Source of the DNA: Eubacterium sp.
GTDB lineage: Bacteria; Bacillota; Clostridia; Lachnospirales; Lachnospiraceae
Assembly (NCBI GenBank): GCA_017539165.1
Contig: JAFYHN010000027.1
Location: 38,179 to 102,178 of the forward strand
Length of the DNA stretch: 64,000 nt
Direction of reading: 5' to 3'
How positions within the stretch are numbered: the stretch's first letter is position 1; each line of letters begins with the position of its first letter. A program made the translations under genes and the position numbers. Shown piece by piece: positions 1 to 64,000 of the stretch. The notes beneath the pieces were generated by a model. It was given only the letters and a program-made list of their open reading frames with translations. It was not told where the DNA came from and made no database searches.

Positions 1-106
1 ATTATGGCAGGAACTTTAAAAGAGAATCAATGTATGGAAATACGAGAGTAATAAATGCTTTCGAGAGATACATTGTAGAGATATGAAGATAAGGAAGGTG
101 AATCGT

Positions 107-1936
107 ATGTTTTGTCAGAATTGTGGAAGTCAGTTGCCGGAGGGTGCGAAAGTGTGTCCGGCTTGTGGGAATCCCATTCAGTATTATCAAAGTGAGTCTG
201 CTCAGATTGAAGAAGAGCAGAGAATGGAAGCGCAGGCTGAATATATGGAGGATGTAGATTCAGAAGAATATGATGAATCAGATGAATATGATGAATCAGA
301 ATCTTCACAGAAGCGTCCGAAGACAGATATATTCAATATGAAAAAGAAGACCATGCTGGTCGCTATCGTATCAGCGTTGATAATCTTTATATCACTTGGA
401 ATACTGATTTTTGTACAGGTGTTCTGGGTGCCAACTATAAATCTGGATCAGTATGTTTCGATTAAATCAGAAGGTTATAATTCAGTAGGATCAGCTAAGA
501 TTGTCTTTGATGAGAAACAATTCTTCGCAGATAATGACAGCAAGATCAGATATAAAGCCGGAGGACCGGCAGATGCTGACAGTTACTTCAATGCAGCGGA
601 ATGTCTCAGCAGAGAATTCCTGACAGGACAGCTTGATAAGTCTACAAATCTGTCAAATGGTGATAGCATCAAGTATAATTGGTGTGTAGATGAGAATGCC
701 GTTTCCCAGTACTTCAAGGTAAAGCTTGAAATGAGCGAGATACCATTTAAAGTCGAAGGATTGGGCGAGGCAGAGACATTTGACTTATTCAAAGATATCG
801 AAGTTGAATTTGAAGGTTCTGAATCTGAAGGAACAGTAAAGATCTACAATAACAGTGATATCGATCCTGTCAAAGATTGGACTTTTGAAGCAGATAAATC
901 AGAAGGACTTAGCAACGGAGATAAAGTTACAATATCTATCAAAGATGCTGACGAAAAGATAGAAGAATGTCTCAGTGTTTACGGAAAAGTTCCGGATGCT
1001 GAAGCTATGGAAATCGAAGTTTCCGGTCTTTCATCATCAGCAAATGGAATGGAGCAGATCTCAAAGAAAACTCTGGATAAGTTGAAGAGGGAAGTTGAGG
1101 GTGATCTTAAGAAAGAAGCTGAATCAGACTGGTATAAAGAGATAAATCTGGAAGATATGACTTATGCTGGTGCATTTTTACTTAAAGCAAAAGATGCAGA
1201 AGGATCAGCAGATGATAACATCTTAAAACTTGTATATGTAGTCGATACTTCTCTGAATCTTGAGGAAGATGATTCTAAAAAGACTGGAACATATGGTTTC
1301 TATTATGTTGCTGTGTTTGATGATCTGGAAGAGAAGGATGATGGTACATTTGATGTAAATATCAACTCAATGAAGATACCGAATAATTCAGCGGTATTTT
1401 CAGTAGATTCAGTAGATTACTACTTCGATGGTTATGCTGATTACAAGGACCTTTATGAAAATGAAGTAAAGGCTCTCGAAGGAGATTATCAGTGCATATC
1501 TACCGTAAAAGAAAGCATTAAACCAGCATCTGAAAATGTAGAAAAGTCTGAATCAAAGTCTGAAGATAAAGAAGACGATAAAGAAAAAGACAAAGAGTCG
1601 TCAAAAGACAAGGACAACAAGGATAAGAAAAAAGCAAAAGACAAAGATAAGGATAAAGAGAAGAAGTCTAGTGCAGATGTTAACCAGATAATATCTGACA
1701 GCAGCACTCAGGCACTTTCAGAAGATGATGTAAAGAATATGTCTGATTCTGATATCCAGTCAATAATCAATTCGATATATGCACGTAATGGATACAAGTT
1801 CCAGGATCAATCTGTATATGATCAGTTTTCTCAATACAGCTGGTATAAGCCAACAACAAGCTCACAGGATGAAGCAAGTAAAAACTTCAGTGACGTTGAG
1901 AGAGAGACAATCAATCTTCTTCAGAAATATAGATAA
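107..1936 (+). CDS. Zinc-ribbon membrane protein with C-terminal YARHG domain
   Basis: About 609 residues. A zinc ribbon opens the protein (C3, C6, C17, C20), followed by an acidic Asp/Glu/Ser linker, one membrane segment (about residues 80-105) and a long extracytoplasmic region. A Lys/Asp/Ser low-complexity stretch then leads to a terminal YARHG-type domain (YARNGYKF followed by W-Y-x-P). Such zinc-ribbon plus single-TM proteins are common in Lachnospiraceae and probably act at the cell envelope; the function is unknown. I chose the ATG at 107 because AAGGAAGGTG lies at 91-100 and the zinc ribbon starts there; an ATG at 83 in the same frame has no such site. It appears monocistronic, ending before a clear terminator. 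Confidence 0.85.
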   Translation: MFCQNCGSQLPEGAKVCPACGNPIQYYQSESAQIEEEQRMEAQAEYMEDVDSEEYDESDEYDESESSQKRPKTDIFNMKKKTMLVAIVSALIIFISLGILIFVQVFWVPTINLDQYVSIKSEGYNSVGSAKIVFDEKQFFADNDSKIRYKAGGPADADSYFNAAECLSREFLTGQLDKSTNLSNGDSIKYNWCVDENAVSQYFKVKLEMSEIPFKVEGLGEAETFDLFKDIEVEFEGSESEGTVKIYNNSDIDPVKDWTFEADKSEGLSNGDKVTISIKDADEKIEECLSVYGKVPDAEAMEIEVSGLSSSANGMEQISKKTLDKLKREVEGDLKKEAESDWYKEINLEDMTYAGAFLLKAKDAEGSADDNILKLVYVVDTSLNLEEDDSKKTGTYGFYYVAVFDDLEEKDDGTFDVNINSMKIPNNSAVFSVDSVDYYFDGYADYKDLYENEVKALEGDYQCISTVKESIKPASENVEKSESKSEDKEDDKEKDKESSKDKDNKDKKKAKDKDKDKEKKSSADVNQIISDSSTQALSEDDVKNMSDSDIQSIINSIYARNGYKFQDQSVYDQFSQYSWYKPTTSSQDEASKNFSDVERETINLLQKYR

Positions 1937-1975
1937 AAGTAAAGATAAAAGTAAAGATTAAAGTAAAGATAATAG
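1935..1975. repeat. Short AAAGTAAAGATA tandem repeat
   Basis: Three to four imperfect copies of a 12-base AAAGTAAAGATA unit begin at the stop codon of the preceding gene. They look like simple-sequence slippage and have no evident function. Confidence 0.6.
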
Positions 1976-2069
1976 AATAAATAAAAGTATAAATAAAAGT
2001 TTTCAGGATAGAATTATAAAATCCTAAAAATCCTTATAAAACCTTATAAAATGGTTTAGTGATAGAGAA

Positions 2070-2102
2070 GGGCTTTCGAATGGTTTCGAGAGCCCTATTT
2101 CT
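2070..2102 (+). terminator. Rho-independent terminator of the zinc-ribbon gene
   Basis: GGGCTTTCGAA pairs with TTCGAGAGCCC (one G-T pair) around a 4-base loop, and is followed by ATTTCTATTTG. It sits about 130 bases after the stop codon. Confidence 0.7.
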
Positions 2103-2529
2103 ATTTGTTTATAAGAAAGATAAAAAGTTATGGTATATGGTAGAATTCAGCCTTTATTACTAACAAAAACAGCGTTTAATCCATTTTGTTAGTATCAAAA
2201 CGTAAAAAATCAGCAAATTAGAGAAATATATGCTAACAATAAAGGGAAAATACGTTTTTTTTTAGTAAGGCATATGAAAAATACATGTTAATCGGGGCAA
2301 ATATACTAACAAAAGACAATATAAACTCAACTCTGTTAGTATAGAGCATATCTCTACTTTACATGACGAATATTTTGATGTATTATGTTTCATGTTTGAA
2401 TTGGAATAAAAGTGATATGGCACAGGCTCAGTTTGGGACGTTAGGTGCAAGAGGCACCTGGGTTTAATCTGCGAGCGAAGCGAGAGTGGAAGAGCGCGAG
2501 GCGCTCGAAAAAATGAAATAAAGATATAA
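2103..2529. other. Gene-free stretch with TACTAACA inverted repeats
   Basis: No convincing gene in about 430 bases. TACTAACAAAA at 2158-2168 is mirrored by TTTTGTTAGTA at 2184-2194. A second pair is TACTAACAAAA at 2304-2314 with TGTTAGTAT at 2334-2342, and TGCTAACAA lies near 2231. Two small hairpins follow: AGGTGC/GGCACCT (2441-2457) and GAGCGC/GCGCTC (2492-2506). GGCTCAGTTTGG at 2425-2436 matches the D-arm of the nearby tRNA-Pro and could be a decayed fragment. The promoter of the split tRNA must lie at the end of this stretch, but I cannot define its boxes. Confidence 0.5.
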
Positions 2530-2570
2530 CGGTGCGTGGCTCAGTTTGGTAGAGCGCTGCGTTCGGGACG
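2530..2570 (+). pseudogene. 5' half of a split tRNA-Pro(CGG) gene (host copy)
   Basis: It has the acceptor strand CGGTGCG, a complete D-arm (GCTC/GAGC), the 5' anticodon stem CTGCG and the loop TTCGGGA, then diverges after ACG. The missing half is at 15248-15289, whose 3' anticodon stem CGCAG pairs perfectly with this CTGCG. It does not pair perfectly with the stem of the complete copy at 2612. The two halves are therefore one original gene interrupted by the element between them. Confidence 0.85.
2562..2570. other. attL core of the integrated element
   Basis: The nine bases TTCGGGACG (anticodon loop plus two stem bases) are shared with 15248-15256 and bound the element. The crossover lies somewhere inside this shared stretch. 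Sequence to the right (TCATGCTCG) departs from tRNA sequence. Confidence 0.75.
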
Positions 2571-2611
2571 TCATGCTCGATTACCGTTTTTTAACTTCAT
2601 ATTTTTTATGC

Positions 2612-2685
2612 CGGTGCGTGGCTCAGCTTGGTAGAGCGCGGCGTTCGGGACGCCGAGGTCGCAGGTTCGAATCCTGTCGCACCGA
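2612..2685 (+). tRNA. tRNA-Pro(CGG), complete copy carried by the element
   Basis: A full 74-base cloverleaf: acceptor CGGTGCG/CGCACCG, D-arm GCTC/GAGC, anticodon stem CGGCG/CGCCG around TTCGGGA (anticodon CGG), T-arm GCAGG/CCTGT with loop TTCGAAT, discriminator A. CCA is not encoded. It differs from the reconstructed host gene in the D-loop, anticodon stem and T-loop, so it is a homologous but distinct tRNA. It lies 41 bases inside the left end and would be transcribed from the promoter of the split host gene. A T-run follows at 2687-2693. Confidence 0.92.
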
Positions 2686-2787
2686 CTTTTTTTGCCCGAA
2701 TTCTAACTTTTTTCTAACTTTTTCGTTTTATTATTCTGGTTATTCCCTGATTATGAACTCATCTGTAGATCTTGTTTAGTTAATGTG

Positions 2788-3993
2788 TTACTGGTCGGTA
2801 TAATCCTTAAGTGGGATAATACCCTTCATCGTATCTGAGATTTCTTTCTTTGATTCTTTGTCTTTAACTTTTGCGTATATCCTGAGTGTTGTATCGATAT
2901 CTGCATGTCCTACCCATTTCTGTATACTTTTAACATCCATCCCCTGATGAACGAGTATTGATACACAGGAACTTCTAAGTCCGTGAAAGGAAATTTTCTG
3001 TGGCAGTTCAGGAATTTTTTTAATAAGTTTCTTGAACATCTTGGATGGATAATCTGGAAAAAACAAGGTTCCGTCTATATGTTTGAAAATATAGTCGCTG
3101 TCATAATACCCATTACCGCATAGCTTTCTGTTGGCTCTTTCTTTATTCTTAAGCTTCTTAAACATTTCAATCTGTTCATCCGTAAGAGGATATACTCTTG
3201 TACTAGAAGCTGTTTTGGTTGTATTGGTTCGATTTACCTTAGTACCAAACGTAACAGTATGGTTAATGCTCATGGTTTTATTTATGAAATCAATTGCAGA
3301 CCAACGAAGTCCTAGTACTTCTTCTCTTCTTAAACCAAAGAATATTGTAAGATAAAAAAGCTCGTATAATTCGTGGTATTTAATAGTGTTCAAAAAAAGC
3401 TGTGCTTCCTCATAAGAAAAGAATTCCTCATCTACATCTTTTTCTTTGGCGTATTTATCTGAAAGATTCTTATTAATTACTACTTCCTTGACAGGGTTGT
3501 AAGTGATGATTCCGTCTTTTACAGCTTGTTCCATTATAAATCCCAGAAAGACCTTTATATCTCTCACTGTTCTGTATTGAACATGATACTTTTCAAATAA
3601 GCCATCCAGGAATTCTTCAACCATGGTCTCATTTATATCTTTTACTTTTATATTTCCAAAGTATTCGTTAGTCCTTTTTAATCTATATAGATATGAGGCA
3701 TATGTTGAATCAGTGACTTCTCGTTTCTTTTTATTTATTACATAATCGGTATAACCACTAAAAGTTATACTTCTATCTATAGTTGACACAGTTATTTTAT
3801 TAAGCAGCTTCGCTCGCATCTCAGAAGCTTTTTTGATATTTTCCGGTATGTCGGTCAGACCAGTAGATATCCATTTCTTTTCAGCTTTTTTCTTGCCATC
3901 CTGTATTACGCTCTGTGTGGTCACAATATATAAATGACCGCTTTTACCTTGAATTCCCCTGGCTCTTTTTCCATCTTTTTTAGGTCTTGCCAT
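2788..3993 (-). CDS. int: Tyrosine site-specific integrase
   Basis: 401 residues, typical for phage/ICE integrases. The N-terminal part is an arm-type and core-binding (SAM-like) region. The catalytic domain shows Arg near 222 (FFGLRREEVLGL), H337-x-x-R340 (HGLR), H363 (GHADI) and Tyr373 (RIYAKV). It would catalyse recombination between attP and the tRNA-Pro anticodon loop. The gene lies 100 bases from the complete tRNA and points towards it, the usual arrangement at the left end of tRNA-targeted elements. GAGGAGGTGG precedes the ATG at 3993. The upstream xis-like gene ends at 3996, suggesting co-transcription. Confidence 0.95.
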   Translation of the reverse strand: MARPKKDGKRARGIQGKSGHLYIVTTQSVIQDGKKKAEKKWISTGLTDIPENIKKASEMRAKLLNKITVSTIDRSITFSGYTDYVINKKKREVTDSTYASYLYRLKRTNEYFGNIKVKDINETMVEEFLDGLFEKYHVQYRTVRDIKVFLGFIMEQAVKDGIITYNPVKEVVINKNLSDKYAKEKDVDEEFFSYEEAQLFLNTIKYHELYELFYLTIFFGLRREEVLGLRWSAIDFINKTMSINHTVTFGTKVNRTNTTKTASSTRVYPLTDEQIEMFKKLKNKERANRKLCGNGYYDSDYIFKHIDGTLFFPDYPSKMFKKLIKKIPELPQKISFHGLRSSCVSILVHQGMDVKSIQKWVGHADIDTTLRIYAKVKDKESKKEISDTMKGIIPLKDYTDQ

Positions 3994-3995
3994 AG

Positions 3996-4208
3996 TTAGC
4001 CCACCTCCTCAGTATATTTCATATCCGGATAGATAAACTCCAGAAGATAATTCTTCGGTATTCGATATTTCTTACCAATCTTTATTGAACGGATCTTTCC
4101 TTCTGCAAGATATTTATATACGGTATTGCGTCCTATATGTAATATCTTTTGAACATCTTCAGGTAAGAGTATATCTTTATACTCACTTAACATTTTTGTA
4201 TATTCCAT
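3996..4208 (-). CDS. Excisionase-like helix-turn-helix DNA-binding protein
   Basis: 70 residues, a MerR/excisionase-type winged HTH (LLPEDVQKILHIGRNTVYKYL, then IRSIKIGKKYRIPK). Proteins of this size immediately upstream of a tyrosine integrase usually act as recombination directionality factors. GGAGGAAG precedes the ATG at 4208; an internal ATG at 4193 is possible but lacks a site. It overlaps the upstream small gene by 22 bases and abuts int, so the three genes form one unit. Confidence 0.85.
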   Translation of the reverse strand: MEYTKMLSEYKDILLPEDVQKILHIGRNTVYKYLAEGKIRSIKIGKKYRIPKNYLLEFIYPDMKYTEEVG

Positions 4209-4360
4209 GTATTCTTCCTCCTTCTATTCTTTCTGAATTCATTGATGATCTCCTTTACGGCCTCTCGTGGTGTTGGATCATTTATTCCACACATATCTTT
4301 GAGGTCAAGCATTTCTTCTTTTAATCTGCGGTTTGCCCGCTGTCTCTGTCTATTTTTCAT
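4187..4360 (-). CDS. Small basic protein of the integrase operon
   Basis: 57 residues, very rich in Arg/Lys (starting KNRQRQRANRR and ending near RKNRRRK), with the middle predicted helical. I recognise no domain; it may be an accessory DNA-binding protein. I placed the start at 4360 because GGGAGAG lies just upstream; the longer reading frame to 4450 has no ribosome site. Its 3' end overlaps the excisionase-like gene, consistent with translational coupling. Confidence 0.6.
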   Translation of the reverse strand: MKNRQRQRANRRLKEEMLDLKDMCGINDPTPREAVKEIINEFRKNRRRKNTWNIQKC

Positions 4361-4658
4361 AACTCTCCCTTCCGGGGTTAACCTAATAACCCCTTTATAT
4401 GTTAACGACGACATCCGATTTCCGGGAAACGACGGGTTCTTACGAACCAATACGGTTTATTCTGAACTGTCTAGTTCTTGATAAGCACTATATAGTTCTT
4501 TAATCGTACTATATCAGTTTAAATAGTCCTTGCCAAGCACTCAACAGTGCTTTTTGACAAAATTTGTTCTCTGGCAGCATTAATTTGTGCTTTATAATGA
4601 TAATTGATTGTGTTAATATGTTTATTATATAAGTCTTTGTAGTAAAGGAGATTTCGGT
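4361..4658. promoter_or_regulatory. Divergent control region between int operon and XRE regulator
   Basis: About 300 bases separate the leftward recombination genes from the rightward XRE gene. They contain a perfect hairpin AAGCACT-CAAC-AGTGCTT followed by a T-run (4536-4555), a TTGACA at 4554-4559, and two near-repeats AGTTCTT with TACTATAT/CACTATAT cores (about 4471-4515). These could be operators for the XRE protein; no single promoter stands out. Confidence 0.45.
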
Positions 4659-5273
4659 ATGATAGTGGTAAATAACCCATTCGGACAGGATCTGGTGGAT
4701 TTTAATGAAGAAACTGAGGCAGATAGAATTGGATCAAGAATACGTACAATAAGAACCGCAAGAGGCTTATCACAAGCTGAACTTGGCGAAAAGGTTGGGC
4801 TATCGGCTGACAGGATACAGAAATATGAGAATGGCGCAAGAAAGCCTAAAAATGATATGTTAAAAAGACTTGCAGATGCGCTGGAGGTACGTCCTCTTGC
4901 ACTAACTGATCCGGTTACAATAAGTTATATAGGAGCAATGTACGCTTTTTTTGAAATGGAAAGATCATTTCATATCGGGGTTGACAAGACTCAGGAAGAG
5001 CTATCGATTTCTATTGATTCCCAGAGCGAGCTATATAGATATATAGATGAGTGGTATAAGGTATATAAAAAAATGAAATCTGATATGGAACTGGCTTCTT
5101 CTGATGAGGAAAGAAAGAATATTATGGATTCGTATCATAATTGGGAATGGAATTTTCCATCAAAGATAATTGACAGAACAGAATTAAGACAGCAAAAGAT
5201 TCGTATAAAGCAGAAAATAGAGGAATTACAGGAAGCATATGATCAGTTAGATCAGGAAGATGACGAAGAATAG
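4659..5273 (+). CDS. XRE-family transcriptional regulator
   Basis: 204 residues. A classic Cro/C1 HTH lies at about residues 22-78 (IRTIRTARGLSQAELGEKVG, then IQKYENGARKPKNDMLKRLA). An uncharacterised C-terminal region follows, ending in a charged helix (residues 165-204). AAAGGAGA lies 7 bases before the ATG. It is divergent from int-xis and followed after 56 bases by the DUF1016 nuclease, so it probably represses one or both. The C-terminal half could sense a ligand or partner, but nothing shows this. Confidence 0.88.
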   Translation: MIVVNNPFGQDLVDFNEETEADRIGSRIRTIRTARGLSQAELGEKVGLSADRIQKYENGARKPKNDMLKRLADALEVRPLALTDPVTISYIGAMYAFFEMERSFHIGVDKTQEELSISIDSQSELYRYIDEWYKVYKKMKSDMELASSDEERKNIMDSYHNWEWNFPSKIIDRTELRQQKIRIKQKIEELQEAYDQLDQEDDEE

Positions 5274-5329
5274 AGTTTAGTTTTTATGCAGCTTTTAGTT
5301 ATACAAAAAATTTAAGGAGCCAAATAATT

Positions 5330-6457
5330 ATGTTATCTTTTGATATTCTTGTAGAAACAATTAAGGAGATTCATCAATCAGCACAGACGACTGCAGTTGG
5401 TGCTATTAATCGTTCTATGACTTTGCGAAATTGGCTGATTGGGTACTATATTGTGGAATTTGAACAGCATGGTGAAGAACGAGCTGTTTATGGTGATAGA
5501 CTTCTAAAGAAACTTGAAGAACGAGTTGATGAAAAAGGTCTTAATAATACTCTTTTTAAGAATTGTAGAAGGTTCTATTTAGTTTACCCACAAATCGGGC
5601 AGATATTTTCTAAAAATCAAATAACAGCAACGGTAAAAGGTCTTCTTCCAAAAAGTCCGACAGCATCGGACTTTTTAGAGATGCTTCCTGAAAAAAGTCC
5701 GATGACGTCAGACCAATTTATGACAAAGCCTGAAGAATTGATATCAAAGCTATCATTTTCTCATATTGTAGAATTATTACCGATATCGGATCCATTCGAA
5801 AGGTTCTTTTATGAGTTCGAATGTATACGTAGCGGATGGAATGTTAAAGAATTACGAAGACAGATTGCAACTACACTGTATTTTCGTGCTGGAATCAGCA
5901 AAAATCCAGAAAAGCTCTTGGAACAGATGTCAGTAGAACAACCCCCAGCTGTATTGTCTATAAAAGATCCTTTCTCGTTTGAATTTCTTGGATTGGATGC
6001 AAAGGAAACGGTTACTGAAAGTGATGTAGAAAATGCACTGGTGGATCATCTGCAAGAATTCCTGCTTGAAATGGGAAAGGGATTCTGCTTTGAAGCTAGA
6101 CAAAAAAGAATAATAATAGATGATGAATACTACTTCATTGATTTGGTTCTGTATAATCGAATTCTTCATTGTAATGTTATTATCGAACTAAAGGACGATA
6201 AGTTTACTCACGAAAACTTTGGTCAGTTGAATGCCTATGTTGCATATTATAAAGAAAATGAAATGCATCCAGGGGATAATCCACCTGTGGGGATTCTTCT
6301 TTGCACAAAGAAAGGACCAAAGATGGTTGAATATGCATTATCAGGTATGGACAATCAACTATTTGTTTCAACGTATATGTTACAGATTCCTGGAAAGGAA
6401 CAGCTAAAAGATTTTCTTATAAAACAGATGGAAGAAATAGGATATGATCAGATATAG
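5330..6457 (+). CDS. DUF1016 / YhcG-family PD-(D/E)xK nuclease
   Basis: 375 residues. The N-terminal DUF1016 region (about 1-185, with LRNWLIGYYIVEFEQHG and NLRRFY-like NCRRFYLVYPQ) is followed by the nuclease domain (about 215-370). Catalytic residues fit D271 (FIDLVLY), E286 and K288 (VIIELKDDKF). YhcG-type proteins are putative nucleases often found beside restriction-modification or in mobile-element cargo; the substrate is unknown. TTAAGGAGC precedes the ATG. Its place behind an XRE gene in an integrative element suggests a toxin- or defence-like role, which is inference. Confidence 0.88.
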   Translation: MLSFDILVETIKEIHQSAQTTAVGAINRSMTLRNWLIGYYIVEFEQHGEERAVYGDRLLKKLEERVDEKGLNNTLFKNCRRFYLVYPQIGQIFSKNQITATVKGLLPKSPTASDFLEMLPEKSPMTSDQFMTKPEELISKLSFSHIVELLPISDPFERFFYEFECIRSGWNVKELRRQIATTLYFRAGISKNPEKLLEQMSVEQPPAVLSIKDPFSFEFLGLDAKETVTESDVENALVDHLQEFLLEMGKGFCFEARQKRIIIDDEYYFIDLVLYNRILHCNVIIELKDDKFTHENFGQLNAYVAYYKENEMHPGDNPPVGILLCTKKGPKMVEYALSGMDNQLFVSTYMLQIPGKEQLKDFLIKQMEEIGYDQI

Positions 6458-6509
6458 AAATGTGTAGTCTATCATAATCAAGACATATGCAAATTTATGG
6501 TGGTGAGAT

Positions 6510-7247
6510 ATGCGTAAGAAAATATTTGATGTAATAGAAAAATCTGAATATAGAAATCGTATCGGCGTTGCCTATGATTATGCTATGCTTATAGTTATTA
6601 CAGTAAGCCTGATTCCGTTGTTCTTCAAACAGGATAACATAGGGTTTAAAGTGATTGATAAGGTTACGGTTGTTATTTTCATTATTGATTATATTCTTAG
6701 ATTAATGACAGCAGATTATAAGCTTAAGAGGGGAAAAACCTCATTTATTATATATCCATTTACATTTATGGCTATTATTGATATGTTGTCCATTCTTCCT
6801 TCATTATCAATTATCAGCAGAGGCTTTAAAGCATTAAGAGTGCTTAGAATGATCAGAGCTATGAGGGTGTTTAGAATCTTTAAAGCAATGAGATATTCAA
6901 AAAGCTTCATACTTATTGGAAATGTATTAAAAAAGTCTAAGGATTCATTAATAGCTGTATGCGTGTTGGCTTTTGGATATATCTTGATATCTGCTCTGAT
7001 TATATATAATGTTGAACCTGATACATTTGATTCGTTTTTTGATGCTTTATATTGGGCTACTGTTTCTTTAACAACAGTAGGATATGGAGACATTTATCCG
7101 GTATCAATTATGGGGAGAATAATAACAATGGTTTCTTCGATATTTGGTATTGCTATAGTTGCTCTCCCTGCTGGTATTATTACGGCTGGGTATATGACAG
7201 AGATTGATAAAAAAATCGATGGAATAGAGAAAGATAAAAAAGAATAG
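6510..7247 (+). CDS. Voltage-gated-type potassium channel subunit
   Basis: 245 residues with six membrane segments. S4 carries regularly spaced arginines (about residues 104-128: RGFKALRVLRMIRAMRVFR). The pore has the K+ selectivity filter TVGYGD (189-194), followed by S6. A short charged cytoplasmic tail ends the protein and there is no RCK domain. It would assemble as a tetramer in the membrane and pass K+. GTGGTGAG precedes the ATG. It follows the nuclease gene by about 50 bases in the same direction. Ion channels are unusual as mobile-element cargo; some defence systems use membrane pores as effectors. Confidence 0.9.
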   Translation: MRKKIFDVIEKSEYRNRIGVAYDYAMLIVITVSLIPLFFKQDNIGFKVIDKVTVVIFIIDYILRLMTADYKLKRGKTSFIIYPFTFMAIIDMLSILPSLSIISRGFKALRVLRMIRAMRVFRIFKAMRYSKSFILIGNVLKKSKDSLIAVCVLAFGYILISALIIYNVEPDTFDSFFDALYWATVSLTTVGYGDIYPVSIMGRIITMVSSIFGIAIVALPAGIITAGYMTEIDKKIDGIEKDKKE

Positions 7248-7260
7248 GAAGAATATAGAA

Positions 7261-7296
7261 ATAGTGAAGCATGTCTTAAGAACATGCTTCACTATT
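7261..7296. terminator. Bidirectional terminator between channel gene and HTH gene
   Basis: ATAGTGAAGCATGT (7261-7274) pairs with ACATGCTTCACTAT around CTTAAGA, a perfect 14-bp stem, with TTTATTTC following on the plus strand. It lies between converging genes and overlaps the last codon of the minus-strand one. Confidence 0.8.
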
Positions 7297-7534
7297 TTAT
7301 TTCTTGTTCAAGTGATTCAAAAATAGGATCATTAAAAAAATCAGTAAGAGTTATCTCAAGACCATCACAAATCTTTTTTATGGTTAATATAGATATATCT
7401 CGTCTTGTTTCATCGGTCATACTATAGATTGTCGATGGTGTTATTCCAGAGATATTGGCTAATTCATTTAGTTTAATATTCCTCTGATTACAGATAGAGA
7501 TTATTCTTTTAACAACTGCATCTTTTGCGTTCAT
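7292..7534 (-). CDS. Small XRE-type HTH regulator
   Basis: 80 residues, essentially one Cro/C1 HTH (AVVKRIISICNQRNIKLNEL, then SGITPSTIYSMTDE) with a short C-terminus (TLTDFFND). The frame is open to 7597, but the ATG at 7534 is preceded by AGGGTG and begins the conserved domain. It is divergent from the zinc-ribbon gene at 7656. A palindrome between them overlaps that gene's -35 box, so this protein is the likely repressor. Confidence 0.8.
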   Translation of the reverse strand: MNAKDAVVKRIISICNQRNIKLNELANISGITPSTIYSMTDETRRDISILTIKKICDGLEITLTDFFNDPIFESLEQEIK

Positions 7535-7579
7535 ATTTGTCACCCTATTGCATTGTAGGAAAATATACGCGATAGAGTG

Positions 7580-7615
7580 TACGCACTTGCGTAACAAAAG
7601 CTTATAAAGTATAAT
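7580..7615 (+). promoter_or_regulatory. Promoter of the zinc-ribbon gene with overlapping palindrome
   Basis: TTGCGT (7587-7592), 17 bases, then TATAAT (7610-7615). The -35 box lies inside the 14-base palindrome TACGCA-CT-TGCGTA (7580-7593). Related half-sites TACGCG (7566) and TACGTG (7617) flank it. Confidence 0.6.
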
Positions 7616-7655
7616 ATACGTGGGGTAAAAAATGAATTTTGGGAGGTGCTGATAT

Positions 7656-8966
7656 ATGAAATGTCCTAATTGTGGTGCAGATATTGAGCAGAACAGTAGA
7701 TTTTGTTCATATTGTAATTCACCTATTACTATTGAAATGCAAAGAACTCAGGAACAGCTAAATAAAAGCGGATGTCCCAAGTGTGGAAGTACCAATATTA
7801 CTTTTAAAAGGGAAAATCAAGGTGAGGTAAGAGGAAAAAAGGGAAAACAAATTGTCCATAAAACAGTAGGTTTTTGTAAAGATTGTGGATATACTTGGTA
7901 TCCAAATACTCCTGTGAATCAACAGAAAAGCGGTAGTAAAATGTGGCTATGGGTGCTTGGATGGATCTTCATTTTTCCAGTTCCACTCACTATATTGATG
8001 CTTAGAAATAAAGAAATGAAACCAGCTATCAAGTATGGGGTTATTGCTGCTGGCTGGATAGTATATCTGATTATTGGTTTAGCCGGCGGTGGTGGAAAGA
8101 ATAGTAATACAAATACTAATACAAATTCAAGTACAGGTACAACCGATAACAACGTAGTAGCTGATGTTGCAGATACTCCAGAGGATCAGTTAAATGATCT
8201 TGCAATAGGTGATTCAGTTACAATTAGAGGAGTTACTGTTACAGTAAACTCTGTATCAGATACGGAAACCTCAACAGGATCTCCAGCATTTGAGGTTTCA
8301 GTTACATATTCTAATCATAGTGGAAAACGTGTTTCTGCAAGTCCATATGACTGGACTACTGTTCTGCATACAGGATCTGATAAAGCATATGTAGGGGGAA
8401 AAGGTAGTTTTAATACAGAAAGTATTTCAGATGGTGAAGAATGGACAGGTGTTGTTACTCTTTGGAATGAAGATAATTCAGAAAAAATAAAATTTGAGTC
8501 TAGCAGTTTAAATCTTGCTCAAGATAAAGATCTCTCTGCTACATGGCTTCTGCCTAATAGTACTTCTAAAGAAGGAGCAAAAGAAGCTTCAGAAAGCGCT
8601 GTAGAAGAAAGCAATAATCAAGAATCACAATCTGAGGAAAGTTTTGATTTTACTATTACAGTAGGTCAGGCTGGAGATTATGGGTTTGAAAATACATTGA
8701 ATGCTGGAACTGAACTTGAAGAAACACAGATAGTTTATCATATACCTGCTGGAAAGTATAAGGTTAAGTATATGGGAACAAACCAAGGACAAATGGGGGC
8801 TTGCAGTGATAGCACTCATAAAACTGAGGAAGGTTGGGAAGAACCCGAAGATACTCAATCAGCTATTATTCTTAAACCAGGTGAAATAGTAGATTTAGAT
8901 ATCCAAGATGGCTACTATTTAGAGATACATGCTGATGGACAGTTAGGTTTTTCTAAGTCTGAATGA
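7656..8966 (+). CDS. Double zinc-ribbon membrane protein of element cargo
   Basis: 436 residues. Two zinc ribbons open it: C3/C6/C17/C20 and C40/C43/C74/C77. Two membrane segments follow (about 96-115 and 125-144), then a Gly/Asn/Thr linker. A beta-rich domain resembling DUF4352/DUF5067-type extracytoplasmic modules comes next (about 175-290), and a second beta-rich C-terminal domain (about 325-436). GGGAGGTG precedes the ATG. It is transcribed alone from a promoter with an operator-like palindrome and ends at a strong terminator. The role is unknown. The ribbon-plus-TM layout resembles the protein at 107-1936 but the exported parts are unrelated by eye. Confidence 0.85.
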   Translation: MKCPNCGADIEQNSRFCSYCNSPITIEMQRTQEQLNKSGCPKCGSTNITFKRENQGEVRGKKGKQIVHKTVGFCKDCGYTWYPNTPVNQQKSGSKMWLWVLGWIFIFPVPLTILMLRNKEMKPAIKYGVIAAGWIVYLIIGLAGGGGKNSNTNTNTNSSTGTTDNNVVADVADTPEDQLNDLAIGDSVTIRGVTVTVNSVSDTETSTGSPAFEVSVTYSNHSGKRVSASPYDWTTVLHTGSDKAYVGGKGSFNTESISDGEEWTGVVTLWNEDNSEKIKFESSSLNLAQDKDLSATWLLPNSTSKEGAKEASESAVEESNNQESQSEESFDFTITVGQAGDYGFENTLNAGTELEETQIVYHIPAGKYKVKYMGTNQGQMGACSDSTHKTEEGWEEPEDTQSAIILKPGEIVDLDIQDGYYLEIHADGQLGFSKSE

Positions 8967-8976
8967 TATTATCTTA

Positions 8977-9015
8977 TCCAGCGGAGAATCATAAGATTCC
9001 CCGTTGGATTTTTTT
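8977..9015 (+). terminator. Terminator of the zinc-ribbon gene
   Basis: TCCAGCGGAGAATC pairs with GATTCCCCGTTGGA (one mismatch and one G-T) around ATAA, and is followed by seven T. It lies between convergent genes. Confidence 0.8.
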
Positions 9016-9016
9016 A

Positions 9017-10288
9017 TTAATATCCCCTATATCGTTTACAACCTCTGACATATGCACGGAAGCCACTGTAAGAAAGGTGAGCTATTATATTTAATAATAT
9101 TAGGTTTACAGGAATCAATTGCTTGATTTCTTCTGAAAAAAATATTGTCAATGCCAAAACTATTACAGCAACCCATAATGAGATACTGTCAGATATTTCT
9201 TCCTTATACCACGTAATATATTTCTTCGCTGATAAAAATGCTATTATGATTGGAATGGATAGAATTATAGCTGAGATTAATAAAAATATTAGCCAGTACA
9301 GTATATTTTGAATAACTATATTATCTATTCGTGTGCTTATAACTGCAGTTGATTTTCCGGCTTTTATAGTAATATCTCCATATTTTATAATAATATTGGT
9401 AAATGTTGTCAGGAATTTTAAGATGTCAATTTTGAAAACATCAGATTTAGCCGCCATGAGCAGTGTTACGATGGCAGCATAAAGTATGCTACTGAAAAGC
9501 TGAGTGTTCAGAGCGGTATTTCGGGCTATATATACAGCCTTTAGATTAGCATTTTTCTTATCGTATTTTTTATCTAAACAGATTTTGCGTTTCTTATATT
9601 TAAGCTCGGCACTTTCTTCTATATACTTATCCTGTTCACTTATCTTACGGTTATATTCTCCAATCTTTTTCTTCTGTAGATCAGTATAATAATCAAGTAA
9701 CTGACCTTTTCCTTTATATTCATCTCTAACGGCTAAAACCTCGGCTTCGCACCTTCTTTTTATCTCGTTCGATTCTTTCTCGCGCTGCTTGTCTTTCTCT
9801 TTCAGCTGCTCGTTCTCTTTCAATACTAAGTCGGCACCGCTCAGCTTCCCTATTTGCTCGTTCAACGATACTATCGTTTCGCTTTTCTTCTGAAGCTCCT
9901 TCCTGAGAATTGAGTTCTCTGATGAAAGACTCTGTATCATTTTGATATCCATCTCTCTGCCGTTCATTTGAAGTTGCTCCAGTTCTGATGCTACTTGGTC
10001 TATTTGAGTCTGGAGATTCTTCAGGGTCTGGTTTTGATTCTGAATAGTTTCTGACAGCCTCTGATTCTCGGATGATAGCTTCTGAATCTCTTCTGACTGT
10101 TTCTGAATTTCGTCTTTCTGTTGCTGTATTTTCTCTGACTGCTTTTGCATTATCAATTCCGATTCCTGCTGACTCGACTTCTGCATAATATCTTTCATAT
10201 TCTGCTGCTCTGAGTTTTCTGGCAGCTTCTCTTTCTTTATCGGCTCTCTGATCAGCGAGTCTGACCTCATTCTGTTTTTTAAATTCAT
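9017..10288 (-). CDS. Coiled-coil membrane protein (DUF6040-like) overprinted on relaxase
   Basis: 423 residues. Residues 30-240 are a long Gln/Glu/Lys heptad-rich coiled coil (repeats of QKQSEEIQ type); three or four membrane segments follow in 265-410. It resembles the DUF6040 proteins found beside relaxases in Clostridia elements. The first 563 bases overlap the 3' end of the relaxase in another frame on the same strand. A perfect AAGGAGG at 10298-10304 sits 9 bases before the ATG, inside the relaxase gene, which supports real translation. It may link the relaxosome to the membrane, but that is inference. Confidence 0.75.
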   Translation of the reverse strand: MNLKNRMRSDSLIREPIKKEKLPENSEQQNMKDIMQKSSQQESELIMQKQSEKIQQQKDEIQKQSEEIQKLSSENQRLSETIQNQNQTLKNLQTQIDQVASELEQLQMNGREMDIKMIQSLSSENSILRKELQKKSETIVSLNEQIGKLSGADLVLKENEQLKEKDKQREKESNEIKRRCEAEVLAVRDEYKGKGQLLDYYTDLQKKKIGEYNRKISEQDKYIEESAELKYKKRKICLDKKYDKKNANLKAVYIARNTALNTQLFSSILYAAIVTLLMAAKSDVFKIDILKFLTTFTNIIIKYGDITIKAGKSTAVISTRIDNIVIQNILYWLIFLLISAIILSIPIIIAFLSAKKYITWYKEEISDSISLWVAVIVLALTIFFSEEIKQLIPVNLILLNIIAHLSYSGFRAYVRGCKRYRGY

Positions 10289-11084
10289 GTATTAATGCCT
10301 CCTTGCTTACGTTCAGACCTGTGAAGGTCTTTTCGATATTTGTATCACGGACTTTATTTCCATTTTCATCCTTAAATACTATGTGTTTTCTGTTATCTTT
10401 CCATATTACAGACCAGCCCCTCTGCTGCATTTCAGATATGAACTCTTCGCGACTAGCAGATTGTGGGATGGATTCCATCAGGGCAATTGCACAGACTGCT
10501 ACAAAACTGTTTTTGGATTCATTGATGAGCAGGTTGTACTTATCCTGATTCCATGCCATTATCTCGCCCTGTTCTATAAGTGATCCGTCAAAATGTTTTC
10601 CTTTTTCTGCTACACTTAAACCATATTCAAGACAAAGCCTGTTAGTATAGTCTTTCTGTTTTTGAAGATCCTTTTTTGTCTGATGCAGCTTATGACCATC
10701 TATATATGATACGGAGTTTGTGACGATATGCCCATGCAGGTGATCTTTATCCTGATGGACGCCAATTACATATTGGTGTTCTGGAAAAAAATGTTCTGCG
10801 AACTGTTTACAGATTTTCAGAACTTCTTCAGGTGATATTTCTTCATCCTTATGAAAGCTGATGATGTTATGTGCATACATTCTGCCGGAATCTTTATCCC
10901 AGATATATTTTTCCTTTAACCAGGTCTGATACAATTCGTCATAATTGACTGTTTCACCGGAATAAGGTCCGGCTATAAAGACATAACCTTCCTTTATTTT
11001 TTCATCACGAAGAACATATTCGAGAACATTTCTCATGGCTCCGTGACTTTTTGTTGATTTATTAACGACCTTATTGATTGCCAT
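9726..11084 (-). CDS. mobA: MobA/VirD2-type relaxase
   Basis: 452 residues. The N-terminal relaxase domain (about 1-250) has the metal-binding histidines H110, H115, H117 and H119 (HQDKDHLHGH) and a likely catalytic Tyr in the first 50 residues. The C-terminal 180 residues are highly charged (Glu/Arg/Ser), and their DNA also encodes the coiled-coil protein in another frame. It would nick oriT and lead strand transfer with MobC. AGGAAAG precedes the ATG. It overlaps mobC by 52 bases, so they are translationally coupled. With no coupling protein or pilus genes here, it needs a helper conjugation system. Confidence 0.92.
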   Translation of the reverse strand: MAINKVVNKSTKSHGAMRNVLEYVLRDEKIKEGYVFIAGPYSGETVNYDELYQTWLKEKYIWDKDSGRMYAHNIISFHKDEEISPEEVLKICKQFAEHFFPEHQYVIGVHQDKDHLHGHIVTNSVSYIDGHKLHQTKKDLQKQKDYTNRLCLEYGLSVAEKGKHFDGSLIEQGEIMAWNQDKYNLLINESKNSFVAVCAIALMESIPQSASREEFISEMQQRGWSVIWKDNRKHIVFKDENGNKVRDTNIEKTFTGLNVSKEALIHEFKKQNEVRLADQRADKEREAARKLRAAEYERYYAEVESAGIGIDNAKAVRENTATERRNSETVRRDSEAIIRESEAVRNYSESKPDPEESPDSNRPSSIRTGATSNERQRDGYQNDTESFIRELNSQEGASEEKRNDSIVERANREAERCRLSIERERAAERERQAARERIERDKKKVRSRGFSR

Positions 11085-11425
11085 ATACTTTCACTTTCCT
11101 TTCTGTAGTTACTAAGCTGATAAGATAGTTTTTCCAATTCTATTTTATTCGGGATTAATCCCTGACCATTTGCGATATGTGCCATCTGATTAACATTGGT
11201 TGCCAGACCTCTGAGCTGACATTCAAGATTAGAAAATGTCATGCTGATATTCTTTAATACGGCGATTTCTTCAGATGGTGTGATGGTTGCATTCCGGACA
11301 GAACTTATGATGTATGCCTGCTTTGTTAGTCCGGTTTCTTTTACTCTGTTAATGAAGTCATCATACTCTGATTTATTCATTCTTACGGTGACGGATATAT
11401 TTCTTTTGCGATTTGTTTTCTGCAT
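11033..11425 (-). CDS. mobC: MobC-like relaxosome accessory protein
   Basis: 130 residues. It has an N-terminal ribbon-helix-helix-like segment (ISVTVRMNKSEYDDFINRV) and a C-terminal helical part typical of MobC (NLECQLRGLATNVNQMAHIA). MobC proteins bind oriT and help the relaxase open DNA. AAGGAGA precedes the ATG at 11425. It is the first gene of the mobC-mobA-DUF6040 unit, and a hairpin-rich region lies just upstream, as expected for an adjacent oriT. Confidence 0.88.
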   Translation of the reverse strand: MQKTNRKRNISVTVRMNKSEYDDFINRVKETGLTKQAYIISSVRNATITPSEEIAVLKNISMTFSNLECQLRGLATNVNQMAHIANGQGLIPNKIELEKLSYQLSNYRKESESIWQSIRSLINQQKVTEP

Positions 11426-11911
11426 ATTTCTGTATCTCCTTTTTTGAATTGTGTTTCTGTAAGTAAAAATCTGTTACGTATATTTCTGTAGTGCAGGATT
11501 CCAAAGGGAAGTTTCCCTTTGGCGGGATGCAAGGGCAGCGCCCTTAGACTGCCTGGCGAAGACAGCCAAAATTATCCGGTGGATGATTTTAGTCGTTTTT
11601 GTCAAGTGGTCGGCTCCGGTGTGCAGAGGGTGAAACCCTTGCTGGGGGATCCAAGGGGGCAAAGCCCCACTGGCAAGTTTAGTGAAATCGGGAAAGCCTA
11701 ACGGCTTTTTCGATGAAGCGGTGCGTTGTGGCTTGCCACAATGCGAAACTTGCCTAACTACCCGAAGCCGATTTAGGAGCTTAGGCGGTCGGCGCAGGGG
11801 AGTTAGTGGTTTTGCGATTTGCCCGTGAGGAAGATGCCTGATGACGGAGGGGAGAGCTAAAATATCGGTTTCGAAGGAAATGATATTTTGCTCGATAATA
11901 CGTCAAATGAA
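11426..11911. other. Hairpin-rich region, candidate oriT or structured RNA
   Basis: About 490 bases with no credible gene and visibly higher GC than its surroundings. Perfect or near-perfect hairpins include AAAGGGAA/TTCCCTTT (11503-11520), AAGGGC/GCCCTT (11531-11545), GGGGC/GCCCC (11656-11668), AAGCC/GGCTT plus T-run (11694-11710) and a 10-bp GCGTTGTGGC/GCCACAATGC (11723-11744). Its place upstream of mobC suggests oriT, and lying next to a replication polymerase it could also hold an origin. I cannot identify a nic site. Confidence 0.4.
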
Positions 11912-11949
11912 GATGCAGCATAACAGTCCGGTGAACTGTTTGCTGCATC
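11912..11949 (-). terminator. Hairpin just after the DNA polymerase gene
   Basis: GATGCAGCA (11912-11920) and TGCTGCATC (11941-11949) form a perfect outer stem, with AACAGT/ACTGTT inside. It lies 8 bases beyond the polymerase stop. There is no long T-run on the minus strand, so termination strength is uncertain. The inner part resembles the ACAGTCCGGTGGACTGT hairpin at 15414-15436. Confidence 0.5.
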
Positions 11950-11956
11950 GAAGTGT

Positions 11957-14900
11957 TCAGGCATCTTTCGGTTCGGGAAGAAATAAAACCGATGCTGGTT
12001 GCACCGGTTTTGTTTCTGGTAAATCGCCACGGCTGTCTTTTAAGCCGTGTATATCTGCAGAGGATAAACTTGATGATATGGAATTGATCTTTTGTAATGT
12101 TTCTTCGACAATTTCCCTTGGCAGCATATTATCCTGCCTTTTTGATCGGGAACAATTCTTCCAGTCGTTAATGGTTATGGTTGATATTCCCCAGCTGTTT
12201 ACAACCTTGATGATTTCAGACTGCTTAAGACCATCAAGAACAGGAATCTGATATAAGCCTGAACGATATCCCATAAGTATGGAAAGCAGGATTTTTCGTG
12301 GCAGATCTTTTCCTATGTATCCTTTGGTTTGTACTGTAGATTTAATCTTTACACGTTCTAGATCGGCAGTAACTTTTACACAATCTTCATTCTGCATTGT
12401 ATTTCGATAATTAAGGAATTCCTCAATATCATTGAATGGACGAGTATCATATTCAGCGATTACAGTATCAACTACATACTGACCATCTGCACTCTCATAA
12501 TGAACAGGTGTATCAACTGCTGTATCAACTAAAGGACAGCGTTTATAATCAAAATTCATGGATAACTGCCTGATGGTTTCAGTCACATGGAAATCATGTT
12601 TTCGTTCAACTATTTCAGAAAATTCCGTCCATACCTTAGTGTGGCATTTTAGTCTTCCTTCACGAGACAGTACAGCGATTATATAGGCATCTCTGTCTGC
12701 CCGGCTGTCCTTTATTTCTCCGGTTGTATATGAGTTATGGGCAAGTACACCTTTATCATTTACAGCTACATTTCCACGTGTAGTAATATTGAGAAATGTG
12801 TCATTAAAATGCTTTGGTTCCCACACCTGATTTGCTTCACATTTATCACGAGTCTGATTTAGTATATAGCGACCATCCTGAAAAATTTGTGCAAAGCCAT
12901 AAGCATCCAGGCCTCTTACTACATCTGTCGGAGCATCTGTAATGAATCCATCTGTAGTGACGGAGTATACATGGTATCCCATATCATGAAGCTGATTGAT
13001 ACAGGCTATTAGCATGCATCTGACAAGTGCTGTGGTATATGTTGCATGATATGGACTTGTGACGGTGGATGGTTCAGCATCGACACGCCCCATTGTTTTG
13101 GCATTATATCTTGTTTTAGGACTTACATTTTGTGCTGTCTTTCCGTAGCAGCTGTTTACCATTGTCTTAAGACTTTTCTCGACAAGTGGATTATCTTTAT
13201 ATTCGATTTTAGCTCTCATTCTGTCCTGCACGAGATTCGTGACAGCATAAGCAAGACATTGAGAAGGCTTTCCGTCTTTTTCAAGCATCATGCAGGTAAA
13301 TCCACGGAATACTTTAATCCTGGCACCAAGCTTTAATGCTAGGTACATATCAGGACCAGCCATATATACATTCCTTCCGTGTTTGGGATATATCTTCATA
13401 CCGCCTTTGACAGGAACAGGGATGTTAGGGCAGTAACATTCATCCGGAAAATCAAAATCACCCACTGCCACAGCTGGAATAAGCGGGTTCATCAGATCCT
13501 GCCATGTAAGCTCATAATTACGAGGAAAATCTCGCACATTCTGATTCCAGTCGATGTCAATGATATTTGCCATTGCGGTAGGATAGGCATTCTGTAGATC
13601 AAAGTCAGTGGTTTTTTCAGTTATCCATCCAATATAAAAGGAAGCATTAAACCCTCCGGTATATGCTTCCTCAAAATATTCCGATACCAGTTTTGCATCC
13701 GGATTATCCCTGATCGGAACATATCTGGTTGCTTTTAAGAATTTCATACATTCATCTTTCGATGGTATTACACCTTCATCTAACATTTCCAAACCTCTGT
13801 ATATTCTGTCGTAGTCAGATTTTTTCGTTACTCCAAAATACTTTTTTATGCTGCCATACATAGATGATGCTGCAGCGCTGGAAAGTGTCATGGGAACCTG
13901 GCGGTTACATCTGAACAGTTCTGAACAGAAGGAAACCACGATATCCGCATCATTCATGGCATATTTGTAATATTCCACCGGATTACTGACTGCAAATGCA
14001 GCCATATGTTCGATAACTCTGTTTGGAAGTTCTATTTTAGGCCGGTTTATTACCTTGCCTAATGCTTTAAGAGATTTGTTATCAGCAGGAGTGAGCCCCA
14101 GAGTATCTCTTATACAGAGGTTAACAAGCCAGTAATAGTTATAGTGCGAATCGTTTTCTGCTTTAAGATGAATATTTTCAGTAGTCATCCATCCACCTTG
14201 TATTTCTCCCAGCTTTCTAAGAAGGTCGATATCGTATTTTGATCTGCGAAAGACGGAGATATCGGCTTTACCTGTATGGCAGATAAGAGTAATGGGGATA
14301 ACAAAGTCCTTCAAAGCGGTAAAATCTACAACCTTGAAGGACTCATTATTCTTCCATTTTTTATTTTTGTATATTAAATCTTCCTTTCGGACGAGAGGGA
14401 AGTTTGGAAAGTGGAACTTCTTTAAATCATCAAGTATATCAGCTATACAGTACTTAAGAGGTATCATTCCACCTTCGGCAGTTACTTCCTGAAATCTCGG
14501 TGTTACAAGGAAGAAGTATCTGATAAGTGTTTCTCCTATTGCGATAGTCAGCTGCAGGGATAATACACGGCGATTCTTTCCGGATCCATCTCGGTAATCC
14601 TGGAATTCTGTATCAAAACCGATATTAAGGCACATGCTGTCAGACTGTATAACCTTAAATGACGGAATCACATTTGCAATACTTTTCGCCTTCTGAATAT
14701 CCAGTGGTGCAAGAAAAGGCTTCCGGTAGGAAGTGGTGTCGGTGTCATTTACAGTTATTGCACCGCATAAGGGTGAAATGACACCACTGCCTTCAGTCCT
14801 TGTATTTACTGTGTTTGATGTATTTCCTGTCTGACGGAACTTTGCATCTTCCGTCAGATTTCCTGGCACTACTATTTCCTTTAGTAGTGCATATTCATCC

Positions 14901-15052
14901 CTGCCTTTCAGATACTGACATCCATATTTCAGAAGCTTTTGGACGATTTCATGATGATGATCATAAGTCCATATTACATCTGACAAGGGTTCTGTATTAT
15001 AGGCAGGAGGAATATAAGTATTTAGTTTTAATGCTGTTGTTCCATTTATCAT
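11957..15052 (-). CDS. Family B DNA polymerase, piPolB-like
   Basis: 1031 residues. The 3'-5' exonuclease motifs fit D147-x-E149 (GFDTEF), the 258-266 region and YKYAMNDAD (362-370). The polymerase part has YTGGFNASFYIG (464-475, a YxGG-like motif), motif A DFDLQNAYPTAM (483-494), motif B KTMVNSCYG (629-637) and motif C TTDG (699-702) in place of the usual DTDS. As I recall, a TDG motif C marks the primer-independent PolBs of pipolins. No terminal protein or primase gene is present, which suits self-primed replication. GGAGAGA precedes the ATG at 15052. Alternative: a protein-primed plasmid/phage-type PolB. Confidence 0.88.
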   Translation of the reverse strand: MINGTTALKLNTYIPPAYNTEPLSDVIWTYDHHHEIVQKLLKYGCQYLKGRDEYALLKEIVVPGNLTEDAKFRQTGNTSNTVNTRTEGSGVISPLCGAITVNDTDTTSYRKPFLAPLDIQKAKSIANVIPSFKVIQSDSMCLNIGFDTEFQDYRDGSGKNRRVLSLQLTIAIGETLIRYFFLVTPRFQEVTAEGGMIPLKYCIADILDDLKKFHFPNFPLVRKEDLIYKNKKWKNNESFKVVDFTALKDFVIPITLICHTGKADISVFRRSKYDIDLLRKLGEIQGGWMTTENIHLKAENDSHYNYYWLVNLCIRDTLGLTPADNKSLKALGKVINRPKIELPNRVIEHMAAFAVSNPVEYYKYAMNDADIVVSFCSELFRCNRQVPMTLSSAAASSMYGSIKKYFGVTKKSDYDRIYRGLEMLDEGVIPSKDECMKFLKATRYVPIRDNPDAKLVSEYFEEAYTGGFNASFYIGWITEKTTDFDLQNAYPTAMANIIDIDWNQNVRDFPRNYELTWQDLMNPLIPAVAVGDFDFPDECYCPNIPVPVKGGMKIYPKHGRNVYMAGPDMYLALKLGARIKVFRGFTCMMLEKDGKPSQCLAYAVTNLVQDRMRAKIEYKDNPLVEKSLKTMVNSCYGKTAQNVSPKTRYNAKTMGRVDAEPSTVTSPYHATYTTALVRCMLIACINQLHDMGYHVYSVTTDGFITDAPTDVVRGLDAYGFAQIFQDGRYILNQTRDKCEANQVWEPKHFNDTFLNITTRGNVAVNDKGVLAHNSYTTGEIKDSRADRDAYIIAVLSREGRLKCHTKVWTEFSEIVERKHDFHVTETIRQLSMNFDYKRCPLVDTAVDTPVHYESADGQYVVDTVIAEYDTRPFNDIEEFLNYRNTMQNEDCVKVTADLERVKIKSTVQTKGYIGKDLPRKILLSILMGYRSGLYQIPVLDGLKQSEIIKVVNSWGISTITINDWKNCSRSKRQDNMLPREIVEETLQKINSISSSLSSADIHGLKDSRGDLPETKPVQPASVLFLPEPKDA

Positions 15053-15247
15053 AAATATCTCTCCATATGAATAAACAACAAGATCTACAGAGAGACAATA
15101 TTTCTAACTTTTGTTCTAACCGGAATGTCTTATTTTTCTTTTTATTTCATGTTATCCTGTGTTATCATAGGATATTAAAGGGAGAGAAATGTAGTAAATA
15201 AGCCAAAATGTAATAAAACGGGATAAAATAAGAAATTCAAAATAATA
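15053..15247. other. Right end of the element, no gene seen
   Basis: 195 AT-rich bases between the polymerase start and attR, which must hold the polymerase promoter and probably integrase arm sites. TCTAACTTTTGTTCTAAC at 15100-15118 echoes TTCTAACTTTTTTCTAACTT at 2700-2719 near the left end, possible arm-type binding repeats. Confidence 0.4.
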
Positions 15248-15256
15248 TTCGGGACG
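15248..15256. other. attR core of the integrated element
   Basis: TTCGGGACG, identical to 2562-2570. Sequence to the left (AATAATA) is not tRNA-like; sequence to the right continues as the 3' half of tRNA-Pro. Confidence 0.75.
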
Positions 15257-15289
15257 CAGAGGTCGCAGGTTCAAATCCTGTCGCACCGA
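15248..15289 (+). pseudogene. 3' half of the split tRNA-Pro(CGG) gene
   Basis: It contains the loop TTCGGGA, anticodon stem CGCAG, variable AGGTC, T-arm GCAGG-TTCAAAT-CCTGT, acceptor CGCACCG and discriminator A. Joined to 2530-2570 it rebuilds a perfect 74-base tRNA. It is followed by its own terminator, as a normal tRNA gene would be. Confidence 0.85.
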
Positions 15290-15292
15290 CAC

Positions 15293-15335
15293 AAAATGAA
15301 ATGGATGTCCAACGGACATCCATTTCATTTTTGCG
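15293..15335 (+). terminator. Terminator of the original host tRNA-Pro gene
   Basis: AAAATGAAATGGATGTCC pairs perfectly over 18 bp with GGACATCCATTTCATTTT around AAC, 4 bases after the tRNA 3' half. Confidence 0.85.
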
Positions 15336-15587
15336 TCGATTTAAAAAGTTAAATCCTGCGACTTCTGCTTGAGTGAAAGCAGTTGTTCGGGCGCGGAGGG
15401 ACGACGCGTAAAGAAAACAGTCCGGTGGACTGTTTTTAGCGGAGTCCACGAAGGGCTATGCCCGAGGGCGGACCGTGGTTCAGATACAAATTATCATTTC
15501 CCAATGAAAACGAAAAGTGTTATACTTTTTAATTGTTGGAGTATGTTGTTAACCACTTCAGTTATAAGTGTTAGGAGGTTTTTATTT
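15336..15587 (+). promoter_or_regulatory. Structured leader region before the nitroreductase gene
   Basis: No credible gene. Two hairpins stand out: AAAACAGTCC-GGT-GGACTGTTTT (15414-15436, perfect) and GGGC-TAT-GCCC (15453-15463), within unusually GC-rich sequence. A TATACT -10-like box lies near 15522, and AAGTGG/CCACTT-like repeats lie near 15553-15570. The open frame through it is not coding by appearance. Confidence 0.4.
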
Positions 15588-16100
15588 ATGGAGTTTAACG
15601 ATGTAATTAAGAACAGATATTCTTGCAAGAAATATAGTGACAAGAAGGTTGAGGAAGATAAACTGAAAGCAATTCTGGAAGCGGGACGTCTGGCTCCTAC
15701 AGCAAAAAATCTTCAGGAACAGCATATTTATGTTGTTCAGTCAGAGGAAGCTTTAGCAAAGATTGATGCGGCAACACCATGTCGTTATGGAGCTCCGATA
15801 GTACTTGTTGTCGCTTTTGATAAGAATAATGTATTTACATATCCGGGAGAAAAAAGAGATTCCGGTATAGAGGATGCAACTATTGTTGCTACACAGATGA
15901 TGCTGGCGGCGTATAATGAAGGTGTTGATAGCTGCTGGCTTAACTTTTTTGATCCGGAAAAACTTGCTACAGGACTTGGTTTACCTGATAACGAAGAAAT
16001 CCTTATGGTTCTCGATCTTGGTTATGCTGCTGAGGGTGCAGGTCCTCTTGATAATCATTTTAATAGAAAAGAGTTAAGTGAAACGGTTAGTTATCTATAG
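15588..16100 (+). CDS. Nitroreductase-family flavoprotein
   Basis: 170 residues, the short class of FMN nitroreductases. It shows the N-terminal FMN phosphate-binding signature NRYSCKKYSDKKV and LEAGRLAPTAKN, a GIEDATIVATQMMLAA helix, and ILMVLDLGYAAEG near the end. It reduces nitro-, quinone- or similar acceptors with NAD(P)H; the natural substrate is unknown. TAGGAGG (15572-15578) fixes the ATG at 15588; the frame is open further upstream but crosses a structured noncoding region. It is the first host gene after the element. Confidence 0.93.
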   Translation: MEFNDVIKNRYSCKKYSDKKVEEDKLKAILEAGRLAPTAKNLQEQHIYVVQSEEALAKIDAATPCRYGAPIVLVVAFDKNNVFTYPGEKRDSGIEDATIVATQMMLAAYNEGVDSCWLNFFDPEKLATGLGLPDNEEILMVLDLGYAAEGAGPLDNHFNRKELSETVSYL

Positions 16101-16151
16101 AATTAATTCTTTGACAGAGAAAAAAGTAATACGTTACATAGGAAAGGTTAT

Positions 16152-16829
16152 ATGAGTAGAAAGAAGATTTGCCTGAGGCATATAGCAGAAGTTTATCTGT
16201 ATGAATACTTCTGCTTAAATGGAGATGAATACGAAATATCTGATGAAGATACACTGACACCACATAAAATCAAGGCTAAAGAGCTAATGTTTGCTGGAGA
16301 ATATGAAAAGGCTCGTCAGGAATTGCTTAGTGTACGGTTTGATAATCCGGTAGATATAGAAGCTATCTTAGCTCTTATATTATGTTGTAAACAGCTGGGT
16401 GATATAGAAGAAGAGTATTCATATACTACTGAATCTTACAATTATTGTTGTACCAGAGCTGAACTTGCTGCATATTACAGAAATCTGGGGTGGTATTATC
16501 TTGAGAAATATCTTCCTGAGGTAGCTGTTGCATGTTATAAGTACAGTAAATACTTCGAAGAATCACAGCAGGCTGATGCTGAGTTGGAGTTTCTGGGGAA
16601 AGCCATAGGCAAAGAAAGTACGGAAATGAATCTTGAGCAGATACATAAGATTCTATTGGAAAATAATATTCCAACTGAAGCTAATCCTATCACGCTTGCT
16701 TTACTATATAAGGCTGCTGAGGAAGCCATTCAGACCGGTAACGAACAACAGGCACTGGATTGTTACGGAATGGTTTATGACCTGACTGATGATGAAGAGG
16801 TTGGAAGGATCATCAACAGCATGGTGTGA
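16152..16829 (+). CDS. TPR-like repeat protein
   Basis: 225 residues of alpha-helical repeats with TPR-type spacing (AKELMFAGEYEKARQELLSV, LGWYYLEKYLPEVAVACYKY, AEEAIQTGNEQQALDCYGMV). It is probably a cytoplasmic protein-protein adaptor. AGGAAAGG precedes the ATG. It is followed within a few bases by an acetyltransferase gene. No specific partner can be named. Confidence 0.7.
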   Translation: MSRKKICLRHIAEVYLYEYFCLNGDEYEISDEDTLTPHKIKAKELMFAGEYEKARQELLSVRFDNPVDIEAILALILCCKQLGDIEEEYSYTTESYNYCCTRAELAAYYRNLGWYYLEKYLPEVAVACYKYSKYFEESQQADAELEFLGKAIGKESTEMNLEQIHKILLENNIPTEANPITLALLYKAAEEAIQTGNEQQALDCYGMVYDLTDDEEVGRIINSMV

Positions 16830-16861
16830 TAAATGCTTATAGTGGAGAGGCTGGAACAGAT

Positions 16862-17269
16862 ATGGAAATAACAAATACGATCACTCCTGAGGAATACTTG
16901 GAGTTTAGAAGATCAGTTGGATGGGATGTGTTCCCAATAGAGCAAGCAGAAGCCGGATTAAATAATTCATATCCGATATGTATAAGAGATAATGGAAAGC
17001 CGGTTGGTATGAGCAGAATAATCTGGGATCATGGTTATGCAGTACTCATAGTAGATGTTATAGTCGTGCCGGAATATCAAGGAAGAGGACTGGGACGCAT
17101 GGTTATGGAGACGACCATGGAATATATTAAAGCCCAACTTAAACCTGGATATAAAATAATGATCAGCCTTATGGCCGCAACGGGTAAAGCTGAATTCTAT
17201 AAGAAATTTGGATTTTTAGAAAGACCTAATGAGATGGTTGGACCGGGAATGTATCAATGGTTGGGATAA
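16862..17269 (+). CDS. GNAT-family N-acetyltransferase
   Basis: 135 residues. It shows the acetyl-CoA-binding motif A VVPEYQGRGLGRMVM and the C-terminal FYKKFGFLERP of small GNATs, near-identical in style to aminoglycoside/polyamine-type acetyltransferases. I favour the ATG at 16862 (GGAGAGG upstream) over the GTG at 16826 that overlaps the previous stop. Substrate unknown. It is the first of nine complete GNAT genes in this half of the window. Confidence 0.9.
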   Translation: MEITNTITPEEYLEFRRSVGWDVFPIEQAEAGLNNSYPICIRDNGKPVGMSRIIWDHGYAVLIVDVIVVPEYQGRGLGRMVMETTMEYIKAQLKPGYKIMISLMAATGKAEFYKKFGFLERPNEMVGPGMYQWLG

Positions 17270-17355
17270 TAATGTTAATCCCGTTGTGTTGTTTTTGAGA
17301 TTGACTTGTATAAAAAAAATAGTACATCATATTAACATTCAGGAGGAAACTTTAA

Positions 17356-18060
17356 ATGGAAGAGTCAATGAAGGATTATGAAAAAATGCTTGAAGAATCA
17401 TATAGCTTAATGGGTGATGGAGTACATGATACTGATACACTGTTGGCATGGAGAAAAGCTGAAGAACTGCAGGAGTCCCAGGAGAATATAACAGTTACGA
17501 TCAGTGAAGTGGTAAAAGGTGGTGTAGTAGCTGATTTCGAAGGAATAAGAGCATTCATACCTATCTCGAAACTGTCTCTTGAAAGAATTGATGATTGTAA
17601 TCAATTCCTGTGGAAGGAAATGGAAGTCAGAGTTTTCGAGGCAAATATGGATGAAGATAAACTAATCTTATCTGCAAAAGAAATACTGAAAGAAAAACAG
17701 GAAATCAGTAGAAAGAAAAAATTATCAGATGTCCAGGTTGGACAGGTATTGCATGGAGTGGTTGCAACAATAAAGGATTATGGAGCATTTGTTGATCTGG
17801 GGGATGGTTTATCAGGACTCGTACATATATCTCAGATATCACATAAAAGGATCAAGCATCCAGGTGTTGCCCTTAAAGAAGGTCAGGAAGTCGATGTTAA
17901 GGTTATAGATATTAAAGATGGTAAGATCTCATTATCTATAAAAGCTCTTCTGGACGATGATGAAGATCAGTTTGCAGATGGAGAAGAGGTTACTATTCCT
18001 GAATCAGAGGAGATCGGGACATCATTAGGGGACCTGCTAAAAGGGTTTAAATTTGATTGA
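17356..18060 (+). CDS. Double S1-domain RNA-binding protein
   Basis: 234 residues with two S1 OB-folds: a divergent one at about 43-108 (GGVVADFEGIRAFIPISKLS) and a canonical one at about 127-196 (GQVLHGVVATIKDYGAFVDL, then GLVHISQIS). It resembles short RpsA-like or YitL/general-stress S1 proteins and likely binds mRNA or ribosomes. CAGGAGGA precedes the ATG. The next gene, crcB, starts 24 bases later. Confidence 0.9.
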   Translation: MEESMKDYEKMLEESYSLMGDGVHDTDTLLAWRKAEELQESQENITVTISEVVKGGVVADFEGIRAFIPISKLSLERIDDCNQFLWKEMEVRVFEANMDEDKLILSAKEILKEKQEISRKKKLSDVQVGQVLHGVVATIKDYGAFVDLGDGLSGLVHISQISHKRIKHPGVALKEGQEVDVKVIDIKDGKISLSIKALLDDDEDQFADGEEVTIPESEEIGTSLGDLLKGFKFD

Positions 18061-18083
18061 GTAAGTCGTAAGGATATATAAAA

Positions 18084-18449
18084 ATGAGCTTTATTTTTGT
18101 AGCGCTTGGTGGTGCATTGGGTGCGGTTTCAAGGTATGCAATAAGTTTGATACCTTTAAAAACACAGTTTCCGGTACTTACATTAATAACTAATATCCTT
18201 GGAGCGTTATTGATAGGTTTTATTGTAGGAATAACGGATAAAAAGGGAGATGTATCACCTAATATAGTACTCTTTTGGAAAACGGGTGTTTGCGGAGGAT
18301 TTACTACATTTTCAACGTTTTCTCTTGAGGCGTATAAGCTGTTTGAGAACAAAGCATATGTTCTTGGAGGCGTATATGTGGCTTTAAGTGTATGCTGTTG
18401 TATTTTGGGCATATATTTTGGAAAAAAACTGGCAATGGTAATAGGATAA
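18084..18449 (+). CDS. crcB: CrcB/Fluc fluoride channel
   Basis: 121 residues with four membrane helices. Family signatures are visible: R17 in GAVSRYAI, N37 in TNILGALLIG and GGFTTFSTFS (71-80), which carries the phenylalanines lining the fluoride path. It works as a dual-topology dimer exporting F-. Lachnospiraceae often carry crcB as two small tandem genes; here only one copy is seen. Its stop overlaps the start of the following gene. Confidence 0.92.
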   Translation: MSFIFVALGGALGAVSRYAISLIPLKTQFPVLTLITNILGALLIGFIVGITDKKGDVSPNIVLFWKTGVCGGFTTFSTFSLEAYKLFENKAYVLGGVYVALSVCCCILGIYFGKKLAMVIG

Positions 18450-19015
18450 TGAAAAGAAAATCAGTTCAACCTGTATATTCAATGTGTGTACAGCCTTCAT
18501 TTATTATTGGTACGAATAATAATGACGGTTCTTATAACTTTGCACCTATAACATGGGTTAGCGTTACACATGAAGAAGGTGATGGATACCTTTTGGTCAT
18601 AAGCATGTTCGGCACGAAGAGAACGAAGCAGAATGTTATAAGGACAGGTATGTTCAGTGCAAATCTTGTGAGCACAGAAATGTTGCCTCTTATGGATTAT
18701 TTCGGATCAAAATCAGCCAAGAATGGAAAAAAGAATGATGTTACGTATAGTGTGAGTCGAGGAGCTGTTTTAGATGTCCCTACACTAGATGAAAGCCCAT
18801 GGGTATATGAGTGTGAGGTGGCAAAATCCGTTGAAACAGGAGATTCAACTACCTTTTTTTGTCATATTAGAAATATTCAGATAGATGAGAGACTCTCTCC
18901 AAATGATACATTCGACATTGATCTGTCAGTATTGGATCCGGTTATTTATTCCGGAAAATATCATAGCCTTGGCAAAATGCTTGGAGAGATTGGAGATTTC
19001 TATAATAACAATTAA
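18449..19015 (+). CDS. Flavin reductase-like FMN-binding protein
   Basis: 188 residues, a flavin-reductase split-barrel fold (SFIIGTNNNDGSYNFAPITWVSVTH, then TGMFSANLVSTEM). It would bind FMN and reduce it or a partner with NAD(P)H. The ATG shares a base with the crcB stop (TAATG), indicating translational coupling. The frame is open upstream inside crcB, but that part is a shadow. Confidence 0.88.
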   Translation: MKRKSVQPVYSMCVQPSFIIGTNNNDGSYNFAPITWVSVTHEEGDGYLLVISMFGTKRTKQNVIRTGMFSANLVSTEMLPLMDYFGSKSAKNGKKNDVTYSVSRGAVLDVPTLDESPWVYECEVAKSVETGDSTTFFCHIRNIQIDERLSPNDTFDIDLSVLDPVIYSGKYHSLGKMLGEIGDFYNNN

Positions 19016-19035
19016 AGGAGAAGTTGAAAGAAACT

Positions 19036-19539
19036 ATGGATAATAAATCATTATATGTTCTGGCAGGATATGACGACTTGACAGAAGAAAAATTGTCAGC
19101 AATACAGAATAAACTTTACGAAATGGGATTCGAAGGATTTCAGACAAAGAATATCCCTATGCATTTTACACTGGGGTCTTATGATTGTGATCGCGAAGAA
19201 GAACTGACAAATCGATTGAATAGAATTGGTGAAACATGCAAGACATTTGAGGTTTCGTTCAATCATATTGATCTGTTCAGACTTCCGGAGAATGATGTCT
19301 TATTCATAAAACCGGAATTAAGCAGTGAAATGCTTTCGTTAAAAGATTCCTTTATGGATAGCAAAGATCAATTCGAGTGGTCACCTCACAGTACATTGCT
19401 GATTGATAAATCTGAGGTGATTCAAAAAGCAATGCCAATAGTGTTGGATGAGTTTTCTCCATTTGTTGGAAAAGTAAAAAAGCTTTATCTGTATGAATTT
19501 TGGCCGACAAGACATATTTTGACGGTTGAGATCATGTAA
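19036..19539 (+). CDS. 2H phosphoesterase / 2'-5' RNA ligase-like protein
   Basis: 167 residues with the two H-x-T/S-L motifs of the 2H superfamily: MHFTLGSY and, about 80 residues later, PHSTLLID. Such proteins act as cyclic phosphodiesterases or RNA ligases; the substrate here is unknown. The start is uncertain: AAAGGAG at 19014-19020 is far from the ATG at 19036 and very close to an in-frame TTG at 19024. Confidence 0.8.
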   Translation: MDNKSLYVLAGYDDLTEEKLSAIQNKLYEMGFEGFQTKNIPMHFTLGSYDCDREEELTNRLNRIGETCKTFEVSFNHIDLFRLPENDVLFIKPELSSEMLSLKDSFMDSKDQFEWSPHSTLLIDKSEVIQKAMPIVLDEFSPFVGKVKKLYLYEFWPTRHILTVEIM

Positions 19540-19558
19540 GAGGATATAGGAGAATATG

Positions 19559-20098
19559 ATGAGAGCATTGGTTATCAATTGTAGTCCTGTCAAAACGGGC
19601 GCTACTGCAGAAATCGTTAGAATTGTTTCAGCAGAGGTGGCTGATAGATATGAGGTTAAATCTGTATGTATCGATGATTATGATTTTTCTTTTTGCAAAG
19701 GATGCAGGAGTTGTCATGCAACAGCAGAATGTGTTCAACATGATGATGTAGATTTCTTAATGAGTGAATTTGAACAGGCAGATGTTATTGTATCAGTATC
19801 ACCGTCCTATTGGGCCGATGTTCCGGGCCAGTTTAAAGCTTTTATAGATCGATGCACACCTTGGTGCAATACGCATGAGCCGCACAAGACGATTCCGTCT
19901 GGAAAGAAGGGGTATGCTATTGCTCTTCGTACAGGTCCTAATGTCGCTGAGTGCAATAGAATTATAGGAACTATCGAACATTTTTATGGACATCTGGAAG
20001 TGGATTGCTGTGGTGGATTGGGACTTACAACAATTGAATACAAAGGAGAAGTTGAAGCCAAAAAGCAGGAAATAATAGATTTTTGTAAAGCTATCTGA
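19559..20098 (+). CDS. Flavodoxin-fold NAD(P)H-dependent oxidoreductase
   Basis: 179 residues. The N-terminal FMN loop is INCSPVKTGATAEIV, a Cys cluster CKGCRSCHATAEC lies at about 46-58, and a second FMN loop is SVSPSYWADVPGQFKAFIDR. It belongs to the NADPH-dependent FMN reductase/iron-sulfur flavoprotein-like group; the Cys cluster might bind a metal or FeS centre. The second of two adjacent ATGs has the better spacing from the ATAGGAG site. Confidence 0.9.
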   Translation: MRALVINCSPVKTGATAEIVRIVSAEVADRYEVKSVCIDDYDFSFCKGCRSCHATAECVQHDDVDFLMSEFEQADVIVSVSPSYWADVPGQFKAFIDRCTPWCNTHEPHKTIPSGKKGYAIALRTGPNVAECNRIIGTIEHFYGHLEVDCCGGLGLTTIEYKGEVEAKKQEIIDFCKAI

Positions 20099-20223
20099 TT
20101 ATCCGATCATTAATGAACTAGGACATCTTGAGTGATTTGTTAATCGAGATATAACATAGAATGACAAATCAGAGTTTGTCATGTGTAAAAAGAAACTGTA
20201 TGTGTATATGGGGAGGTGACGGT

Positions 20224-20985
20224 ATGGTTTATGAGATTGAGGATATGTCGAAAGCAGAGAAAATATTTACCGGATGGGAAGAAACATTGATCTATTCCTG
20301 CATTCAGAAGGTTATGGGAAAGATTTATGTTACAGACAATGATGAACCACAATCAGCATTCGCTTTTATAGGGCGTTTTGGATTTTTTGCAGGAAAACCG
20401 GAACGAGAGCTTGTAAAAAATATACCGGAGGGATTTGTAATTCTGGTTCCGCAAAATGAAGCGTGGGAAGAACTGATAGAGGATGTGTATCCTGACGCAA
20501 AGAAAATGACCCGATATGCTATCAGAAAGGATACACAATTTGATACGGTTTCTATGAGAAATAATCTTCTGATGCTTCCGGAGGGGTATGAACTAAAAGA
20601 AATTGATGATGAGATTTATGATAAGTGTCTGAAAGATCCTGTGACAAAAGAGTTTGTTTCTTTGTTTGAAAGCAAAGAAAAGTATCTGAAGGATGGAAGA
20701 GGTATGGTTATTTTAAAAAACGGCGAGATTGTTTCGGGTGCCTCTTCATATTCACGATATAGAGAAGGAATTGAAATAGAAGTTGATACTATAGAATCCG
20801 AGCGCAGAAAGAATCTTGCGTTAATAGTCTGTTCAGCATTGATCTTAAGATGCCTTAACGAGGGATTATATCCTAGCTGGGATGCTCAGAATATGGGATC
20901 TGTTCATCTCGCAGAGAAACTGGGGTATGAGTTTGATCATACATATGTGGCATATGAGGTTGCGTCAGACATGAGGACACATTGA
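20224..20985 (+). CDS. GNAT-family acetyltransferase, two-domain type
   Basis: 253 residues. It resembles the GNAT_acetyltran group: an N-terminal region of unknown fold, then a C-terminal GNAT domain (VSGASSYSRYREGIEIEVDT, SWDAQNMGSVHLAEKLGYEF). GGGAGGTGA at 20209-20217 precedes the ATG at 20224; a longer frame starting at 20161 has no site. Substrate unknown. Confidence 0.85.
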   Translation: MVYEIEDMSKAEKIFTGWEETLIYSCIQKVMGKIYVTDNDEPQSAFAFIGRFGFFAGKPERELVKNIPEGFVILVPQNEAWEELIEDVYPDAKKMTRYAIRKDTQFDTVSMRNNLLMLPEGYELKEIDDEIYDKCLKDPVTKEFVSLFESKEKYLKDGRGMVILKNGEIVSGASSYSRYREGIEIEVDTIESERRKNLALIVCSALILRCLNEGLYPSWDAQNMGSVHLAEKLGYEFDHTYVAYEVASDMRTH

Positions 20986-21008
20986 GTTAAACACTTATGG
21001 GGGGCTTT

Positions 21009-21455
21009 ATGTTGGAATTAGTAATATACAAAGATAATCTTAAGAGTGAATTGTTTCATTTTACCTCTGAGTGTTTTGCTGAGCTGGGCAAATCATTTGA
21101 CCTTCATGGAAGACACAGTTTCTATAATGAAATAGACAGTCATTTTGAGAGATTCTGGTGCCTTGTTGATAAAGAAAAGGTTAAAGGTACTGTTGCGATA
21201 ACAAAACTGGATGATACTACCGCAGAATTGAAGGCTTTGTATGTTGACAGTTCATTAAGAGGTTTAGGTTGGGGATATAAACTTTTGGATAAAGCAGTAT
21301 CTTTTGCGCGTGAGAAAGGGTTTTCAAGGATTGTACTTGATTCCATGTCGCAGTATAAAGATGCAGCAAGACTTTATAAGAGTTACGGATTTACAGAAAT
21401 AGATCGTTATAATGATAACACTTTTGCTGATGTATTTATGCAGATGATCTTATGA
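21009..21455 (+). CDS. GNAT-family N-acetyltransferase
   Basis: 148 residues. Motif A reads LYVDSSLRGLGWGYKLLDKA, and the end shows DAARLYKSYGFTEIDRY, classic small GNAT features. A GGGGGG run just upstream of the ATG at 21009 serves as ribosome site; an in-frame ATG 12 bases earlier overlaps that run. Substrate unknown. Confidence 0.9.
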   Translation: MLELVIYKDNLKSELFHFTSECFAELGKSFDLHGRHSFYNEIDSHFERFWCLVDKEKVKGTVAITKLDDTTAELKALYVDSSLRGLGWGYKLLDKAVSFAREKGFSRIVLDSMSQYKDAARLYKSYGFTEIDRYNDNTFADVFMQMIL

Positions 21456-21497
21456 GAAGATTGGATTAGAGATAGTTATATGAGAGGAAGGAAGTAG

Positions 21498-22007
21498 ATG
21501 AATAATACATATATGATTAGAGAGGCAGTTTCAGATGACGCTGAGAAAATGATTTCATATCTGAATCAGGTAGGTGGAGAATCTGATAATCTGTTTCATG
21601 GAGAAAATGAATTTATTGTTCCAATTGAAGGCGTAAAAAGAAAATTGGCTATGAGTAAAGAATTGGAGAACAGTATCGTTTTGATAGCTCTTGATAACGA
21701 ACAGATCATTGCGAGAGCAGAATTAGAGGGATATTACGCGGCAAGAATTCGTCATAGAGCTAAATTCTCGATTTCAGTAAGAAAGGAGTACTGGAATCAA
21801 GGAATAGGAACAGAAATGATAAAAAGAATCGTCGAGAAGGCAAAAAAGATGAAGCTTGGGATTATAGAATTGGAAGTAATCTCTGATAATGCAAGAGCCA
21901 TTCATTTGTACCATAAAATGGGATTCGTTGATATAGGAATATATAAAAAGTATTTTTATGTGAATGGGATGTTTAAAGACGCTGTAGTAATGCAGAAACT
22001 GTTATAG
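21498..22007 (+). CDS. GNAT-family N-acetyltransferase
   Basis: 169 residues, RimI/Rim-like GNAT: VRKEYWNQGIGTEMIKRIVE (acetyl-CoA loop) and NARAIHLYHKMGFVDIG. GAGGAAGGAAG precedes the ATG. It is closely followed by a grpB-like gene (about 20 bases). Confidence 0.9.
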   Translation: MNNTYMIREAVSDDAEKMISYLNQVGGESDNLFHGENEFIVPIEGVKRKLAMSKELENSIVLIALDNEQIIARAELEGYYAARIRHRAKFSISVRKEYWNQGIGTEMIKRIVEKAKKMKLGIIELEVISDNARAIHLYHKMGFVDIGIYKKYFYVNGMFKDAVVMQKLL

Positions 22008-22028
22008 GATGTTTATGAGGTGAAAGAA

Positions 22029-22541
22029 ATGGTTACAAAGCATGTGGTTGTCCTTCCATATGATGAAAAATGGAAGCAGGATTTCCTTATGATAAAAGAT
22101 GAACTTACATCTGCTCTTGGACAACTGGCAATGAGAATTGAACATGTCGGCAGCACGTCCGTTGAGGGGTTATCCGCAAAACCCATCATTGATATAGATG
22201 TAGTTATTCTGGATTACACTGTTTTTGAAGAAGTTGTATCAGCTTTAGGAACAATAGGTTATCAATATGAAGGAGATCTTGGCATAGCAGGACGAGAGGC
22301 ATTTAAATACGATGGCAAAGACCATTTGAGAAAGCACCATTTATATGTATGCCCCTCGAATTCACAAGAGTTAAAAAGACACATTGCTTTTAGAGATTAT
22401 CTGCGGACTCATTCTGGTGCTGTACGAGAATACAGCAGAATCAAAGAAGAGGGAGCAAGAATTTATCCATACGATATGGATAAGTACATTGAACACAAGA
22501 CTCCTTTCATAGAGAAAATATACAAAGAGATTGGGATGTAA
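22029..22541 (+). CDS. GrpB-family nucleotidyltransferase-like protein
   Basis: 170 residues, UPF0157/GrpB family. It shows EHVGSTSVEGLSAKPIIDID with the G-S nucleotidyltransferase loop and the D-x-D pair, and HHLYVCPSNSQELKRHIAFR. The biochemical role is not established for the family; fusion with GNATs or kinases elsewhere suggests small-molecule modification. I prefer the ATG at 22029 with ATGAGGTGA upstream to the GTG at 22020. Confidence 0.9.
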   Translation: MVTKHVVVLPYDEKWKQDFLMIKDELTSALGQLAMRIEHVGSTSVEGLSAKPIIDIDVVILDYTVFEEVVSALGTIGYQYEGDLGIAGREAFKYDGKDHLRKHHLYVCPSNSQELKRHIAFRDYLRTHSGAVREYSRIKEEGARIYPYDMDKYIEHKTPFIEKIYKEIGM

Positions 22542-22592
22542 CAGATTCCGGCTTTCTTTTATGCTTTTAAAATGAAGCTTGAGGTGAGATAT

Positions 22593-23291
22593 ATGAATAA
22601 TTTTTTTGATGGCAGCCAGATAGTTATAGGACATGGTGCGCAAGCTGATGTATATAGTTATCAGGGATATGCATATAAAGTATATAAGGATTCATATCCT
22701 ATAGAATGGATTGAGTTTGAAAAGCATCAACAGTCACAGATTAATAAAGTCGGTTTATCACCAATCAGGTATTATAATACTGAAAATCCTTATATTATAA
22801 AGATGGATTTGATAGAGGGTGACACACTTGGAAAAAAGATGACGGAAGGATATACAAACGGATTTGGCCTCATTGCTGATATTTTTCGAAATATCCATAA
22901 TGCAGATCCTTCTGATGTTAAGATTCCCCTTCTTTTGGAAACAGTGGATAGAGGATTAAATAAAGATGAAAAAGAAAAAGTCATACAGATTATTGAGAGA
23001 CTTTCTGCAAAGATGAGTTCATGTATATGTCATTTGGATATGCATTTCCTGAATGTTATGATTCCAACTAATGATACTAATCCTATAATTATTGATTGGA
23101 TAAATTCAAGAATTGCTCCTGCAGTCTTCGACTATGCGAGAACATATGTGATCTTTAAGGAGTTTGCACAGGAGATACTTCCACTATATGAGCAGGAGAT
23201 AGCGTCAGATATTAGATCTTTAAAGGTTTCGGATGAGGATTTTGCAGATGCAATAACCGTTTGCTCTATTTTGAGAGAACAAGAGAAATAA
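22593..23291 (+). CDS. Aminoglycoside phosphotransferase-like kinase
   Basis: 232 residues. The kinase-fold C-lobe is clear: the catalytic loop HLDMHFLN has D149 and N154, and the Mg-binding D168 is in IIDW. The N-lobe has a GHGAQADVYSY nucleotide loop and YAYKVYK lysine. It is shorter than classical APH enzymes (about 260-270). The substrate could be an antibiotic or a cellular alcohol. TGAGGTGAG precedes the ATG at 22593. Confidence 0.85.
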   Translation: MNNFFDGSQIVIGHGAQADVYSYQGYAYKVYKDSYPIEWIEFEKHQQSQINKVGLSPIRYYNTENPYIIKMDLIEGDTLGKKMTEGYTNGFGLIADIFRNIHNADPSDVKIPLLLETVDRGLNKDEKEKVIQIIERLSAKMSSCICHLDMHFLNVMIPTNDTNPIIIDWINSRIAPAVFDYARTYVIFKEFAQEILPLYEQEIASDIRSLKVSDEDFADAITVCSILREQEK

Positions 23292-23305
23292 GGTTAAGTT
23301 TTACG

Positions 23306-24196
23306 ATGTGGTTGATGATTATGATTTTGGAAAAAGTATTTGGTGGAATTAAACTCAGCTGGATGAAGCTCATTATCTTTGCGGTTATAGCTGGTGTATA
23401 TACAGCTGTCATGGCGTTGATACCGGCATTGAAATATACATCGTTCAGTACTATAACGACTACATTTGAAGTGTGGGTATTGATCGGTATTCTGATCATA
23501 ATGAACAGCAAGTCAAATGTGGACTCGGCACTTAAGTGTTTTGTATTTTTTCTCATAAGCCAGCCGCTGGTGTACCTGATACAGGTGCCGTTCAGTGATA
23601 TGGGCTGGGGCCTTTTCGGATATTACGGGTATTGGTTTATCTGGACAATACTTTGCTTGCCAATGGGATTCATCGGATATTTTATGAAAAAGGATAAATG
23701 GTGGGGATTTATCATTCTTCTTCCGATGCTCTTTTTCTTAGCATCATCTTATAACAGATATCTTAAATATTTTATCTTTTACTGTCCAAAATATATTTTA
23801 ATAGTTGTTTTCTGTGTTTTGGCGATGATCATATGTCCGCTGGGGATCTTTAAGAATAAGAAGATCTGTTTTGTAGGAGTGATCATAAGCTGTGTGCTTA
23901 TAGCAATAACGACGTATTTTAGTATTATAAATCCTATGGTATATCATACAGAGATTATGATAAACGGTAATACGTACCATATTGAAGAAGCGGATTCTGT
24001 ATATTTTGAGGATGAAAAGTATGGAGATGTGAAGATTGAATATTTGGAGTCCATCAAGGAATACTGTGTTACTGCAGATTTTAAGAAGGCTGGAGAAACT
24101 GTACTTACGTTAGAAAAACCGAATGGTGAAAAGGAAGAATATATCGTAATAATAAAAAACGATACATACGATATAATTAAGAAAAAGGATGATTAA
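23306..24196 (+). CDS. Polytopic membrane protein of unknown function
   Basis: About 296 residues with roughly seven hydrophobic segments, then an 80-residue C-terminal beta-rich extracytoplasmic tail (after about residue 210). No family recognised. The frame opens at 23261 inside the preceding kinase gene; none of the candidate starts (23306, 23318, 23321) has a convincing ribosome site, so translation may be coupled to the kinase. Confidence 0.6.
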   Translation: MWLMIMILEKVFGGIKLSWMKLIIFAVIAGVYTAVMALIPALKYTSFSTITTTFEVWVLIGILIIMNSKSNVDSALKCFVFFLISQPLVYLIQVPFSDMGWGLFGYYGYWFIWTILCLPMGFIGYFMKKDKWWGFIILLPMLFFLASSYNRYLKYFIFYCPKYILIVVFCVLAMIICPLGIFKNKKICFVGVIISCVLIAITTYFSIINPMVYHTEIMINGNTYHIEEADSVYFEDEKYGDVKIEYLESIKEYCVTADFKKAGETVLTLEKPNGEKEEYIVIIKNDTYDIIKKKDD

Positions 24197-24253
24197 CTTT
24201 CGTTTTTACTCATCAAGATAAGGTAAAAAAGAATATTACTTTGGAGGAACAAC

Positions 24254-25006
24254 TTGGGAAAACTGAGTAAAAAAATAATATTTGCCCTTATTCTTATTCT
24301 GCCGGCTTTTGCGCTAATAGGAATAGGCTACAATACTGAAAATAATACAGTTATCATAATTGGATTGTTGATAATTGTTCTAGAAAATATAGTTCTTACT
24401 TCTGATATAGTTAAGTATGCTCTGAAGGACATGAAGTGTTGGAGGGAAAAATATTATAACATTTGGTGTGCAAATGGCATAGATACGAAGGATTTCGAAT
24501 CAGTAAAAATTCCGTTATCTATGGAGAGGAGAATATTTATAGTTATTTTCTTGAGACAGATTCTTATAGTTGCATTTGTCATACTATGTGTTTTGGTTTT
24601 CATGTGGGTCGGCCCGATCAAGATGATTCATTATGATAGTATGAAAGGATTGGTAGCGGGTGATTTTTACAGAAGTTATAAAGCTAGAAGAGCTGCAGGA
24701 GCTGGTACACTCATATTTATGTTTTTATCTCCATTTATATTACCGATATTAGCATATTGCATAACAAATGCTATTTATATACTTAGGACTATTTCTGACC
24801 GCAAATATTTGGCCTGTCGTGCTATCATTAAATGTATTGATTCCAATGGAATGCATATAATACATGACGGAAAGATTTATCGGAATAAGAATTATACACT
24901 AATTGGTGTGCAAAAAAAACAGATGAGAGATATACCTGTAACGATTGTATTTATTCCTGAAGAAGTACTTGTACTTCCGAATGTTTTATCAGATGAATCG
25001 GACTGA
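24254..25006 (+). CDS. Membrane protein of unknown function, TTG start
   Basis: 250 residues: four hydrophobic segments (about 8-26, 33-53, 92-118, 155-180) and a 60-residue cytoplasmic-type C-terminal end (AIIKCIDSNGMHIIHDGKIY). No family recognised. GGAGG at 24243-24247 lies 6 bases before the TTG, the only start with a site. Confidence 0.65.
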   Translation: MGKLSKKIIFALILILPAFALIGIGYNTENNTVIIIGLLIIVLENIVLTSDIVKYALKDMKCWREKYYNIWCANGIDTKDFESVKIPLSMERRIFIVIFLRQILIVAFVILCVLVFMWVGPIKMIHYDSMKGLVAGDFYRSYKARRAAGAGTLIFMFLSPFILPILAYCITNAIYILRTISDRKYLACRAIIKCIDSNGMHIIHDGKIYRNKNYTLIGVQKKQMRDIPVTIVFIPEEVLVLPNVLSDESD

Positions 25007-25137
25007 CAGTATCATAATGGATAAAATGTGGAAAAAGAGTATCTTTTAATATTTTTCTTGAGGAATTGTAATTATACTGAAGATTGGAATATAGGTAAAT
25101 AGACAAATCTCAAAGTCTTTGAAATATTTCGATTATA

Positions 25138-26124
25138 TTGTTGCTCCTGGATAATTTTATTGGTACCTTGAATGGATTTCTGCGTCATAGGAACTTAGAT
25201 GTTTATGTTACAGGTTCAAATTCAAGATTTCTTTCATCAGACATAGCTACAGAGTTTAAGGGGAGAGGCACAATCGTACACGTTTTACCACTTTCTTTTT
25301 CTGAGTATATGCAAGGGCAGAGCATAAATCCGCAGGAAGCGTGGAAGGAGTATATTAGAACAGGAGGGATTCCTCTTGTTGCACAGATGACCGGAAGTGA
25401 AGAAAAGATATCTTATCTAAATTCTTTATGCGAGGAAACATATCTTAAAGATATAGTAGCTCATAATAAAATAAAAAAGAAAACTGAACTGGCTGATACA
25501 TTTAATATAATAGCCTCAACGATTGGTTCACCAGTAAACGTAAGTAAAATCACAAACACATTTAAAAGTGTTGTGGGAAAAGATATTACTGATGACACTA
25601 TTGACAATTTTATAGGATATTTTGAGGATGCATTCGTTATATCCAAAGCCAGCAAGTACAATATAAAAGGAAGGAAGTATATTGGGATTCCATTTAAGTT
25701 ATACTTTGAAGATATCGGAGTAAGGAATGCCAGACTGAACTTCCGACAAATTGAAGAGACTCATATTATGGAAAACATCATATATAACGAGCTCAGATAC
25801 AGAGGTTTTAATATTGTTGTTGGAGAAGTAAACGTCAGCGAGAAGACCGACAGAATAGATGTTAATGGAAAGTCTATATATATACAGAAAGCGCTGGAAG
25901 TAGATTTTATAGCATCTAAAGGAGATATAAAATACTATATTCAATCAGCGCTTTCGATGGATGATGCAGATAAACAGTTGCAAGAAAAGAAGAGCCTTTA
26001 TTATATTGATGATTCCTTTAAAAAGATAGTCGTGGCAAAAACAGGATTAAAACCTTCTTATGATGAGAAGGGAGTTATGATTATTGATTTGTTTGACTTT
26101 CTTATGGATAAAGTTGAGCTATAG
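25138..26124 (+). pseudogene. 5'-truncated AAA ATPase with DUF4143 C-terminal region
   Basis: 328 residues remain of a family usually over 400 long. The beginning matches the part after Walker B (NLDVYVTGSNSRFLSS is the sensor-like strand, then LPLSFSEYM). The DUF4143 nuclease-like region (YFEDIGVRNARLNFRQ, ALEVDFIA) is intact. Walker A and Walker B are missing, and no start codon with a ribosome site is visible; the 130 bases upstream contain no alternative. It is very probably an inactive remnant. Confidence 0.75.
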
Positions 26125-26233
26125 CCTTTTATATCGAAAATAAATTGGTAGAAAAAGGAAGATTTCGGTTTTACTCATTATTATGAGAAAAAAATATCTT
26201 TAAATAAGACATCAGAGAATGGGAAGAATTTAG

Positions 26234-26677
26234 ATGAAACATGCTTTTGAGATGGAATATAAGTACCCGGTGGATGAAAAAGCATCTATAGAAATGATGC
26301 CGTATTCATCAAAGTATCAGGATGAGTACAGACAAATCTATAATGCTTGTTATCATGAAATGCGAGAGGCTCTAAAGATAGAACCCTTTGATTATATACA
26401 AGACGATTCTTTCTTTGGTGAAGGAATGGAAGATGTTTATCTTCTCGTAGATAATGATGAAATAATCGAAAGTGTTGCTTTAAAGGGTGACGAAATCGAT
26501 GATTTAATCGTTAATCCCAAATTCCAAGGTCGTGGATATGGAAGAAAAATACTTCTTTGGGCATTGGAAAACATTCATAGTGCCAGGGTTATACTTCATG
26601 TGGCTGAATGGAATGAAAAAGCGGTAAGATTATATAAAAATGTTGGATTTGAGATTGTTAAAACAATAGATATTTAA
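26234..26677 (+). CDS. GNAT-family N-acetyltransferase
   Basis: 147 residues. Motif A LIVNPKFQGRGYGRKILLWA and the terminal NEKAVRLYKNVGFEIV are typical. GGGAAGAATTTAG precedes the ATG, giving only a weak ribosome site. Substrate unknown. Confidence 0.88.
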   Translation: MKHAFEMEYKYPVDEKASIEMMPYSSKYQDEYRQIYNACYHEMREALKIEPFDYIQDDSFFGEGMEDVYLLVDNDEIIESVALKGDEIDDLIVNPKFQGRGYGRKILLWALENIHSARVILHVAEWNEKAVRLYKNVGFEIVKTIDI

Positions 26678-26750
26678 ATGCAAAACCATGGGTTTTTCAA
26701 ACGCATGGGAATTATCTTTCAATATATCTTCAAAAGAAGTAGCAAAGCGA

Positions 26751-26853
26751 TAGGGAACTTTTGCTTGTGTTTTTTTATAAAAAGTTCCCTAAAACATCTT
26801 GAGCTTTAGGGAACTTTTTGATATAATACTAAAGGATAAAGTTCCCTAAGGAG
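26751..26853 (+). promoter_or_regulatory. Promoter of the Fic gene with four TAGGGAACTTT boxes
   Basis: TTGAGC (26799-26804), 17 bases, TATAAT (26822-26827). Four copies of the box TAGGGAACTTT or its reverse complement lie at 26751-26761, 26779-26791, 26807-26818 and 26838-26848. The middle two form a perfect 15-bp inverted repeat whose loop holds the -35 box. The last abuts the AAGGAG ribosome site. This is the layout of an autoregulated operator. Confidence 0.65.
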
Positions 26854-26862
26854 ATTGTAGAT

Positions 26863-27801
26863 ATGAAAGATTCCTTTAACAATATTCAGGATTTATTGCA
26901 GGAGAGAGCCGATTATCAAGCCCGACTGAATCTTATTCCATATGATGGTTCGCCGGAGATTAAAGAGAATACCAGCGGAAAGTATTTATATATCAGGAAG
27001 AGGGTAGGTGGCAGACTTACTTCTACTTATGTTGATAAATTTTCCGAGGAGTTGTATCAACTGCTGCTTCGTAATGCCAAAGAAGCACGTGAATTAAAAA
27101 AACAGATTCGCAGAGTAGATAGAGAACTCGCAGAGAATGGCTATGTGGGTGACGAATTGTCTGCGGATGTCATCACTAATCTTGATTTTGCCAGAGCCAA
27201 TATGAAATCTAACATATATGACCAGGCAGTTCTGGAAGGTGTTGCTACTACTTTTCCGCAAACAGAAGAAATAATTGAAAATGGAACTGTTAATGGAATG
27301 ACAGCAGATGACGTGCAAAAGATTTTAAATCTTAAGCATGCATGGGAATTCATTCTGGATAAAGACGTAATTCAGGCAGATAGTAATTACTATCTGCTAT
27401 GTCATATAGCAAAATTGGTAAATGAAGGCTTTTTTTACGATGGTGGGCGAATTCGCGGAGTTCCTGTAACAATTGGAGGTACAAGTTATATTCCACCTAT
27501 TCCCATGGAGTCTCAGGTGAAAGAAAAAATTGATGAGATTATCGGATCCGATAAAAAAGCAATCGATATCGCAATAGATTTGTGTATGTACTGTATGCGA
27601 ACGCAAGTTTTTATTGATGGCAACAAACGTGCTTCTGTAATATTTTCCAACCACTATATGATTGCACATGGTCTTGGATTAATAGTTATTCCTGAAAACC
27701 ATGTTCCTGAGTTTAAAAAGAAACTGGTCACGTATTATGAAAGCGCTGATATTGGGGAGATTCGAGACTTTCTAAAGGAAAAGTGTTGGAGAAAAATATA
27801 A
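26863..27801 (+). CDS. Fic-family protein with catalytic His replaced by Gln
   Basis: 312 residues. The Fic core motif, normally H-x-F-x-(D/E)-G-N-x-R, reads QVFIDGNKR (248-256), so the base His is Gln. DQAVLEGV (120-127) resembles an inhibitory-helix region, and RIRGVPVTIGGTSYIPP matches the flap strand. Fic proteins transfer AMP or phosphate groups; without His, AMPylation should be impaired, though some variants use other chemistry. AAGGAG precedes the ATG. A helical N-terminal part (55-95) precedes the domain. The promoter carries repeated operator-like boxes. Confidence 0.85.
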   Translation: MKDSFNNIQDLLQERADYQARLNLIPYDGSPEIKENTSGKYLYIRKRVGGRLTSTYVDKFSEELYQLLLRNAKEARELKKQIRRVDRELAENGYVGDELSADVITNLDFARANMKSNIYDQAVLEGVATTFPQTEEIIENGTVNGMTADDVQKILNLKHAWEFILDKDVIQADSNYYLLCHIAKLVNEGFFYDGGRIRGVPVTIGGTSYIPPIPMESQVKEKIDEIIGSDKKAIDIAIDLCMYCMRTQVFIDGNKRASVIFSNHYMIAHGLGLIVIPENHVPEFKKKLVTYYESADIGEIRDFLKEKCWRKI

Positions 27802-27907
27802 GAGTGTTTGTACGTTATCGATTGAAAGTTATCGTAGTAAAACAGAAAGTTACTGTCACTTGTTGGTGAAATGAGTTAGCGATAGTTTAAAGCAACGGAT
27901 TATATTC

Positions 27908-27938
27908 AGCAACGGAATTATATTCGTTGCTTTTTTTG
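27908..27938 (+). terminator. Terminator downstream of the Fic gene
   Basis: GCAACG (27909-27914) pairs with CGTTGC (27925-27930), followed by seven T. Confidence 0.75.
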
Positions 27939-28065
27939 TTTTGATAATTGTGTATATGGTTGATATATTGTATATAACATATATATTTATAAAACATAGA
28001 TTCACTTAAAACAGATTTGAGAATACTTGTATTATAGTACGGATTAACTCATTGGAGATTTATAT

Positions 28066-28362
28066 TTGGTAAGAAAAAATCTTCTGATAACATTTGGCAT
28101 ATTTGCCGGTTTCATCATCTTTGGTCTTATTGGTGTTTTTTCTGCAAAGTATGGGAATATTGCCCAAAATGCAACTGATAAACAAACCATACTTGATGTT
28201 ATGCAGGCTTCGCTCTACTTTGGACTGACTGGTGGATGTATTGTGACTACCGGTGTAGAACATATAATCAGTCTTGTAAAAAAAGATTATGAAATAGAGA
28301 AGGCAAAGATGAGTGGAATCGAGTTAAATGAATTGAAGGACCTGCTAGATCTTCTGTATTGA
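28066..28362 (+). CDS. Small membrane protein with two TM segments
   Basis: 98 residues: a first hydrophobic segment at about 6-26, a second weaker one at about 50-65 (LYFGLTGGCIVTTG), then a charged helical end. No family recognised. The start is TTG at 28066 with TTGGAGA upstream. It stands alone between a terminator and the next small gene. Confidence 0.55.
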   Translation: MVRKNLLITFGIFAGFIIFGLIGVFSAKYGNIAQNATDKQTILDVMQASLYFGLTGGCIVTTGVEHIISLVKKDYEIEKAKMSGIELNELKDLLDLLY

Positions 28363-28442
28363 TAAATGCACTTTTTTGATAACGAAGACCATTTGAGTTA
28401 AAGCAAATTAAATATTGGTTGTTGAATTGAGGGGGTATTTTT

Positions 28443-28745
28443 ATGTATATGGATCATGAGACAAAAAGAATTCGTTCTGAAAAGTATTATTCTGTAGGAT
28501 ACAATTCAGAGATTAATAAGTATCTGCTTGCGGATGTTATCGCTTGGGTTGCTTGGTATGAGCGATATTTTGAAATCAGCAAAGATGAATATGAGATGTT
28601 TGGGTCTGATGAGCTTGATGCTATAGCTGAAAGATTGCATAAAGAAGGAACTTCATCTGATCGTTTTTTGTTTTCTATAAAAGATGCAGAAAATACAAGT
28701 GTGCAGTTAGAAATGAGAGATAGAGCAAGAAAACACCGTGATTAG
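28443..28745 (+). CDS. Hypothetical small soluble protein
   Basis: 100 residues, acidic and mostly helical by composition (LLADVIAWVAWYERYFEISK). No recognised domain. GAGGGGG precedes the ATG with good spacing. An isochorismatase-like gene starts 19 bases later, so the two may be co-transcribed. Confidence 0.6.
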   Translation: MYMDHETKRIRSEKYYSVGYNSEINKYLLADVIAWVAWYERYFEISKDEYEMFGSDELDAIAERLHKEGTSSDRFLFSIKDAENTSVQLEMRDRARKHRD

Positions 28746-28764
28746 ATTTTAAAGGTGAGTACTT

Positions 28765-29289
28765 ATGGTTTTGTTGGTAATAGACATTCAAAAGGGTATA
28801 ACAGATAGTAGACTTTATAACTACGAAAGCTTTATCGATAACACTATTAGAATTATAGAATCTGCTAGAAAGAATAATATAGAGATAATATATGTTCAGC
28901 ATGATGATGGACCAGGTTCAGGTTTTTCGATTGGTGATGAAGCATTTGAAATAGCAGAACAGGTAAAGCCTGAAGGAAATGAAAAGATTTTCTATAAAAA
29001 TATAAATAGTTGTTTTGGTAATGATGAGCTAGCAGACTACCTAAAGAAGATAGGTGAGAAACAGTTGATGATTGTTGGGTTACAGACCAATTTTTGTATT
29101 GATGCAACAGTGAAATCTGCATTTGAAAGAGGATATGATGTAATCATACCCGAAGGAACCAACTCAACTTTTGATAATGACTACATGGATGCTGAAACGA
29201 CATACAAGTACTATAACGAGATGATGTGGCCGGTAAGATATGCAAGATGTGTTCCGCTTGAAGAAGCTATTTTGATACTTGAGAAGTAG
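28765..29289 (+). CDS. Isochorismatase-like cysteine hydrolase
   Basis: 174 residues with the family triad D7 (LLVIDIQKG), K78 (IFYKNINSCF) and C111 (GLQTNFCIDATV), plus the conserved cis-peptide region. Members hydrolyse amides such as nicotinamide or related small molecules; the exact substrate is unknown. AAAGGTGAG precedes the ATG. Confidence 0.92.
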   Translation: MVLLVIDIQKGITDSRLYNYESFIDNTIRIIESARKNNIEIIYVQHDDGPGSGFSIGDEAFEIAEQVKPEGNEKIFYKNINSCFGNDELADYLKKIGEKQLMIVGLQTNFCIDATVKSAFERGYDVIIPEGTNSTFDNDYMDAETTYKYYNEMMWPVRYARCVPLEEAILILEK

Positions 29290-29307
29290 ATAAATAAATC
29301 TTGTAAG

Positions 29308-29421
29308 ATGATTGTAGCAGCATTGGATTACGCAGAATCCAGGGGCTATAAAACAGTATATTTAATGAGTGGTGAACAAGGTTTATACGAAAAATATGGA
29401 TTTGAAAAGATAGGTGAATAA
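29308..29421 (+). pseudogene. C-terminal remnant of a GNAT acetyltransferase
   Basis: 37 codons reading ALDYAESRGYKTVYLMSG then LYEKYGFEKIGE, the terminal beta-strand and helix of a GNAT domain. The acetyl-CoA-binding part is gone. It lies directly before another GNAT gene and marks past loss or rearrangement here. Confidence 0.7.
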
Positions 29422-29424
29422 TTT

Positions 29425-29958
29425 TTGAAGATTGAACTGAAGCGAATAGACAAAAGTAATCCTGATAAGATAATCTTGGAAAGAATTAATACTGAAGCAA
29501 TTTCGGAATGTGAAAGAAATTCTCTCGACGATCTGATTGAAACAGATGCAGAAGTTCTGGGAATATATCTTGATGGTGAGCCTGTAGGATTTTTTGTTCT
29601 GAGAGAATATAAGTTTATAGAATATTTGGCCTACTTTGCTATCAGTTCTGACGTTAGATCTAAGGGGATTGGAAGTAAAGCGCTATCAATTCTGCTTGAA
29701 TCGAAAAAAGACTTTCAGATGGTTGTTGAATATGAGAATCCATCATCTAATGAGCCTGATGATATGAATATGAGACGCAGAGATTTTTATCTAAGAAACG
29801 GGTTTTACGAAACAGGATGGTATTCTTTTTATGATGAAACAGAATTTGAGATAGGATGTTCATCTTATACATTTGATGAAAAAGTATTTGGTGAGTTTAC
29901 GGAGTACCTGAGTAGAATTGTTTCTGATCATATACCTAAGCCATATCGAAAAGATTAG
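29425..29958 (+). CDS. GNAT-family N-acetyltransferase
   Basis: 177 residues. Motif A is ISSDVRSKGIGSKALSILLE, later RRRDFYLRNGFYETGWYSFY. The start is TTG at 29425, with AGGTGAA at 29412-29418 as ribosome site. That site sits in the 3' end of the GNAT remnant just upstream. Substrate unknown. Confidence 0.85.
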   Translation: MKIELKRIDKSNPDKIILERINTEAISECERNSLDDLIETDAEVLGIYLDGEPVGFFVLREYKFIEYLAYFAISSDVRSKGIGSKALSILLESKKDFQMVVEYENPSSNEPDDMNMRRRDFYLRNGFYETGWYSFYDETEFEIGCSSYTFDEKVFGEFTEYLSRIVSDHIPKPYRKD

Positions 29959-30172
29959 TTTTGAAAGCGAAGTGAATATAAAAGATACGGCTATCTGCCA
30001 TTCATCCTCATACACTATAGTTCCAACGTAAAAAAGATGAAATCAATAAACTAGTGTTATAGTCATTATGATAGAAAAAATCTATGAACAACTAAAACTA
30101 TGAAGTATTATGAAACTTCGTATCCTCCTGTTAGAATATGTGAATGTTAATACCCATTAGGAGGACATAAAA

Positions 30173-31288
30173 ATGAGTAAGATTAGTACCCCGCAGAGAT
30201 ATGATTTTGTTGGTAGCTTTTTAAGACCACAGGCACTTAAGGATGCAAAGGAAGCATTCAAGGAAGGTAAGATCAGTGAGGAAGAGTTCAACAAAGTAGT
30301 TGATACAGAGGTTGAAAAGGTTGTTGCAAAACAGAAAGAACTTGGATTCCATGTGATCACTGATGGTGAGTTCCGCAGAACATTCTGGCATCTTGACTTT
30401 ATGTGGGGCTTTGAAGGTGTTGACCATGTACATACAGGCAAGGGAGTTCAGTTTAACGGAGTACTTGCAGTACTTGATGATACATATCTTGTAGGAAAGA
30501 TTAAGCCGAAGGCACATCCTTTCGTTGAATACTTCAAGTTTCTGAAGCAGTTTGAGGATGAGAATACTGTTGCTAAGTATACTATTCCAGCTCCTGCTCA
30601 GATGTTTCAGCAGATGATTATTCCTGCGAACTTTGAAAATACAAGAAAGTTCTATCCAACAAATGATGAGCTTATCAATGATATCGGACTCGCATATCAG
30701 GATGTTATAAAGCAGTTATATGCAGCAGGATGTCGCAATCTTCAGTTCGATGACTGTACATGGGGAGCAATCGTAGGTGATGCTGCAAAGCAGAGATATG
30801 CTTCGCTTGGAATAGATTTGAAAGAGGTTAAGGAGCAGCTTCTCAAGGTTAATAACCTTGCACTTGAAGGAAAGCCTGAGGATATGGTTATCACTTCACA
30901 TATTTGCAGAGGTAACTATAACTCAGCTTATTTCACAAGCGGTCCTTACGACACAGTTGCTGATTATGTATTTGCCAAGGAAAATGTAAATGCACTCTTC
31001 CTTGAGTATGATGATGAGCGTTCAGGTGGATTCGAGCCACTCAGTAAGGTTTCTCCGGACAAAAAGGTTGTTCTTGGTCTTATCACAACAAAGACTCCTG
31101 AGCTTGAGGATAAGGAGAAGATTATCGCAAGGATCAACCAGGCTGCAAAGTATGTGCCGCTCGATAGATTATATCTTAGTCCACAGTGTGGATTCGCATC
31201 ATGCGAGATCGGTAATAAGCTTACAGAAGAACAGCAGTGGGCTAAACTTAAGCTCGTCAAGGAAATCGCTGAAGAAGTTTGGGGTTAA
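30173..31288 (+). CDS. MetE-like cobalamin-independent methyltransferase (C-terminal-domain type)
   Basis: 371 residues, matching only the catalytic half of MetE. Zinc ligands fit H243/C245 (SHICRGN), E278 (FLEYDDER) and C339 (SPQCGFAS). Such core-MetE proteins methylate homocysteine or other thiols using a folate or other donor; the short form often uses a different methyl source. TTAGGAGGA precedes the ATG. It has high-expression-type codon use and ends at a strong terminator. Confidence 0.9.
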   Translation: MSKISTPQRYDFVGSFLRPQALKDAKEAFKEGKISEEEFNKVVDTEVEKVVAKQKELGFHVITDGEFRRTFWHLDFMWGFEGVDHVHTGKGVQFNGVLAVLDDTYLVGKIKPKAHPFVEYFKFLKQFEDENTVAKYTIPAPAQMFQQMIIPANFENTRKFYPTNDELINDIGLAYQDVIKQLYAAGCRNLQFDDCTWGAIVGDAAKQRYASLGIDLKEVKEQLLKVNNLALEGKPEDMVITSHICRGNYNSAYFTSGPYDTVADYVFAKENVNALFLEYDDERSGGFEPLSKVSPDKKVVLGLITTKTPELEDKEKIIARINQAAKYVPLDRLYLSPQCGFASCEIGNKLTEEQQWAKLKLVKEIAEEVWG

Positions 31289-31350
31289 TTCAGACCTTTT
31301 AACCACTTGCCAGCTTCAAGACGAGATTCAAATATAAATCTTTACCAGTT

Positions 31351-31398
31351 CCGGATATCCCCTGGTCTATCCAGGGGATATCCGGACGTTTTGTTTTT
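31351..31398 (+). terminator. Terminator of the MetE-like gene
   Basis: CCGGATATCCCCTGG and CCAGGGGATATCCGG form a perfect 15-bp stem around TCTAT, followed by a T-rich tail. Confidence 0.88.
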
Positions 31399-31588
31399 AC
31401 ACGTTCTTTTATTCCATTCATACATTCTTCACCTTGAAGTATTTTATCCGGTTTCCACAAGACATTATAGCAAATGTATTTATATAATAAAATGTGTTAA
31501 ACTTCTAAATTGATATCAGATATGGTATTCTAAACAGGTGTGAAACGTTGCATCATAAGAGCATGACTAAAAAATAGGAGTAATGAAG

Positions 31589-32035
31589 GTGAAAAAGGTA
31601 TTGACCATAATTCTTACAATCGTGGCTGCGATTGTTTTTGAGATTGTATATGTCTTTGTTGAAGATGTTGGAATCGATAAAATAGTGGATTTATTAGATA
31701 TAGAACTATTTGCTATGTCAGACATATTATCATTTCTGATATTGGTATGCGTTACAATTGCGGGTATAATAGTGTTAGTACGATGTAAAAAGCGAGCCGG
31801 AAAATACTTGAACCTGCTTACTTTTTCGATTTTCACAGTTGCAGCGTTAGTAACGAATATATTGTTTTTTATGCATGAAACTATAGTATATTATCATCTA
31901 CATGGGGATTTTATGCCGCTTTCGCTAGATTTTGGATATGCGTTCTTTTTGTTATTCTTGGGGATTCCTTATATTTGTTGGATATTAGGGATTTTGGTCG
32001 TTCTACTTATTAGACTTATTAAGAAGAAACTATAG
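31589..32035 (+). CDS. Four-TM membrane protein of unknown function
   Basis: About 148 residues with four hydrophobic segments and short loops. No family recognised. TAGGAG at 31575-31580 is better spaced for the GTG at 31589 than for the ATG at 31583; both are possible. It is followed by a DUF2804 gene. Confidence 0.6.
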   Translation: MKKVLTIILTIVAAIVFEIVYVFVEDVGIDKIVDLLDIELFAMSDILSFLILVCVTIAGIIVLVRCKKRAGKYLNLLTFSIFTVAALVTNILFFMHETIVYYHLHGDFMPLSLDFGYAFFLLFLGIPYICWILGILVVLLIRLIKKKL

Positions 32036-32055
32036 AGAATATGTTGGGGGTGCTT

Positions 32056-33081
32056 ATGGGAAGAAATCATGAAGTAACTGTAAGTCAGCATCTGCTTGAT
32101 GAGAATGGTGAACTTAGGGAACCGGGTTGGTCACGTAGACTGGTTCAGAAGTATGACCGATCCATGATCAAGGCTCCTAAGTGGCGGATCAAAGAATGGG
32201 ATTATTATCTTATTCTGAGTGATTCTTTTGCAGGTGCATTTACCATATCAGATGATGGTTATATAGGACTTCAGTCGGTATCACTTCTGGAGTTCGGTGA
32301 CAATCCATGGGAGCATACGGAGACGGTTTTAAATGCATTCCCTATGGGACGAATCAATCTGCCTTCTGATTCTGATATCGGTCCGACAAAGTATATGGAT
32401 AAAAGGCTCAGAATGAAGTTTGATGCTGGAAATGGTAAGAGGCGTATCAGGTGCAGGTTTGATAACTTCTGCGAAGGGAAGCCTTTTGAATGCGATATCG
32501 TTTTGGATCAGCCGGACATGGATACTATGGTGATTGCAACGCCGTGGGATAAGCGCCATGCATTTTATTACAATCATAAGATCAACTGTATGCGTGCATC
32601 GGGATATATGAAGTATGATGGGAAAACATACGAGTTTAATCCTAAAACTGATTTCGGAACTCTAGACTGGGGACGCGGTGTCTGGACGTATGACAATACC
32701 TGGTATTGGGGCTCTGGAAATGCAGATATAGACGGAAACAGCTTTGGGTTTAATATCGGGTATGGTTTTGGTAATACAAGTGCGGCGTCTGAAAATGTTA
32801 TCTTTTATAATGGTGCAGCACATAAGCTGGATGATATTGAGTTTCATATTCCTGAGGACAGTTATATGAATCCATGGAAATTTACATCTTCGGATGGAAG
32901 ATTCGAGATGGATTTTGTTCCGGTGTTCGACAGAGCGGCCTGTCTGGATTATAAAGTGATAGTATCTGACCAGCATCAGGTATTTGGGAGAATGTCTGGA
33001 AAAGCGATTCTGGATGATGGCAAGGTTATCAATGTTAGGAACATAATGTGCTTCGCAGAGAAGGTTCACAACAGATATTAA
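32056..33081 (+). CDS. DUF2804 domain protein
   Basis: 341 residues covering the full family. Recognisable stretches are PGWSRRLVQKYDR, MDKRLRMKFDAG and FGTLDWGRGVWTY. DUF2804 proteins are widespread in Firmicutes; their fold suggests a lipocalin-like/diels-alderase-type barrel, function unknown. GGGGGTG precedes the ATG at 32056. Confidence 0.88.
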   Translation: MGRNHEVTVSQHLLDENGELREPGWSRRLVQKYDRSMIKAPKWRIKEWDYYLILSDSFAGAFTISDDGYIGLQSVSLLEFGDNPWEHTETVLNAFPMGRINLPSDSDIGPTKYMDKRLRMKFDAGNGKRRIRCRFDNFCEGKPFECDIVLDQPDMDTMVIATPWDKRHAFYYNHKINCMRASGYMKYDGKTYEFNPKTDFGTLDWGRGVWTYDNTWYWGSGNADIDGNSFGFNIGYGFGNTSAASENVIFYNGAAHKLDDIEFHIPEDSYMNPWKFTSSDGRFEMDFVPVFDRAACLDYKVIVSDQHQVFGRMSGKAILDDGKVINVRNIMCFAEKVHNRY

Positions 33082-33099
33082 ATCAGAAGATAAACGTAT

Positions 33100-33146
33100 A
33101 AATGAGCTGAATATGGAATGCTCCATCATTCAGCTCATTTATTATT
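33100..33146. terminator. Terminator between convergent genes
   Basis: AAATGAGCTGAAT (33100-33112) pairs perfectly with ATTCAGCTCATTT (33128-33140), with an inner ATGGA/TCCAT stem. It sits between the ends of the plus-strand DUF2804 gene and the minus-strand lipoprotein. Confidence 0.8.
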
Positions 33147-33166
33147 TCCTATTGGGAGAGAGTTAT

Positions 33167-34294
33167 TTAAAAAGAAATCTCATTAAATCCAGGTGTTTCA
33201 CCATTTTGGATTTCTTCTGTAACACCTATTGATTCGAGTTTTTCATTTTCTTTCTGTTTTAATTCATCCATGGAGATGAATTCATATCCGGTGAAACTAT
33301 CCATAACCGTCTTGTATGGACTGTCTGAATAAAGATTAGGAACTTCCATACTTTCGTTTGTATCTTTATTATATACATTGTATGAATAAGCCACCGGTTC
33401 AGCATTCTCGGCACTATATGGGTCAAGTCTAAGAGAATAGACACATATATTTCCTTCAAGATTTGTCAGGTCATAATCTGAATGTTCTTTATTGATTGCA
33501 AACTGATCAACATTAGATTCCTCTTCTTGATAGTAGCCATAATTGTACTTTCCTTCAGCGTTTATATATGCGACTTCATAACAATGATTTGTGGCACCGT
33601 TACTTCCTCCACCGCTGATGAATCCATACTCATTTAGATTTGTGCTGCTTCGTGACCATTCAGGATAAGCATATACTACCTGTAGAGACGAATCCATTTC
33701 TTTGACTACATAGGTCACACTGCTGTTTTCTTCAATAAATGAACCGTGAATGCGAAGTGCCATTTCTTTAACTCCGTCAGCACCACAGTCGATATATGCA
33801 TATTCCATACTCTCGAGATTACCTTGAGATAAGCCTGCATACAGATCATCCCTTAGTTCTGAAAGAGTATATTGTTTTTCTGTGTTTAGCTTTTCTATGG
33901 GTTGTTTTAATGAGAAATCATTTTCATCATATACATTGGCTATATAATAGTCGAAACTTATTGTATTATTACCAGCAAGGAATTCTTCGTACGCATCTTT
34001 GTCAGATGATTTACTGTCAGATACTTCTTCTTGATCGGGTGTCTCTTCCTCTTCCTCTTTCTCTATCTCTTTTTCTTCGGTTTTTTCTTCCGTTGTTTTT
34101 TTATTTACCTTTTTCGTTACCTTTTTGGTTTTCTCTTCGGTTGTTTTCGATTCTGATTCATGCAAGTCTTCAGTAGTAACCTCAGTTACATGTTCCTTTA
34201 TATTATCTGTATTTGCTTCAGATGCTGCTCCGCAACCAGTCATAATTAATGCAAAACTTAAGACTGCAGCTGTTATCCATTTTTTCTTCCTCAT
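33167..34294 (-). CDS. Predicted lipoprotein with charged linker
   Basis: 375 residues. A lipoprotein signal peptide ends in LIMTGC; about 80 residues rich in Thr, Lys and Glu follow. A globular C-terminal part (about 110-375) contains DCGADGVKEMAL, a D-x-D-G calcium-loop-like or FG-GAP-like element. The plan resembles the tandem lipoproteins at 59.9-64 kb, though it is not a close copy. AAGGAGA precedes the ATG. The function is unknown; surface exposed. Confidence 0.75.
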   Translation of the reverse strand: MRKKKWITAAVLSFALIMTGCGAASEANTDNIKEHVTEVTTEDLHESESKTTEEKTKKVTKKVNKKTTEEKTEEKEIEKEEEEETPDQEEVSDSKSSDKDAYEEFLAGNNTISFDYYIANVYDENDFSLKQPIEKLNTEKQYTLSELRDDLYAGLSQGNLESMEYAYIDCGADGVKEMALRIHGSFIEENSSVTYVVKEMDSSLQVVYAYPEWSRSSTNLNEYGFISGGGSNGATNHCYEVAYINAEGKYNYGYYQEEESNVDQFAINKEHSDYDLTNLEGNICVYSLRLDPYSAENAEPVAYSYNVYNKDTNESMEVPNLYSDSPYKTVMDSFTGYEFISMDELKQKENEKLESIGVTEEIQNGETPGFNEISF

Positions 34295-34493
34295 AGTTTC
34301 CGTCTCCTTGAATTATATATTTGATAATGCAAATATATCATGTAAAAAATGCAATATAGAATCATAAAAGAATCATTTTGGAAACAAAGATTAATTATTC
34401 TGATATATAGGATATTATTTTGCTCGACATGTATTTCTGAAAGTGATACATTTAGAAGATATTATTTGTAGTTTTATGTGATGGAGGAAAAAC

Positions 34494-36224
34494 ATGAAGG
34501 AAAACCTGAAGAAGATGGCCGGATATTATAAACCTTATATGGGAACATTTATGCTGGACATGTTCTTTGCGTTTCTGTCCTCTGCTATAAGTTTGGTCAT
34601 TCCGCTGGCCGTAAGATATATCACATCTAACGTAAAATCTATGGAAACGGATGAGGCAGTTCATCGAGTTATCACCATCGGAGTGGTACTCATCATTCTT
34701 GTGCTGGTTAATTTTATCTCCATGTATTATATAACGAATATTGGGCACGTCATGGGGGCTAAGATGGAATACGATATGCGTGCAGAGATATTCAGTCATT
34801 ATCAGAAGCTTTCGTTCTCTTTCTTTGATGAGCAGAAGGTTGGACAGCTTATGAGCAGAATCACTTCTGATCTATTCGATATCTCGGAGCTTCTGCATCA
34901 TGGACCAGAAAATCTGGCTATTTCATTTATCAAGATCATAGGCGCATTTATCATTCTTATAAATATCAGCGGATATCTTACAGCTGCTGCATTTATCTTA
35001 GTTCCGATCATGTTCTTATATGTGTTTTTCCTAAATAAGAGAATGCGAAGAGCGTTCAGAGAGAACAGGGTTCAGATTGCCGAGGTAAATACGCAGATTG
35101 AGGATAATCTGGCGGGAATAAGAGTGGTTAAGTCATTTGCAAATGAAGATATAGAAAGAGAGAAGTTCAAGGTTGGAAATGACGGTTTCCTTAGAGCTAA
35201 GAAGGAAAGCTATTTTTATATGGGATTCTTCCATTCGGGTATGACGTCATTTACTATGTTGATAAATGTAACTGTCATAATGGTTGGCGGTGTTCTTATC
35301 ACTAAAGATATGGTGAAGGTTTCGGACTTTGTGGCATTTCTGCTTTACATCAATATTTTTACTGATCCGATAAGAACGATTGTGGATTTCACAGAGCAGT
35401 TCCAGAATGGTTATTCGGGATTTGAGAGATTCATTGAGATCATATCCATTGAACCAGATATACAGGATAGTCCGGATGCAGTTCCTCTTGAAAATGTAAA
35501 AGGCGATATAACATTTGACGACGTTTCTTTTAAATATAACGATACGGCGCACAGAGTTCTGAGACATATCAATCTGGATGTAAAGGCAGGTTCTTATGTT
35601 GCTCTGGTAGGTTCGTCTGGTGGCGGTAAGACGACGCTTTGCAGTCTTATCCCGAGATTCTATGATGTAACTAAGGGAAGTATCAGAATTGATGGCAAGG
35701 ATGTTCGTGATGTGACGCTGAAGAGTCTTCGTGAGAATATCGGAATAGTTCAGCAGGATGTTTATCTTTTTGCCGGAACGGTTTTTGAGAATATCAGATA
35801 TGGAAAGCCTGATGCTACGAGAGAAGAAGTGATAGAAGCTGCAAAGCTTGCGAATGCTCATGATTTCATTATGGAACTTCCGAATGGTTACGATACAGAT
35901 ATTGGACAGCGTGGTATAAAGCTTTCCGGCGGTCAGAAACAGAGACTTTCGATTGCGAGAGTTTTCCTGAAGAATCCACCGATACTTATATTCGATGAGG
36001 CAACAAGTGCACTGGATAATGAAAGTGAAAATATAGTTAAGGAATCGCTCGAAAGACTGGCGTCTAATAGAACTACATTTGTTATCGCTCATAGACTTTC
36101 AACGATCAAAAATGCTGAGAGGATTATAGTTCTTACAGAAAATGGAATAGAGGAAACGGGAACACATGATGAGCTGATGGAAAAAAATGGGGTATATGCT
36201 CAGCTTTATAAGTGGACGAGATAG
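34494..36224 (+). CDS. ABC-type multidrug/lipid exporter half-transporter
   Basis: 576 residues. The transmembrane domain (about 15-300, six helices) precedes an ATPase with Walker A GSSGGGKTT (373-381), signature LSGGQKQR, Walker B ILIFDEATSALD and the H-loop IAHRLSTI. It is an MsbA/BmrA-type exporter working as a homodimer or with another half; substrate unknown. ATGGAGGAAAAAC precedes the ATG. A GNAT gene follows at 38 bases. Confidence 0.95.
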   Translation: MKENLKKMAGYYKPYMGTFMLDMFFAFLSSAISLVIPLAVRYITSNVKSMETDEAVHRVITIGVVLIILVLVNFISMYYITNIGHVMGAKMEYDMRAEIFSHYQKLSFSFFDEQKVGQLMSRITSDLFDISELLHHGPENLAISFIKIIGAFIILINISGYLTAAAFILVPIMFLYVFFLNKRMRRAFRENRVQIAEVNTQIEDNLAGIRVVKSFANEDIEREKFKVGNDGFLRAKKESYFYMGFFHSGMTSFTMLINVTVIMVGGVLITKDMVKVSDFVAFLLYINIFTDPIRTIVDFTEQFQNGYSGFERFIEIISIEPDIQDSPDAVPLENVKGDITFDDVSFKYNDTAHRVLRHINLDVKAGSYVALVGSSGGGKTTLCSLIPRFYDVTKGSIRIDGKDVRDVTLKSLRENIGIVQQDVYLFAGTVFENIRYGKPDATREEVIEAAKLANAHDFIMELPNGYDTDIGQRGIKLSGGQKQRLSIARVFLKNPPILIFDEATSALDNESENIVKESLERLASNRTTFVIAHRLSTIKNAERIIVLTENGIEETGTHDELMEKNGVYAQLYKWTR

Positions 36225-36262
36225 TTCGGATTGAATGACTTTTATAAAGGAGAAGTGTGAAT

Positions 36263-36742
36263 ATGGAGATAGTATATAAAAAACTGACGGAGGAAAACTT
36301 GGATAGATTTATTGCTATGAGAATAAATCAGCTGACAGAAGAATACGTAAATGAGGGGAAAAATCCACCCGAGGGTGTTGATCTGGAGTCATCGCTGAAA
36401 GATTATTATCATAGACATATGGCAGATGGGACATTTGTTTCCTGGCTTGCGATAGATAAGGAAAAAGAAGATAAGATAGTCGGAACGAGCGGGATGTCAT
36501 TTGTGGAGAAACCACCATATTTTAGTTGTCCGACCGGAAGACTGGGGCTTCTTTCAAGCATGTTCACAGATCCTGAATATCGAAGGCGGGGTATCGCTAG
36601 AGAACTTCTTCATCGGGTAGTAGAAGAGGCAAGAAGCTACGGTTGCGGAGCAGTGCATATCACAGCATCTGATATGGGGGTGAAACTGTATACTGCATAC
36701 GGGTTCAAGCATAATGGGAATTTTATGCAATATGGATTTTAA
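36263..36742 (+). CDS. GNAT-family N-acetyltransferase
   Basis: 159 residues. Motif A is MFTDPEYRRRGIARELLHRV; the end shows GVKLYTAYGFKHNGNFMQY. AAAGGAG (36246-36252) better suits the ATG at 36263 than the GTG at 36257. It is probably co-transcribed with the ABC exporter upstream; the pair could form a self-resistance unit, but the substrate is unknown. Confidence 0.9.
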   Translation: MEIVYKKLTEENLDRFIAMRINQLTEEYVNEGKNPPEGVDLESSLKDYYHRHMADGTFVSWLAIDKEKEDKIVGTSGMSFVEKPPYFSCPTGRLGLLSSMFTDPEYRRRGIARELLHRVVEEARSYGCGAVHITASDMGVKLYTAYGFKHNGNFMQYGF

Positions 36743-36777
36743 AATTGTATGAGATAGTAGAGGAAAAGGTTTTTATC

Positions 36778-37227
36778 ATGAATAATAAGGAAAAAGCATT
36801 AGGGTATTTTGGTAGAAGTTTTCACTGTTCGCAGTCAGTTATTGCAGCTTATGCTGATGAGTGCGGGCTGACAGAAGAGCAGGCGTTGAAGTTGGGCGCT
36901 TGTTTCGGTGGAGGAATGAGAAAAGGCGAGGTTTGCGGCGCTTGTACGGGAGCGTTGATGGTACTGGGAATGATGTTTGGCCAGTATGATGAAAATGACC
37001 TCAAAAGTAGAGAAACTGCTAATGTTGTTAATGATAAAATGCTGGATAGATTTGTTGTAAAATGTGGTTCATATAAGTGTAAGGACTTACTGGGGTGTGA
37101 CATTTCTATCCCGGAAGGAAAAGAATATGCCAGGAGTAACAATCTCTTTAAAGAGTTATGTCCGAAGATGATTGCAACTGCAATTGATATATTGGAGGAG
37201 ATAATAGAGGAGACTGATGAGAGCTAA
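36778..37227 (+). CDS. C_GCAxxG_C_C family protein
   Basis: 149 residues with the defining cysteine pattern: C-S-Q-S, then GACFGGGM, CGACTGALM, later VKCGSYKCKDLLGCD and a final CP. These are predicted redox or metal-binding proteins of anaerobes; the exact role is unknown. GAGGAAAAGG precedes the ATG at 36778; the longer open frame from 36745 lacks a site. Confidence 0.9.
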   Translation: MNNKEKALGYFGRSFHCSQSVIAAYADECGLTEEQALKLGACFGGGMRKGEVCGACTGALMVLGMMFGQYDENDLKSRETANVVNDKMLDRFVVKCGSYKCKDLLGCDISIPEGKEYARSNNLFKELCPKMIATAIDILEEIIEETDES

Positions 37228-37279
37228 CATTATCTTGAAGCTCTGGGATTCAAGGTTTTTTCAAAAGGAGAATAGATAG

Positions 37280-37807
37280 ATGGAAATCTGGGATTTATAT
37301 GACAGATCCGGAAAAAGAACTGGTGAGACCTGGGAAAGAAAGCCGGGCAACTTCCGTTCTATTCCAGAAGGAAGATATCATATGGTAGTTGATATTCTGA
37401 TACAGCATGTAGACGGAACATATCTTCTTACAAAGAGGCATGAAGGGAAAGATGTGTATCCGGGTTTCTGGGAGGCTAGTGCTGGAGGTTCGGCAGTCTC
37501 GGGAGAGGAACCTCTTGAAGCGGCAAAACGCGAAATGAAGGAAGAAACAGGTCTTGAGTCGGATGATTTCAAACTTGTTAACATATCCTTCAGAGAACCA
37601 AGCCATAGTATGTTTTATTCCTATATAGCGGTTGTCGACTGCGATAAAGATTCAGTGGTTCTTCAAGAAGGCGAGACGGTTGAGTACAAGTGGGTTGATA
37701 AAGCAGGACTTTTGGAATATACAGAGTCCCCGCTCGCTATAGCGACTCATAATAGTAGATATAGTGAAGTGTTCGATAATTATCGTAAAGAATTAGGAAA
37801 TACTTGA
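37280..37807 (+). CDS. Nudix hydrolase
   Basis: 175 residues with an intact Nudix box (residues 70-92: G70 x5 E76 x7 R84 E85 x2 E88 E89 x G91). The N-terminus IWDLYDRSGKRTG matches the isopentenyl-diphosphate isomerase-like/YfcD group that hydrolyses nucleoside or isoprenoid diphosphates. AAAGGAGA precedes the ATG. Confidence 0.92.
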   Translation: MEIWDLYDRSGKRTGETWERKPGNFRSIPEGRYHMVVDILIQHVDGTYLLTKRHEGKDVYPGFWEASAGGSAVSGEEPLEAAKREMKEETGLESDDFKLVNISFREPSHSMFYSYIAVVDCDKDSVVLQEGETVEYKWVDKAGLLEYTESPLAIATHNSRYSEVFDNYRKELGNT

Positions 37808-37879
37808 GGGCTTTACGGGAAATGAAACTGAGGCTATAATAGCGAAAGAGAGAGAAATATAGAAAAGAGGAAGAATTAT

Positions 37880-38815
37880 ATGAAAACTAAGGTTTACATT
37901 GATGGACAAAGTGGTACTACTGGACTTCAGATTTATGACAGGATCGGAGCAAGGGATGATATCGAGCTTCTCAGAATTCCGGAAGATAAGCGACATGATC
38001 TGGAAGAAAGAAAAAAGTATATCAACAGTGCTGATATAGTTTTCCTATGTCTTCCTGACGCGGGTGCGATAGAGGCTGTAAGCCTTGTTGAAAATGATAA
38101 TGTAAGAATTATAGATGCTTCCACAGCTCATCGTGTAAATGATGACTGGGTTTACGGTTATCCTGAACTTTCACCTGAACAGCGTGAGAAGATAAAGAAT
38201 GCTAAGAGAGTTGCAAATGTAGGATGTCATGCATCAGGCTTTATCTCTGTTACAGCTCCTCTTGTTAAACTTGGAATTCTTCCTGCTGATTATCCTGTAA
38301 CATGTTATTCACTTACTGGTTACTCAGGTGGTGGAAAGAAAATGATAGCTGATTATGAGGCTGATGGAAGAGAAGAAAAACTATCTTCACCATGCATTTA
38401 CGGTCTTACTCTTAAGCATAAGCATATCCCTGAGATGGTTAAGTATACAGGCCTCACTTCAACACCTGTATTTATGCCTGTAGTAGACGATTACTATAAG
38501 GGAATGGCTACAACGATCATGCTTCACAATGATAAGCTAAATAATGTTAAAACAGCAGAAGATGTTAGAAATGCTCTTTATGAATACTATAAGAATGAGC
38601 ATTTTGTAAGAGTTAAGGAATTCGAAGCTGCACCAGGTAATATCTATGCAAATACACTTGCTGGAACAAACTATCTGGATATCATCGTATGTGGTAACGA
38701 AGAGAATACAACTGTTACAGCACTCTTTGATAATCTTGGAAAAGGTGCATCAGGAGCAGCGGTACAGAACATGAATATCATGCTCGGGCTTCCTGAGACA
38801 ACTGGACTTGAGTAA
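37880..38815 (+). CDS. argC: N-acetyl-gamma-glutamyl-phosphate reductase
   Basis: 311 residues, the shorter ArgC type. The Rossmann start is YIDGQSGTTGLQI, the catalytic Cys sits in VGCHASGF, and HKHIPEM lies downstream. It reduces N-acetylglutamyl phosphate with NADPH in arginine synthesis. AGAGGAAGAA precedes the ATG. It stands alone here, not with the other arg genes. Confidence 0.93.
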   Translation: MKTKVYIDGQSGTTGLQIYDRIGARDDIELLRIPEDKRHDLEERKKYINSADIVFLCLPDAGAIEAVSLVENDNVRIIDASTAHRVNDDWVYGYPELSPEQREKIKNAKRVANVGCHASGFISVTAPLVKLGILPADYPVTCYSLTGYSGGGKKMIADYEADGREEKLSSPCIYGLTLKHKHIPEMVKYTGLTSTPVFMPVVDDYYKGMATTIMLHNDKLNNVKTAEDVRNALYEYYKNEHFVRVKEFEAAPGNIYANTLAGTNYLDIIVCGNEENTTVTALFDNLGKGASGAAVQNMNIMLGLPETTGLE

Positions 38816-38856
38816 ATAGATTTTTATATCTGGTTATAAAAAAATCTAATTTCATG

Positions 38857-38885
38857 TTGACAGATTTCGGACTAATCATTATACT
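38857..38885 (+). promoter_or_regulatory. Strong sigma-A promoter
   Basis: TTGACA (38857-38862), exactly 17 bases, TATACT (38880-38885). It drives the short unit that follows. Confidence 0.75.
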
Positions 38886-38929
38886 AGCAAACCATAAACT
38901 GACAAAAAATGTGAAAGGAAACGAGACAG

Positions 38930-39040
38930 ATGCTTAATCTAGTATCCAGAATTGAATTAACATCTCATATGACAATGCACGTCATTCACGTGTATGGTCT
39001 TTCTTTTGTTTATTCTAAATCTGGAAAAGATAAGCTATAG
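38930..39040 (+). CDS. 36-residue small ORF between strong promoter and terminator
   Basis: MLNLVSRIELTSHMTMHVIHVYGLSF and ten more residues, ending Lys-Asp-Lys-Leu. GAAAGGAA lies 9 bases before the ATG. It is slightly His-rich in the middle (three His in seven residues). Bracketed by a near-consensus promoter and a terminator, it is either a small protein or a leader peptide for the nucleoside phosphorylase gene downstream. No family recognised. Confidence 0.5.
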   Translation: MLNLVSRIELTSHMTMHVIHVYGLSFVYSKSGKDKL

Positions 39041-39077
39041 GTTTTTGTTTTATATTTTTATATAATTGGATTTCAAA

Positions 39078-39116
39078 ACCACTTATCTATCCGGATAGGT
39101 GGTTTTTATTTTATAT
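39078..39116 (+). terminator. Terminator or attenuator before the phosphorylase gene
   Basis: AAAACCAC pairs with GTGGTTTT and TATCC with GGATA inside it, followed by TATTTTATATTTTT. It lies only about 20 bases before the ATG of the next gene. Confidence 0.65.
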
Positions 39117-39136
39117 TTTTTGAAGGAGGGAAAAAC

Positions 39137-39940
39137 ATGGTACTTGAAGATTTCAGCTTGGAGAGAAAAGCTATTATCAACCCTGGAGATTTCAATTCTG
39201 AGATTCCGGGAATTCCTAAGGTGGCGATAAGCTGCTATTCATTTGTGACATTTGAACGAATGCTAGATAGATTTGATAGCTATGAGCAAATCCGTGAGCT
39301 TATGATCGCAAATACAACCATTCCCATTTATCTGGCAAAAAGAAATGGTATGGAATATGTTCTTTTTAACTGCGATGTTGGAGCTCCGATGGCGGTCGGT
39401 TGTGCAGAGGATATCTATCAGTTGGGCGTTGATACGATTATCATATTTGGAACATGTGGAGTGCTTGATTCAGATATTGATGACTGTGCCATAATCATTC
39501 CTGATAAAGCTGTCAGAGATGAAGGAACAAGCTGGCATTATGCTCCACCTGCAGATGAGATAGAAGTAAATGTGACTTGTAAGAATGATAGTCTAGCGGT
39601 ACAGAGTATAAAGAATACATTTATAGCCCTCCTGGAAGAGATGCGTATTCCTTATACGAAAGGCAAGACGTGGACTACTGATGCTATTTACAGAGAAATT
39701 TATGACAAAATGGAGAAAAGAAAAACTGCCGGCTGTATATGTGTGGACATGGAGTGTTCCGCACTTGCTGCAGCTGCTCAGTTTCGAGGAAAGAACATGT
39801 TTACATTCTTTTATGCAGCTGATAACCTAGATACTGATGAGTGGGATTCAAGAAGTCTTAGTAATTTTGATAAAGTGGAAGAGAAGGATGTTATCGCGGA
39901 GCTTTCTATAAAGCTTGCAGATCGTATTATAGCAAAGTAA
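39137..39940 (+). CDS. Nucleoside phosphorylase (PNP/UDP family)
   Basis: 267 residues. Family features include DVGAPMAVGCAEDIYQLGVD, the phosphate/ribose loop IIFGTCGVL, and VDMECSALAAAAQFRG with the substrate-binding Met-Glu. It cleaves purine or pyrimidine nucleosides with phosphate. GAAGGAGGG precedes the ATG. The next gene follows after 12 bases. Confidence 0.92.
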   Translation: MVLEDFSLERKAIINPGDFNSEIPGIPKVAISCYSFVTFERMLDRFDSYEQIRELMIANTTIPIYLAKRNGMEYVLFNCDVGAPMAVGCAEDIYQLGVDTIIIFGTCGVLDSDIDDCAIIIPDKAVRDEGTSWHYAPPADEIEVNVTCKNDSLAVQSIKNTFIALLEEMRIPYTKGKTWTTDAIYREIYDKMEKRKTAGCICVDMECSALAAAAQFRGKNMFTFFYAADNLDTDEWDSRSLSNFDKVEEKDVIAELSIKLADRIIAK

Positions 39941-39952
39941 GGAGATTGGACT

Positions 39953-40744
39953 ATGGATACATTTGTGGATGAAAGAGATTATAAGATATTAGAGAGTGAT
40001 AAATATACATTTTTTGTACTGAAAAGGATTATAGGAAATGAGTGTCATGTCCTCTTGACTGATCACGAAAGGCTGATCATATGTCATACTGCTAATCCAT
40101 TTCCGGTATGGGTATGGACTCCTGATGATGCATCGGAAGATGAGATTCAGAGAGCATATGAAATCACAATGGAAGTGCTGCCGGCAAGTGAAGGATACAA
40201 GTACAATCTAAAATATGAACTTGCTGAATACTTCATGAAGAAAGCGGCGGAGGATGGAAATGAACTCACGATCAAAACGAATATGTTCGCTTATGATTGC
40301 CCTGAACCAATAGAACCGGAATACGAGACTGATGGAGAACTGCATAAATGTACGACGGAAGATGTAGATGAACTGGTGGAGATCATGGATTTGTTCCATA
40401 ATGAACTTGATATTGATAAAGAGAGTCTTGAAGCTTATAGAGAAAGTGCTGAATATGGTGTGAAGTCAGGATTTCTCTATTTCTGGAAGAATTCTGAGGG
40501 AAGACATGTAGCAAGCTGTACATGGAGGACAAGCGATGATATGGCGTCTATCGGACTGGTTTATACACGAAAAGATGCGAGAAGAAATCATTATGCAGAA
40601 AACCTTGTATATCGAGTTACAAATATAGCAAAAGAAGCTGGATTCCTACCGATGCTTTACACAGATGCTGATTACGTTGCATCAAATTCATGTTATGAAA
40701 AGATTGGTTACATACTGCGAGGTAAGCTTTGCACGATTGGATAA
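39953..40744 (+). CDS. GNAT-family acetyltransferase, long type
   Basis: 263 residues. An N-terminal region of about 120 residues precedes the GNAT domain (SIGLVYTRKDARRNHYAENL, then DADYVASNSCYEKIGYILRG). It resembles the GCN5-related group with an N-terminal non-catalytic half, common in Firmicutes. AAGGAGA precedes the ATG. It forms a run with the phosphorylase and the next GNAT. Confidence 0.9.
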   Translation: MDTFVDERDYKILESDKYTFFVLKRIIGNECHVLLTDHERLIICHTANPFPVWVWTPDDASEDEIQRAYEITMEVLPASEGYKYNLKYELAEYFMKKAAEDGNELTIKTNMFAYDCPEPIEPEYETDGELHKCTTEDVDELVEIMDLFHNELDIDKESLEAYRESAEYGVKSGFLYFWKNSEGRHVASCTWRTSDDMASIGLVYTRKDARRNHYAENLVYRVTNIAKEAGFLPMLYTDADYVASNSCYEKIGYILRGKLCTIG

Positions 40745-40756
40745 AAGGAGGTAAAA

Positions 40757-41269
40757 ATGAAACTTAGGCCATATAAGAAAGAAGACGCTGAAAAGATAGT
40801 AAGCTGGATACATGATGAAGTATCTTTCAGAAAATGGTGTGCGGACAGATTCGAGAAGTATCCGATCACAGCTGAAGATATGAACTATAAGTATATCGAT
40901 TGTAACGGTGACTGTGATGGATCTGGCATATTCTTCCCGCTTACGGCAACTGTTGGTGATGAGATAGTCGGACATCTGTTCCTCAGGTATCTGGATGAAG
41001 AGAAAACATTGGTCCGAATAGGATTTGTAATAATTGATGATACAAAACGAGGCATGGGCTATGGAAGACAAATGATCGAACTTGCTGTACAGTATGCAAA
41101 AGATAAGTTGAATGCTAAAAGGATAACACTTGGAGTTTTCGAGAACAATCCGTCAGCATACAAATGTTATAAAGCGGCGGGATTTACAGAGGATTTATCT
41201 CGTGGACCGCGCAATTTCGAGACATTAGGGGAAATCTGGAAATGTCTGGAAATGGTATTTACAAGATGA
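40757..41269 (+). CDS. GNAT-family N-acetyltransferase
   Basis: 170 residues, RimJ/RimL-like: VIIDDTKRGMGYGRQMIELA and NPSAYKCYKAAGFTEDLSRG. AAAGGAGG precedes the ATG, 13 bases after the previous stop. Substrate unknown. Confidence 0.92.
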   Translation: MKLRPYKKEDAEKIVSWIHDEVSFRKWCADRFEKYPITAEDMNYKYIDCNGDCDGSGIFFPLTATVGDEIVGHLFLRYLDEEKTLVRIGFVIIDDTKRGMGYGRQMIELAVQYAKDKLNAKRITLGVFENNPSAYKCYKAAGFTEDLSRGPRNFETLGEIWKCLEMVFTR

Positions 41270-41440
41270 AAATATGTATAGACCGTATTTTACTAAAAGA
41301 GAGAAATAAATCACTCTAAATCTTCGATTTAATGATGTAATGAAAAGAATGTGCTTGATATAATAACACTCGTAGATGGAAAAAAGAGTTCCCATTTACT
41401 CTATATAGATTTTCTCTAAATTCTATCGCTTCCTTAGATT

Positions 41441-41480
41441 GAAGAGCTGAGAGTGCATCGCATTCTCAGCTCTTCTTCTA
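41441..41480 (+). terminator. Terminator after the phosphorylase-GNAT run
   Basis: GAAGAGCTGAGA (41441-41452) pairs perfectly with TCTCAGCTCTTC (41464-41475), followed by TTCTATTT. The remaining gap (41280-41573) shows no gene. Confidence 0.75.
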
Positions 41481-41573
41481 TTTGCGGAAAGAAACATATA
41501 GTAATATACTAAAATAATAATGTAAAAAATCACTGCAGAATGATAACTAAGAAATACACTCACGAGGTTTTAT

Positions 41574-42200
41574 ATGAAAACAAGGGCTCAAGCATTGAAA
41601 TATGGTCTTTCATTTCTTGATACATATCAGGATGCACCGTTTAATGATGACAACTGGCAGCTGGTTCGATATAAAGGAAATAAAAAGGCATTTCTCTGGA
41701 CGTATGAAAAAGATGGATATATCAATCTGAATGTGAAAGTGGATCCGGTAAAAGCACTCTTCTGGAGAAGAATGTATCAATCAGTGATTCCTGGTTATCA
41801 TCAGAATAAAGAACACTGGAATACAATTATCCTTGATGGAAGTGTTCCCGATAAAGAGATAAAACTGATGATCGCAGAGAGTTACGATCTTATATCGGAT
41901 TGCCCAGCAAAAAGAATCTACGAAGCTGTGAAAAAGATTCCGTATGGACATGTTGCAACTTACGCTCAGATTGCAGAGCTGGCAGGAGATAGAAAGATGG
42001 CTAGAGCAGTTGGGAATGCCCTCCATAAAAATCCCGACCCGGACAATATACCTTGCTTTCGTGTAGTTAATGCAAAAGGTGAACTTGCAGGTGGTTTTGC
42101 ATTCGGGGGCGCTGAAGTACAGGCAAATCTTTTACGTGCTGAAGGCGTAGAATTAATCGATGGAAAAGTTGATATGGAAAAATATCAGTGGAAGAATTGA
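41574..42200 (+). CDS. MmcQ/YjbR-MGMT-like fusion with PCFR active-site variant
   Basis: 208 residues. The N-terminal MmcQ/YjbR-like domain (about 1-108) is fused to an alkylguanine-DNA alkyltransferase domain (about 110-195: KKIPYGHVATYAQIAELAG, ARAVGNALHKNP). The acceptor motif is PCFRV (160-164) instead of PCHRV: Cys161 is kept, the activating His is Phe. It may be a weakened repair enzyme or an alkyltransferase-like damage sensor. CACGAGG precedes the ATG. Confidence 0.88.
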   Translation: MKTRAQALKYGLSFLDTYQDAPFNDDNWQLVRYKGNKKAFLWTYEKDGYINLNVKVDPVKALFWRRMYQSVIPGYHQNKEHWNTIILDGSVPDKEIKLMIAESYDLISDCPAKRIYEAVKKIPYGHVATYAQIAELAGDRKMARAVGNALHKNPDPDNIPCFRVVNAKGELAGGFAFGGAEVQANLLRAEGVELIDGKVDMEKYQWKN

Positions 42201-42276
42201 CAATAAAAAACTACCTTTACACACTACCTGTTTTGATGTAATATAGTGCATGTTCGTTTTTGGAAAAAAGCACATA

Positions 42277-42350
42277 CGGTGCGTGGCTCAGCTTGGTAGA
42301 GCACTGTGTTAGGGACGCAGGGGTCGCAGGTTCAAATCCTGTCGCACCGA
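42277..42350 (+). tRNA. tRNA-Pro(AGG)
   Basis: A 74-base cloverleaf: acceptor CGGTGCG/CGCACCG, D-arm GCTC/GAGC, anticodon stem CTGTG/CGCAG (one G-T) around TTAGGGA (anticodon AGG), T-arm GCAGG-TTCAAAT-CCTGT, discriminator A. Its acceptor and T-arms match the tRNA-Pro(CGG) copies. Confidence 0.9.
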
Positions 42351-42351
42351 A

Positions 42352-42392
42352 AAAGTAATCGGGATACCGCAAGGTATCCCGATTACTTTTTC
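42352..42392 (+). terminator. Terminator of tRNA-Pro(AGG)
   Basis: AAAGTAATCGGGATACC pairs perfectly with GGTATCCCGATTACTTT around GCAA, followed by TTCGG. Confidence 0.9.
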
Positions 42393-42414
42393 GGTATAAT
42401 GAGAATCTGTATCA

Positions 42415-42453
42415 GCGACCTCGAAGCGTCCCTAACACCGTTAGGGCTTTTCT
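42415..42453 (-). repeat. Inverted fragment of tRNA-Pro core
   Basis: On the minus strand this reads GGTGTTAGGGACGC then GAGGTCGC, matching the anticodon arm of the tRNA-Pro(AGG) 70 bases away (13 identical bases GTGTTAGGGACGC, then AGGTCGC-like). On the plus strand CCCTAAC-ACC-GTTAGGG plus a T-rich tail also forms a hairpin. Confidence 0.5.
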
Positions 42454-42511
42454 TCTTGACAAAAAATGCAAAATACGAGATGCTCATTTATATTTTTCAA
42501 GGAGGAACCCG

Positions 42512-43579
42512 ATGAGACCTAATCTACATTTTACTCCACCAAAAGGGTGGATGAATGATCCTAATGGTTTAGTTTATTATAATAATAGGTACCACCTGTT
42601 TTATCAGCATAATCCGTATTCCTGTGAATGGGATTCTATGCATTGGGGACATGCAGTTTCTGATGATCTGATTCGTTGGGAGCATCTTCCTATTGCGCTT
42701 GTTCCTGATGAGGATGGAGATATTTTCTCTGGGAGTTGTATAGTTGATAAGAATAATGTGAGTGGCTTTGGAACTGAGGAGTCACCAGCACTCCTGGCTT
42801 TCTATACATCACATCATCCGTCAACTTTGCGAGAAGAACAGTGTCTTGCGATAAGTAATGACGGAGTACATTTTACAAAGTATGAATTAAATCCCATAAT
42901 CCCCGGAACAGCTCATACACCGGCCCGAGATCCTTTTGTTTTCGAAAATGATATCCTAGGCGGTTACACTATGTGTTTCACGACAGAAGATTCTATAAGA
43001 TTTTATCATTCAGAAGATCTTCTGAACTGGGAAGAAACAGGAATATTTACACTCCCTCAGAATGTATTTCAGGGAATGATAGAATGTCCGGCGATATTCA
43101 GATGTGATAATCATTATGTATTAATGATGAGTATGGATATTCCTGAAACAGAATATAAAAAGTTTCCTGTTGATGTAGTGCAGCATAACAGGTTGATGCA
43201 GTACCTTATAGGTGAGTTTGATGGGAATACATTTGTCATAACGGAAGAACCTACGCATCCTCTCCTTGTAGATGAAGGGTGTGAGTTTTATGCTGGAACG
43301 ATCTTTAATAATGTTGATGATACTATACTCATGGCATGGCTGGGAAATTCTGAAAAATGTATGAGTATCCCAACTGAAAAAGAGGGGTTCAGGGGAGTGC
43401 TGAGTTTCCCAAGAAAATTGTCAGTAGTTGATACTAAAGAGGGATATAGATTAAAGCATGAATTTTATCCTGATTTAAGTAATGATACTTCGGATGGAAA
43501 AGAGATATCAGATGTTTTCGTTTTAGAGAAAATATCTGCAGATGGATTAAAAGCATCGACGAATGTGATTGATATATAA
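42512..43579 (+). CDS. GH32 beta-fructosidase (sucrose/fructan hydrolase)
   Basis: 355 residues. All three GH32 catalytic signatures are present: WMNDPNG with nucleophile D16, RDP (139-141, transition-state stabiliser) and EC with acid/base E191. It would hydrolyse sucrose, sucrose-6-phosphate or fructo-oligosaccharides. There is no signal peptide, so it is cytoplasmic. The beta-propeller is complete but the C-terminal beta-sandwich is largely missing compared with typical enzymes of about 480 residues. CAAGGAGGA precedes the ATG. Confidence 0.92.
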   Translation: MRPNLHFTPPKGWMNDPNGLVYYNNRYHLFYQHNPYSCEWDSMHWGHAVSDDLIRWEHLPIALVPDEDGDIFSGSCIVDKNNVSGFGTEESPALLAFYTSHHPSTLREEQCLAISNDGVHFTKYELNPIIPGTAHTPARDPFVFENDILGGYTMCFTTEDSIRFYHSEDLLNWEETGIFTLPQNVFQGMIECPAIFRCDNHYVLMMSMDIPETEYKKFPVDVVQHNRLMQYLIGEFDGNTFVITEEPTHPLLVDEGCEFYAGTIFNNVDDTILMAWLGNSEKCMSIPTEKEGFRGVLSFPRKLSVVDTKEGYRLKHEFYPDLSNDTSDGKEISDVFVLEKISADGLKASTNVIDI

Positions 43580-43667
43580 ATTATTCTGCTTGCTTATTTC
43601 CTCAATTCTTGTCATAATGGCGGTAAAGGTAACTAAAATATTTTAGTTGTTTTTGTGGGGGAAAACT

Positions 43668-44711
43668 ATGAAAAAAAATAGGTTTACAGTTTTAATCATA
43701 TTAATACTGTTTATATTCAGTTCTTGTTCAAAGAAGGAATCTGAGGGAAATCAGAAACAGGAACAGGCTATACCTGATTTTGCTCCGCTCACTGAGATTG
43801 TTGAAGGGCGCAGTGATATTTACCTTATCACCAAGGTTCTGGATAGCAACTATTGGGATGTTGTTGTAAAAGGGGCGAAAGAAGCTGGGGAGGAGTTTGG
43901 TTGTAACGTCTATTTTAGTGGGACGTATAATGAGATGGATTGGCAGAATCAGGAAAAACTTCTTGATAAATGTGTCAGTCTCGGTGCGGATGCTATAATA
44001 CTTGCTCCGGACGATTCAATCGAACTCGCACCAAAGATAGAAGAGATACATTCACAAAATATTCCTATCATATTGGTTGATACAGCAGCCAATACAGATG
44101 GTTATGATATCTGTTATATGACTGATAATCTTCTTGCGGGAAATGAAGCCGCACAGGAGATGTTAAATCAGTTCCATTCTTTAGGTTTCTCTAATAATGA
44201 TGAGATTACCGTCGGAATTCTGGTCGGTTCGGCCACTTCTCAAACTATAAATGAACGACTTGCCGGTTTTTATCAATACTGGTCTTTGAATGCTCCGGAT
44301 TCATGGACTATCATATCTGATATTAAGAATTGTAACGGCGATATACAACTTGGTGATGAGCTTATTGAATCACTATTAGATGATTATCCTAATCTTAAAG
44401 GACTATATGGCACCAATAACGGCCCTACAAAGGCACTTGCTCAGGTGGTATCTGAACACGAACGTAATGATATAGTTTTAGTTGGATTTGACTATTCTGA
44501 CGAGATCAAGTCTCTGGTAGAATCCCCTGATTATCATGCATCGACAATACTGCAGCGACAGTATTTTATGAGCTATAAAGGTGTTCAATCTGCACTTGGA
44601 TTGATCAATGGTTCTTCGATAGATATCAGGTTCGAAGATACCGGCGTAGTAACAGTAAATAATAAAAATCTGTCAGACCCTGAAGTGAAGTCTGTGATAG
44701 AGAATAATTAA
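43668..44711 (+). CDS. Sugar-binding lipoprotein (ribose/LacI-type periplasmic fold)
   Basis: 347 residues. The signal peptide ends in a lipobox FIFSSC. The mature part is a type 1 periplasmic-binding fold (ITKVLDSNYWDVVVKGAKEA, DAIILAPDDS, IPIILVDTAA, GLYGTNNGPTKALAQVV, DIVLVGFDYS). No ABC permease or ATPase accompanies it. Instead a membrane diguanylate cyclase gene starts 4 bases after its stop, so it probably works as a sensor subunit. GTGGGGG precedes the ATG at 43668. Confidence 0.9.
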   Translation: MKKNRFTVLIILILFIFSSCSKKESEGNQKQEQAIPDFAPLTEIVEGRSDIYLITKVLDSNYWDVVVKGAKEAGEEFGCNVYFSGTYNEMDWQNQEKLLDKCVSLGADAIILAPDDSIELAPKIEEIHSQNIPIILVDTAANTDGYDICYMTDNLLAGNEAAQEMLNQFHSLGFSNNDEITVGILVGSATSQTINERLAGFYQYWSLNAPDSWTIISDIKNCNGDIQLGDELIESLLDDYPNLKGLYGTNNGPTKALAQVVSEHERNDIVLVGFDYSDEIKSLVESPDYHASTILQRQYFMSYKGVQSALGLINGSSIDIRFEDTGVVTVNNKNLSDPEVKSVIENN

Positions 44712-44715
44712 GCCT

Positions 44716-46215
44716 ATGAATAATAAAAATGAACTCAAATATTTAAAAGGTGGACGATCTTTTTATATTACATTGATCGTATGTATGATTGTCTTTTTGG
44801 GTGCGATCACTATTCTGATCTTGGCATTCAATCTTCTTATCATGCAGCATGATGAGAAACTGTCGGGAGAAATATGTACTCTTGTGTCTGAGAAGATGAG
44901 TAATTCGCTTTCGATACTAACGGATTCGACTCAGGAGGTTTCTTCTGTGCTTTCAGCTCAGGATTTTGATTCTCCTGAAGAGATATATGAAGTATTAAAA
45001 GACTATGAAGGAACAAAGATTATCAGTGTCGGTTTTATCGACGAAGATGATAAGCTTTATATGTCAGAGACAGAAGAAAAGGAATTCGAGAAATGGAATC
45101 TTCTTGATACAGCAAAGAAGGCGGATCCTGTGTCGATTTCTGCGCCATATCGTTCTACAAGAATTGGTCAGCCTGTTATAACTCTTTTTACTGATTTTGA
45201 ATATGGGAACTCTCGTCATGGATATATGTTTATGACCTATCTTTTCAGTTCACTTCAGGAAGTTGCAGTTACTCAATCTCTGACAAATGATATCGAAATC
45301 TGGCTTATGGATGCAAAGTCTGCCAATATAATCCAGTGTGTAGGAAGTGACATGCATGCATCAGGAAGTTGGGCAAATGCGTATCTGGCAATGCAGAATA
45401 TTAATTCAGAGAATAAAGCAGACTATGATCTGTGGTATTATAAGATGGTTACCGGAGTACCAAGTGCTGCAGTAAGCTATAAGATTGAAGATACATTTTA
45501 CTCTCAGTTCTGCTCGTCTATTGAACACATGCCGGGATGGTATGTTGTAGTGCGTATACCGAGTAGTGCTCTGTCAGCAACTATGAAAACGTTTCGTAAT
45601 TACGTAATCATATTTATTTTGGTGCTTCTTAATATTGTATTTATACTTGTATCCCTTATGTACATCTCATGGAAGAGGGAGAGTAGAATGCTTAGTCAGC
45701 TTTCTATCAATGATCCGCTCACGGGAGTGCTTAATCGCCGTGCGTTTGAACTGGCTGCGGAGAAGATGATTTCCGATTCAAAAGAAGCGGCTATCATGTT
45801 TTTTGATATAGATTATTTTAAGCAGGTAAATGACACCTTTGGACACGACACTGGTGATAAGTTACTTGTGGCATTTTCAAATGCGCTTAAAAAGAATTTT
45901 TCAGAAATAGGCCTTGTGTCCCGTTATGGCGGTGATGAGTTTGTAGTACTAGCACATATGGATTCAAAAGAACAGATTACAGAGTTGTTGAAACAGGCTA
46001 AGGATGATGTGCATGCTATCAAACTTGGCGATGATAAAGAAGGTGAGTCGGAGACAAAAGACTTCCTGATAAGTTTCAGTGCGGGTGTTGCAAGTTATCC
46101 TCAGGATGCATCTTCACTTGATGAACTTCAGAAATGTGCCGATTCTGCACTATACACTGTAAAAGAAAGAGGACGAAATGATTATCTTTGGTACAGTCCG
46201 TCCTTTGAAGAGTAG
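44716..46215 (+). CDS. Membrane diguanylate cyclase with extracytoplasmic sensor
   Basis: 499 residues. TM1 is at about 15-42, a 250-residue Cache-like sensor at about 43-292, TM2 at about 296-319, then the GGDEF domain (330-490) with RYGGDEF (405-409). The domain opens with DPLTGVLNRRAF and has FFDIDYFKQVND. No RxxD inhibitory site is evident. It would make cyclic di-GMP from GTP in response to an external cue. It directly follows a sugar-binding lipoprotein and a GH32 gene, suggesting fructan or fructose sensing. Confidence 0.93.
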   Translation: MNNKNELKYLKGGRSFYITLIVCMIVFLGAITILILAFNLLIMQHDEKLSGEICTLVSEKMSNSLSILTDSTQEVSSVLSAQDFDSPEEIYEVLKDYEGTKIISVGFIDEDDKLYMSETEEKEFEKWNLLDTAKKADPVSISAPYRSTRIGQPVITLFTDFEYGNSRHGYMFMTYLFSSLQEVAVTQSLTNDIEIWLMDAKSANIIQCVGSDMHASGSWANAYLAMQNINSENKADYDLWYYKMVTGVPSAAVSYKIEDTFYSQFCSSIEHMPGWYVVVRIPSSALSATMKTFRNYVIIFILVLLNIVFILVSLMYISWKRESRMLSQLSINDPLTGVLNRRAFELAAEKMISDSKEAAIMFFDIDYFKQVNDTFGHDTGDKLLVAFSNALKKNFSEIGLVSRYGGDEFVVLAHMDSKEQITELLKQAKDDVHAIKLGDDKEGESETKDFLISFSAGVASYPQDASSLDELQKCADSALYTVKERGRNDYLWYSPSFEE

Positions 46216-46274
46216 ATTTCTTTTATAAGAATCCAAAATGGCTAACAGCATCATTGATAAATCAAAATTGGGGG

Positions 46275-46302
46275 TTGATTTTAATCTGTATTGTGTTATC
46301 AT
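46275..46302 (+). promoter_or_regulatory. Promoter of the T-box/thrS transcript
   Basis: TTGATT (46275-46280), 16 bases, TATCAT (46297-46302), just upstream of the leader. Confidence 0.5.
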
Positions 46303-46314
46303 GTAATGCATCAT

Positions 46315-46612
46315 TATCTTGAATATAGAAGTATTAAACTGTTGACGAGAAGAGTAAGTCATGGGAACGGTAACAGAGAGGAATACATTTGCTGAGAGTA
46401 TTCTGATCGGGATATGACTGAAAACTAACTCTGAGGGATCTTGAGTAGGTTTGTGCGATTCGATAGTGAATGGCGAGAATTGAAATGGATACGGTGATTC
46501 CGTTATCATCATTAATGAGAGGCATATTTGAATGATGAATATGCAATAAGGGTGGAACCGCGTAGAGATTACGTCCCTTGTACCGCAGTTATGTGGTACA
46601 AGGGGCTTTTAT
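46315..46612 (+). promoter_or_regulatory. T-box riboswitch controlling thrS
   Basis: The conserved T-box sequence AAGGGTGGAACCGCG lies at 46548-46562. The terminator stem follows: CCCTTGTACC (46575-46584) pairs with GGTACAAGGG (46595-46604), then CTTTT. Stem I shows the AGAAGAGTAAG-type start near 46345. Uncharged tRNA-Thr binding should favour the antiterminator and thrS expression. I did not resolve the specifier codon with certainty. Confidence 0.9.
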
Positions 46613-46654
46613 ATTTTATAGACTGAAAAGAAATATTTATACGGATGAACAGAT

Positions 46655-48472
46655 ATGAGCGATAAGGACGAGAAGAGAGAATATTTTCTCAGCGTGTACA
46701 GACATTCTCTGGCACACATCATGGCTAAGGCTGTAATGGAGATCTTTGGAAAGGAAAATGTACAGATAGCGATCGGCCCTCAGATTGATGACGGTTTCTA
46801 TTATGATTTTATGCTTCCAAGAACAATCACAACAGATGATTATAAGACTATAGAAGACAAGATGCGCGAGATTCTCAAGCGTCGTGAAGACTGGACATGT
46901 AAAGAGGTTTCAGCTGATGAAGCTCTTGAGATATTCAAGGGGCAGAAATATAAGGAAGAACTTATAAATGATCTTCCTGAAGGTGAGAAGATCACTATTT
47001 ACTATACAGGTGATGACTTCGTGGATCTTTGCCGCGGACCTCATATCAGCAACTCACAGGAACTTATGAATACTGCATTCAAAGTTAAGTCTGCGTCAGG
47101 TTCATACTGGAGAGGTAGTGAGAAGAATGACCAACTTCAGCGTATATACATGTATGCATTTCCATCAAAGCAGGAGCTCAAGGAACACCTTGACTTTGTA
47201 AAGGAAGCTATGGAACGTGATCACAAGAAGATTGGTCCTGAGCAGGAACTCTTCATGTTCGATGAGAGCGCACCTGGTATGCCATACTGGCTCCCTCGTG
47301 GATTTAAGATGTACAATGCAATCCTTAAGTTCTGGAGAGATCTTCATGACGAACATGGTTATCAGGAGATACTTGCTCCTGTTATCAACCACAAGAAACT
47401 TTGGGAGACATCAGGTCACTGGGGACACTACAAGGAGAATATGTTCCTTGTTACAACAGCAAATGTAGATGAAGAGACAGATAAGGAAGTTATTGATACA
47501 GACATTCAGTATGCTATCAAGCCAATGAACTGTCCTAATGCTATAAATGTTTACAAGAACGGACTTCACAGCTACAAAGAGCTGCCTATCCGTTACAGCG
47601 AGACACAGGTTATCCATCGTAGAGAGAAGAGTGGTGAGTTAAATGGACTCTTCCGTGTACAGATGTTCCATCAGGATGATGATCATACATTCCTTACAGA
47701 AGATATGATCGAGGATGAGATTGGCGATATCATGGACATCGCAAAGTACATCTATGAGACATTTGGTCTTACATACGAAGCAGAGCTTTCAACAAGACCT
47801 GATGATTTCATGGGAGCACCAGAGCTTTGGGATGCTGCCGAAGCTTCACTTAAGAGAATTCTGGATAAGAAGTACGGTGAAGGTGGATACGAGATCAACG
47901 AAGGAGACGGAGCATTCTACGGTCCTAAGATCGATCTCAAGATGAAGGACTGTATTGGCCGTGAGTGGCAGATGGGAACAATCCAGCTTGACTTCCAGCT
48001 TCCGCTTAACTTCGATCTTAGATATGTTGACGCAGACGGTTCTCAGAAGAGACCTGTTATGATTCACAGAGCTATCTTCGGATCATTTGAGAGATTTATT
48101 GGAATCCTCATCGAGAACTTCAAGGGTGTATTCCCATTCTGGATGTCACCATATCAGGTAGGTATCGTTCCTATCAGACCAGAGCATAATGAATATGCAA
48201 AGAAGGTTGAGAAGGCACTTCGTGCAGCAGGAATCAGAGTTGAAGCAGATTACTCTGATGAGAACATGAAGAACAAGATTAAAGGCTTTAAGAAGTACAA
48301 GGAGCCATATATCCTTATCCTTGGAGATAAAGAAGCTGCCGAGAATACAGTTTCCGTGAATGTACGTGGAAATAAACAGATGAATGGCATTGCTCTTGAT
48401 AAGTTTGTTGAGCTCTGCGTAAAGCAGGATAGAGAGCATTCTCTGGAGCTGATCGATTCTGTTCAGGAATAG
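46655..48472 (+). CDS. thrS: Threonyl-tRNA synthetase
   Basis: 605 residues. The N-terminal editing domain starts at once with HSLAH (17-21), followed by the class II catalytic core (MNCPNA zinc/active region, RYSETQVIHRREKSGELNGL) and the anticodon-binding domain (from about 500). The usual N-terminal TGS domain is absent, as in some clostridial ThrS forms. It charges tRNA-Thr with threonine and is under T-box control. A weak ACGGATGA-type site precedes the ATG. Confidence 0.97.
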   Translation: MSDKDEKREYFLSVYRHSLAHIMAKAVMEIFGKENVQIAIGPQIDDGFYYDFMLPRTITTDDYKTIEDKMREILKRREDWTCKEVSADEALEIFKGQKYKEELINDLPEGEKITIYYTGDDFVDLCRGPHISNSQELMNTAFKVKSASGSYWRGSEKNDQLQRIYMYAFPSKQELKEHLDFVKEAMERDHKKIGPEQELFMFDESAPGMPYWLPRGFKMYNAILKFWRDLHDEHGYQEILAPVINHKKLWETSGHWGHYKENMFLVTTANVDEETDKEVIDTDIQYAIKPMNCPNAINVYKNGLHSYKELPIRYSETQVIHRREKSGELNGLFRVQMFHQDDDHTFLTEDMIEDEIGDIMDIAKYIYETFGLTYEAELSTRPDDFMGAPELWDAAEASLKRILDKKYGEGGYEINEGDGAFYGPKIDLKMKDCIGREWQMGTIQLDFQLPLNFDLRYVDADGSQKRPVMIHRAIFGSFERFIGILIENFKGVFPFWMSPYQVGIVPIRPEHNEYAKKVEKALRAAGIRVEADYSDENMKNKIKGFKKYKEPYILILGDKEAAENTVSVNVRGNKQMNGIALDKFVELCVKQDREHSLELIDSVQE

Positions 48473-48652
48473 AAAATTTATGTATTGAGCCATTGGAGAC
48501 GTGTAAATACGTTTCCGTGGCTCAACACTTTTTGGACTTGCTTTTTGATGTGTTTTATCATATCATAATGACGTATATGTACTACTAAAATGTGGATTGG
48601 CATATGATTTTTGAAAGGTTAATAGAAAATATAAAGATATAGGGGATATAAC

Positions 48653-49123
48653 GTGGATAAAGAAAAAATCAGATTAATGACAAGGATCACCATGTACGAA
48701 GAAAAACAGGACATGAATGATCTTATTCTCAGTAGGTTTTATAAGGAAGACTATGTCAAATACGGCTGTCTTAAAACACTTGTAGTAACTACTATATGTT
48801 ACTGGCTGTGTGTAGCTGCATATATTCTTTTCAGACTTGATAAGTTTATGGAAGATATCAACAGCATGGACTACGTAAAGGTTATCGGTGGACTGATGAC
48901 CGGATATATAGTAGTCATGGTCGTATTCTATATATATGCTTTTATAGTATATAATTACAAATACTCCAAGGCAAAACCAAGACTCATTGCTTATAACAAG
49001 ATGCTTAAAAAGCTGATAAGGCTTTATGAGGCTGAAGAGGCACATGAAGATGTGCTTAAGGGCAGAGTAAAGGTTTATTCTGAGATTGGTGGAGATGATA
49101 ACGACGTACGGAGGATGAATTAA
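48653..49123 (+). CDS. Small membrane protein upstream of the cdaA operon
   Basis: 156 residues with two TM segments (about 43-62 and 85-108) and charged ends. No family recognised. GTG start at 48653 with AGGGGATA upstream. Its stop overlaps the start of the next membrane protein (TAATG), so they are coupled. Confidence 0.65.
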   Translation: MDKEKIRLMTRITMYEEKQDMNDLILSRFYKEDYVKYGCLKTLVVTTICYWLCVAAYILFRLDKFMEDINSMDYVKVIGGLMTGYIVVMVVFYIYAFIVYNYKYSKAKPRLIAYNKMLKKLIRLYEAEEAHEDVLKGRVKVYSEIGGDDNDVRRMN

Positions 49124-50346
49124 TGTCTGGATTATTAGAATTAAAGAATACTATAAGAGGGTTCTGCAGAAAGAAGGATGAGATCATATCACCTGCTTTC
49201 AGATTTATATGGTCGCTGATCATATTCATGTCCATACAGAAGCTTTTCAACTACTCATCTCTTGGAGCAAAAGCAGAAGTAACTATTCTGTTAGCTGTTT
49301 TATCAGCACTTCTTCCGGAAGGTTTTATGTTCTTTATGGCTGGTGCGCTTATTGCACTTCATTGTTTTAGCGTATCACCTATTGTAGGAGCAGTATTTGT
49401 TCTTCTTTTCGTAATCATGTACTGTACATATGTAAGATTCTTCCCGGATTATGCATATGCTTTACTTATCGTTCCAGTTTTCTATGTATTAAAGATTCCA
49501 TTTGCGGCTCCTATAGTTGTCGCAATCATTGTAGGAATCGGTGGAGCGGTTCCATCAGTGTTTGGTGTGATTCTTTATTATTTCTCAGAGTGTGTATCAA
49601 CAGTTAATCATGCACTTGCATCTGATAGCGAAGTTGATGTTATGGAAATAACAAAGCAGATTTCTGAAGTGTTTTTAAATAATAAGGAAATGTACACAGT
49701 ATGTGTTATTTTTGGTATGACTGTAATCGTAACTTCACTTCTTGCTAAGCTTACATTCGATTATGGAGTATATATTGCTATCGCAGCTGGAACTATTGTG
49801 AATATAATAGGTTCTATAGTTGCAGGAGCTATCACAGGAAAAGACGTAGATATGGGTCTTGTCCTTATTGGAAGTATTGTAGGAGCTCTTATAGCACTAG
49901 TTGTAAGATTTGGACAGGGTATACTTGACTATAAGCATGTGGAAAGAGTTCAGTTTGAAGATGATGATTATTACTATTATGTAAAAGCTGTACCTAAGAT
50001 AGATTCAGAAAAGAAGGATCATAATAAAAAATCTTTAGCTCAGGATCAATCTTCACTTATGACAGATCTTGATGAGATGGATAAGGAGATGGAGAAGCCG
50101 GAATTTAAAAGAACTCCTGAAAAGAAGTTTGTTCCTGATCTGTCACAGATGGCACAGACGCCTAGTGTGCCTGATATGATGGACATACCGGAATTCTCAG
50201 ATATACCAGAAATGTCTGGGTCACTTGATATTCCATCTGCAAATGAATCTAAGAAATCAGGACTTCATCTTGCATCTAATTCGGATTCAAACAGAAATCA
50301 TATCCAGATGCCGCCGGGATATAACGGCATGAATGATTTTCAGTAA
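49123..50346 (+). CDS. Polytopic membrane protein with cytoplasmic tail
   Basis: 407 residues. Seven or eight membrane helices lie in 25-270, and a hydrophilic, Met/Pro/Asp-rich tail of about 130 residues follows. No family recognised. Coupled to the gene upstream and 38 bases before cdaA; conserved placement next to cdaA elsewhere would suggest an envelope role, which I cannot test here. Confidence 0.7.
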   Translation: MSGLLELKNTIRGFCRKKDEIISPAFRFIWSLIIFMSIQKLFNYSSLGAKAEVTILLAVLSALLPEGFMFFMAGALIALHCFSVSPIVGAVFVLLFVIMYCTYVRFFPDYAYALLIVPVFYVLKIPFAAPIVVAIIVGIGGAVPSVFGVILYYFSECVSTVNHALASDSEVDVMEITKQISEVFLNNKEMYTVCVIFGMTVIVTSLLAKLTFDYGVYIAIAAGTIVNIIGSIVAGAITGKDVDMGLVLIGSIVGALIALVVRFGQGILDYKHVERVQFEDDDYYYYVKAVPKIDSEKKDHNKKSLAQDQSSLMTDLDEMDKEMEKPEFKRTPEKKFVPDLSQMAQTPSVPDMMDIPEFSDIPEMSGSLDIPSANESKKSGLHLASNSDSNRNHIQMPPGYNGMNDFQ

Positions 50347-50384
50347 ATAAACTAATAGGCTGCATCAGGTAAGACAGGAGATAT

Positions 50385-51251
50385 ATGGAAACTTTATGGA
50401 CAAACATCCAATCATATCTGGGAGAGTTTTATTTCCCAGATATAAAATGGACGGATGTTATTGACATTTTGATAATTGCATATGTACTATATCGAGTCCT
50501 TTTGTGGATTAAAACGAGCCGGGCATGGACCCTTCTGAGGGGTATTCTTGTTGTGGCTCTTTTTCTGCTTATTGCGGTGATTTTCAGATTCAATACTATC
50601 GTATGGATTGCAAAGAACCTTATAAATGTCTTCCTTCTTACTACGATCATTTTGTTCCAGCCGGAACTTAGAAGAGCGTTGGATGAACTGGGACGAAAGA
50701 GGATATTTTCAAAATTGTTCAATTTTGATATGCCAAAGGTTCTCGAGGAAAACAGCCTGAATGATAAGTCGATATATGAACTCGTTAAGACTTCGATGAA
50801 ACTATCAAAAGAAAAGATAGGAGCTCTTATGGTTATAGAGCATGAGACTCCTCTTGGTGAATACATTAATACGGGAATAAGCCTTGATGCTACTCTAACA
50901 CATCAGCTGCTTATTAATATATTTGAGAAGAATACACCACTCCATGACGGAGCCGTTATCGTGAAGAATAACAGAGTAGTAGCAGCTACTTGTTATTTGC
51001 CGCTTACGGAAAGAAGAGATATAGCAAAATCTCTCGGAACAAGACACAGAGCCGGATTAGGAATAAGTGAAGTTTCTGATAGTATGACTATTATCATTTC
51101 AGAAGAAACGGGTGGTATATCTGTTGCATTGGGTGGTACTCTGTATCAGGATCTTGATGAAGATGGTCTCAGAAAACAGTTATCAAAACTTCAGGTGGTA
51201 AAAGATGACAAAACTTCCAGAGTGAAGATCTTTGCGAAGGGAGGTCATTAG
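50385..51251 (+). CDS. cdaA: Diadenylate cyclase CdaA
   Basis: 288 residues: three TM segments (about 25-95), then the DAC domain (about 115-270) with the catalytic DGA (188-190) and RHR (220-222). It makes cyclic di-AMP from ATP, a signal for K+ and osmotic homeostasis and cell-wall integrity. ACAGGAGA precedes the ATG. cdaR follows 1 base after the stop, the conserved pair. Confidence 0.95.
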   Translation: METLWTNIQSYLGEFYFPDIKWTDVIDILIIAYVLYRVLLWIKTSRAWTLLRGILVVALFLLIAVIFRFNTIVWIAKNLINVFLLTTIILFQPELRRALDELGRKRIFSKLFNFDMPKVLEENSLNDKSIYELVKTSMKLSKEKIGALMVIEHETPLGEYINTGISLDATLTHQLLINIFEKNTPLHDGAVIVKNNRVVAATCYLPLTERRDIAKSLGTRHRAGLGISEVSDSMTIIISEETGGISVALGGTLYQDLDEDGLRKQLSKLQVVKDDKTSRVKIFAKGGH

Positions 51252-51252
51252 C

Positions 51253-52521
51253 ATGAATAAGAAAAAAGGTTTATTCGACCATATAGCACTTAAGATACTT
51301 GCATTATTGATATCATTTGTTCTCTGGATCGTAGTTACGAATATATCTAATCCTACGATAACCAAAACTATTAATGATATTCCGGTAAAAATGCTTAATG
51401 CAGAAACCATAGCCGGGGATAATAAGGTTTATGATATAACGGGTGGCAAGACAGTGAGTATCCTTGTAAAGGGGCCAAGATCTGTTGTTGAACCTATGGA
51501 AGAATCGAGCTTTGAAGCTACGGCAGATTTATCTAAACTATCTGTTGTGAATTCCACAACTATCGATGTTTATACAAGTTCATCTGTAAAAGCATCAGAT
51601 GCTAAGAAGATTGACATTATAGAGTTAAATCAATATGTAACGCTTTCTATTGAAGAGAAGGTAGAGAGAACTATTACTGTTGATGTAAAAACAATTGGAA
51701 AAGCTCCTAAGGGACGCGCTTTCGGTGAACCAATTGTGACGCCTGATGCTATCACAGTATCGGGACCGGCATCAGTTTTGGATGAAGTTGATGTAGCTCG
51801 TGCAGTTGTAGATATAGATGGCATTTCTGTGGATACAGTTAAGAATGTTGAAATAGGACTTACAGATAAAGTAGGAACTGCAATCGAAACAGATAATTTA
51901 GAACTATCTGTATCTGAAGTAGGAGTTGAAATTCCAGTTTATAAAACAAAGATGATTCCTGTAAATGTAGAAATACAGGGGGAACCAGCTGACGGATACA
52001 AGATAAAAAAACCTATACAGTATAATCCTTCAGAAATCCTTGTATGCGGTAAACAAGAGGACCTGGATAAAATAAAGTCAATAGATATAACTGACAGTAT
52101 TCAAAAGACAGATACGAAAAACATCGAGAAGAGTATAAATATTAACGACTATCTTCCTGATAACATATTTGCTGTTGACGAATCGCAGAATATGATGACG
52201 GTAGAAGCTAAGATAGGTCTAAATGTTAAGATTGAGAAGATGGTTGAAAAATCCATTTCCATTGAAAAAGACGATATTAATATAAAAAATAAAAAATCAA
52301 ATTATGACTATGTTATTACGGGACAAGACACCATTCAGATAAAACTATCAGGATTTGAGGAACATATAGCAGATATAACACTCGAACAGCTTGAGCCGTG
52401 TATCGATGTTGCGAATCTTGAGCCTGGTGAATATGAACTTGAAATTGAATTAAAAGATTCTGAAACGTTTGTTAAAAGTGGCACTTACACTGTAAATGTG
52501 GAGGTGAAAGAGAAAGAATGA
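51253..52521 (+). CDS. cdaR: CdaA regulator, YbbR-domain protein
   Basis: 422 residues. An N-terminal TM anchor (LKILALLISFVLWIVVTNIS) precedes about four extracytoplasmic YbbR repeats of 80-90 residues (for example VNVEIQGEPADGYKIKKPIQ). It modulates CdaA at the membrane. GGGAGGT lies inside the end of cdaA and fixes the ATG at 51253. In most Firmicutes glmM comes next; here a sirtuin gene overlaps the stop instead. Confidence 0.93.
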   Translation: MNKKKGLFDHIALKILALLISFVLWIVVTNISNPTITKTINDIPVKMLNAETIAGDNKVYDITGGKTVSILVKGPRSVVEPMEESSFEATADLSKLSVVNSTTIDVYTSSSVKASDAKKIDIIELNQYVTLSIEEKVERTITVDVKTIGKAPKGRAFGEPIVTPDAITVSGPASVLDEVDVARAVVDIDGISVDTVKNVEIGLTDKVGTAIETDNLELSVSEVGVEIPVYKTKMIPVNVEIQGEPADGYKIKKPIQYNPSEILVCGKQEDLDKIKSIDITDSIQKTDTKNIEKSININDYLPDNIFAVDESQNMMTVEAKIGLNVKIEKMVEKSISIEKDDINIKNKKSNYDYVITGQDTIQIKLSGFEEHIADITLEQLEPCIDVANLEPGEYELEIELKDSETFVKSGTYTVNVEVKEKE

Positions 52522-53294
52522 GTGATGAGATAAAAAAACTTCAGGAAGCAATAGACGAATCAGAGTATATAGTTTTCTTCGGAGGCGCCGGTGTTTCTAC
52601 GGAAAGTGGTATTCCGGATTTCAGAAGTCAGGATGGGTTATATAATCAGAAGTATAAGTATCCGCCTGAAGAGATAGTAAGTCATAGTTTCTTTGTTAGA
52701 AACACGGAGCAGTTTTACGAGTTTTATAAGGATAAGATGCTGGCACCGGATGCAAAGCCGAATGCAGCACATTATAAGCTTGCGGAGCTTGAGCAGGCAG
52801 GAAAACTTAAGGCTGTCATAACTCAGAATATCGACGGTCTTCATCAGGCTGCCGGAAGTAAAGAAGTTTTGGAACTTCATGGTTCTGTGCTTAGGAACTA
52901 CTGTACTAAATGTGGTAAAGAATTCAGCAGTACGGAAGAAGATGTAAATGCCGGAATCAAATACATACTTGCGTCTGAGGGAATCCCCAAATGTGATAAT
53001 GTTGTGAACGGCAAAGTTTGCGGTGGTGTTGTAAGACCGGATGTAGTACTATATGAAGAAGGCCTTGATAACAATGTGATCACAAGAGCTATAAGTCATA
53101 TATCTCGTGCTGATATGCTTATAATAGGTGGGACGTCACTTGTGGTTTACCCGGCTGCAGGATTTATAAGCTATTTTAAGGGTAAACATCTGGCGGTTCT
53201 AAATATGGCTTCAACAAGCCGTGATTCGGAAGCTGATATAGTTATCAGAGAGAAGATAGGAAAAGTATTTTCACAGATATCAATAAGGAACTGA
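52518..53294 (+). CDS. cobB: NAD-dependent protein deacylase (sirtuin)
   Basis: 258 residues. NAD-binding GAGVSTESGIPDFR (23-36), TQNIDGLH (102-109), catalytic H121 in ELHGS, and the zinc ligands C129/C132 with a second Cys pair in KCDNVVNGKVC are all present. It removes acyl groups from lysines using NAD. The ATG overlaps the cdaR stop, so the two are coupled. Confidence 0.95.
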   Translation: MSDEIKKLQEAIDESEYIVFFGGAGVSTESGIPDFRSQDGLYNQKYKYPPEEIVSHSFFVRNTEQFYEFYKDKMLAPDAKPNAAHYKLAELEQAGKLKAVITQNIDGLHQAAGSKEVLELHGSVLRNYCTKCGKEFSSTEEDVNAGIKYILASEGIPKCDNVVNGKVCGGVVRPDVVLYEEGLDNNVITRAISHISRADMLIIGGTSLVVYPAAGFISYFKGKHLAVLNMASTSRDSEADIVIREKIGKVFSQISIRN

Positions 53295-53343
53295 TTCCCG
53301 AATATGGGAATGAAGATAAAAAAAATACACGGAGGACATTTAA

Positions 53344-54579
53344 ATGTTTGATTTTGAAGAGATTGTAAAAGTTGATCCTGAAGTTGCAGCTGCAATGACT
53401 GATGAGATTAATCGTCAGAACCGTAATCTTGAGCTAATAGCTTCTGAAAATATAGCTTCTAAAGCTGTTATGGCAGCTATGGGAAGCCCACTTACAAACA
53501 AGTATGCTGAGGGTTATCCTGGAAAGAGATACTATGGTGGATGTGAGTTCGTTGATGTAGTAGAAGATCTTGCTAGAGAAAGAGCTAAGGAACTCTTCGG
53601 AGCTGAGTATGCAAATGTACAGCCTCACTCTGGAGCACAGGCTAACATGGCTGTATTCTTCGCTACAATGGAGCCGGGTGATACATTTATGGGAATGAAC
53701 CTTGACCACGGCGGACATCTTACACATGGTTCACCTGTTAACATGTCAGGTAAATACTTCAATGCAGTTCCTTACGGGGTAAATGACGAGGGACGTATTG
53801 ATTATGATAACGTACTTACTATCGCTAAGGAAGCTCGTCCAAAGCTTATCGTAGCAGGTGCATCAGCATATGCAAGAGAGATAGATTTCAAGAAGATGCG
53901 TGAGATAGCTGATGAAGTAGGAGCTATCCTTATGGTAGATATGGCACATATCGCAGGACTTGTTGCTGCAGGTTATCATATGAGCCCTATCCCTTATGCA
54001 CACATCACAACTACTACAACTCATAAGACTCTTCGTGGACCTAGAGGTGGACTTATCCTCTGCAGCAATGAGATCAACGAGAAGTACAATTTCAATAAGG
54101 CTATCTTCCCTGGAATTCAGGGTGGTCCTCTTATGCATGTTATCGCTGGTAAGGCTGTATGCTTCAAGGAAGCTCTTTCACAGGATTACAAGGATTACAT
54201 GGGCAGAGTTGTAGAAAATGCTTCAACACTTGCATCAGCTCTTATTGAGAGAGGATTCGATATTGTTTCAGGTGGTACAGACAATCACCTTATGCTTGTT
54301 GACCTTAAGAGAATGGGTCTTACAGGTAAGGAGATCGAGAAGCTTCTTGACGAAGTTCATATTACGGTTAATAAGAACACAGTTCCTAACGATCCTAAGT
54401 CACCTTTTGTAACAAGTGGTATCAGAGTTGGTACTCCTGCTGTTACAACAAGAGGAGCAGTTAAGGAAGATATGTTCACTATTGCAGATGCATTTAAGGC
54501 TGCTATAATCGATAACGATAAAGCGCAGGCTGAGGCACTTGTTAAGAGTATTACAGACAAGTATCCTCTGTATCAGTAA
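53344..54579 (+). CDS. glyA: Serine hydroxymethyltransferase
   Basis: 411 residues with the PLP lysine K228 in [15 protein letters not shown]. It converts serine and tetrahydrofolate to glycine and methylene-THF. CGGAGGAC precedes the ATG. Strongly biased codon use fits high expression. Its neighbours are cobB and ftsH in the same direction. Confidence 0.97.
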
Positions 54580-54606
54580 AAAATCTTAAAACAAGAAAGA
54601 CGAATA

Positions 54607-56856
54607 ATGGAAGAGAATAACAATCAAAGCAATAATGGAAACAAAGACGGTAAGGATAAAAAACCGGGCGGAATGAATTCCATGATTGGCGTAATTATGA
54701 TCGCTATTATATTGGCAATCATTTTCATGATGGCTTTCAACAATTACCGTAGTTCGGGAGAGGAAGAGATAACTTACGACCAGTTTATCCAGATGCTTGA
54801 TCAAGGCAAGGTTAAGGATGTAGAAATATTTGATAAGAAGATAAAGTTTACTCCCGATGAAGATGACAAAAAAACTGAAAATGTCACCTATTATGTTATT
54901 CGTACAGATGATTATCAACTCATAGAGAGGCTTGAGAAAGCAAATGTAAAGTTCACAGCTATAGATGAGGGTGGAAATGCCATCCTCGGCCAGGTTCTTT
55001 ACTATGTTATATTCTTTGCGGTTATGTATTTCGTAACCATGGCTCTCTTCAAGAGAATATCCGGTGGTGCCGGAGGCATAATGAACGTAGGAAAGTCAAA
55101 TGCCAAGCTGTACGATATGACAAAAAATACCGGCGTTTCATTTAAGGATGTAGCCGGAGAAGATGAGGCAAAGGAATCGCTAACAGAGATGGTAGATTTC
55201 CTGAGACAGCCTCAGAGATACCTTGATATCGGTGCGAAGCTTCCGAAGGGTGCACTTCTTGTGGGACCTCCAGGAACAGGTAAGACACTTCTTGCCAAGG
55301 CAGTTGCAGGAGAAGCAGGAGTTCCATTCTTCTCGATGTCAGGTTCGGAATTTGTAGAAATGTATGTTGGTGTTGGTGCTTCGAGAGTAAGAGACCTGTT
55401 TAAGCAGGCCACTGCAAAAGCTCCTTGTATCATATTCATCGACGAGATAGATGCTATCGGAAGAAGCCGTGACACCCGTCATATGGGTGGAGATTCTGAG
55501 CGTGAGCAGACACTTAATCAGCTTCTTTCAGAGATGGATGGTTTCGATACTTCAAAGGGTATCATAATACTTGCGGCAACTAACAGACCTGAGGTTCTTG
55601 ATAAGGCGTTGCTGAGACCGGGACGTTTCGACAGACGAGTTATCGTTGAAGAACCGGATCTCAAGGGTAGAGAAGATATTCTGAAGGTTCATGCTAAGGA
55701 AGTCAAGATGGATGAAACAGTTGATTTCCATGAGATTGCACTTGCAACAAGTGGTTCTGTCGGAGCTGATCTTGCAAATATTATCAACGAGGCTGCTCTT
55801 ACAGCTGTAAGAAAGGGCAGAGCATTTGTATCACAGGCAGATATGCTCGAATCCGTTGAGGTGGTATTCGCAGGTAAGGAGAAGAAAGATAAGGTCCTTA
55901 GTGAAAGAGATAAGAAGATAACGGCATATCATGAAATAGGACATGCACTTCTTACGGTACTTCAGAAGCATACAAATCCTATTCAAAAGATTACCATCGT
56001 TCCAAGAATGATGGGTTCACTCGGATATGTATGGCACACTCCTGATGAAGAGAAAAACCATATGACTCAGGCTGAGATGGAAGCTCATATAGTGATCTGT
56101 ATGGGAGGTAGAGCAGCAGAGGCACTTAAGTTCTCTACTGTAACTACAGGCGCGGTTCAGGATATTGAAGATGCAACCAAGTATGCCCGTACAATGGTTA
56201 CGATGTATGGTATGTCAAAGAAACTTGGCATGGTTCAGTATGAAGCTATCACAGGTGAGTATCTGGACAAGAGAAGGGTACTTCAGTGTTCAGATGACAC
56301 CCAGACAAAGATTGATGACGAAGTTCGTGAGATTATGAACAGAGCATACGAAGTAGCGTATGAAATGCTTAGTCATCATTTAGACGTTATGGATAAGCTT
56401 GCTGATTATCTGGTTGAACATGAAACTATCTCTGGTGAGCAGTTTATGACAATCTATAATGAGATTACAGGAAGTAATCTTCCGGTTAAAAGAACTTTGG
56501 ATAGCAAGGGATTTGCTATAGATACAGAGGATCTTCCAGAGATTGGTATAGTTAATCCTAGGACGGATGATTTAAAGACTAAGAAAAAGTCTAAAGTCAA
56601 GAAGGATAAGAAGGCTAAAAAGGCTGACAAGGATAAATATACAGTTTATGCAAGTCCGGAGTTTCAGGCAAGGCGTGATGAACTTCTTGAGGATATCGAA
56701 GATGAGATATCTGATGTAGAAGATAATCCGGTTATCCCTGATAATAATGATGTGACAGAAACATTAACTGATAATTCAAGTGCTGGTACAGATTCTGATA
56801 CAGGATCTACATCCGGTTCAGATGGAAGTGACAATACACTTCCATGGCAGAATTAA
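54607..56856 (+). CDS. ftsH: ATP-dependent zinc metalloprotease FtsH
   Basis: 749 residues, long for FtsH. TM1 is at about 24-44, the extracytoplasmic domain at 50-125 and TM2 at 128-147. The AAA domain has GPPGTGKT (220-227) and FIDEID (277-282), and the protease has HEIGH (442-446; most FtsH have HEAGH). The last 130 residues are a charged then Ser/Asp/Thr-rich tail, absent from typical family members. It degrades membrane and regulatory proteins. The ribosome site is weak (AAGAAAGACG). Confidence 0.96.
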
Positions 56857-56869
56857 ATAATGCAAATTT

Positions 56870-56916
56870 AAAAGCTGAAAGTCGAGATATAATCTCAGAC
56901 TTTCAGCTTTTTAAAA
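56870..56916. terminator. Terminator between ftsH and the HD-domain gene
   Basis: AAAAGCTGAAAGTC pairs perfectly with GACTTTCAGCTTTT (56898-56911), plus an inner GAGAT/ATCTC stem. It serves converging genes. Confidence 0.88.
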
Positions 56917-56938
56917 AGTATATATAGTAGGTAATTGG

Positions 56939-57532
56939 CTAGGATAATTCGTCCAGCGTCTTCCCATAAGAAGGTATGAATTCGTTGACGAAGTCATTTA
57001 CTTCAGGGAGTTCCTGCCTCAGTTTTTCAATAGATCTGCTGATAGTATATTTGGCAGTTGAGAATTCAGTATTACCGGACTTTTCTTCTTCTATACATTT
57101 TATGTAAGCAGATATCTTATCTGCAGCTTTTACCAGTCGGCGCATATATGTGTCATCAACAGATACATTCCCCCTGAATATCTCTTCATAAGCTGGACGG
57201 AGATCAGAAGGAAGCTTCTCGAGGAGTTTATATTCTGCTATAGCTTCAACCTGTTTATATGCCTCTCTGATATCGGGGTTGTAATACTTAACAGGAGTAG
57301 GCATGTCACCTGTTATGATTTCTGATGCATCGTGATACAGACCGATAAGAGCGGCCTTGTCTTCATTTAGATGTTTGTCATAACGGACATTTCCGATAAC
57401 GCACAGAGCATGCGCAATCATAGCTACTTCGAGACTGTGCTCGCTCAGGTTTTCAGAACGTGAATTTCTCATCAGAGCCCAACGCTCAATGTATTTCATA
57501 CGGGAAATTGTTGCGAAAAAATTATATTCCAT
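56939..57532 (-). CDS. HD-domain 5'-deoxynucleotidase, YfbR-like
   Basis: 197 residues. HD-superfamily metal ligands are visible in SEHSLEVAMIAHAL and LIGLYHDASEIITGDMPTP, and a later D in KAADKISAYIKC. It matches YfbR-type enzymes that dephosphorylate deoxynucleoside monophosphates. GGAATGCAT-type sequence precedes the ATG, a weak site. Confidence 0.9.
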   Translation of the reverse strand: MEYNFFATISRMKYIERWALMRNSRSENLSEHSLEVAMIAHALCVIGNVRYDKHLNEDKAALIGLYHDASEIITGDMPTPVKYYNPDIREAYKQVEAIAEYKLLEKLPSDLRPAYEEIFRGNVSVDDTYMRRLVKAADKISAYIKCIEEEKSGNTEFSTAKYTISRSIEKLRQELPEVNDFVNEFIPSYGKTLDELS

Positions 57533-57550
57533 ATATGCATTCCTTTTTGC

Positions 57551-57579
57551 TTGAAAAATAATAGATTATTATGTATAAT
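57551..57579 (+). promoter_or_regulatory. Promoter of tRNA-Thr
   Basis: TTGAAA (57551-57556), 17 bases, TATAAT (57574-57579), 13 bases before the tRNA. Confidence 0.75.
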
Positions 57580-57592
57580 CGAGTAGTTGTAT

Positions 57593-57665
<73 letters not shown>

Positions 57666-57670
57666 TCGAC

Positions 57671-57711
57671 TTAAGGGCAACCTTTTAGAAAGGTTGCCCT
57701 TAAATCTTTTC
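57671..57711 (+). terminator. Terminator of tRNA-Thr
   Basis: TTAAGGGCAACCTTT pairs perfectly with AAAGGTTGCCCTTAA around TAG, then ATCTTTTCTT. Confidence 0.9.
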
Positions 57712-57730
57712 TTATTCAATTGAATAGTAC

Positions 57731-58639
57731 TTATTTAATATCTATATTAACACTTCCGGCACTAGAATCAATATCAATTTTCTTACTTCCACCAACGACT
57801 TCGAATGAGCCGTGCTTTTTCTCTCCGTTAACGGTTGTTGATCCTGCAGTTACATCTGTTTTTATAGAGTAATCTGATTCTTCGCCAATAAGTGATAAGT
57901 CTACATTTCCGGCTGTATTATCAATCTTTACATTAGATATTTTACTTTCCGTTACATCTACACTACCAGCTGACAAGTCTGTATCAAGCTTTTCGAAAGT
58001 GCTGTTTTTCATGTTGAAATCACCTGCTGAGTTTGTGACTTTCACCTGGTTGCCAGTGATAGAATCTAATGATACATCTCCTGAGCTTGCATCGACAATT
58101 ATGTTACCGATATTACCATTTGAAAGTTTAGCATCTCCAGCAGAAAGGTCAAGATCGAGATCGCTGATATTCATTCCGTCGATTGTAACATCTCCAGCGG
58201 ATAAATCTAACGTGACATTTTCAAGATCTACATTTTCAGGAACTGTTATGTTGATATATCCATCGTCTTTATTAGAATCAAATACGAAACCATATGAAAA
58301 GACTACTTTAGTTTTGCCAGTGTTCATGTTAAAAGTATCGTTGTCTGTAGTGATAATAGGTGCGTTAGATGAGTAGAAATGATACTCAATCTTATATTCA
58401 TTACCATGCTTTATGTTGATATCTGCAGCTGGAATATCTATGTTGATATTTTTAAATGATTCTGGAGTTTCGGTTCCCTCATATAAATTTTCTTTTGATG
58501 TTGTTGATATTTTTTTGTTGGCGTAATCGATATTAAATGCTACGTTTCCTCCGTTAGCAATTCCGACGATTAACATTACACTTCCTAAAACAAATAATAT
58601 AATTAAGATCAATATTGCAATCTTTTTACCCTTTTTCAT
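57731..58639 (-). CDS. DUF4097 beta-repeat envelope protein
   Basis: 302 residues. One N-terminal TM anchor (about 7-28) precedes an exported beta-helix with repeated S-A-G-D/S-x-V motifs (LDLSAGDVTIDG, DASSGDVSLDS, DLSAGSVDVTE), typical of DUF4097/LiaX-like proteins. These sense or respond to envelope damage. It is the last gene of a padR-DUF1700-DUF4097 operon, starting 2 bases after the preceding stop. Confidence 0.92.
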   Translation of the reverse strand: MKKGKKIAILILIILFVLGSVMLIVGIANGGNVAFNIDYANKKISTTSKENLYEGTETPESFKNINIDIPAADINIKHGNEYKIEYHFYSSNAPIITTDNDTFNMNTGKTKVVFSYGFVFDSNKDDGYINITVPENVDLENVTLDLSAGDVTIDGMNISDLDLDLSAGDAKLSNGNIGNIIVDASSGDVSLDSITGNQVKVTNSAGDFNMKNSTFEKLDTDLSAGSVDVTESKISNVKIDNTAGNVDLSLIGEESDYSIKTDVTAGSTTVNGEKKHGSFEVVGGSKKIDIDSSAGSVNIDIK

Positions 58640-58641
58640 AA

Positions 58642-59325
58642 TTATTTAACCTCCTGATTCTGAAAATTGCTTTCAGTATTATACATGTTGTCCCACTCTT
58701 TTTCAGAACTGTAAATTGTCTGTGTAGGAACGCTTGTGTTTCCAGTTTTCTTGCGCTTGTTAGCACGGTCACGGAACATTGAGATGATCCAATTGATAAA
58801 TATCTTTGCGAGCTTGAATACAGCGTAGCAAAGCAATACTCCGACTGCAATACTGATACAAGCCATACCTAAAAGGACAAGAATCTGAGATGAAGTCTCT
58901 GCCCAGAATATGGCAGGGATTGCAACGAAGCCAGCAACAACAACTGCTACACCTGATGCAAGAAGTGCAAACAATATTGCAAATATTACAACTACGAATG
59001 TAAAAAACAATATTGCGATTGTGAGCGCTATCGGAAATGCTATTGGAGCAGCAAATATTCCGAGTATTATGTACCAGATTGCTCTTGAACTGTTTTTGGC
59101 GCCACCCTCTTTAACAGCTTTGTCCATCTGTTTATCAGTGAATTCTTCAAGTATACGAGCTGCCACATCATCGACGGTACCAACTATTGGGGTAACATCT
59201 GTGTTATCGTCGATTTCTGAGTCCATAAAGAACTCTGTGTAATATCTCATTGCATCTTCATAGTCTTCCTTAGGAAGGCGTCGGAGCTTTCTGGAAAATT
59301 CACTCATAAAAGTATTCTTATTCAT
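58642..59325 (-). CDS. DUF1700 (HAAS domain) membrane protein
   Basis: 227 residues. The N-terminal HAAS helical domain (MSEFSRKLRRLPKEDYEDAMRYYTEFF) is followed by about four membrane helices (95-190) and a basic tail. These proteins are near-universal partners of PadR regulators and probably transmit envelope signals. The ATG overlaps the padR stop by one base, so translation is coupled. Confidence 0.92.
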   Translation of the reverse strand: MNKNTFMSEFSRKLRRLPKEDYEDAMRYYTEFFMDSEIDDNTDVTPIVGTVDDVAARILEEFTDKQMDKAVKEGGAKNSSRAIWYIILGIFAAPIAFPIALTIAILFFTFVVVIFAILFALLASGVAVVVAGFVAIPAIFWAETSSQILVLLGMACISIAVGVLLCYAVFKLAKIFINWIISMFRDRANKRKKTGNTSVPTQTIYSSEKEWDNMYNTESNFQNQEVK

Positions 59326-59681
59326 TATTCTTCACCTTCCTTTTGTGTTTCCTCGCCACTGTTTTTTTCTATATTACTCGCGTTGAGCAGTTCATCAATC
59401 TTGTCTTTATATTCCAGCCATTCTGTTCTGAAGTATGCAAGCTGCTGGTTGCCTGCTTCTGTAATTCTGTAATATCTTCTGTTCCTACCTTGAAAAGGCT
59501 TGTCGTATGTTTCAAGAAACTGTTGTTTCTGAAGACGTCTCAGAACAGGATATAATGTAGATTCCGATATATCTACAAGCTCTCTAACTTTTTGCGTTAG
59601 GGTATAACCATACGAATCTTCATGAGCTACAATTCCCAGAACGCATGCGTCAAGCAGAGGAGCATTTAGCTGATATGTCAT
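59325..59681 (-). CDS. PadR-family transcriptional regulator
   Basis: 118 residues with the PadR winged helix (LLDACVLGIVAHEDSYGYTL, ESTLYPVLRRLQKQQFLETY, RNRRYYRITEAG) and a short dimerisation helix. It is expected to repress its own operon until an envelope or drug signal acts. AGAAAGGAGA precedes the ATG at 59681. First gene of the three-gene unit. Confidence 0.95.
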   Translation of the reverse strand: MTYQLNAPLLDACVLGIVAHEDSYGYTLTQKVRELVDISESTLYPVLRRLQKQQFLETYDKPFQGRNRRYYRITEAGNQQLAYFRTEWLEYKDKIDELLNASNIEKNSGEETQKEGEE

Positions 59682-59728
59682 ATATGAGTCTCCTTTCTAA
59701 ATGATTTTATAATATGTTTGCGTTTTGT

Positions 59729-59770
59729 AATACTATATGACGTATAATATTGCATCAAAATAAAAAAGTC
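59729..59770 (-). promoter_or_regulatory. padR promoter with overlapping palindrome
   Basis: On the minus strand a TTGATG, 17 bases, TAGTAT promoter is possible here. Between the boxes lies the imperfect palindrome AATACTATA-TGACG-TATAATATT (59729-59751), a plausible PadR operator. Confidence 0.4.
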
Positions 59771-59824
59771 AAGCTTTTTTTGAAATTTTTTTAAATTTTT
59801 GAGTTTGCTTTTGGAGTTGTCATA

Positions 59825-59948
59825 TTATGGATGATTTTTATAGTAAAAAATGATGTTAAAAAATATTTGTTTCGATGTTGATAGGATGGTAAATCAGATT
59901 ATAAATGAATTATAAAACAAACTACGAAATATGAAAGGAGATAAAGTA
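59825..59948 (+). repeat. Repeated leader/promoter, copy 1 of 4
   Basis: About 120 bases recurring before each tandem lipoprotein gene (also about 61150-61272, 62387-62508 and 63547-63663). They contain TTGATA (59878-59883), 16 bases, TATAAA (59900-59905), then AAAGGAGATAAAGTA and a GTG start. Copies 1, 3 and 4 are nearly identical; copy 2 is more diverged. Confidence 0.8.
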
Positions 59949-61058
59949 GTGAGAAAGAAGGTTATAGGTCTAGGGATGATTTTGGCAATGAGCGCCGCAT
60001 TGTATGGGTGTTCAGGTGATACAGCGGGGAATAAACCAACAGAACATACTACAATAGAAGAAACGACTGAAGAAGAAGCAGAAAAAGACCATATGGAAAA
60101 AACATCTGATAAGGATGAGGATGAAAAGAATTCTAAAAAAGAAGAAAAGGAATCAGATGATGAGCAAAAAGACAAGTCAGATGATAACGATAGATCAAAA
60201 TCAGATAGAGATGAAAAGATAGTCAAGACAGTAAAGACTGTTAAGAAAGTAGGTAAAAGAGACGAAGCAGAATCAGATAGTAAGGTAACTGATGAAGATA
60301 ATAAGGAAACAAAGAAGAATTCATCAACAAAAAAAGATGCATCAGTAGAATCATCTGTTTTTAGTTCTTCTGAAGTTACTAAGGCAGAAGAAAAACCTGC
60401 TGAGAATATAGCAGATAATCCAGATGTTCAGCATCAGATAAAGGTTATTACAACTGCTTCATGTATGTGGTATCAGCCAGATGATACTTCACTTAAGTAT
60501 ATGGTTACAGATTTCGACCATGATGGGCATTTTGAAATAACAGTAGGTAGTCTTAAAGAACCTGGACATCATACACATTTAGATATGTGGGAAGTGACAG
60601 AAACAAATGATGGACTTGTAGAGATTAATACACCACCTAGATTTGAAGTCGCTAAATCATATACATTGGACTTAATACAAAATGGTGGATATATTACATA
60701 TAGTAATGATTCAGAGTATGTGTATATCGCATCAAATTATGGATATGGTGATGCTGCATATGGTAATGCGGACTGTAGTAGTGAAACAGTCAACGCTTTT
60801 AAACTTGACGGTGATACTTTAAAAGTAGAGCCATTAGCCATGAAAGAGACAAAAGGTGAAACAGTGCAGTATTTTAAACCAAACGAAGATCACCTTGGAA
60901 CAGGCGATGCTATTGAAGAAGCAGACTTCATTAATTGTGCATACAATACGTACGGTGCAGATCATGAAAAGTATGAGACTCAGTTAATGTGGACTGATCT
61001 TCAGAGTGGCGATATGACTACAGAATTATTGAATAGTTATGTGGCTTTTTATGGATAA
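59949..61058 (+). CDS. Tandem lipoprotein paralogue 1
   Basis: 369 residues. Lipoprotein signal ending AALYGC, then about 110 residues of Lys/Asp/Glu/Ser low-complexity linker. The conserved C-terminal domain starts at NPDVQHQIKVITTAS, has a calcium-loop-like DFDHDGHFEITVG, and ends YETQLMWTDLQSGDMTTELL. Start is GTG at 59949 because AAAGGAGA lies 7 bases upstream; an in-frame ATG at 59931 precedes that site. Function unknown; surface exposed. Confidence 0.85.
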   Translation: MRKKVIGLGMILAMSAALYGCSGDTAGNKPTEHTTIEETTEEEAEKDHMEKTSDKDEDEKNSKKEEKESDDEQKDKSDDNDRSKSDRDEKIVKTVKTVKKVGKRDEAESDSKVTDEDNKETKKNSSTKKDASVESSVFSSSEVTKAEEKPAENIADNPDVQHQIKVITTASCMWYQPDDTSLKYMVTDFDHDGHFEITVGSLKEPGHHTHLDMWEVTETNDGLVEINTPPRFEVAKSYTLDLIQNGGYITYSNDSEYVYIASNYGYGDAAYGNADCSSETVNAFKLDGDTLKVEPLAMKETKGETVQYFKPNEDHLGTGDAIEEADFINCAYNTYGADHEKYETQLMWTDLQSGDMTTELLNSYVAFYG

Positions 61059-61084
61059 TAAACAAAGAAACCAAGAATAATAGA

Positions 61085-61126
61085 GGCTGGAATGGCAAGA
61101 ATTGCTATTCCAGCCCTTAACTTTTC
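61085..61126 (+). terminator. Terminator of lipoprotein 1
   Basis: GGCTGGAATGGCAA pairs with TTGCTATTCCAGCC (one G-T), followed by TTAACTTTTC. Confidence 0.75.
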
Positions 61127-61149
61127 ATTTCTTTTTGAGACAATATGCT

Positions 61150-61272
61150 AAAGATATATTTTTTAGTTGAAAATGATGTTAAAATATATTAGTTTGGATG
61201 TTGGAAATATGGGGAATCAGATAATAAATAATTCAATAGGACAAACTGCGAAGTATGAAAGGAGATAAAGTA
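61150..61272 (+). repeat. Repeated leader/promoter, copy 2 of 4
   Basis: Diverged copy of the leader (AAAATGATGTTAAAA, then GGATGTTGGAAATATGGGGA), ending in the same AAAGGAGATAAAGTAGTG start signal. Confidence 0.7.
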
Positions 61273-62295
61273 GTGAGAAAGAGGGTCATAGGACTTGGGA
61301 TGATTATGGCTATGAGTGCTGCATTGTATGGATGTTCAGGTGCTGCAACGGAGCATACTACAATAGAAGAAACAAATGAGGAAGAATCGGAAGAAAACGA
61401 GATGAAAGATACATCTGATGAAGAAGATTCAGATGATAATGATAGATCAAAAGCAGATAAAGGTGAAAACTCGATCAAGAAAATAAGAACAGTAAAGAAA
61501 GTCGGAAAAAAAGAAGGCGTTGAAGCTAAATCAGATAGTAAGTCAGATGAAGATTCTAACGAGGATACAACAAAAGAAACATCTACAACAAAAGAAACTT
61601 CATCAACAGAATCAACCACTAATTCTTCTGAAACAAATAAAGTAGAAGAAAAACCAGCTGAGAGTATAGCAGATAATCCTGATGTTCAGCATCAGATAAA
61701 GGTTATTACAACAGCATCAGATTTATGGTATCATCCGGATGATACTTCACTTGAATATATGGTTTCAGATCTTGATCATGATGGACATTATGAGATAATT
61801 GTAGCAGGTTTTCAGGGATCAGGTCACTATACACATATAGATATGTGGGAGGTGGCTGAAACTAATGATGGCCTTGTAGAGATTCAAACGCCTACTTTGG
61901 AAGATCCAAATGGCTCTACTCCGGATATAATACAAAATGGTGGCTATATTACATTTAGCAATGAATCCGAGTATGTATATATTGCATCAGACAGTACACA
62001 TGTTAGTCCTGATGAAGGTTATGAAGAGGTTCTTGGATTTAAACTTAACGGTAATGCACTTGAAATAGAGGTCTTAGCTCAGAAACATACAGTAGGGGAA
62101 ACTGTAGAATATTTTGATGCAAGCAATGGATTTAAAGAAGGTCAACCTATTGATGAGTCACAATTCAAGAGTTGTTCATATGATAGATATGGAGCAGATC
62201 ATGACAACTATGAGACTCAGTTTATATGGACTGATCTGCAGAGTGGTGATATGACTACTGAGCTTATGAATAGTTATGTGGCTTTTCATGGATAA
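61273..62295 (+). CDS. Tandem lipoprotein paralogue 2
   Basis: 340 residues, GTG start. Same signal peptide (GLGMIMAMSAALYGC), a shorter Asp/Glu/Ser/Thr/Lys linker, and the same C-terminal domain (NPDVQHQIKV, DLDHDGHYEIIV, YETQFIWTDLQSGDMTTELM). The central part of the domain (about 220-290) differs clearly from copy 1. Confidence 0.85.
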   Translation: MRKRVIGLGMIMAMSAALYGCSGAATEHTTIEETNEEESEENEMKDTSDEEDSDDNDRSKADKGENSIKKIRTVKKVGKKEGVEAKSDSKSDEDSNEDTTKETSTTKETSSTESTTNSSETNKVEEKPAESIADNPDVQHQIKVITTASDLWYHPDDTSLEYMVSDLDHDGHYEIIVAGFQGSGHYTHIDMWEVAETNDGLVEIQTPTLEDPNGSTPDIIQNGGYITFSNESEYVYIASDSTHVSPDEGYEEVLGFKLNGNALEIEVLAQKHTVGETVEYFDASNGFKEGQPIDESQFKSCSYDRYGADHDNYETQFIWTDLQSGDMTTELMNSYVAFHG

Positions 62296-62324
62296 ATAAC
62301 AAACTATAAATCAAGGATTATGAA

Positions 62325-62362
62325 GGCTGGAATAGCAGGAAATGCTATTCCGGTCTTTTTGT
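62325..62362 (+). terminator. Terminator of lipoprotein 2
   Basis: GGCTGGAATAGCA pairs with TGCTATTCCGGTC (one G-T), followed by TTTTTGTTTTT. It matches the terminator after copy 1. Confidence 0.8.
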
Positions 62363-62386
62363 TTTTCTACATTTTATGATGCCCTA

Positions 62387-62508
62387 TTATGGATGATTTT
62401 TGTAGTTGAAAATGATGTCAAAAAATATTTGTTTCGATGTTGATAGGATGGTAAATCGGATTATAAATGGATTAAAACAAGACTACGAATATGAAAGGAG
62501 ATAAAGTA
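62387..62508 (+). repeat. Repeated leader/promoter, copy 3 of 4
   Basis: Nearly identical to copy 1 over its whole length, from TTATGGATGATTTTTG to the GTG start. Confidence 0.8.
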
Positions 62509-63528
62509 GTGAGAAAGAAGGTTATAGGTCTAGGGATGATTTTGGCTATGAGTGCCGCGTTGTATGGATGCTCAGGGGATGCAGCGGGGAATACTAATAC
62601 AACAATAGAAGAAACAGAAGAAACAAATGTGGACGTATCGGAAAAAGATGAGTTAATAGAATTAGCTGATGAAAAAAATGATAAGTCAGATACAGATGAA
62701 AATTCAATAAGGAAAATAAGATCAATAAAGAAGATTGAAAAAAAAGAAGTTGATGAAACTAAATCAGATACTAAGTCAGATGATGAATCTAACGAAGAAA
62801 CAATAAAAGATACTTCAACGACGGAATCAGCTACTAAGTCTTCTGAATCAAATAAAGCAGAAGAAAAATCTGCAGAAAAACCAGCAGAGAGTATAGCAGA
62901 TAATCCGGATGTTCAGCATCAGATAAAGGTTATTACAACAGCTTCTGATCTGTGGTATCACCCAGATGATGCTTCGCTTAAATATATGGTTACAGATTTT
63001 GATCATGATGGACACTTTGAAATAACGGTGGGTAATATTGATAAACCTCATTCAATTTGGGAAGTAAATGATGAAAATAATGGACTTGTAGAAATAGATA
63101 CTGTGAGGTTGAGAGATATATCAGATGATGATAGTCTGCCTGATATTTATACAGATGGTGGATATGTCACATTTGGTAATAATTCGGAACATGTTTATAT
63201 CGCATCTTATTTTGATAAATTATGCAAGGGTGATGGTACTGAAGTAGGTGATTGTGAAGTTGTTGTAGGATTCAAGCTTAATGGTAATGCGTTGGAAATA
63301 GAAAGGCTAGCTTTTAAGATTACAGAAAATGATACTGTAAAATATAATGGACCAGGCGATGAATATAAGGTTGGTCCAGACATTGATGAAGCTGAATTCA
63401 ATAATTCAGCAAATAATAGATATGGAGCCGATCATGACAAGTATGAGACTCAGTTCCATTGGACTGATCTGCATAGTGGCGATATGAATACAGAATTAAT
63501 GAATAGTTATGTGGCTTTTCATGGATAA
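62509..63528 (+). CDS. Tandem lipoprotein paralogue 3
   Basis: 339 residues, GTG start. The signal region is nearly identical to copy 1 at DNA level (GLGMILAMSAALYGC). The linker differs in length and order, and the C-terminal domain (NPDVQHQIKV, DFDHDGHFEITVG, YETQFHWTDLHSGDMNTELM) lacks a short HTHLDMWE-type stretch of the others. No terminator hairpin follows, unlike copies 1 and 2. Confidence 0.85.
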   Translation: MRKKVIGLGMILAMSAALYGCSGDAAGNTNTTIEETEETNVDVSEKDELIELADEKNDKSDTDENSIRKIRSIKKIEKKEVDETKSDTKSDDESNEETIKDTSTTESATKSSESNKAEEKSAEKPAESIADNPDVQHQIKVITTASDLWYHPDDASLKYMVTDFDHDGHFEITVGNIDKPHSIWEVNDENNGLVEIDTVRLRDISDDDSLPDIYTDGGYVTFGNNSEHVYIASYFDKLCKGDGTEVGDCEVVVGFKLNGNALEIERLAFKITENDTVKYNGPGDEYKVGPDIDEAEFNNSANNRYGADHDKYETQFHWTDLHSGDMNTELMNSYVAFHG

Positions 63529-63546
63529 ATAACAAACAATTTCAAA

Positions 63547-63663
63547 GATGATTTTTATAGTTAAAATTGATGTCAAAAAATATTTGTTTCGATGTTGATA
63601 GGATGGTAAAACGGATTATAAATGGATTATAACAAGACTACGAATATGAAAGGAGATAAAGTA
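63547..63663 (+). repeat. Repeated leader/promoter, copy 4 of 4
   Basis: Nearly identical to copies 1 and 3 (GATGTCAAAAAATATTTG, TTGATAGGATGGTAAA), starting only about 20 bases after the stop of copy 3. Confidence 0.8.
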
Positions 63664-64000
63664 GTGAGAAAGAAGGTTATGGGTCTGGGAATGATTTTGG
63701 CAATGAGTGCCGCATTGTATGGTTGTTCAGAAGGTGCAGCGGGGAATAGGCCAACGGAGCATACTACAATAGAGGAAACGACAGAGAAAGAATCAGAAGA
63801 AGACGAGAAGAATGAATCATCTTCTAAGGAGGATAAAAAGGATTCAAAGAAAGAATCTAATAAAGAAGAAAAGGATTCAGATGACGAGAAAAAAGATAAG
63901 TCAGATGATGACAGATCTAAATCAGATACAGATGAAAAGACAGTCAAGACAGTAAAGACAGTTAAGAAAGTAGGTAAAAGAGACGAAGCAGAATCAGATA
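63664..64000 (+). CDS. Tandem lipoprotein paralogue 4 (cut by window end)
   Basis: Partial: 112 codons visible. GTG start, lipobox AALYGC, then a charged linker ending VKTVKTVKKVGKRDEAESD, which matches the linker of copy 1 almost exactly. Copies 1 and 4 are therefore closest in this part. The C-terminal domain lies beyond the window. Confidence 0.85.
   Translation, partial: MRKKVMGLGMILAMSAALYGCSEGAAGNRPTEHTTIEETTEKESEEDEKNESSSKEDKKDSKKESNKEEKDSDDEKKDKSDDDRSKSDTDEKTVKTVKTVKKVGKRDEAESD

Follow-up and report, generated by a model that had tools for sequence, protein, structure and literature searches.

Primer-independent family B DNA polymerases (piPolBs) form a group reported to need no primer to begin DNA synthesis, and are said to have been described by Redrejo-Rodriguez et al. 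in 2017. A larger, later survey of pipolins reportedly exists as well, and for that reason we make no claim that pipolins of Lachnospiraceae are unreported. The family is not mentioned in the main text of either PMC7385651 or PMC9710591. According to PMC7385651 (Flament-Simon et al. 2020), pipolins in general are patchily distributed, and those of E. coli have a tRNA-Leu site, restriction-modification genes and tyrosine recombinases; the E. coli YPE12 copy fits this description, with a tRNA-Leu nearby, restriction-modification genes and tyrosine recombinases.

The window (the whole stretch of 64,000 nucleotides analysed here, from a Eubacterium sp. of the Lachnospiraceae) very probably holds an integrated and probably mobilizable pipolin of 12,686 bp, measured from the core at 2562 to the core at 15248. 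The features of the element and of the host gene that it occupies are as follows.

2530..2570 (+), host tRNA-Pro(CGG), 5' half, interrupted in the anticodon loop; attL core TTCGGGACG at 2562-2570
2612..2686 (+), complete element-borne tRNA-Pro(CGG)
2788..3993 (-), tyrosine integrase, 401 aa (Pfam Phage_integrase, 8.4e-22)
3996..4208 (-), excisionase-like HTH protein, 70 aa (HTH_17, 7.8e-13; TIGR01764 excise, 1.6e-9)
4187..4450 (-), 87-aa ORF (relatives in G1446, 87% over 69 aa, and L022, 59% over 51 aa)
4659..5273 (+), Cro/C1-type HTH regulator, 204 aa (HTH_3, 1.5e-14; relatives in L018, L022 and L155)
5330..6457 (+), cargo, YhcG/DUF1016 PDDEXK nuclease (YhcG_C, 7.2e-55; PADLOC PDC-S02, 6.6e-120)
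6510..7247 (+), cargo, voltage-gated-type ion channel (Ion_trans, 6.3e-28)
7292..7597 (-), HTH regulator, 101 aa (HTH_26, 3e-10)
7656..8966 (+), cargo, zinc-ribbon protein (Zn_Ribbon_1, 1.9e-7; DUF4352, 4.1e-5, below cut-off)
9017..10288 (-), DUF6040 protein (DUF6040, 1.4e-36)
9726..11084 (-), relaxase with a MobA/VirD2-like nuclease domain (Pfam Relaxase, 5.4e-30)
11033..11425 (-), MobC/NikA-like relaxosome accessory protein (NikA-like, 2.4e-10; MobC, 2e-6)
11619..11761 (-), candidate oriT, the hairpin TTGTGGCAAGCCACAA (11726-11741) flanked by an outer repeat GGCAAGTTT/AAACTTGCC
11957..15052 (-), piPolB, 1031 aa (begins with ATG; frame uninterrupted)
15248..15290 (+), 3' half of the host tRNA-Pro; attR core TTCGGGACG at 15248-15256

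The original prediction of a 12.7 kb pipolin carrying relaxase and MobC genes agrees with these limits, and the integrase, relaxase and MobC that it named all have Pfam matches at the positions listed. It had also noted the absence of a terminal protein or primase, and neither was matched in a Pfam search of the element's 12 main ORFs plus a 62-aa ORF, or in the ORF subsets run on NCBIfam and PHROGs. No Cas1 (the casposon integrase) was matched among the element ORFs given to Pfam, the integrase being of the Phage_integrase family, and no drug-resistance gene occurs among the family matches of the element. The YhcG/DUF1016 nuclease may be assigned to the candidate defence family PDC-S02.

Like the window element, the E. 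coli pipolins carry tyrosine integrases and an HTH protein, and their piPolB has the same SVTTDGF motif C. The E. coli enzyme is 866 aa long, as against 1031 aa in the window, and shares 22% identity over aligned positions; no relaxase or MobC is annotated in two E. coli stretches, which may not span whole elements. Small piPolB plasmids (pSE-12228-03, S. warneri, Fusobacterium, pLME300) have an annotated relaxase in five of five cases and mobC in two of five; they are circular, with a recombinase-family gene in two of five, whereas the window element is integrated and has a tyrosine integrase and an excisionase. Loci L012-L023 (Porcincola intestinalis, Lachnospiraceae MA2020, RUG10588 and others) encode piPolBs 75-88% identical to that of the window but, unlike it, have no relative of its integrase at E 1e-4, and ARAGORN found no tRNA-Pro in 28 loci scanned, which include L012-L023 and several short contigs. 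The protein-primed polymerases (pPolBs) of phi29 and PRD1 share the family B core with Exo I-III but have DTDS as motif C and no Asp at the first D of the motif A DxD.

Identity of the polymerase

The family B polymerase predicted at 11957..15052 was found in that frame and on that strand, with motifs A and B and YxGG. In alignment with known enzymes, motif A falls at D483-x-D485, motif B at K629 and motif C at T699-T-D701-G, which is the predicted TTDG (residues 699-702). The exonuclease motifs of the same prediction also align with known enzymes, and the protein carries the 3'-5' exonuclease residues D147 and E149 (Exo I), D264 (Exo II) and Y364 and D368 (Exo III). The Pfam family DNA_pol_B_2 matched it at E=2.3e-4, below its cut-off, and the PHROGs DNA polymerase phrog_11768 at E=2.4e-13; NCBIfam gave no match, and no solved structure matched at E 1, profiles reaching only E ~0.6 and above. 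By tblastn the polymerase matched 44 of 72,556 plasmid records (30 Pseudosulfitobacter, 10 Staphylococcus and 4 Fusobacterium), among them plasmid pSE-12228-03 of S. epidermidis ATCC 12228 (E=2e-33). The gene is under purifying selection, with dN/dS of 0.027 and 0.036 in the two of nine comparisons for which dS could be computed, values that are rough because all nine are close to or beyond synonymous saturation. Given this selection and the matches to DNA_pol_B_2, phrog_11768 and pSE-12228-03, the polymerase match is more than chance. Purifying selection of this kind is compatible alike with a replicative role and with a polymerase carried as a passenger.

Membership of the family was examined with a home-made profile of 72 piPolB-like proteins, themselves named piPolB by similarity, which excluded the window polymerase along with its close clade and the two E. 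coli proteins. The anchors were S. epidermidis and L. fermentum plasmids and E. coli elements, from species named in PMC9710591 and PMC7385651. The window polymerase scored 781 bits, and two E. coli pipolin polymerases scored 760 and 725. Controls gave 38 (PRD1), 27 (GC1), 8 (phiEFM13), 7 (phi29), 2-3 (CH17P1 and Trapezoid) and 0.4 bits (E. coli Pol II, the single rPolB control of the profile and motif tests), and DU_PP_III was without a reported score. The published piPolB profile of ExplorePipolin is used with a cut-off of 1e-50 (PMC9710591). In a 92-row tree, a branch with support of 100 separated 85 piPolB-like rows from the remainder, and the window and its 12 close relatives formed a 13-row clade, also at 100. 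When the E. coli proteins and Pol II were added (95 rows), 87 piPolB-like rows stood together at 99, the support being taken after re-rooting; these 87 are 85 different rows because L148 equals L017 and L149 equals L034. The deep order of these trees is not to be trusted because they are quick, have long branches and drew a warning on long-branch joins. Left out of both tree and profile were 11 of 80 loci with a polymerase frame below 850 aa and the Pseudosulfitobacter plasmid L005, and the Salinivibrio-order loci L102, L104, L106 and L108 were unused. The profile and phylogeny called for by the original prediction place the window polymerase with the piPolBs and apart from the tested pPolBs, and by sequence it is a piPolB.

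Of the 87 piPolB-like rows, 85 have TTDG as motif C and two have VTDG, whereas all eight controls have DTDS (7/7 pPolBs, 1/1 Pol II). The window polymerase lacks the first Asp of motif C, as piPolBs do according to PMC7544198. The reading of TTDG as an unusual clue was accordingly rejected, since it is the norm of the family. A second difference lies in motif A, where an Asp two residues ahead of the catalytic one is present in 87 of 87 piPolB-like rows and in none of the eight controls, a contrast that may stem from one ancestral change. Motifs A and B are 145 residues apart in the window polymerase, compared with 137 in E. coli piPolB, 135 in phi29, 121 in PRD1 and 75 in Pol II, and this spacing would fit a TPR2-like insertion.

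We considered whether the element might instead use a protein-primed PolB together with a terminal protein, perhaps an unrecognized one. A reverse profile built from seven pPolBs does give the window polymerase 28 bits (E=3.3e-6), to be set against its 781 bits on the piPolB profile. All seven pPolBs have DTDS where the window has TTDG, no terminal protein was matched in the ORFs scanned, and the ends of the element are integrase core sites within a tRNA gene. No match to the polymerase was found by tblastn at E 0.01 in 50,697 phage records, and two viral-contig scans yielded no relative. A protein-primed identity of the polymerase was rejected on the profiles, motif C and the phage records, and we regard a protein-primed element as highly improbable. 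As a piPolB, the window polymerase would be expected to synthesize DNA without a primer, a property transferred from the group across about 22% identity to the E. coli pipolin PolB and a quick, long-branched tree.

Element ends and the split tRNA-Pro gene

The polymerase gene lies between the terminal 9-bp att cores at 2562 and 15248, the same core TTCGGGACG ending the 5' half of the host tRNA gene and opening its 3' half. Joined at the core (2530-2570 + 15257-15289), the flanks give a 74-nt tRNA that is present exactly in four of eight genus-mates checked (G1444, G1440, G1432 and G1455) and absent from the other four (G160, G1408, G1421 and G1447); the eight belong to the 55 genomes, out of 61, that gave a match. 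Downstream of the intact tRNA in G1444, G1440 and G1432 lies sequence resembling the right flank in the window (76-82% over 225-239 bases). The host tRNA-Pro(CGG) is split in its anticodon loop, and the complete tRNA-Pro at 2612-2686 belongs to the element. A 41-bp spacer lies between the end of the host 5' half (2570) and this copy. Of 74 positions, 4 distinguish the copy from the joined host gene, two of the 4 lying in the anticodon stem, one on each side. Integration into a tRNA gene, as originally predicted, is upheld as an insertion in tRNA-Pro, while the tRNA-Pro at 2612-2686 proved to be borne by the element.

Two other assignments were tried and discarded. A 43-nt repeat (2644-2686/15248-15290) was superseded as the pair of attachment sites by the 9-bp core at 2562/15248, and the tRNA-Pro at 2612-2686 was wrongly taken as the rebuilt target, whose halves are 2530-2570 and 15248-15290.

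A split gene next to a complete one might also result from two successive insertions or a rearrangement. The tRNA-Pro region of the genus does contain partial tRNA repeats, and in G168, from another genus, an integrase 57% identical to that of the window lies beside a complete tRNA-Pro(AGG) with no 5' tRNA fragment within ~190 bases upstream. Such a history is at odds with the exact identity of the joined flanks to the 74-nt tRNA of the four genus-mates, and with G1446 and G1417, which share the same left end of 5' half, spacer and complete CGG tRNA (87-88% over 171-175 bases), adjoined in G1446 by an integrase 53% identical to that of the window. We consider it quite unlikely, and retain a single element with its own whole tRNA.

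According to the Islander paper (PMC4383910) and a review on integrases of archaea (PMC8371274), the target tRNA gene is restored on integration, the element in the former supplying the missing part fused to the host half. Restoration by such a fragment is not what is seen here, where the host 5' half is followed by the 41-bp spacer and then by a complete tRNA, and the whole spare tRNA departs from the published rule. A narrow literature search surfaced no case of a whole spare tRNA on an island, which is no proof of absence. The other tRNA-Pro genes found in the window genome have the anticodons AGG and TGG, and among the complete genes found CGG occurs only at 2612-2686. Because the element copy is the only one found, the host would be left without its CGG tRNA-Pro if the element were lost imprecisely, whereas precise excision restores the host gene; the same codon may be read by the TGG tRNA, and loss of the CGG tRNA could then cost little.

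Mobility genes, relatives and distribution

Downstream of the polymerase, on the same strand, lie the MobC, relaxase and DUF6040 genes. The DUF6040 frame overlaps the relaxase gene by 563 bases, and its product, judged by eye, is coiled-coil-like with hydrophobic segments and may be MobB-like. A second frame inside the relaxase gene, 793-808 bases from its start and with an MN[LI] start, is found in 8 of 10 distinct loci listed (the window, L015, L017, L018, L020, L021, L022 and L157) and is unresolved in L013 and L024. The window DUF6040 frame, the only one run against the DUF6040 profile, has tblastn relatives in L015, L017, L020, L021 and L022.

Between polB and mobC lies the candidate oriT. 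All ten loci compared have an exact left arm GGCAAGTTT, and eight have an exact right arm AAACTTGCC; the inner 12-mer GTGGCAAGCCAC is also exact in eight, and among L012-L023 it occurs in seven of the eight loci bearing mobC and relaxase relatives. Conservation of the block is seen by blastn too, and from its position and structure it is probably an oriT.

Relatives were sought with a pair of short peptide patterns run over 84,980 genomes, each representing one species, which gave 129 matching stretches, of which 86 encode polymerase relatives; the best 80 of the 86 were kept, and the counts of relatives are therefore lower bounds. Among these 80, the twelve loci L012-L023 are 75-88% identical to the window polymerase in the best segment and are labelled mostly Lachnospiraceae, with Bacillota and Thermoflexaceae (L023 is broken), and the remainder span Bacillota, Actinomycetota, Pseudomonadota and others. 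Eight of the 12 close loci (L013, L014, L015, L017, L018, L020, L021 and L022) have MobC and relaxase relatives next to the polymerase, as does L024; in L070 they lie ~8 kb away on the other strand. None was found in L016 (a 23 kb contig with a full-length polymerase) or the broken L023 (21 kb), nor in L012 and L019, whose contigs are only 3.9 and 5.3 kb. Exact direct repeats of at least 16 bases flank the polymerase in 3 of 22 relatives searched: 99 nt in L015, 16 nt and likely chance in L016, and 22 nt at a tRNA-Arg in L023.

In the genus sample, 5 of 61 genomes match the polymerase: the window's own, G1437 (82% identical), two distant relatives and one partial match. The polymerase genes of genus-mates G1437 and G1413 are the same as those of L017 and L034, respectively. 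Counting the window's own genome, matches number 2 of 397 in the family, 4 of 392 in the order and 1 of 398 in the phylum; the only full-length ones are in the window's own genome, and four other genomes give weak partial matches of 39-77 model positions. The distribution of the window-type polymerase is patchy. The E. coli reference polymerases were taken from E. coli genomes, of which 299 of 5,426 match the DNA of L101, whereas L082, L103 and L107 as queries gave no match there.

The relaxase and MobC could move the element without the piPolB, and the presence of both genes with that for DUF6040 would suit a relaxase-driven mobilizable island on which the polymerase is a passenger, serving host DNA-damage tolerance or another side task. 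A damage-tolerance role was reportedly once proposed for piPolBs, in the 2017 paper. Against this, plasmids from other phyla and genera also have piPolB close to a relaxase gene, and it lies beside mobC-relaxase in 8 of the 12 close loci, an arrangement that suits a replication-transfer module. We therefore think the passenger role unlikely and prefer a piPolB that serves the element itself.

Proposed cycle and implications

In the cycle that we propose for the pipolin, the integrase and excisionase would recombine the two 9-bp cores, releasing a circle and rejoining the host tRNA-Pro. The piPolB would then initiate synthesis on the element DNA, needing neither a terminal protein nor a separate primase, and would copy it with proofreading and strand displacement. 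MobC and the relaxase may introduce a nick in the oriT-like block, allowing a helper transfer machine to move one strand. In a new host, the circle would enter the anticodon loop of tRNA-Pro(CGG), splitting that gene, and the element's own complete tRNA-Pro(CGG), if expressed, would take over from it. On balance we favour, by a narrow preference, an account in which the pipolin replaces rather than repairs the tRNA gene that it enters and the extra motif A Asp may offset the missing motif C Asp.

As a kind of element, the pipolin is already known, and what is less ordinary is the split host proline tRNA gene together with the whole copy that the element brings. Whole-tRNA replacement is a twist on the use of tRNA genes by islands, and it would affect programs that delimit islands from a tRNA gene and a fragment of it: the 43-nt repeat sets the left end 82 bp too far in, within the wrong tRNA gene. 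The window provides a complete, delimited pipolin in a gut-type Lachnospiraceae host, within a clade of piPolBs that are 75-88% identical, and the conserved order of piPolB, oriT-like block, MobC and relaxase makes a link between primer-free synthesis and conjugative transfer testable.

Repeats downstream of tRNA-Pro

Some genus-mates of the window's host carry, 3' of tRNA-Pro, a block of ~200 bp in diverged, repeated copies (window 15293-15480; contigs G1417:C20, G1444:C11 and G1440:C1). The block contains a hairpin with a AACAGTCCGGTGGACTGTT-like sequence, and a piece of the tRNA-Pro 3' end is present in some of the copies. We also observed a 20-nt hairpin shared by the pipolin and its right flank, with 19 of the 20 bases identical between the following two sites.

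11922-11941, hairpin copy 1, after the polymerase gene
15416-15435, hairpin copy 2, beyond the element, within its right flank

Overlapping frames and a broken locus

The relaxase and DUF6040 frames (window 9017-11084) overlap by 563 bases, an arrangement reminiscent of mobA/mobB pairs, and in 8 of the 10 loci listed the inner frame starts at a conserved position. Near a tRNA-Arg in RGIG406, a broken piPolB locus (L023) is flanked on both sides by 22-nt repeats and is perhaps a decaying relative sitting at a different tRNA.

Integration module of a neighbouring element

In the neighbouring element on G1446:C43 (L144), a genus-mate contig, the excisionase is 93% identical and the small ORF 87%, whereas the integrase reaches only 53%. 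From these sequence identities, we read the contrast as gene exchange inside the integration module.
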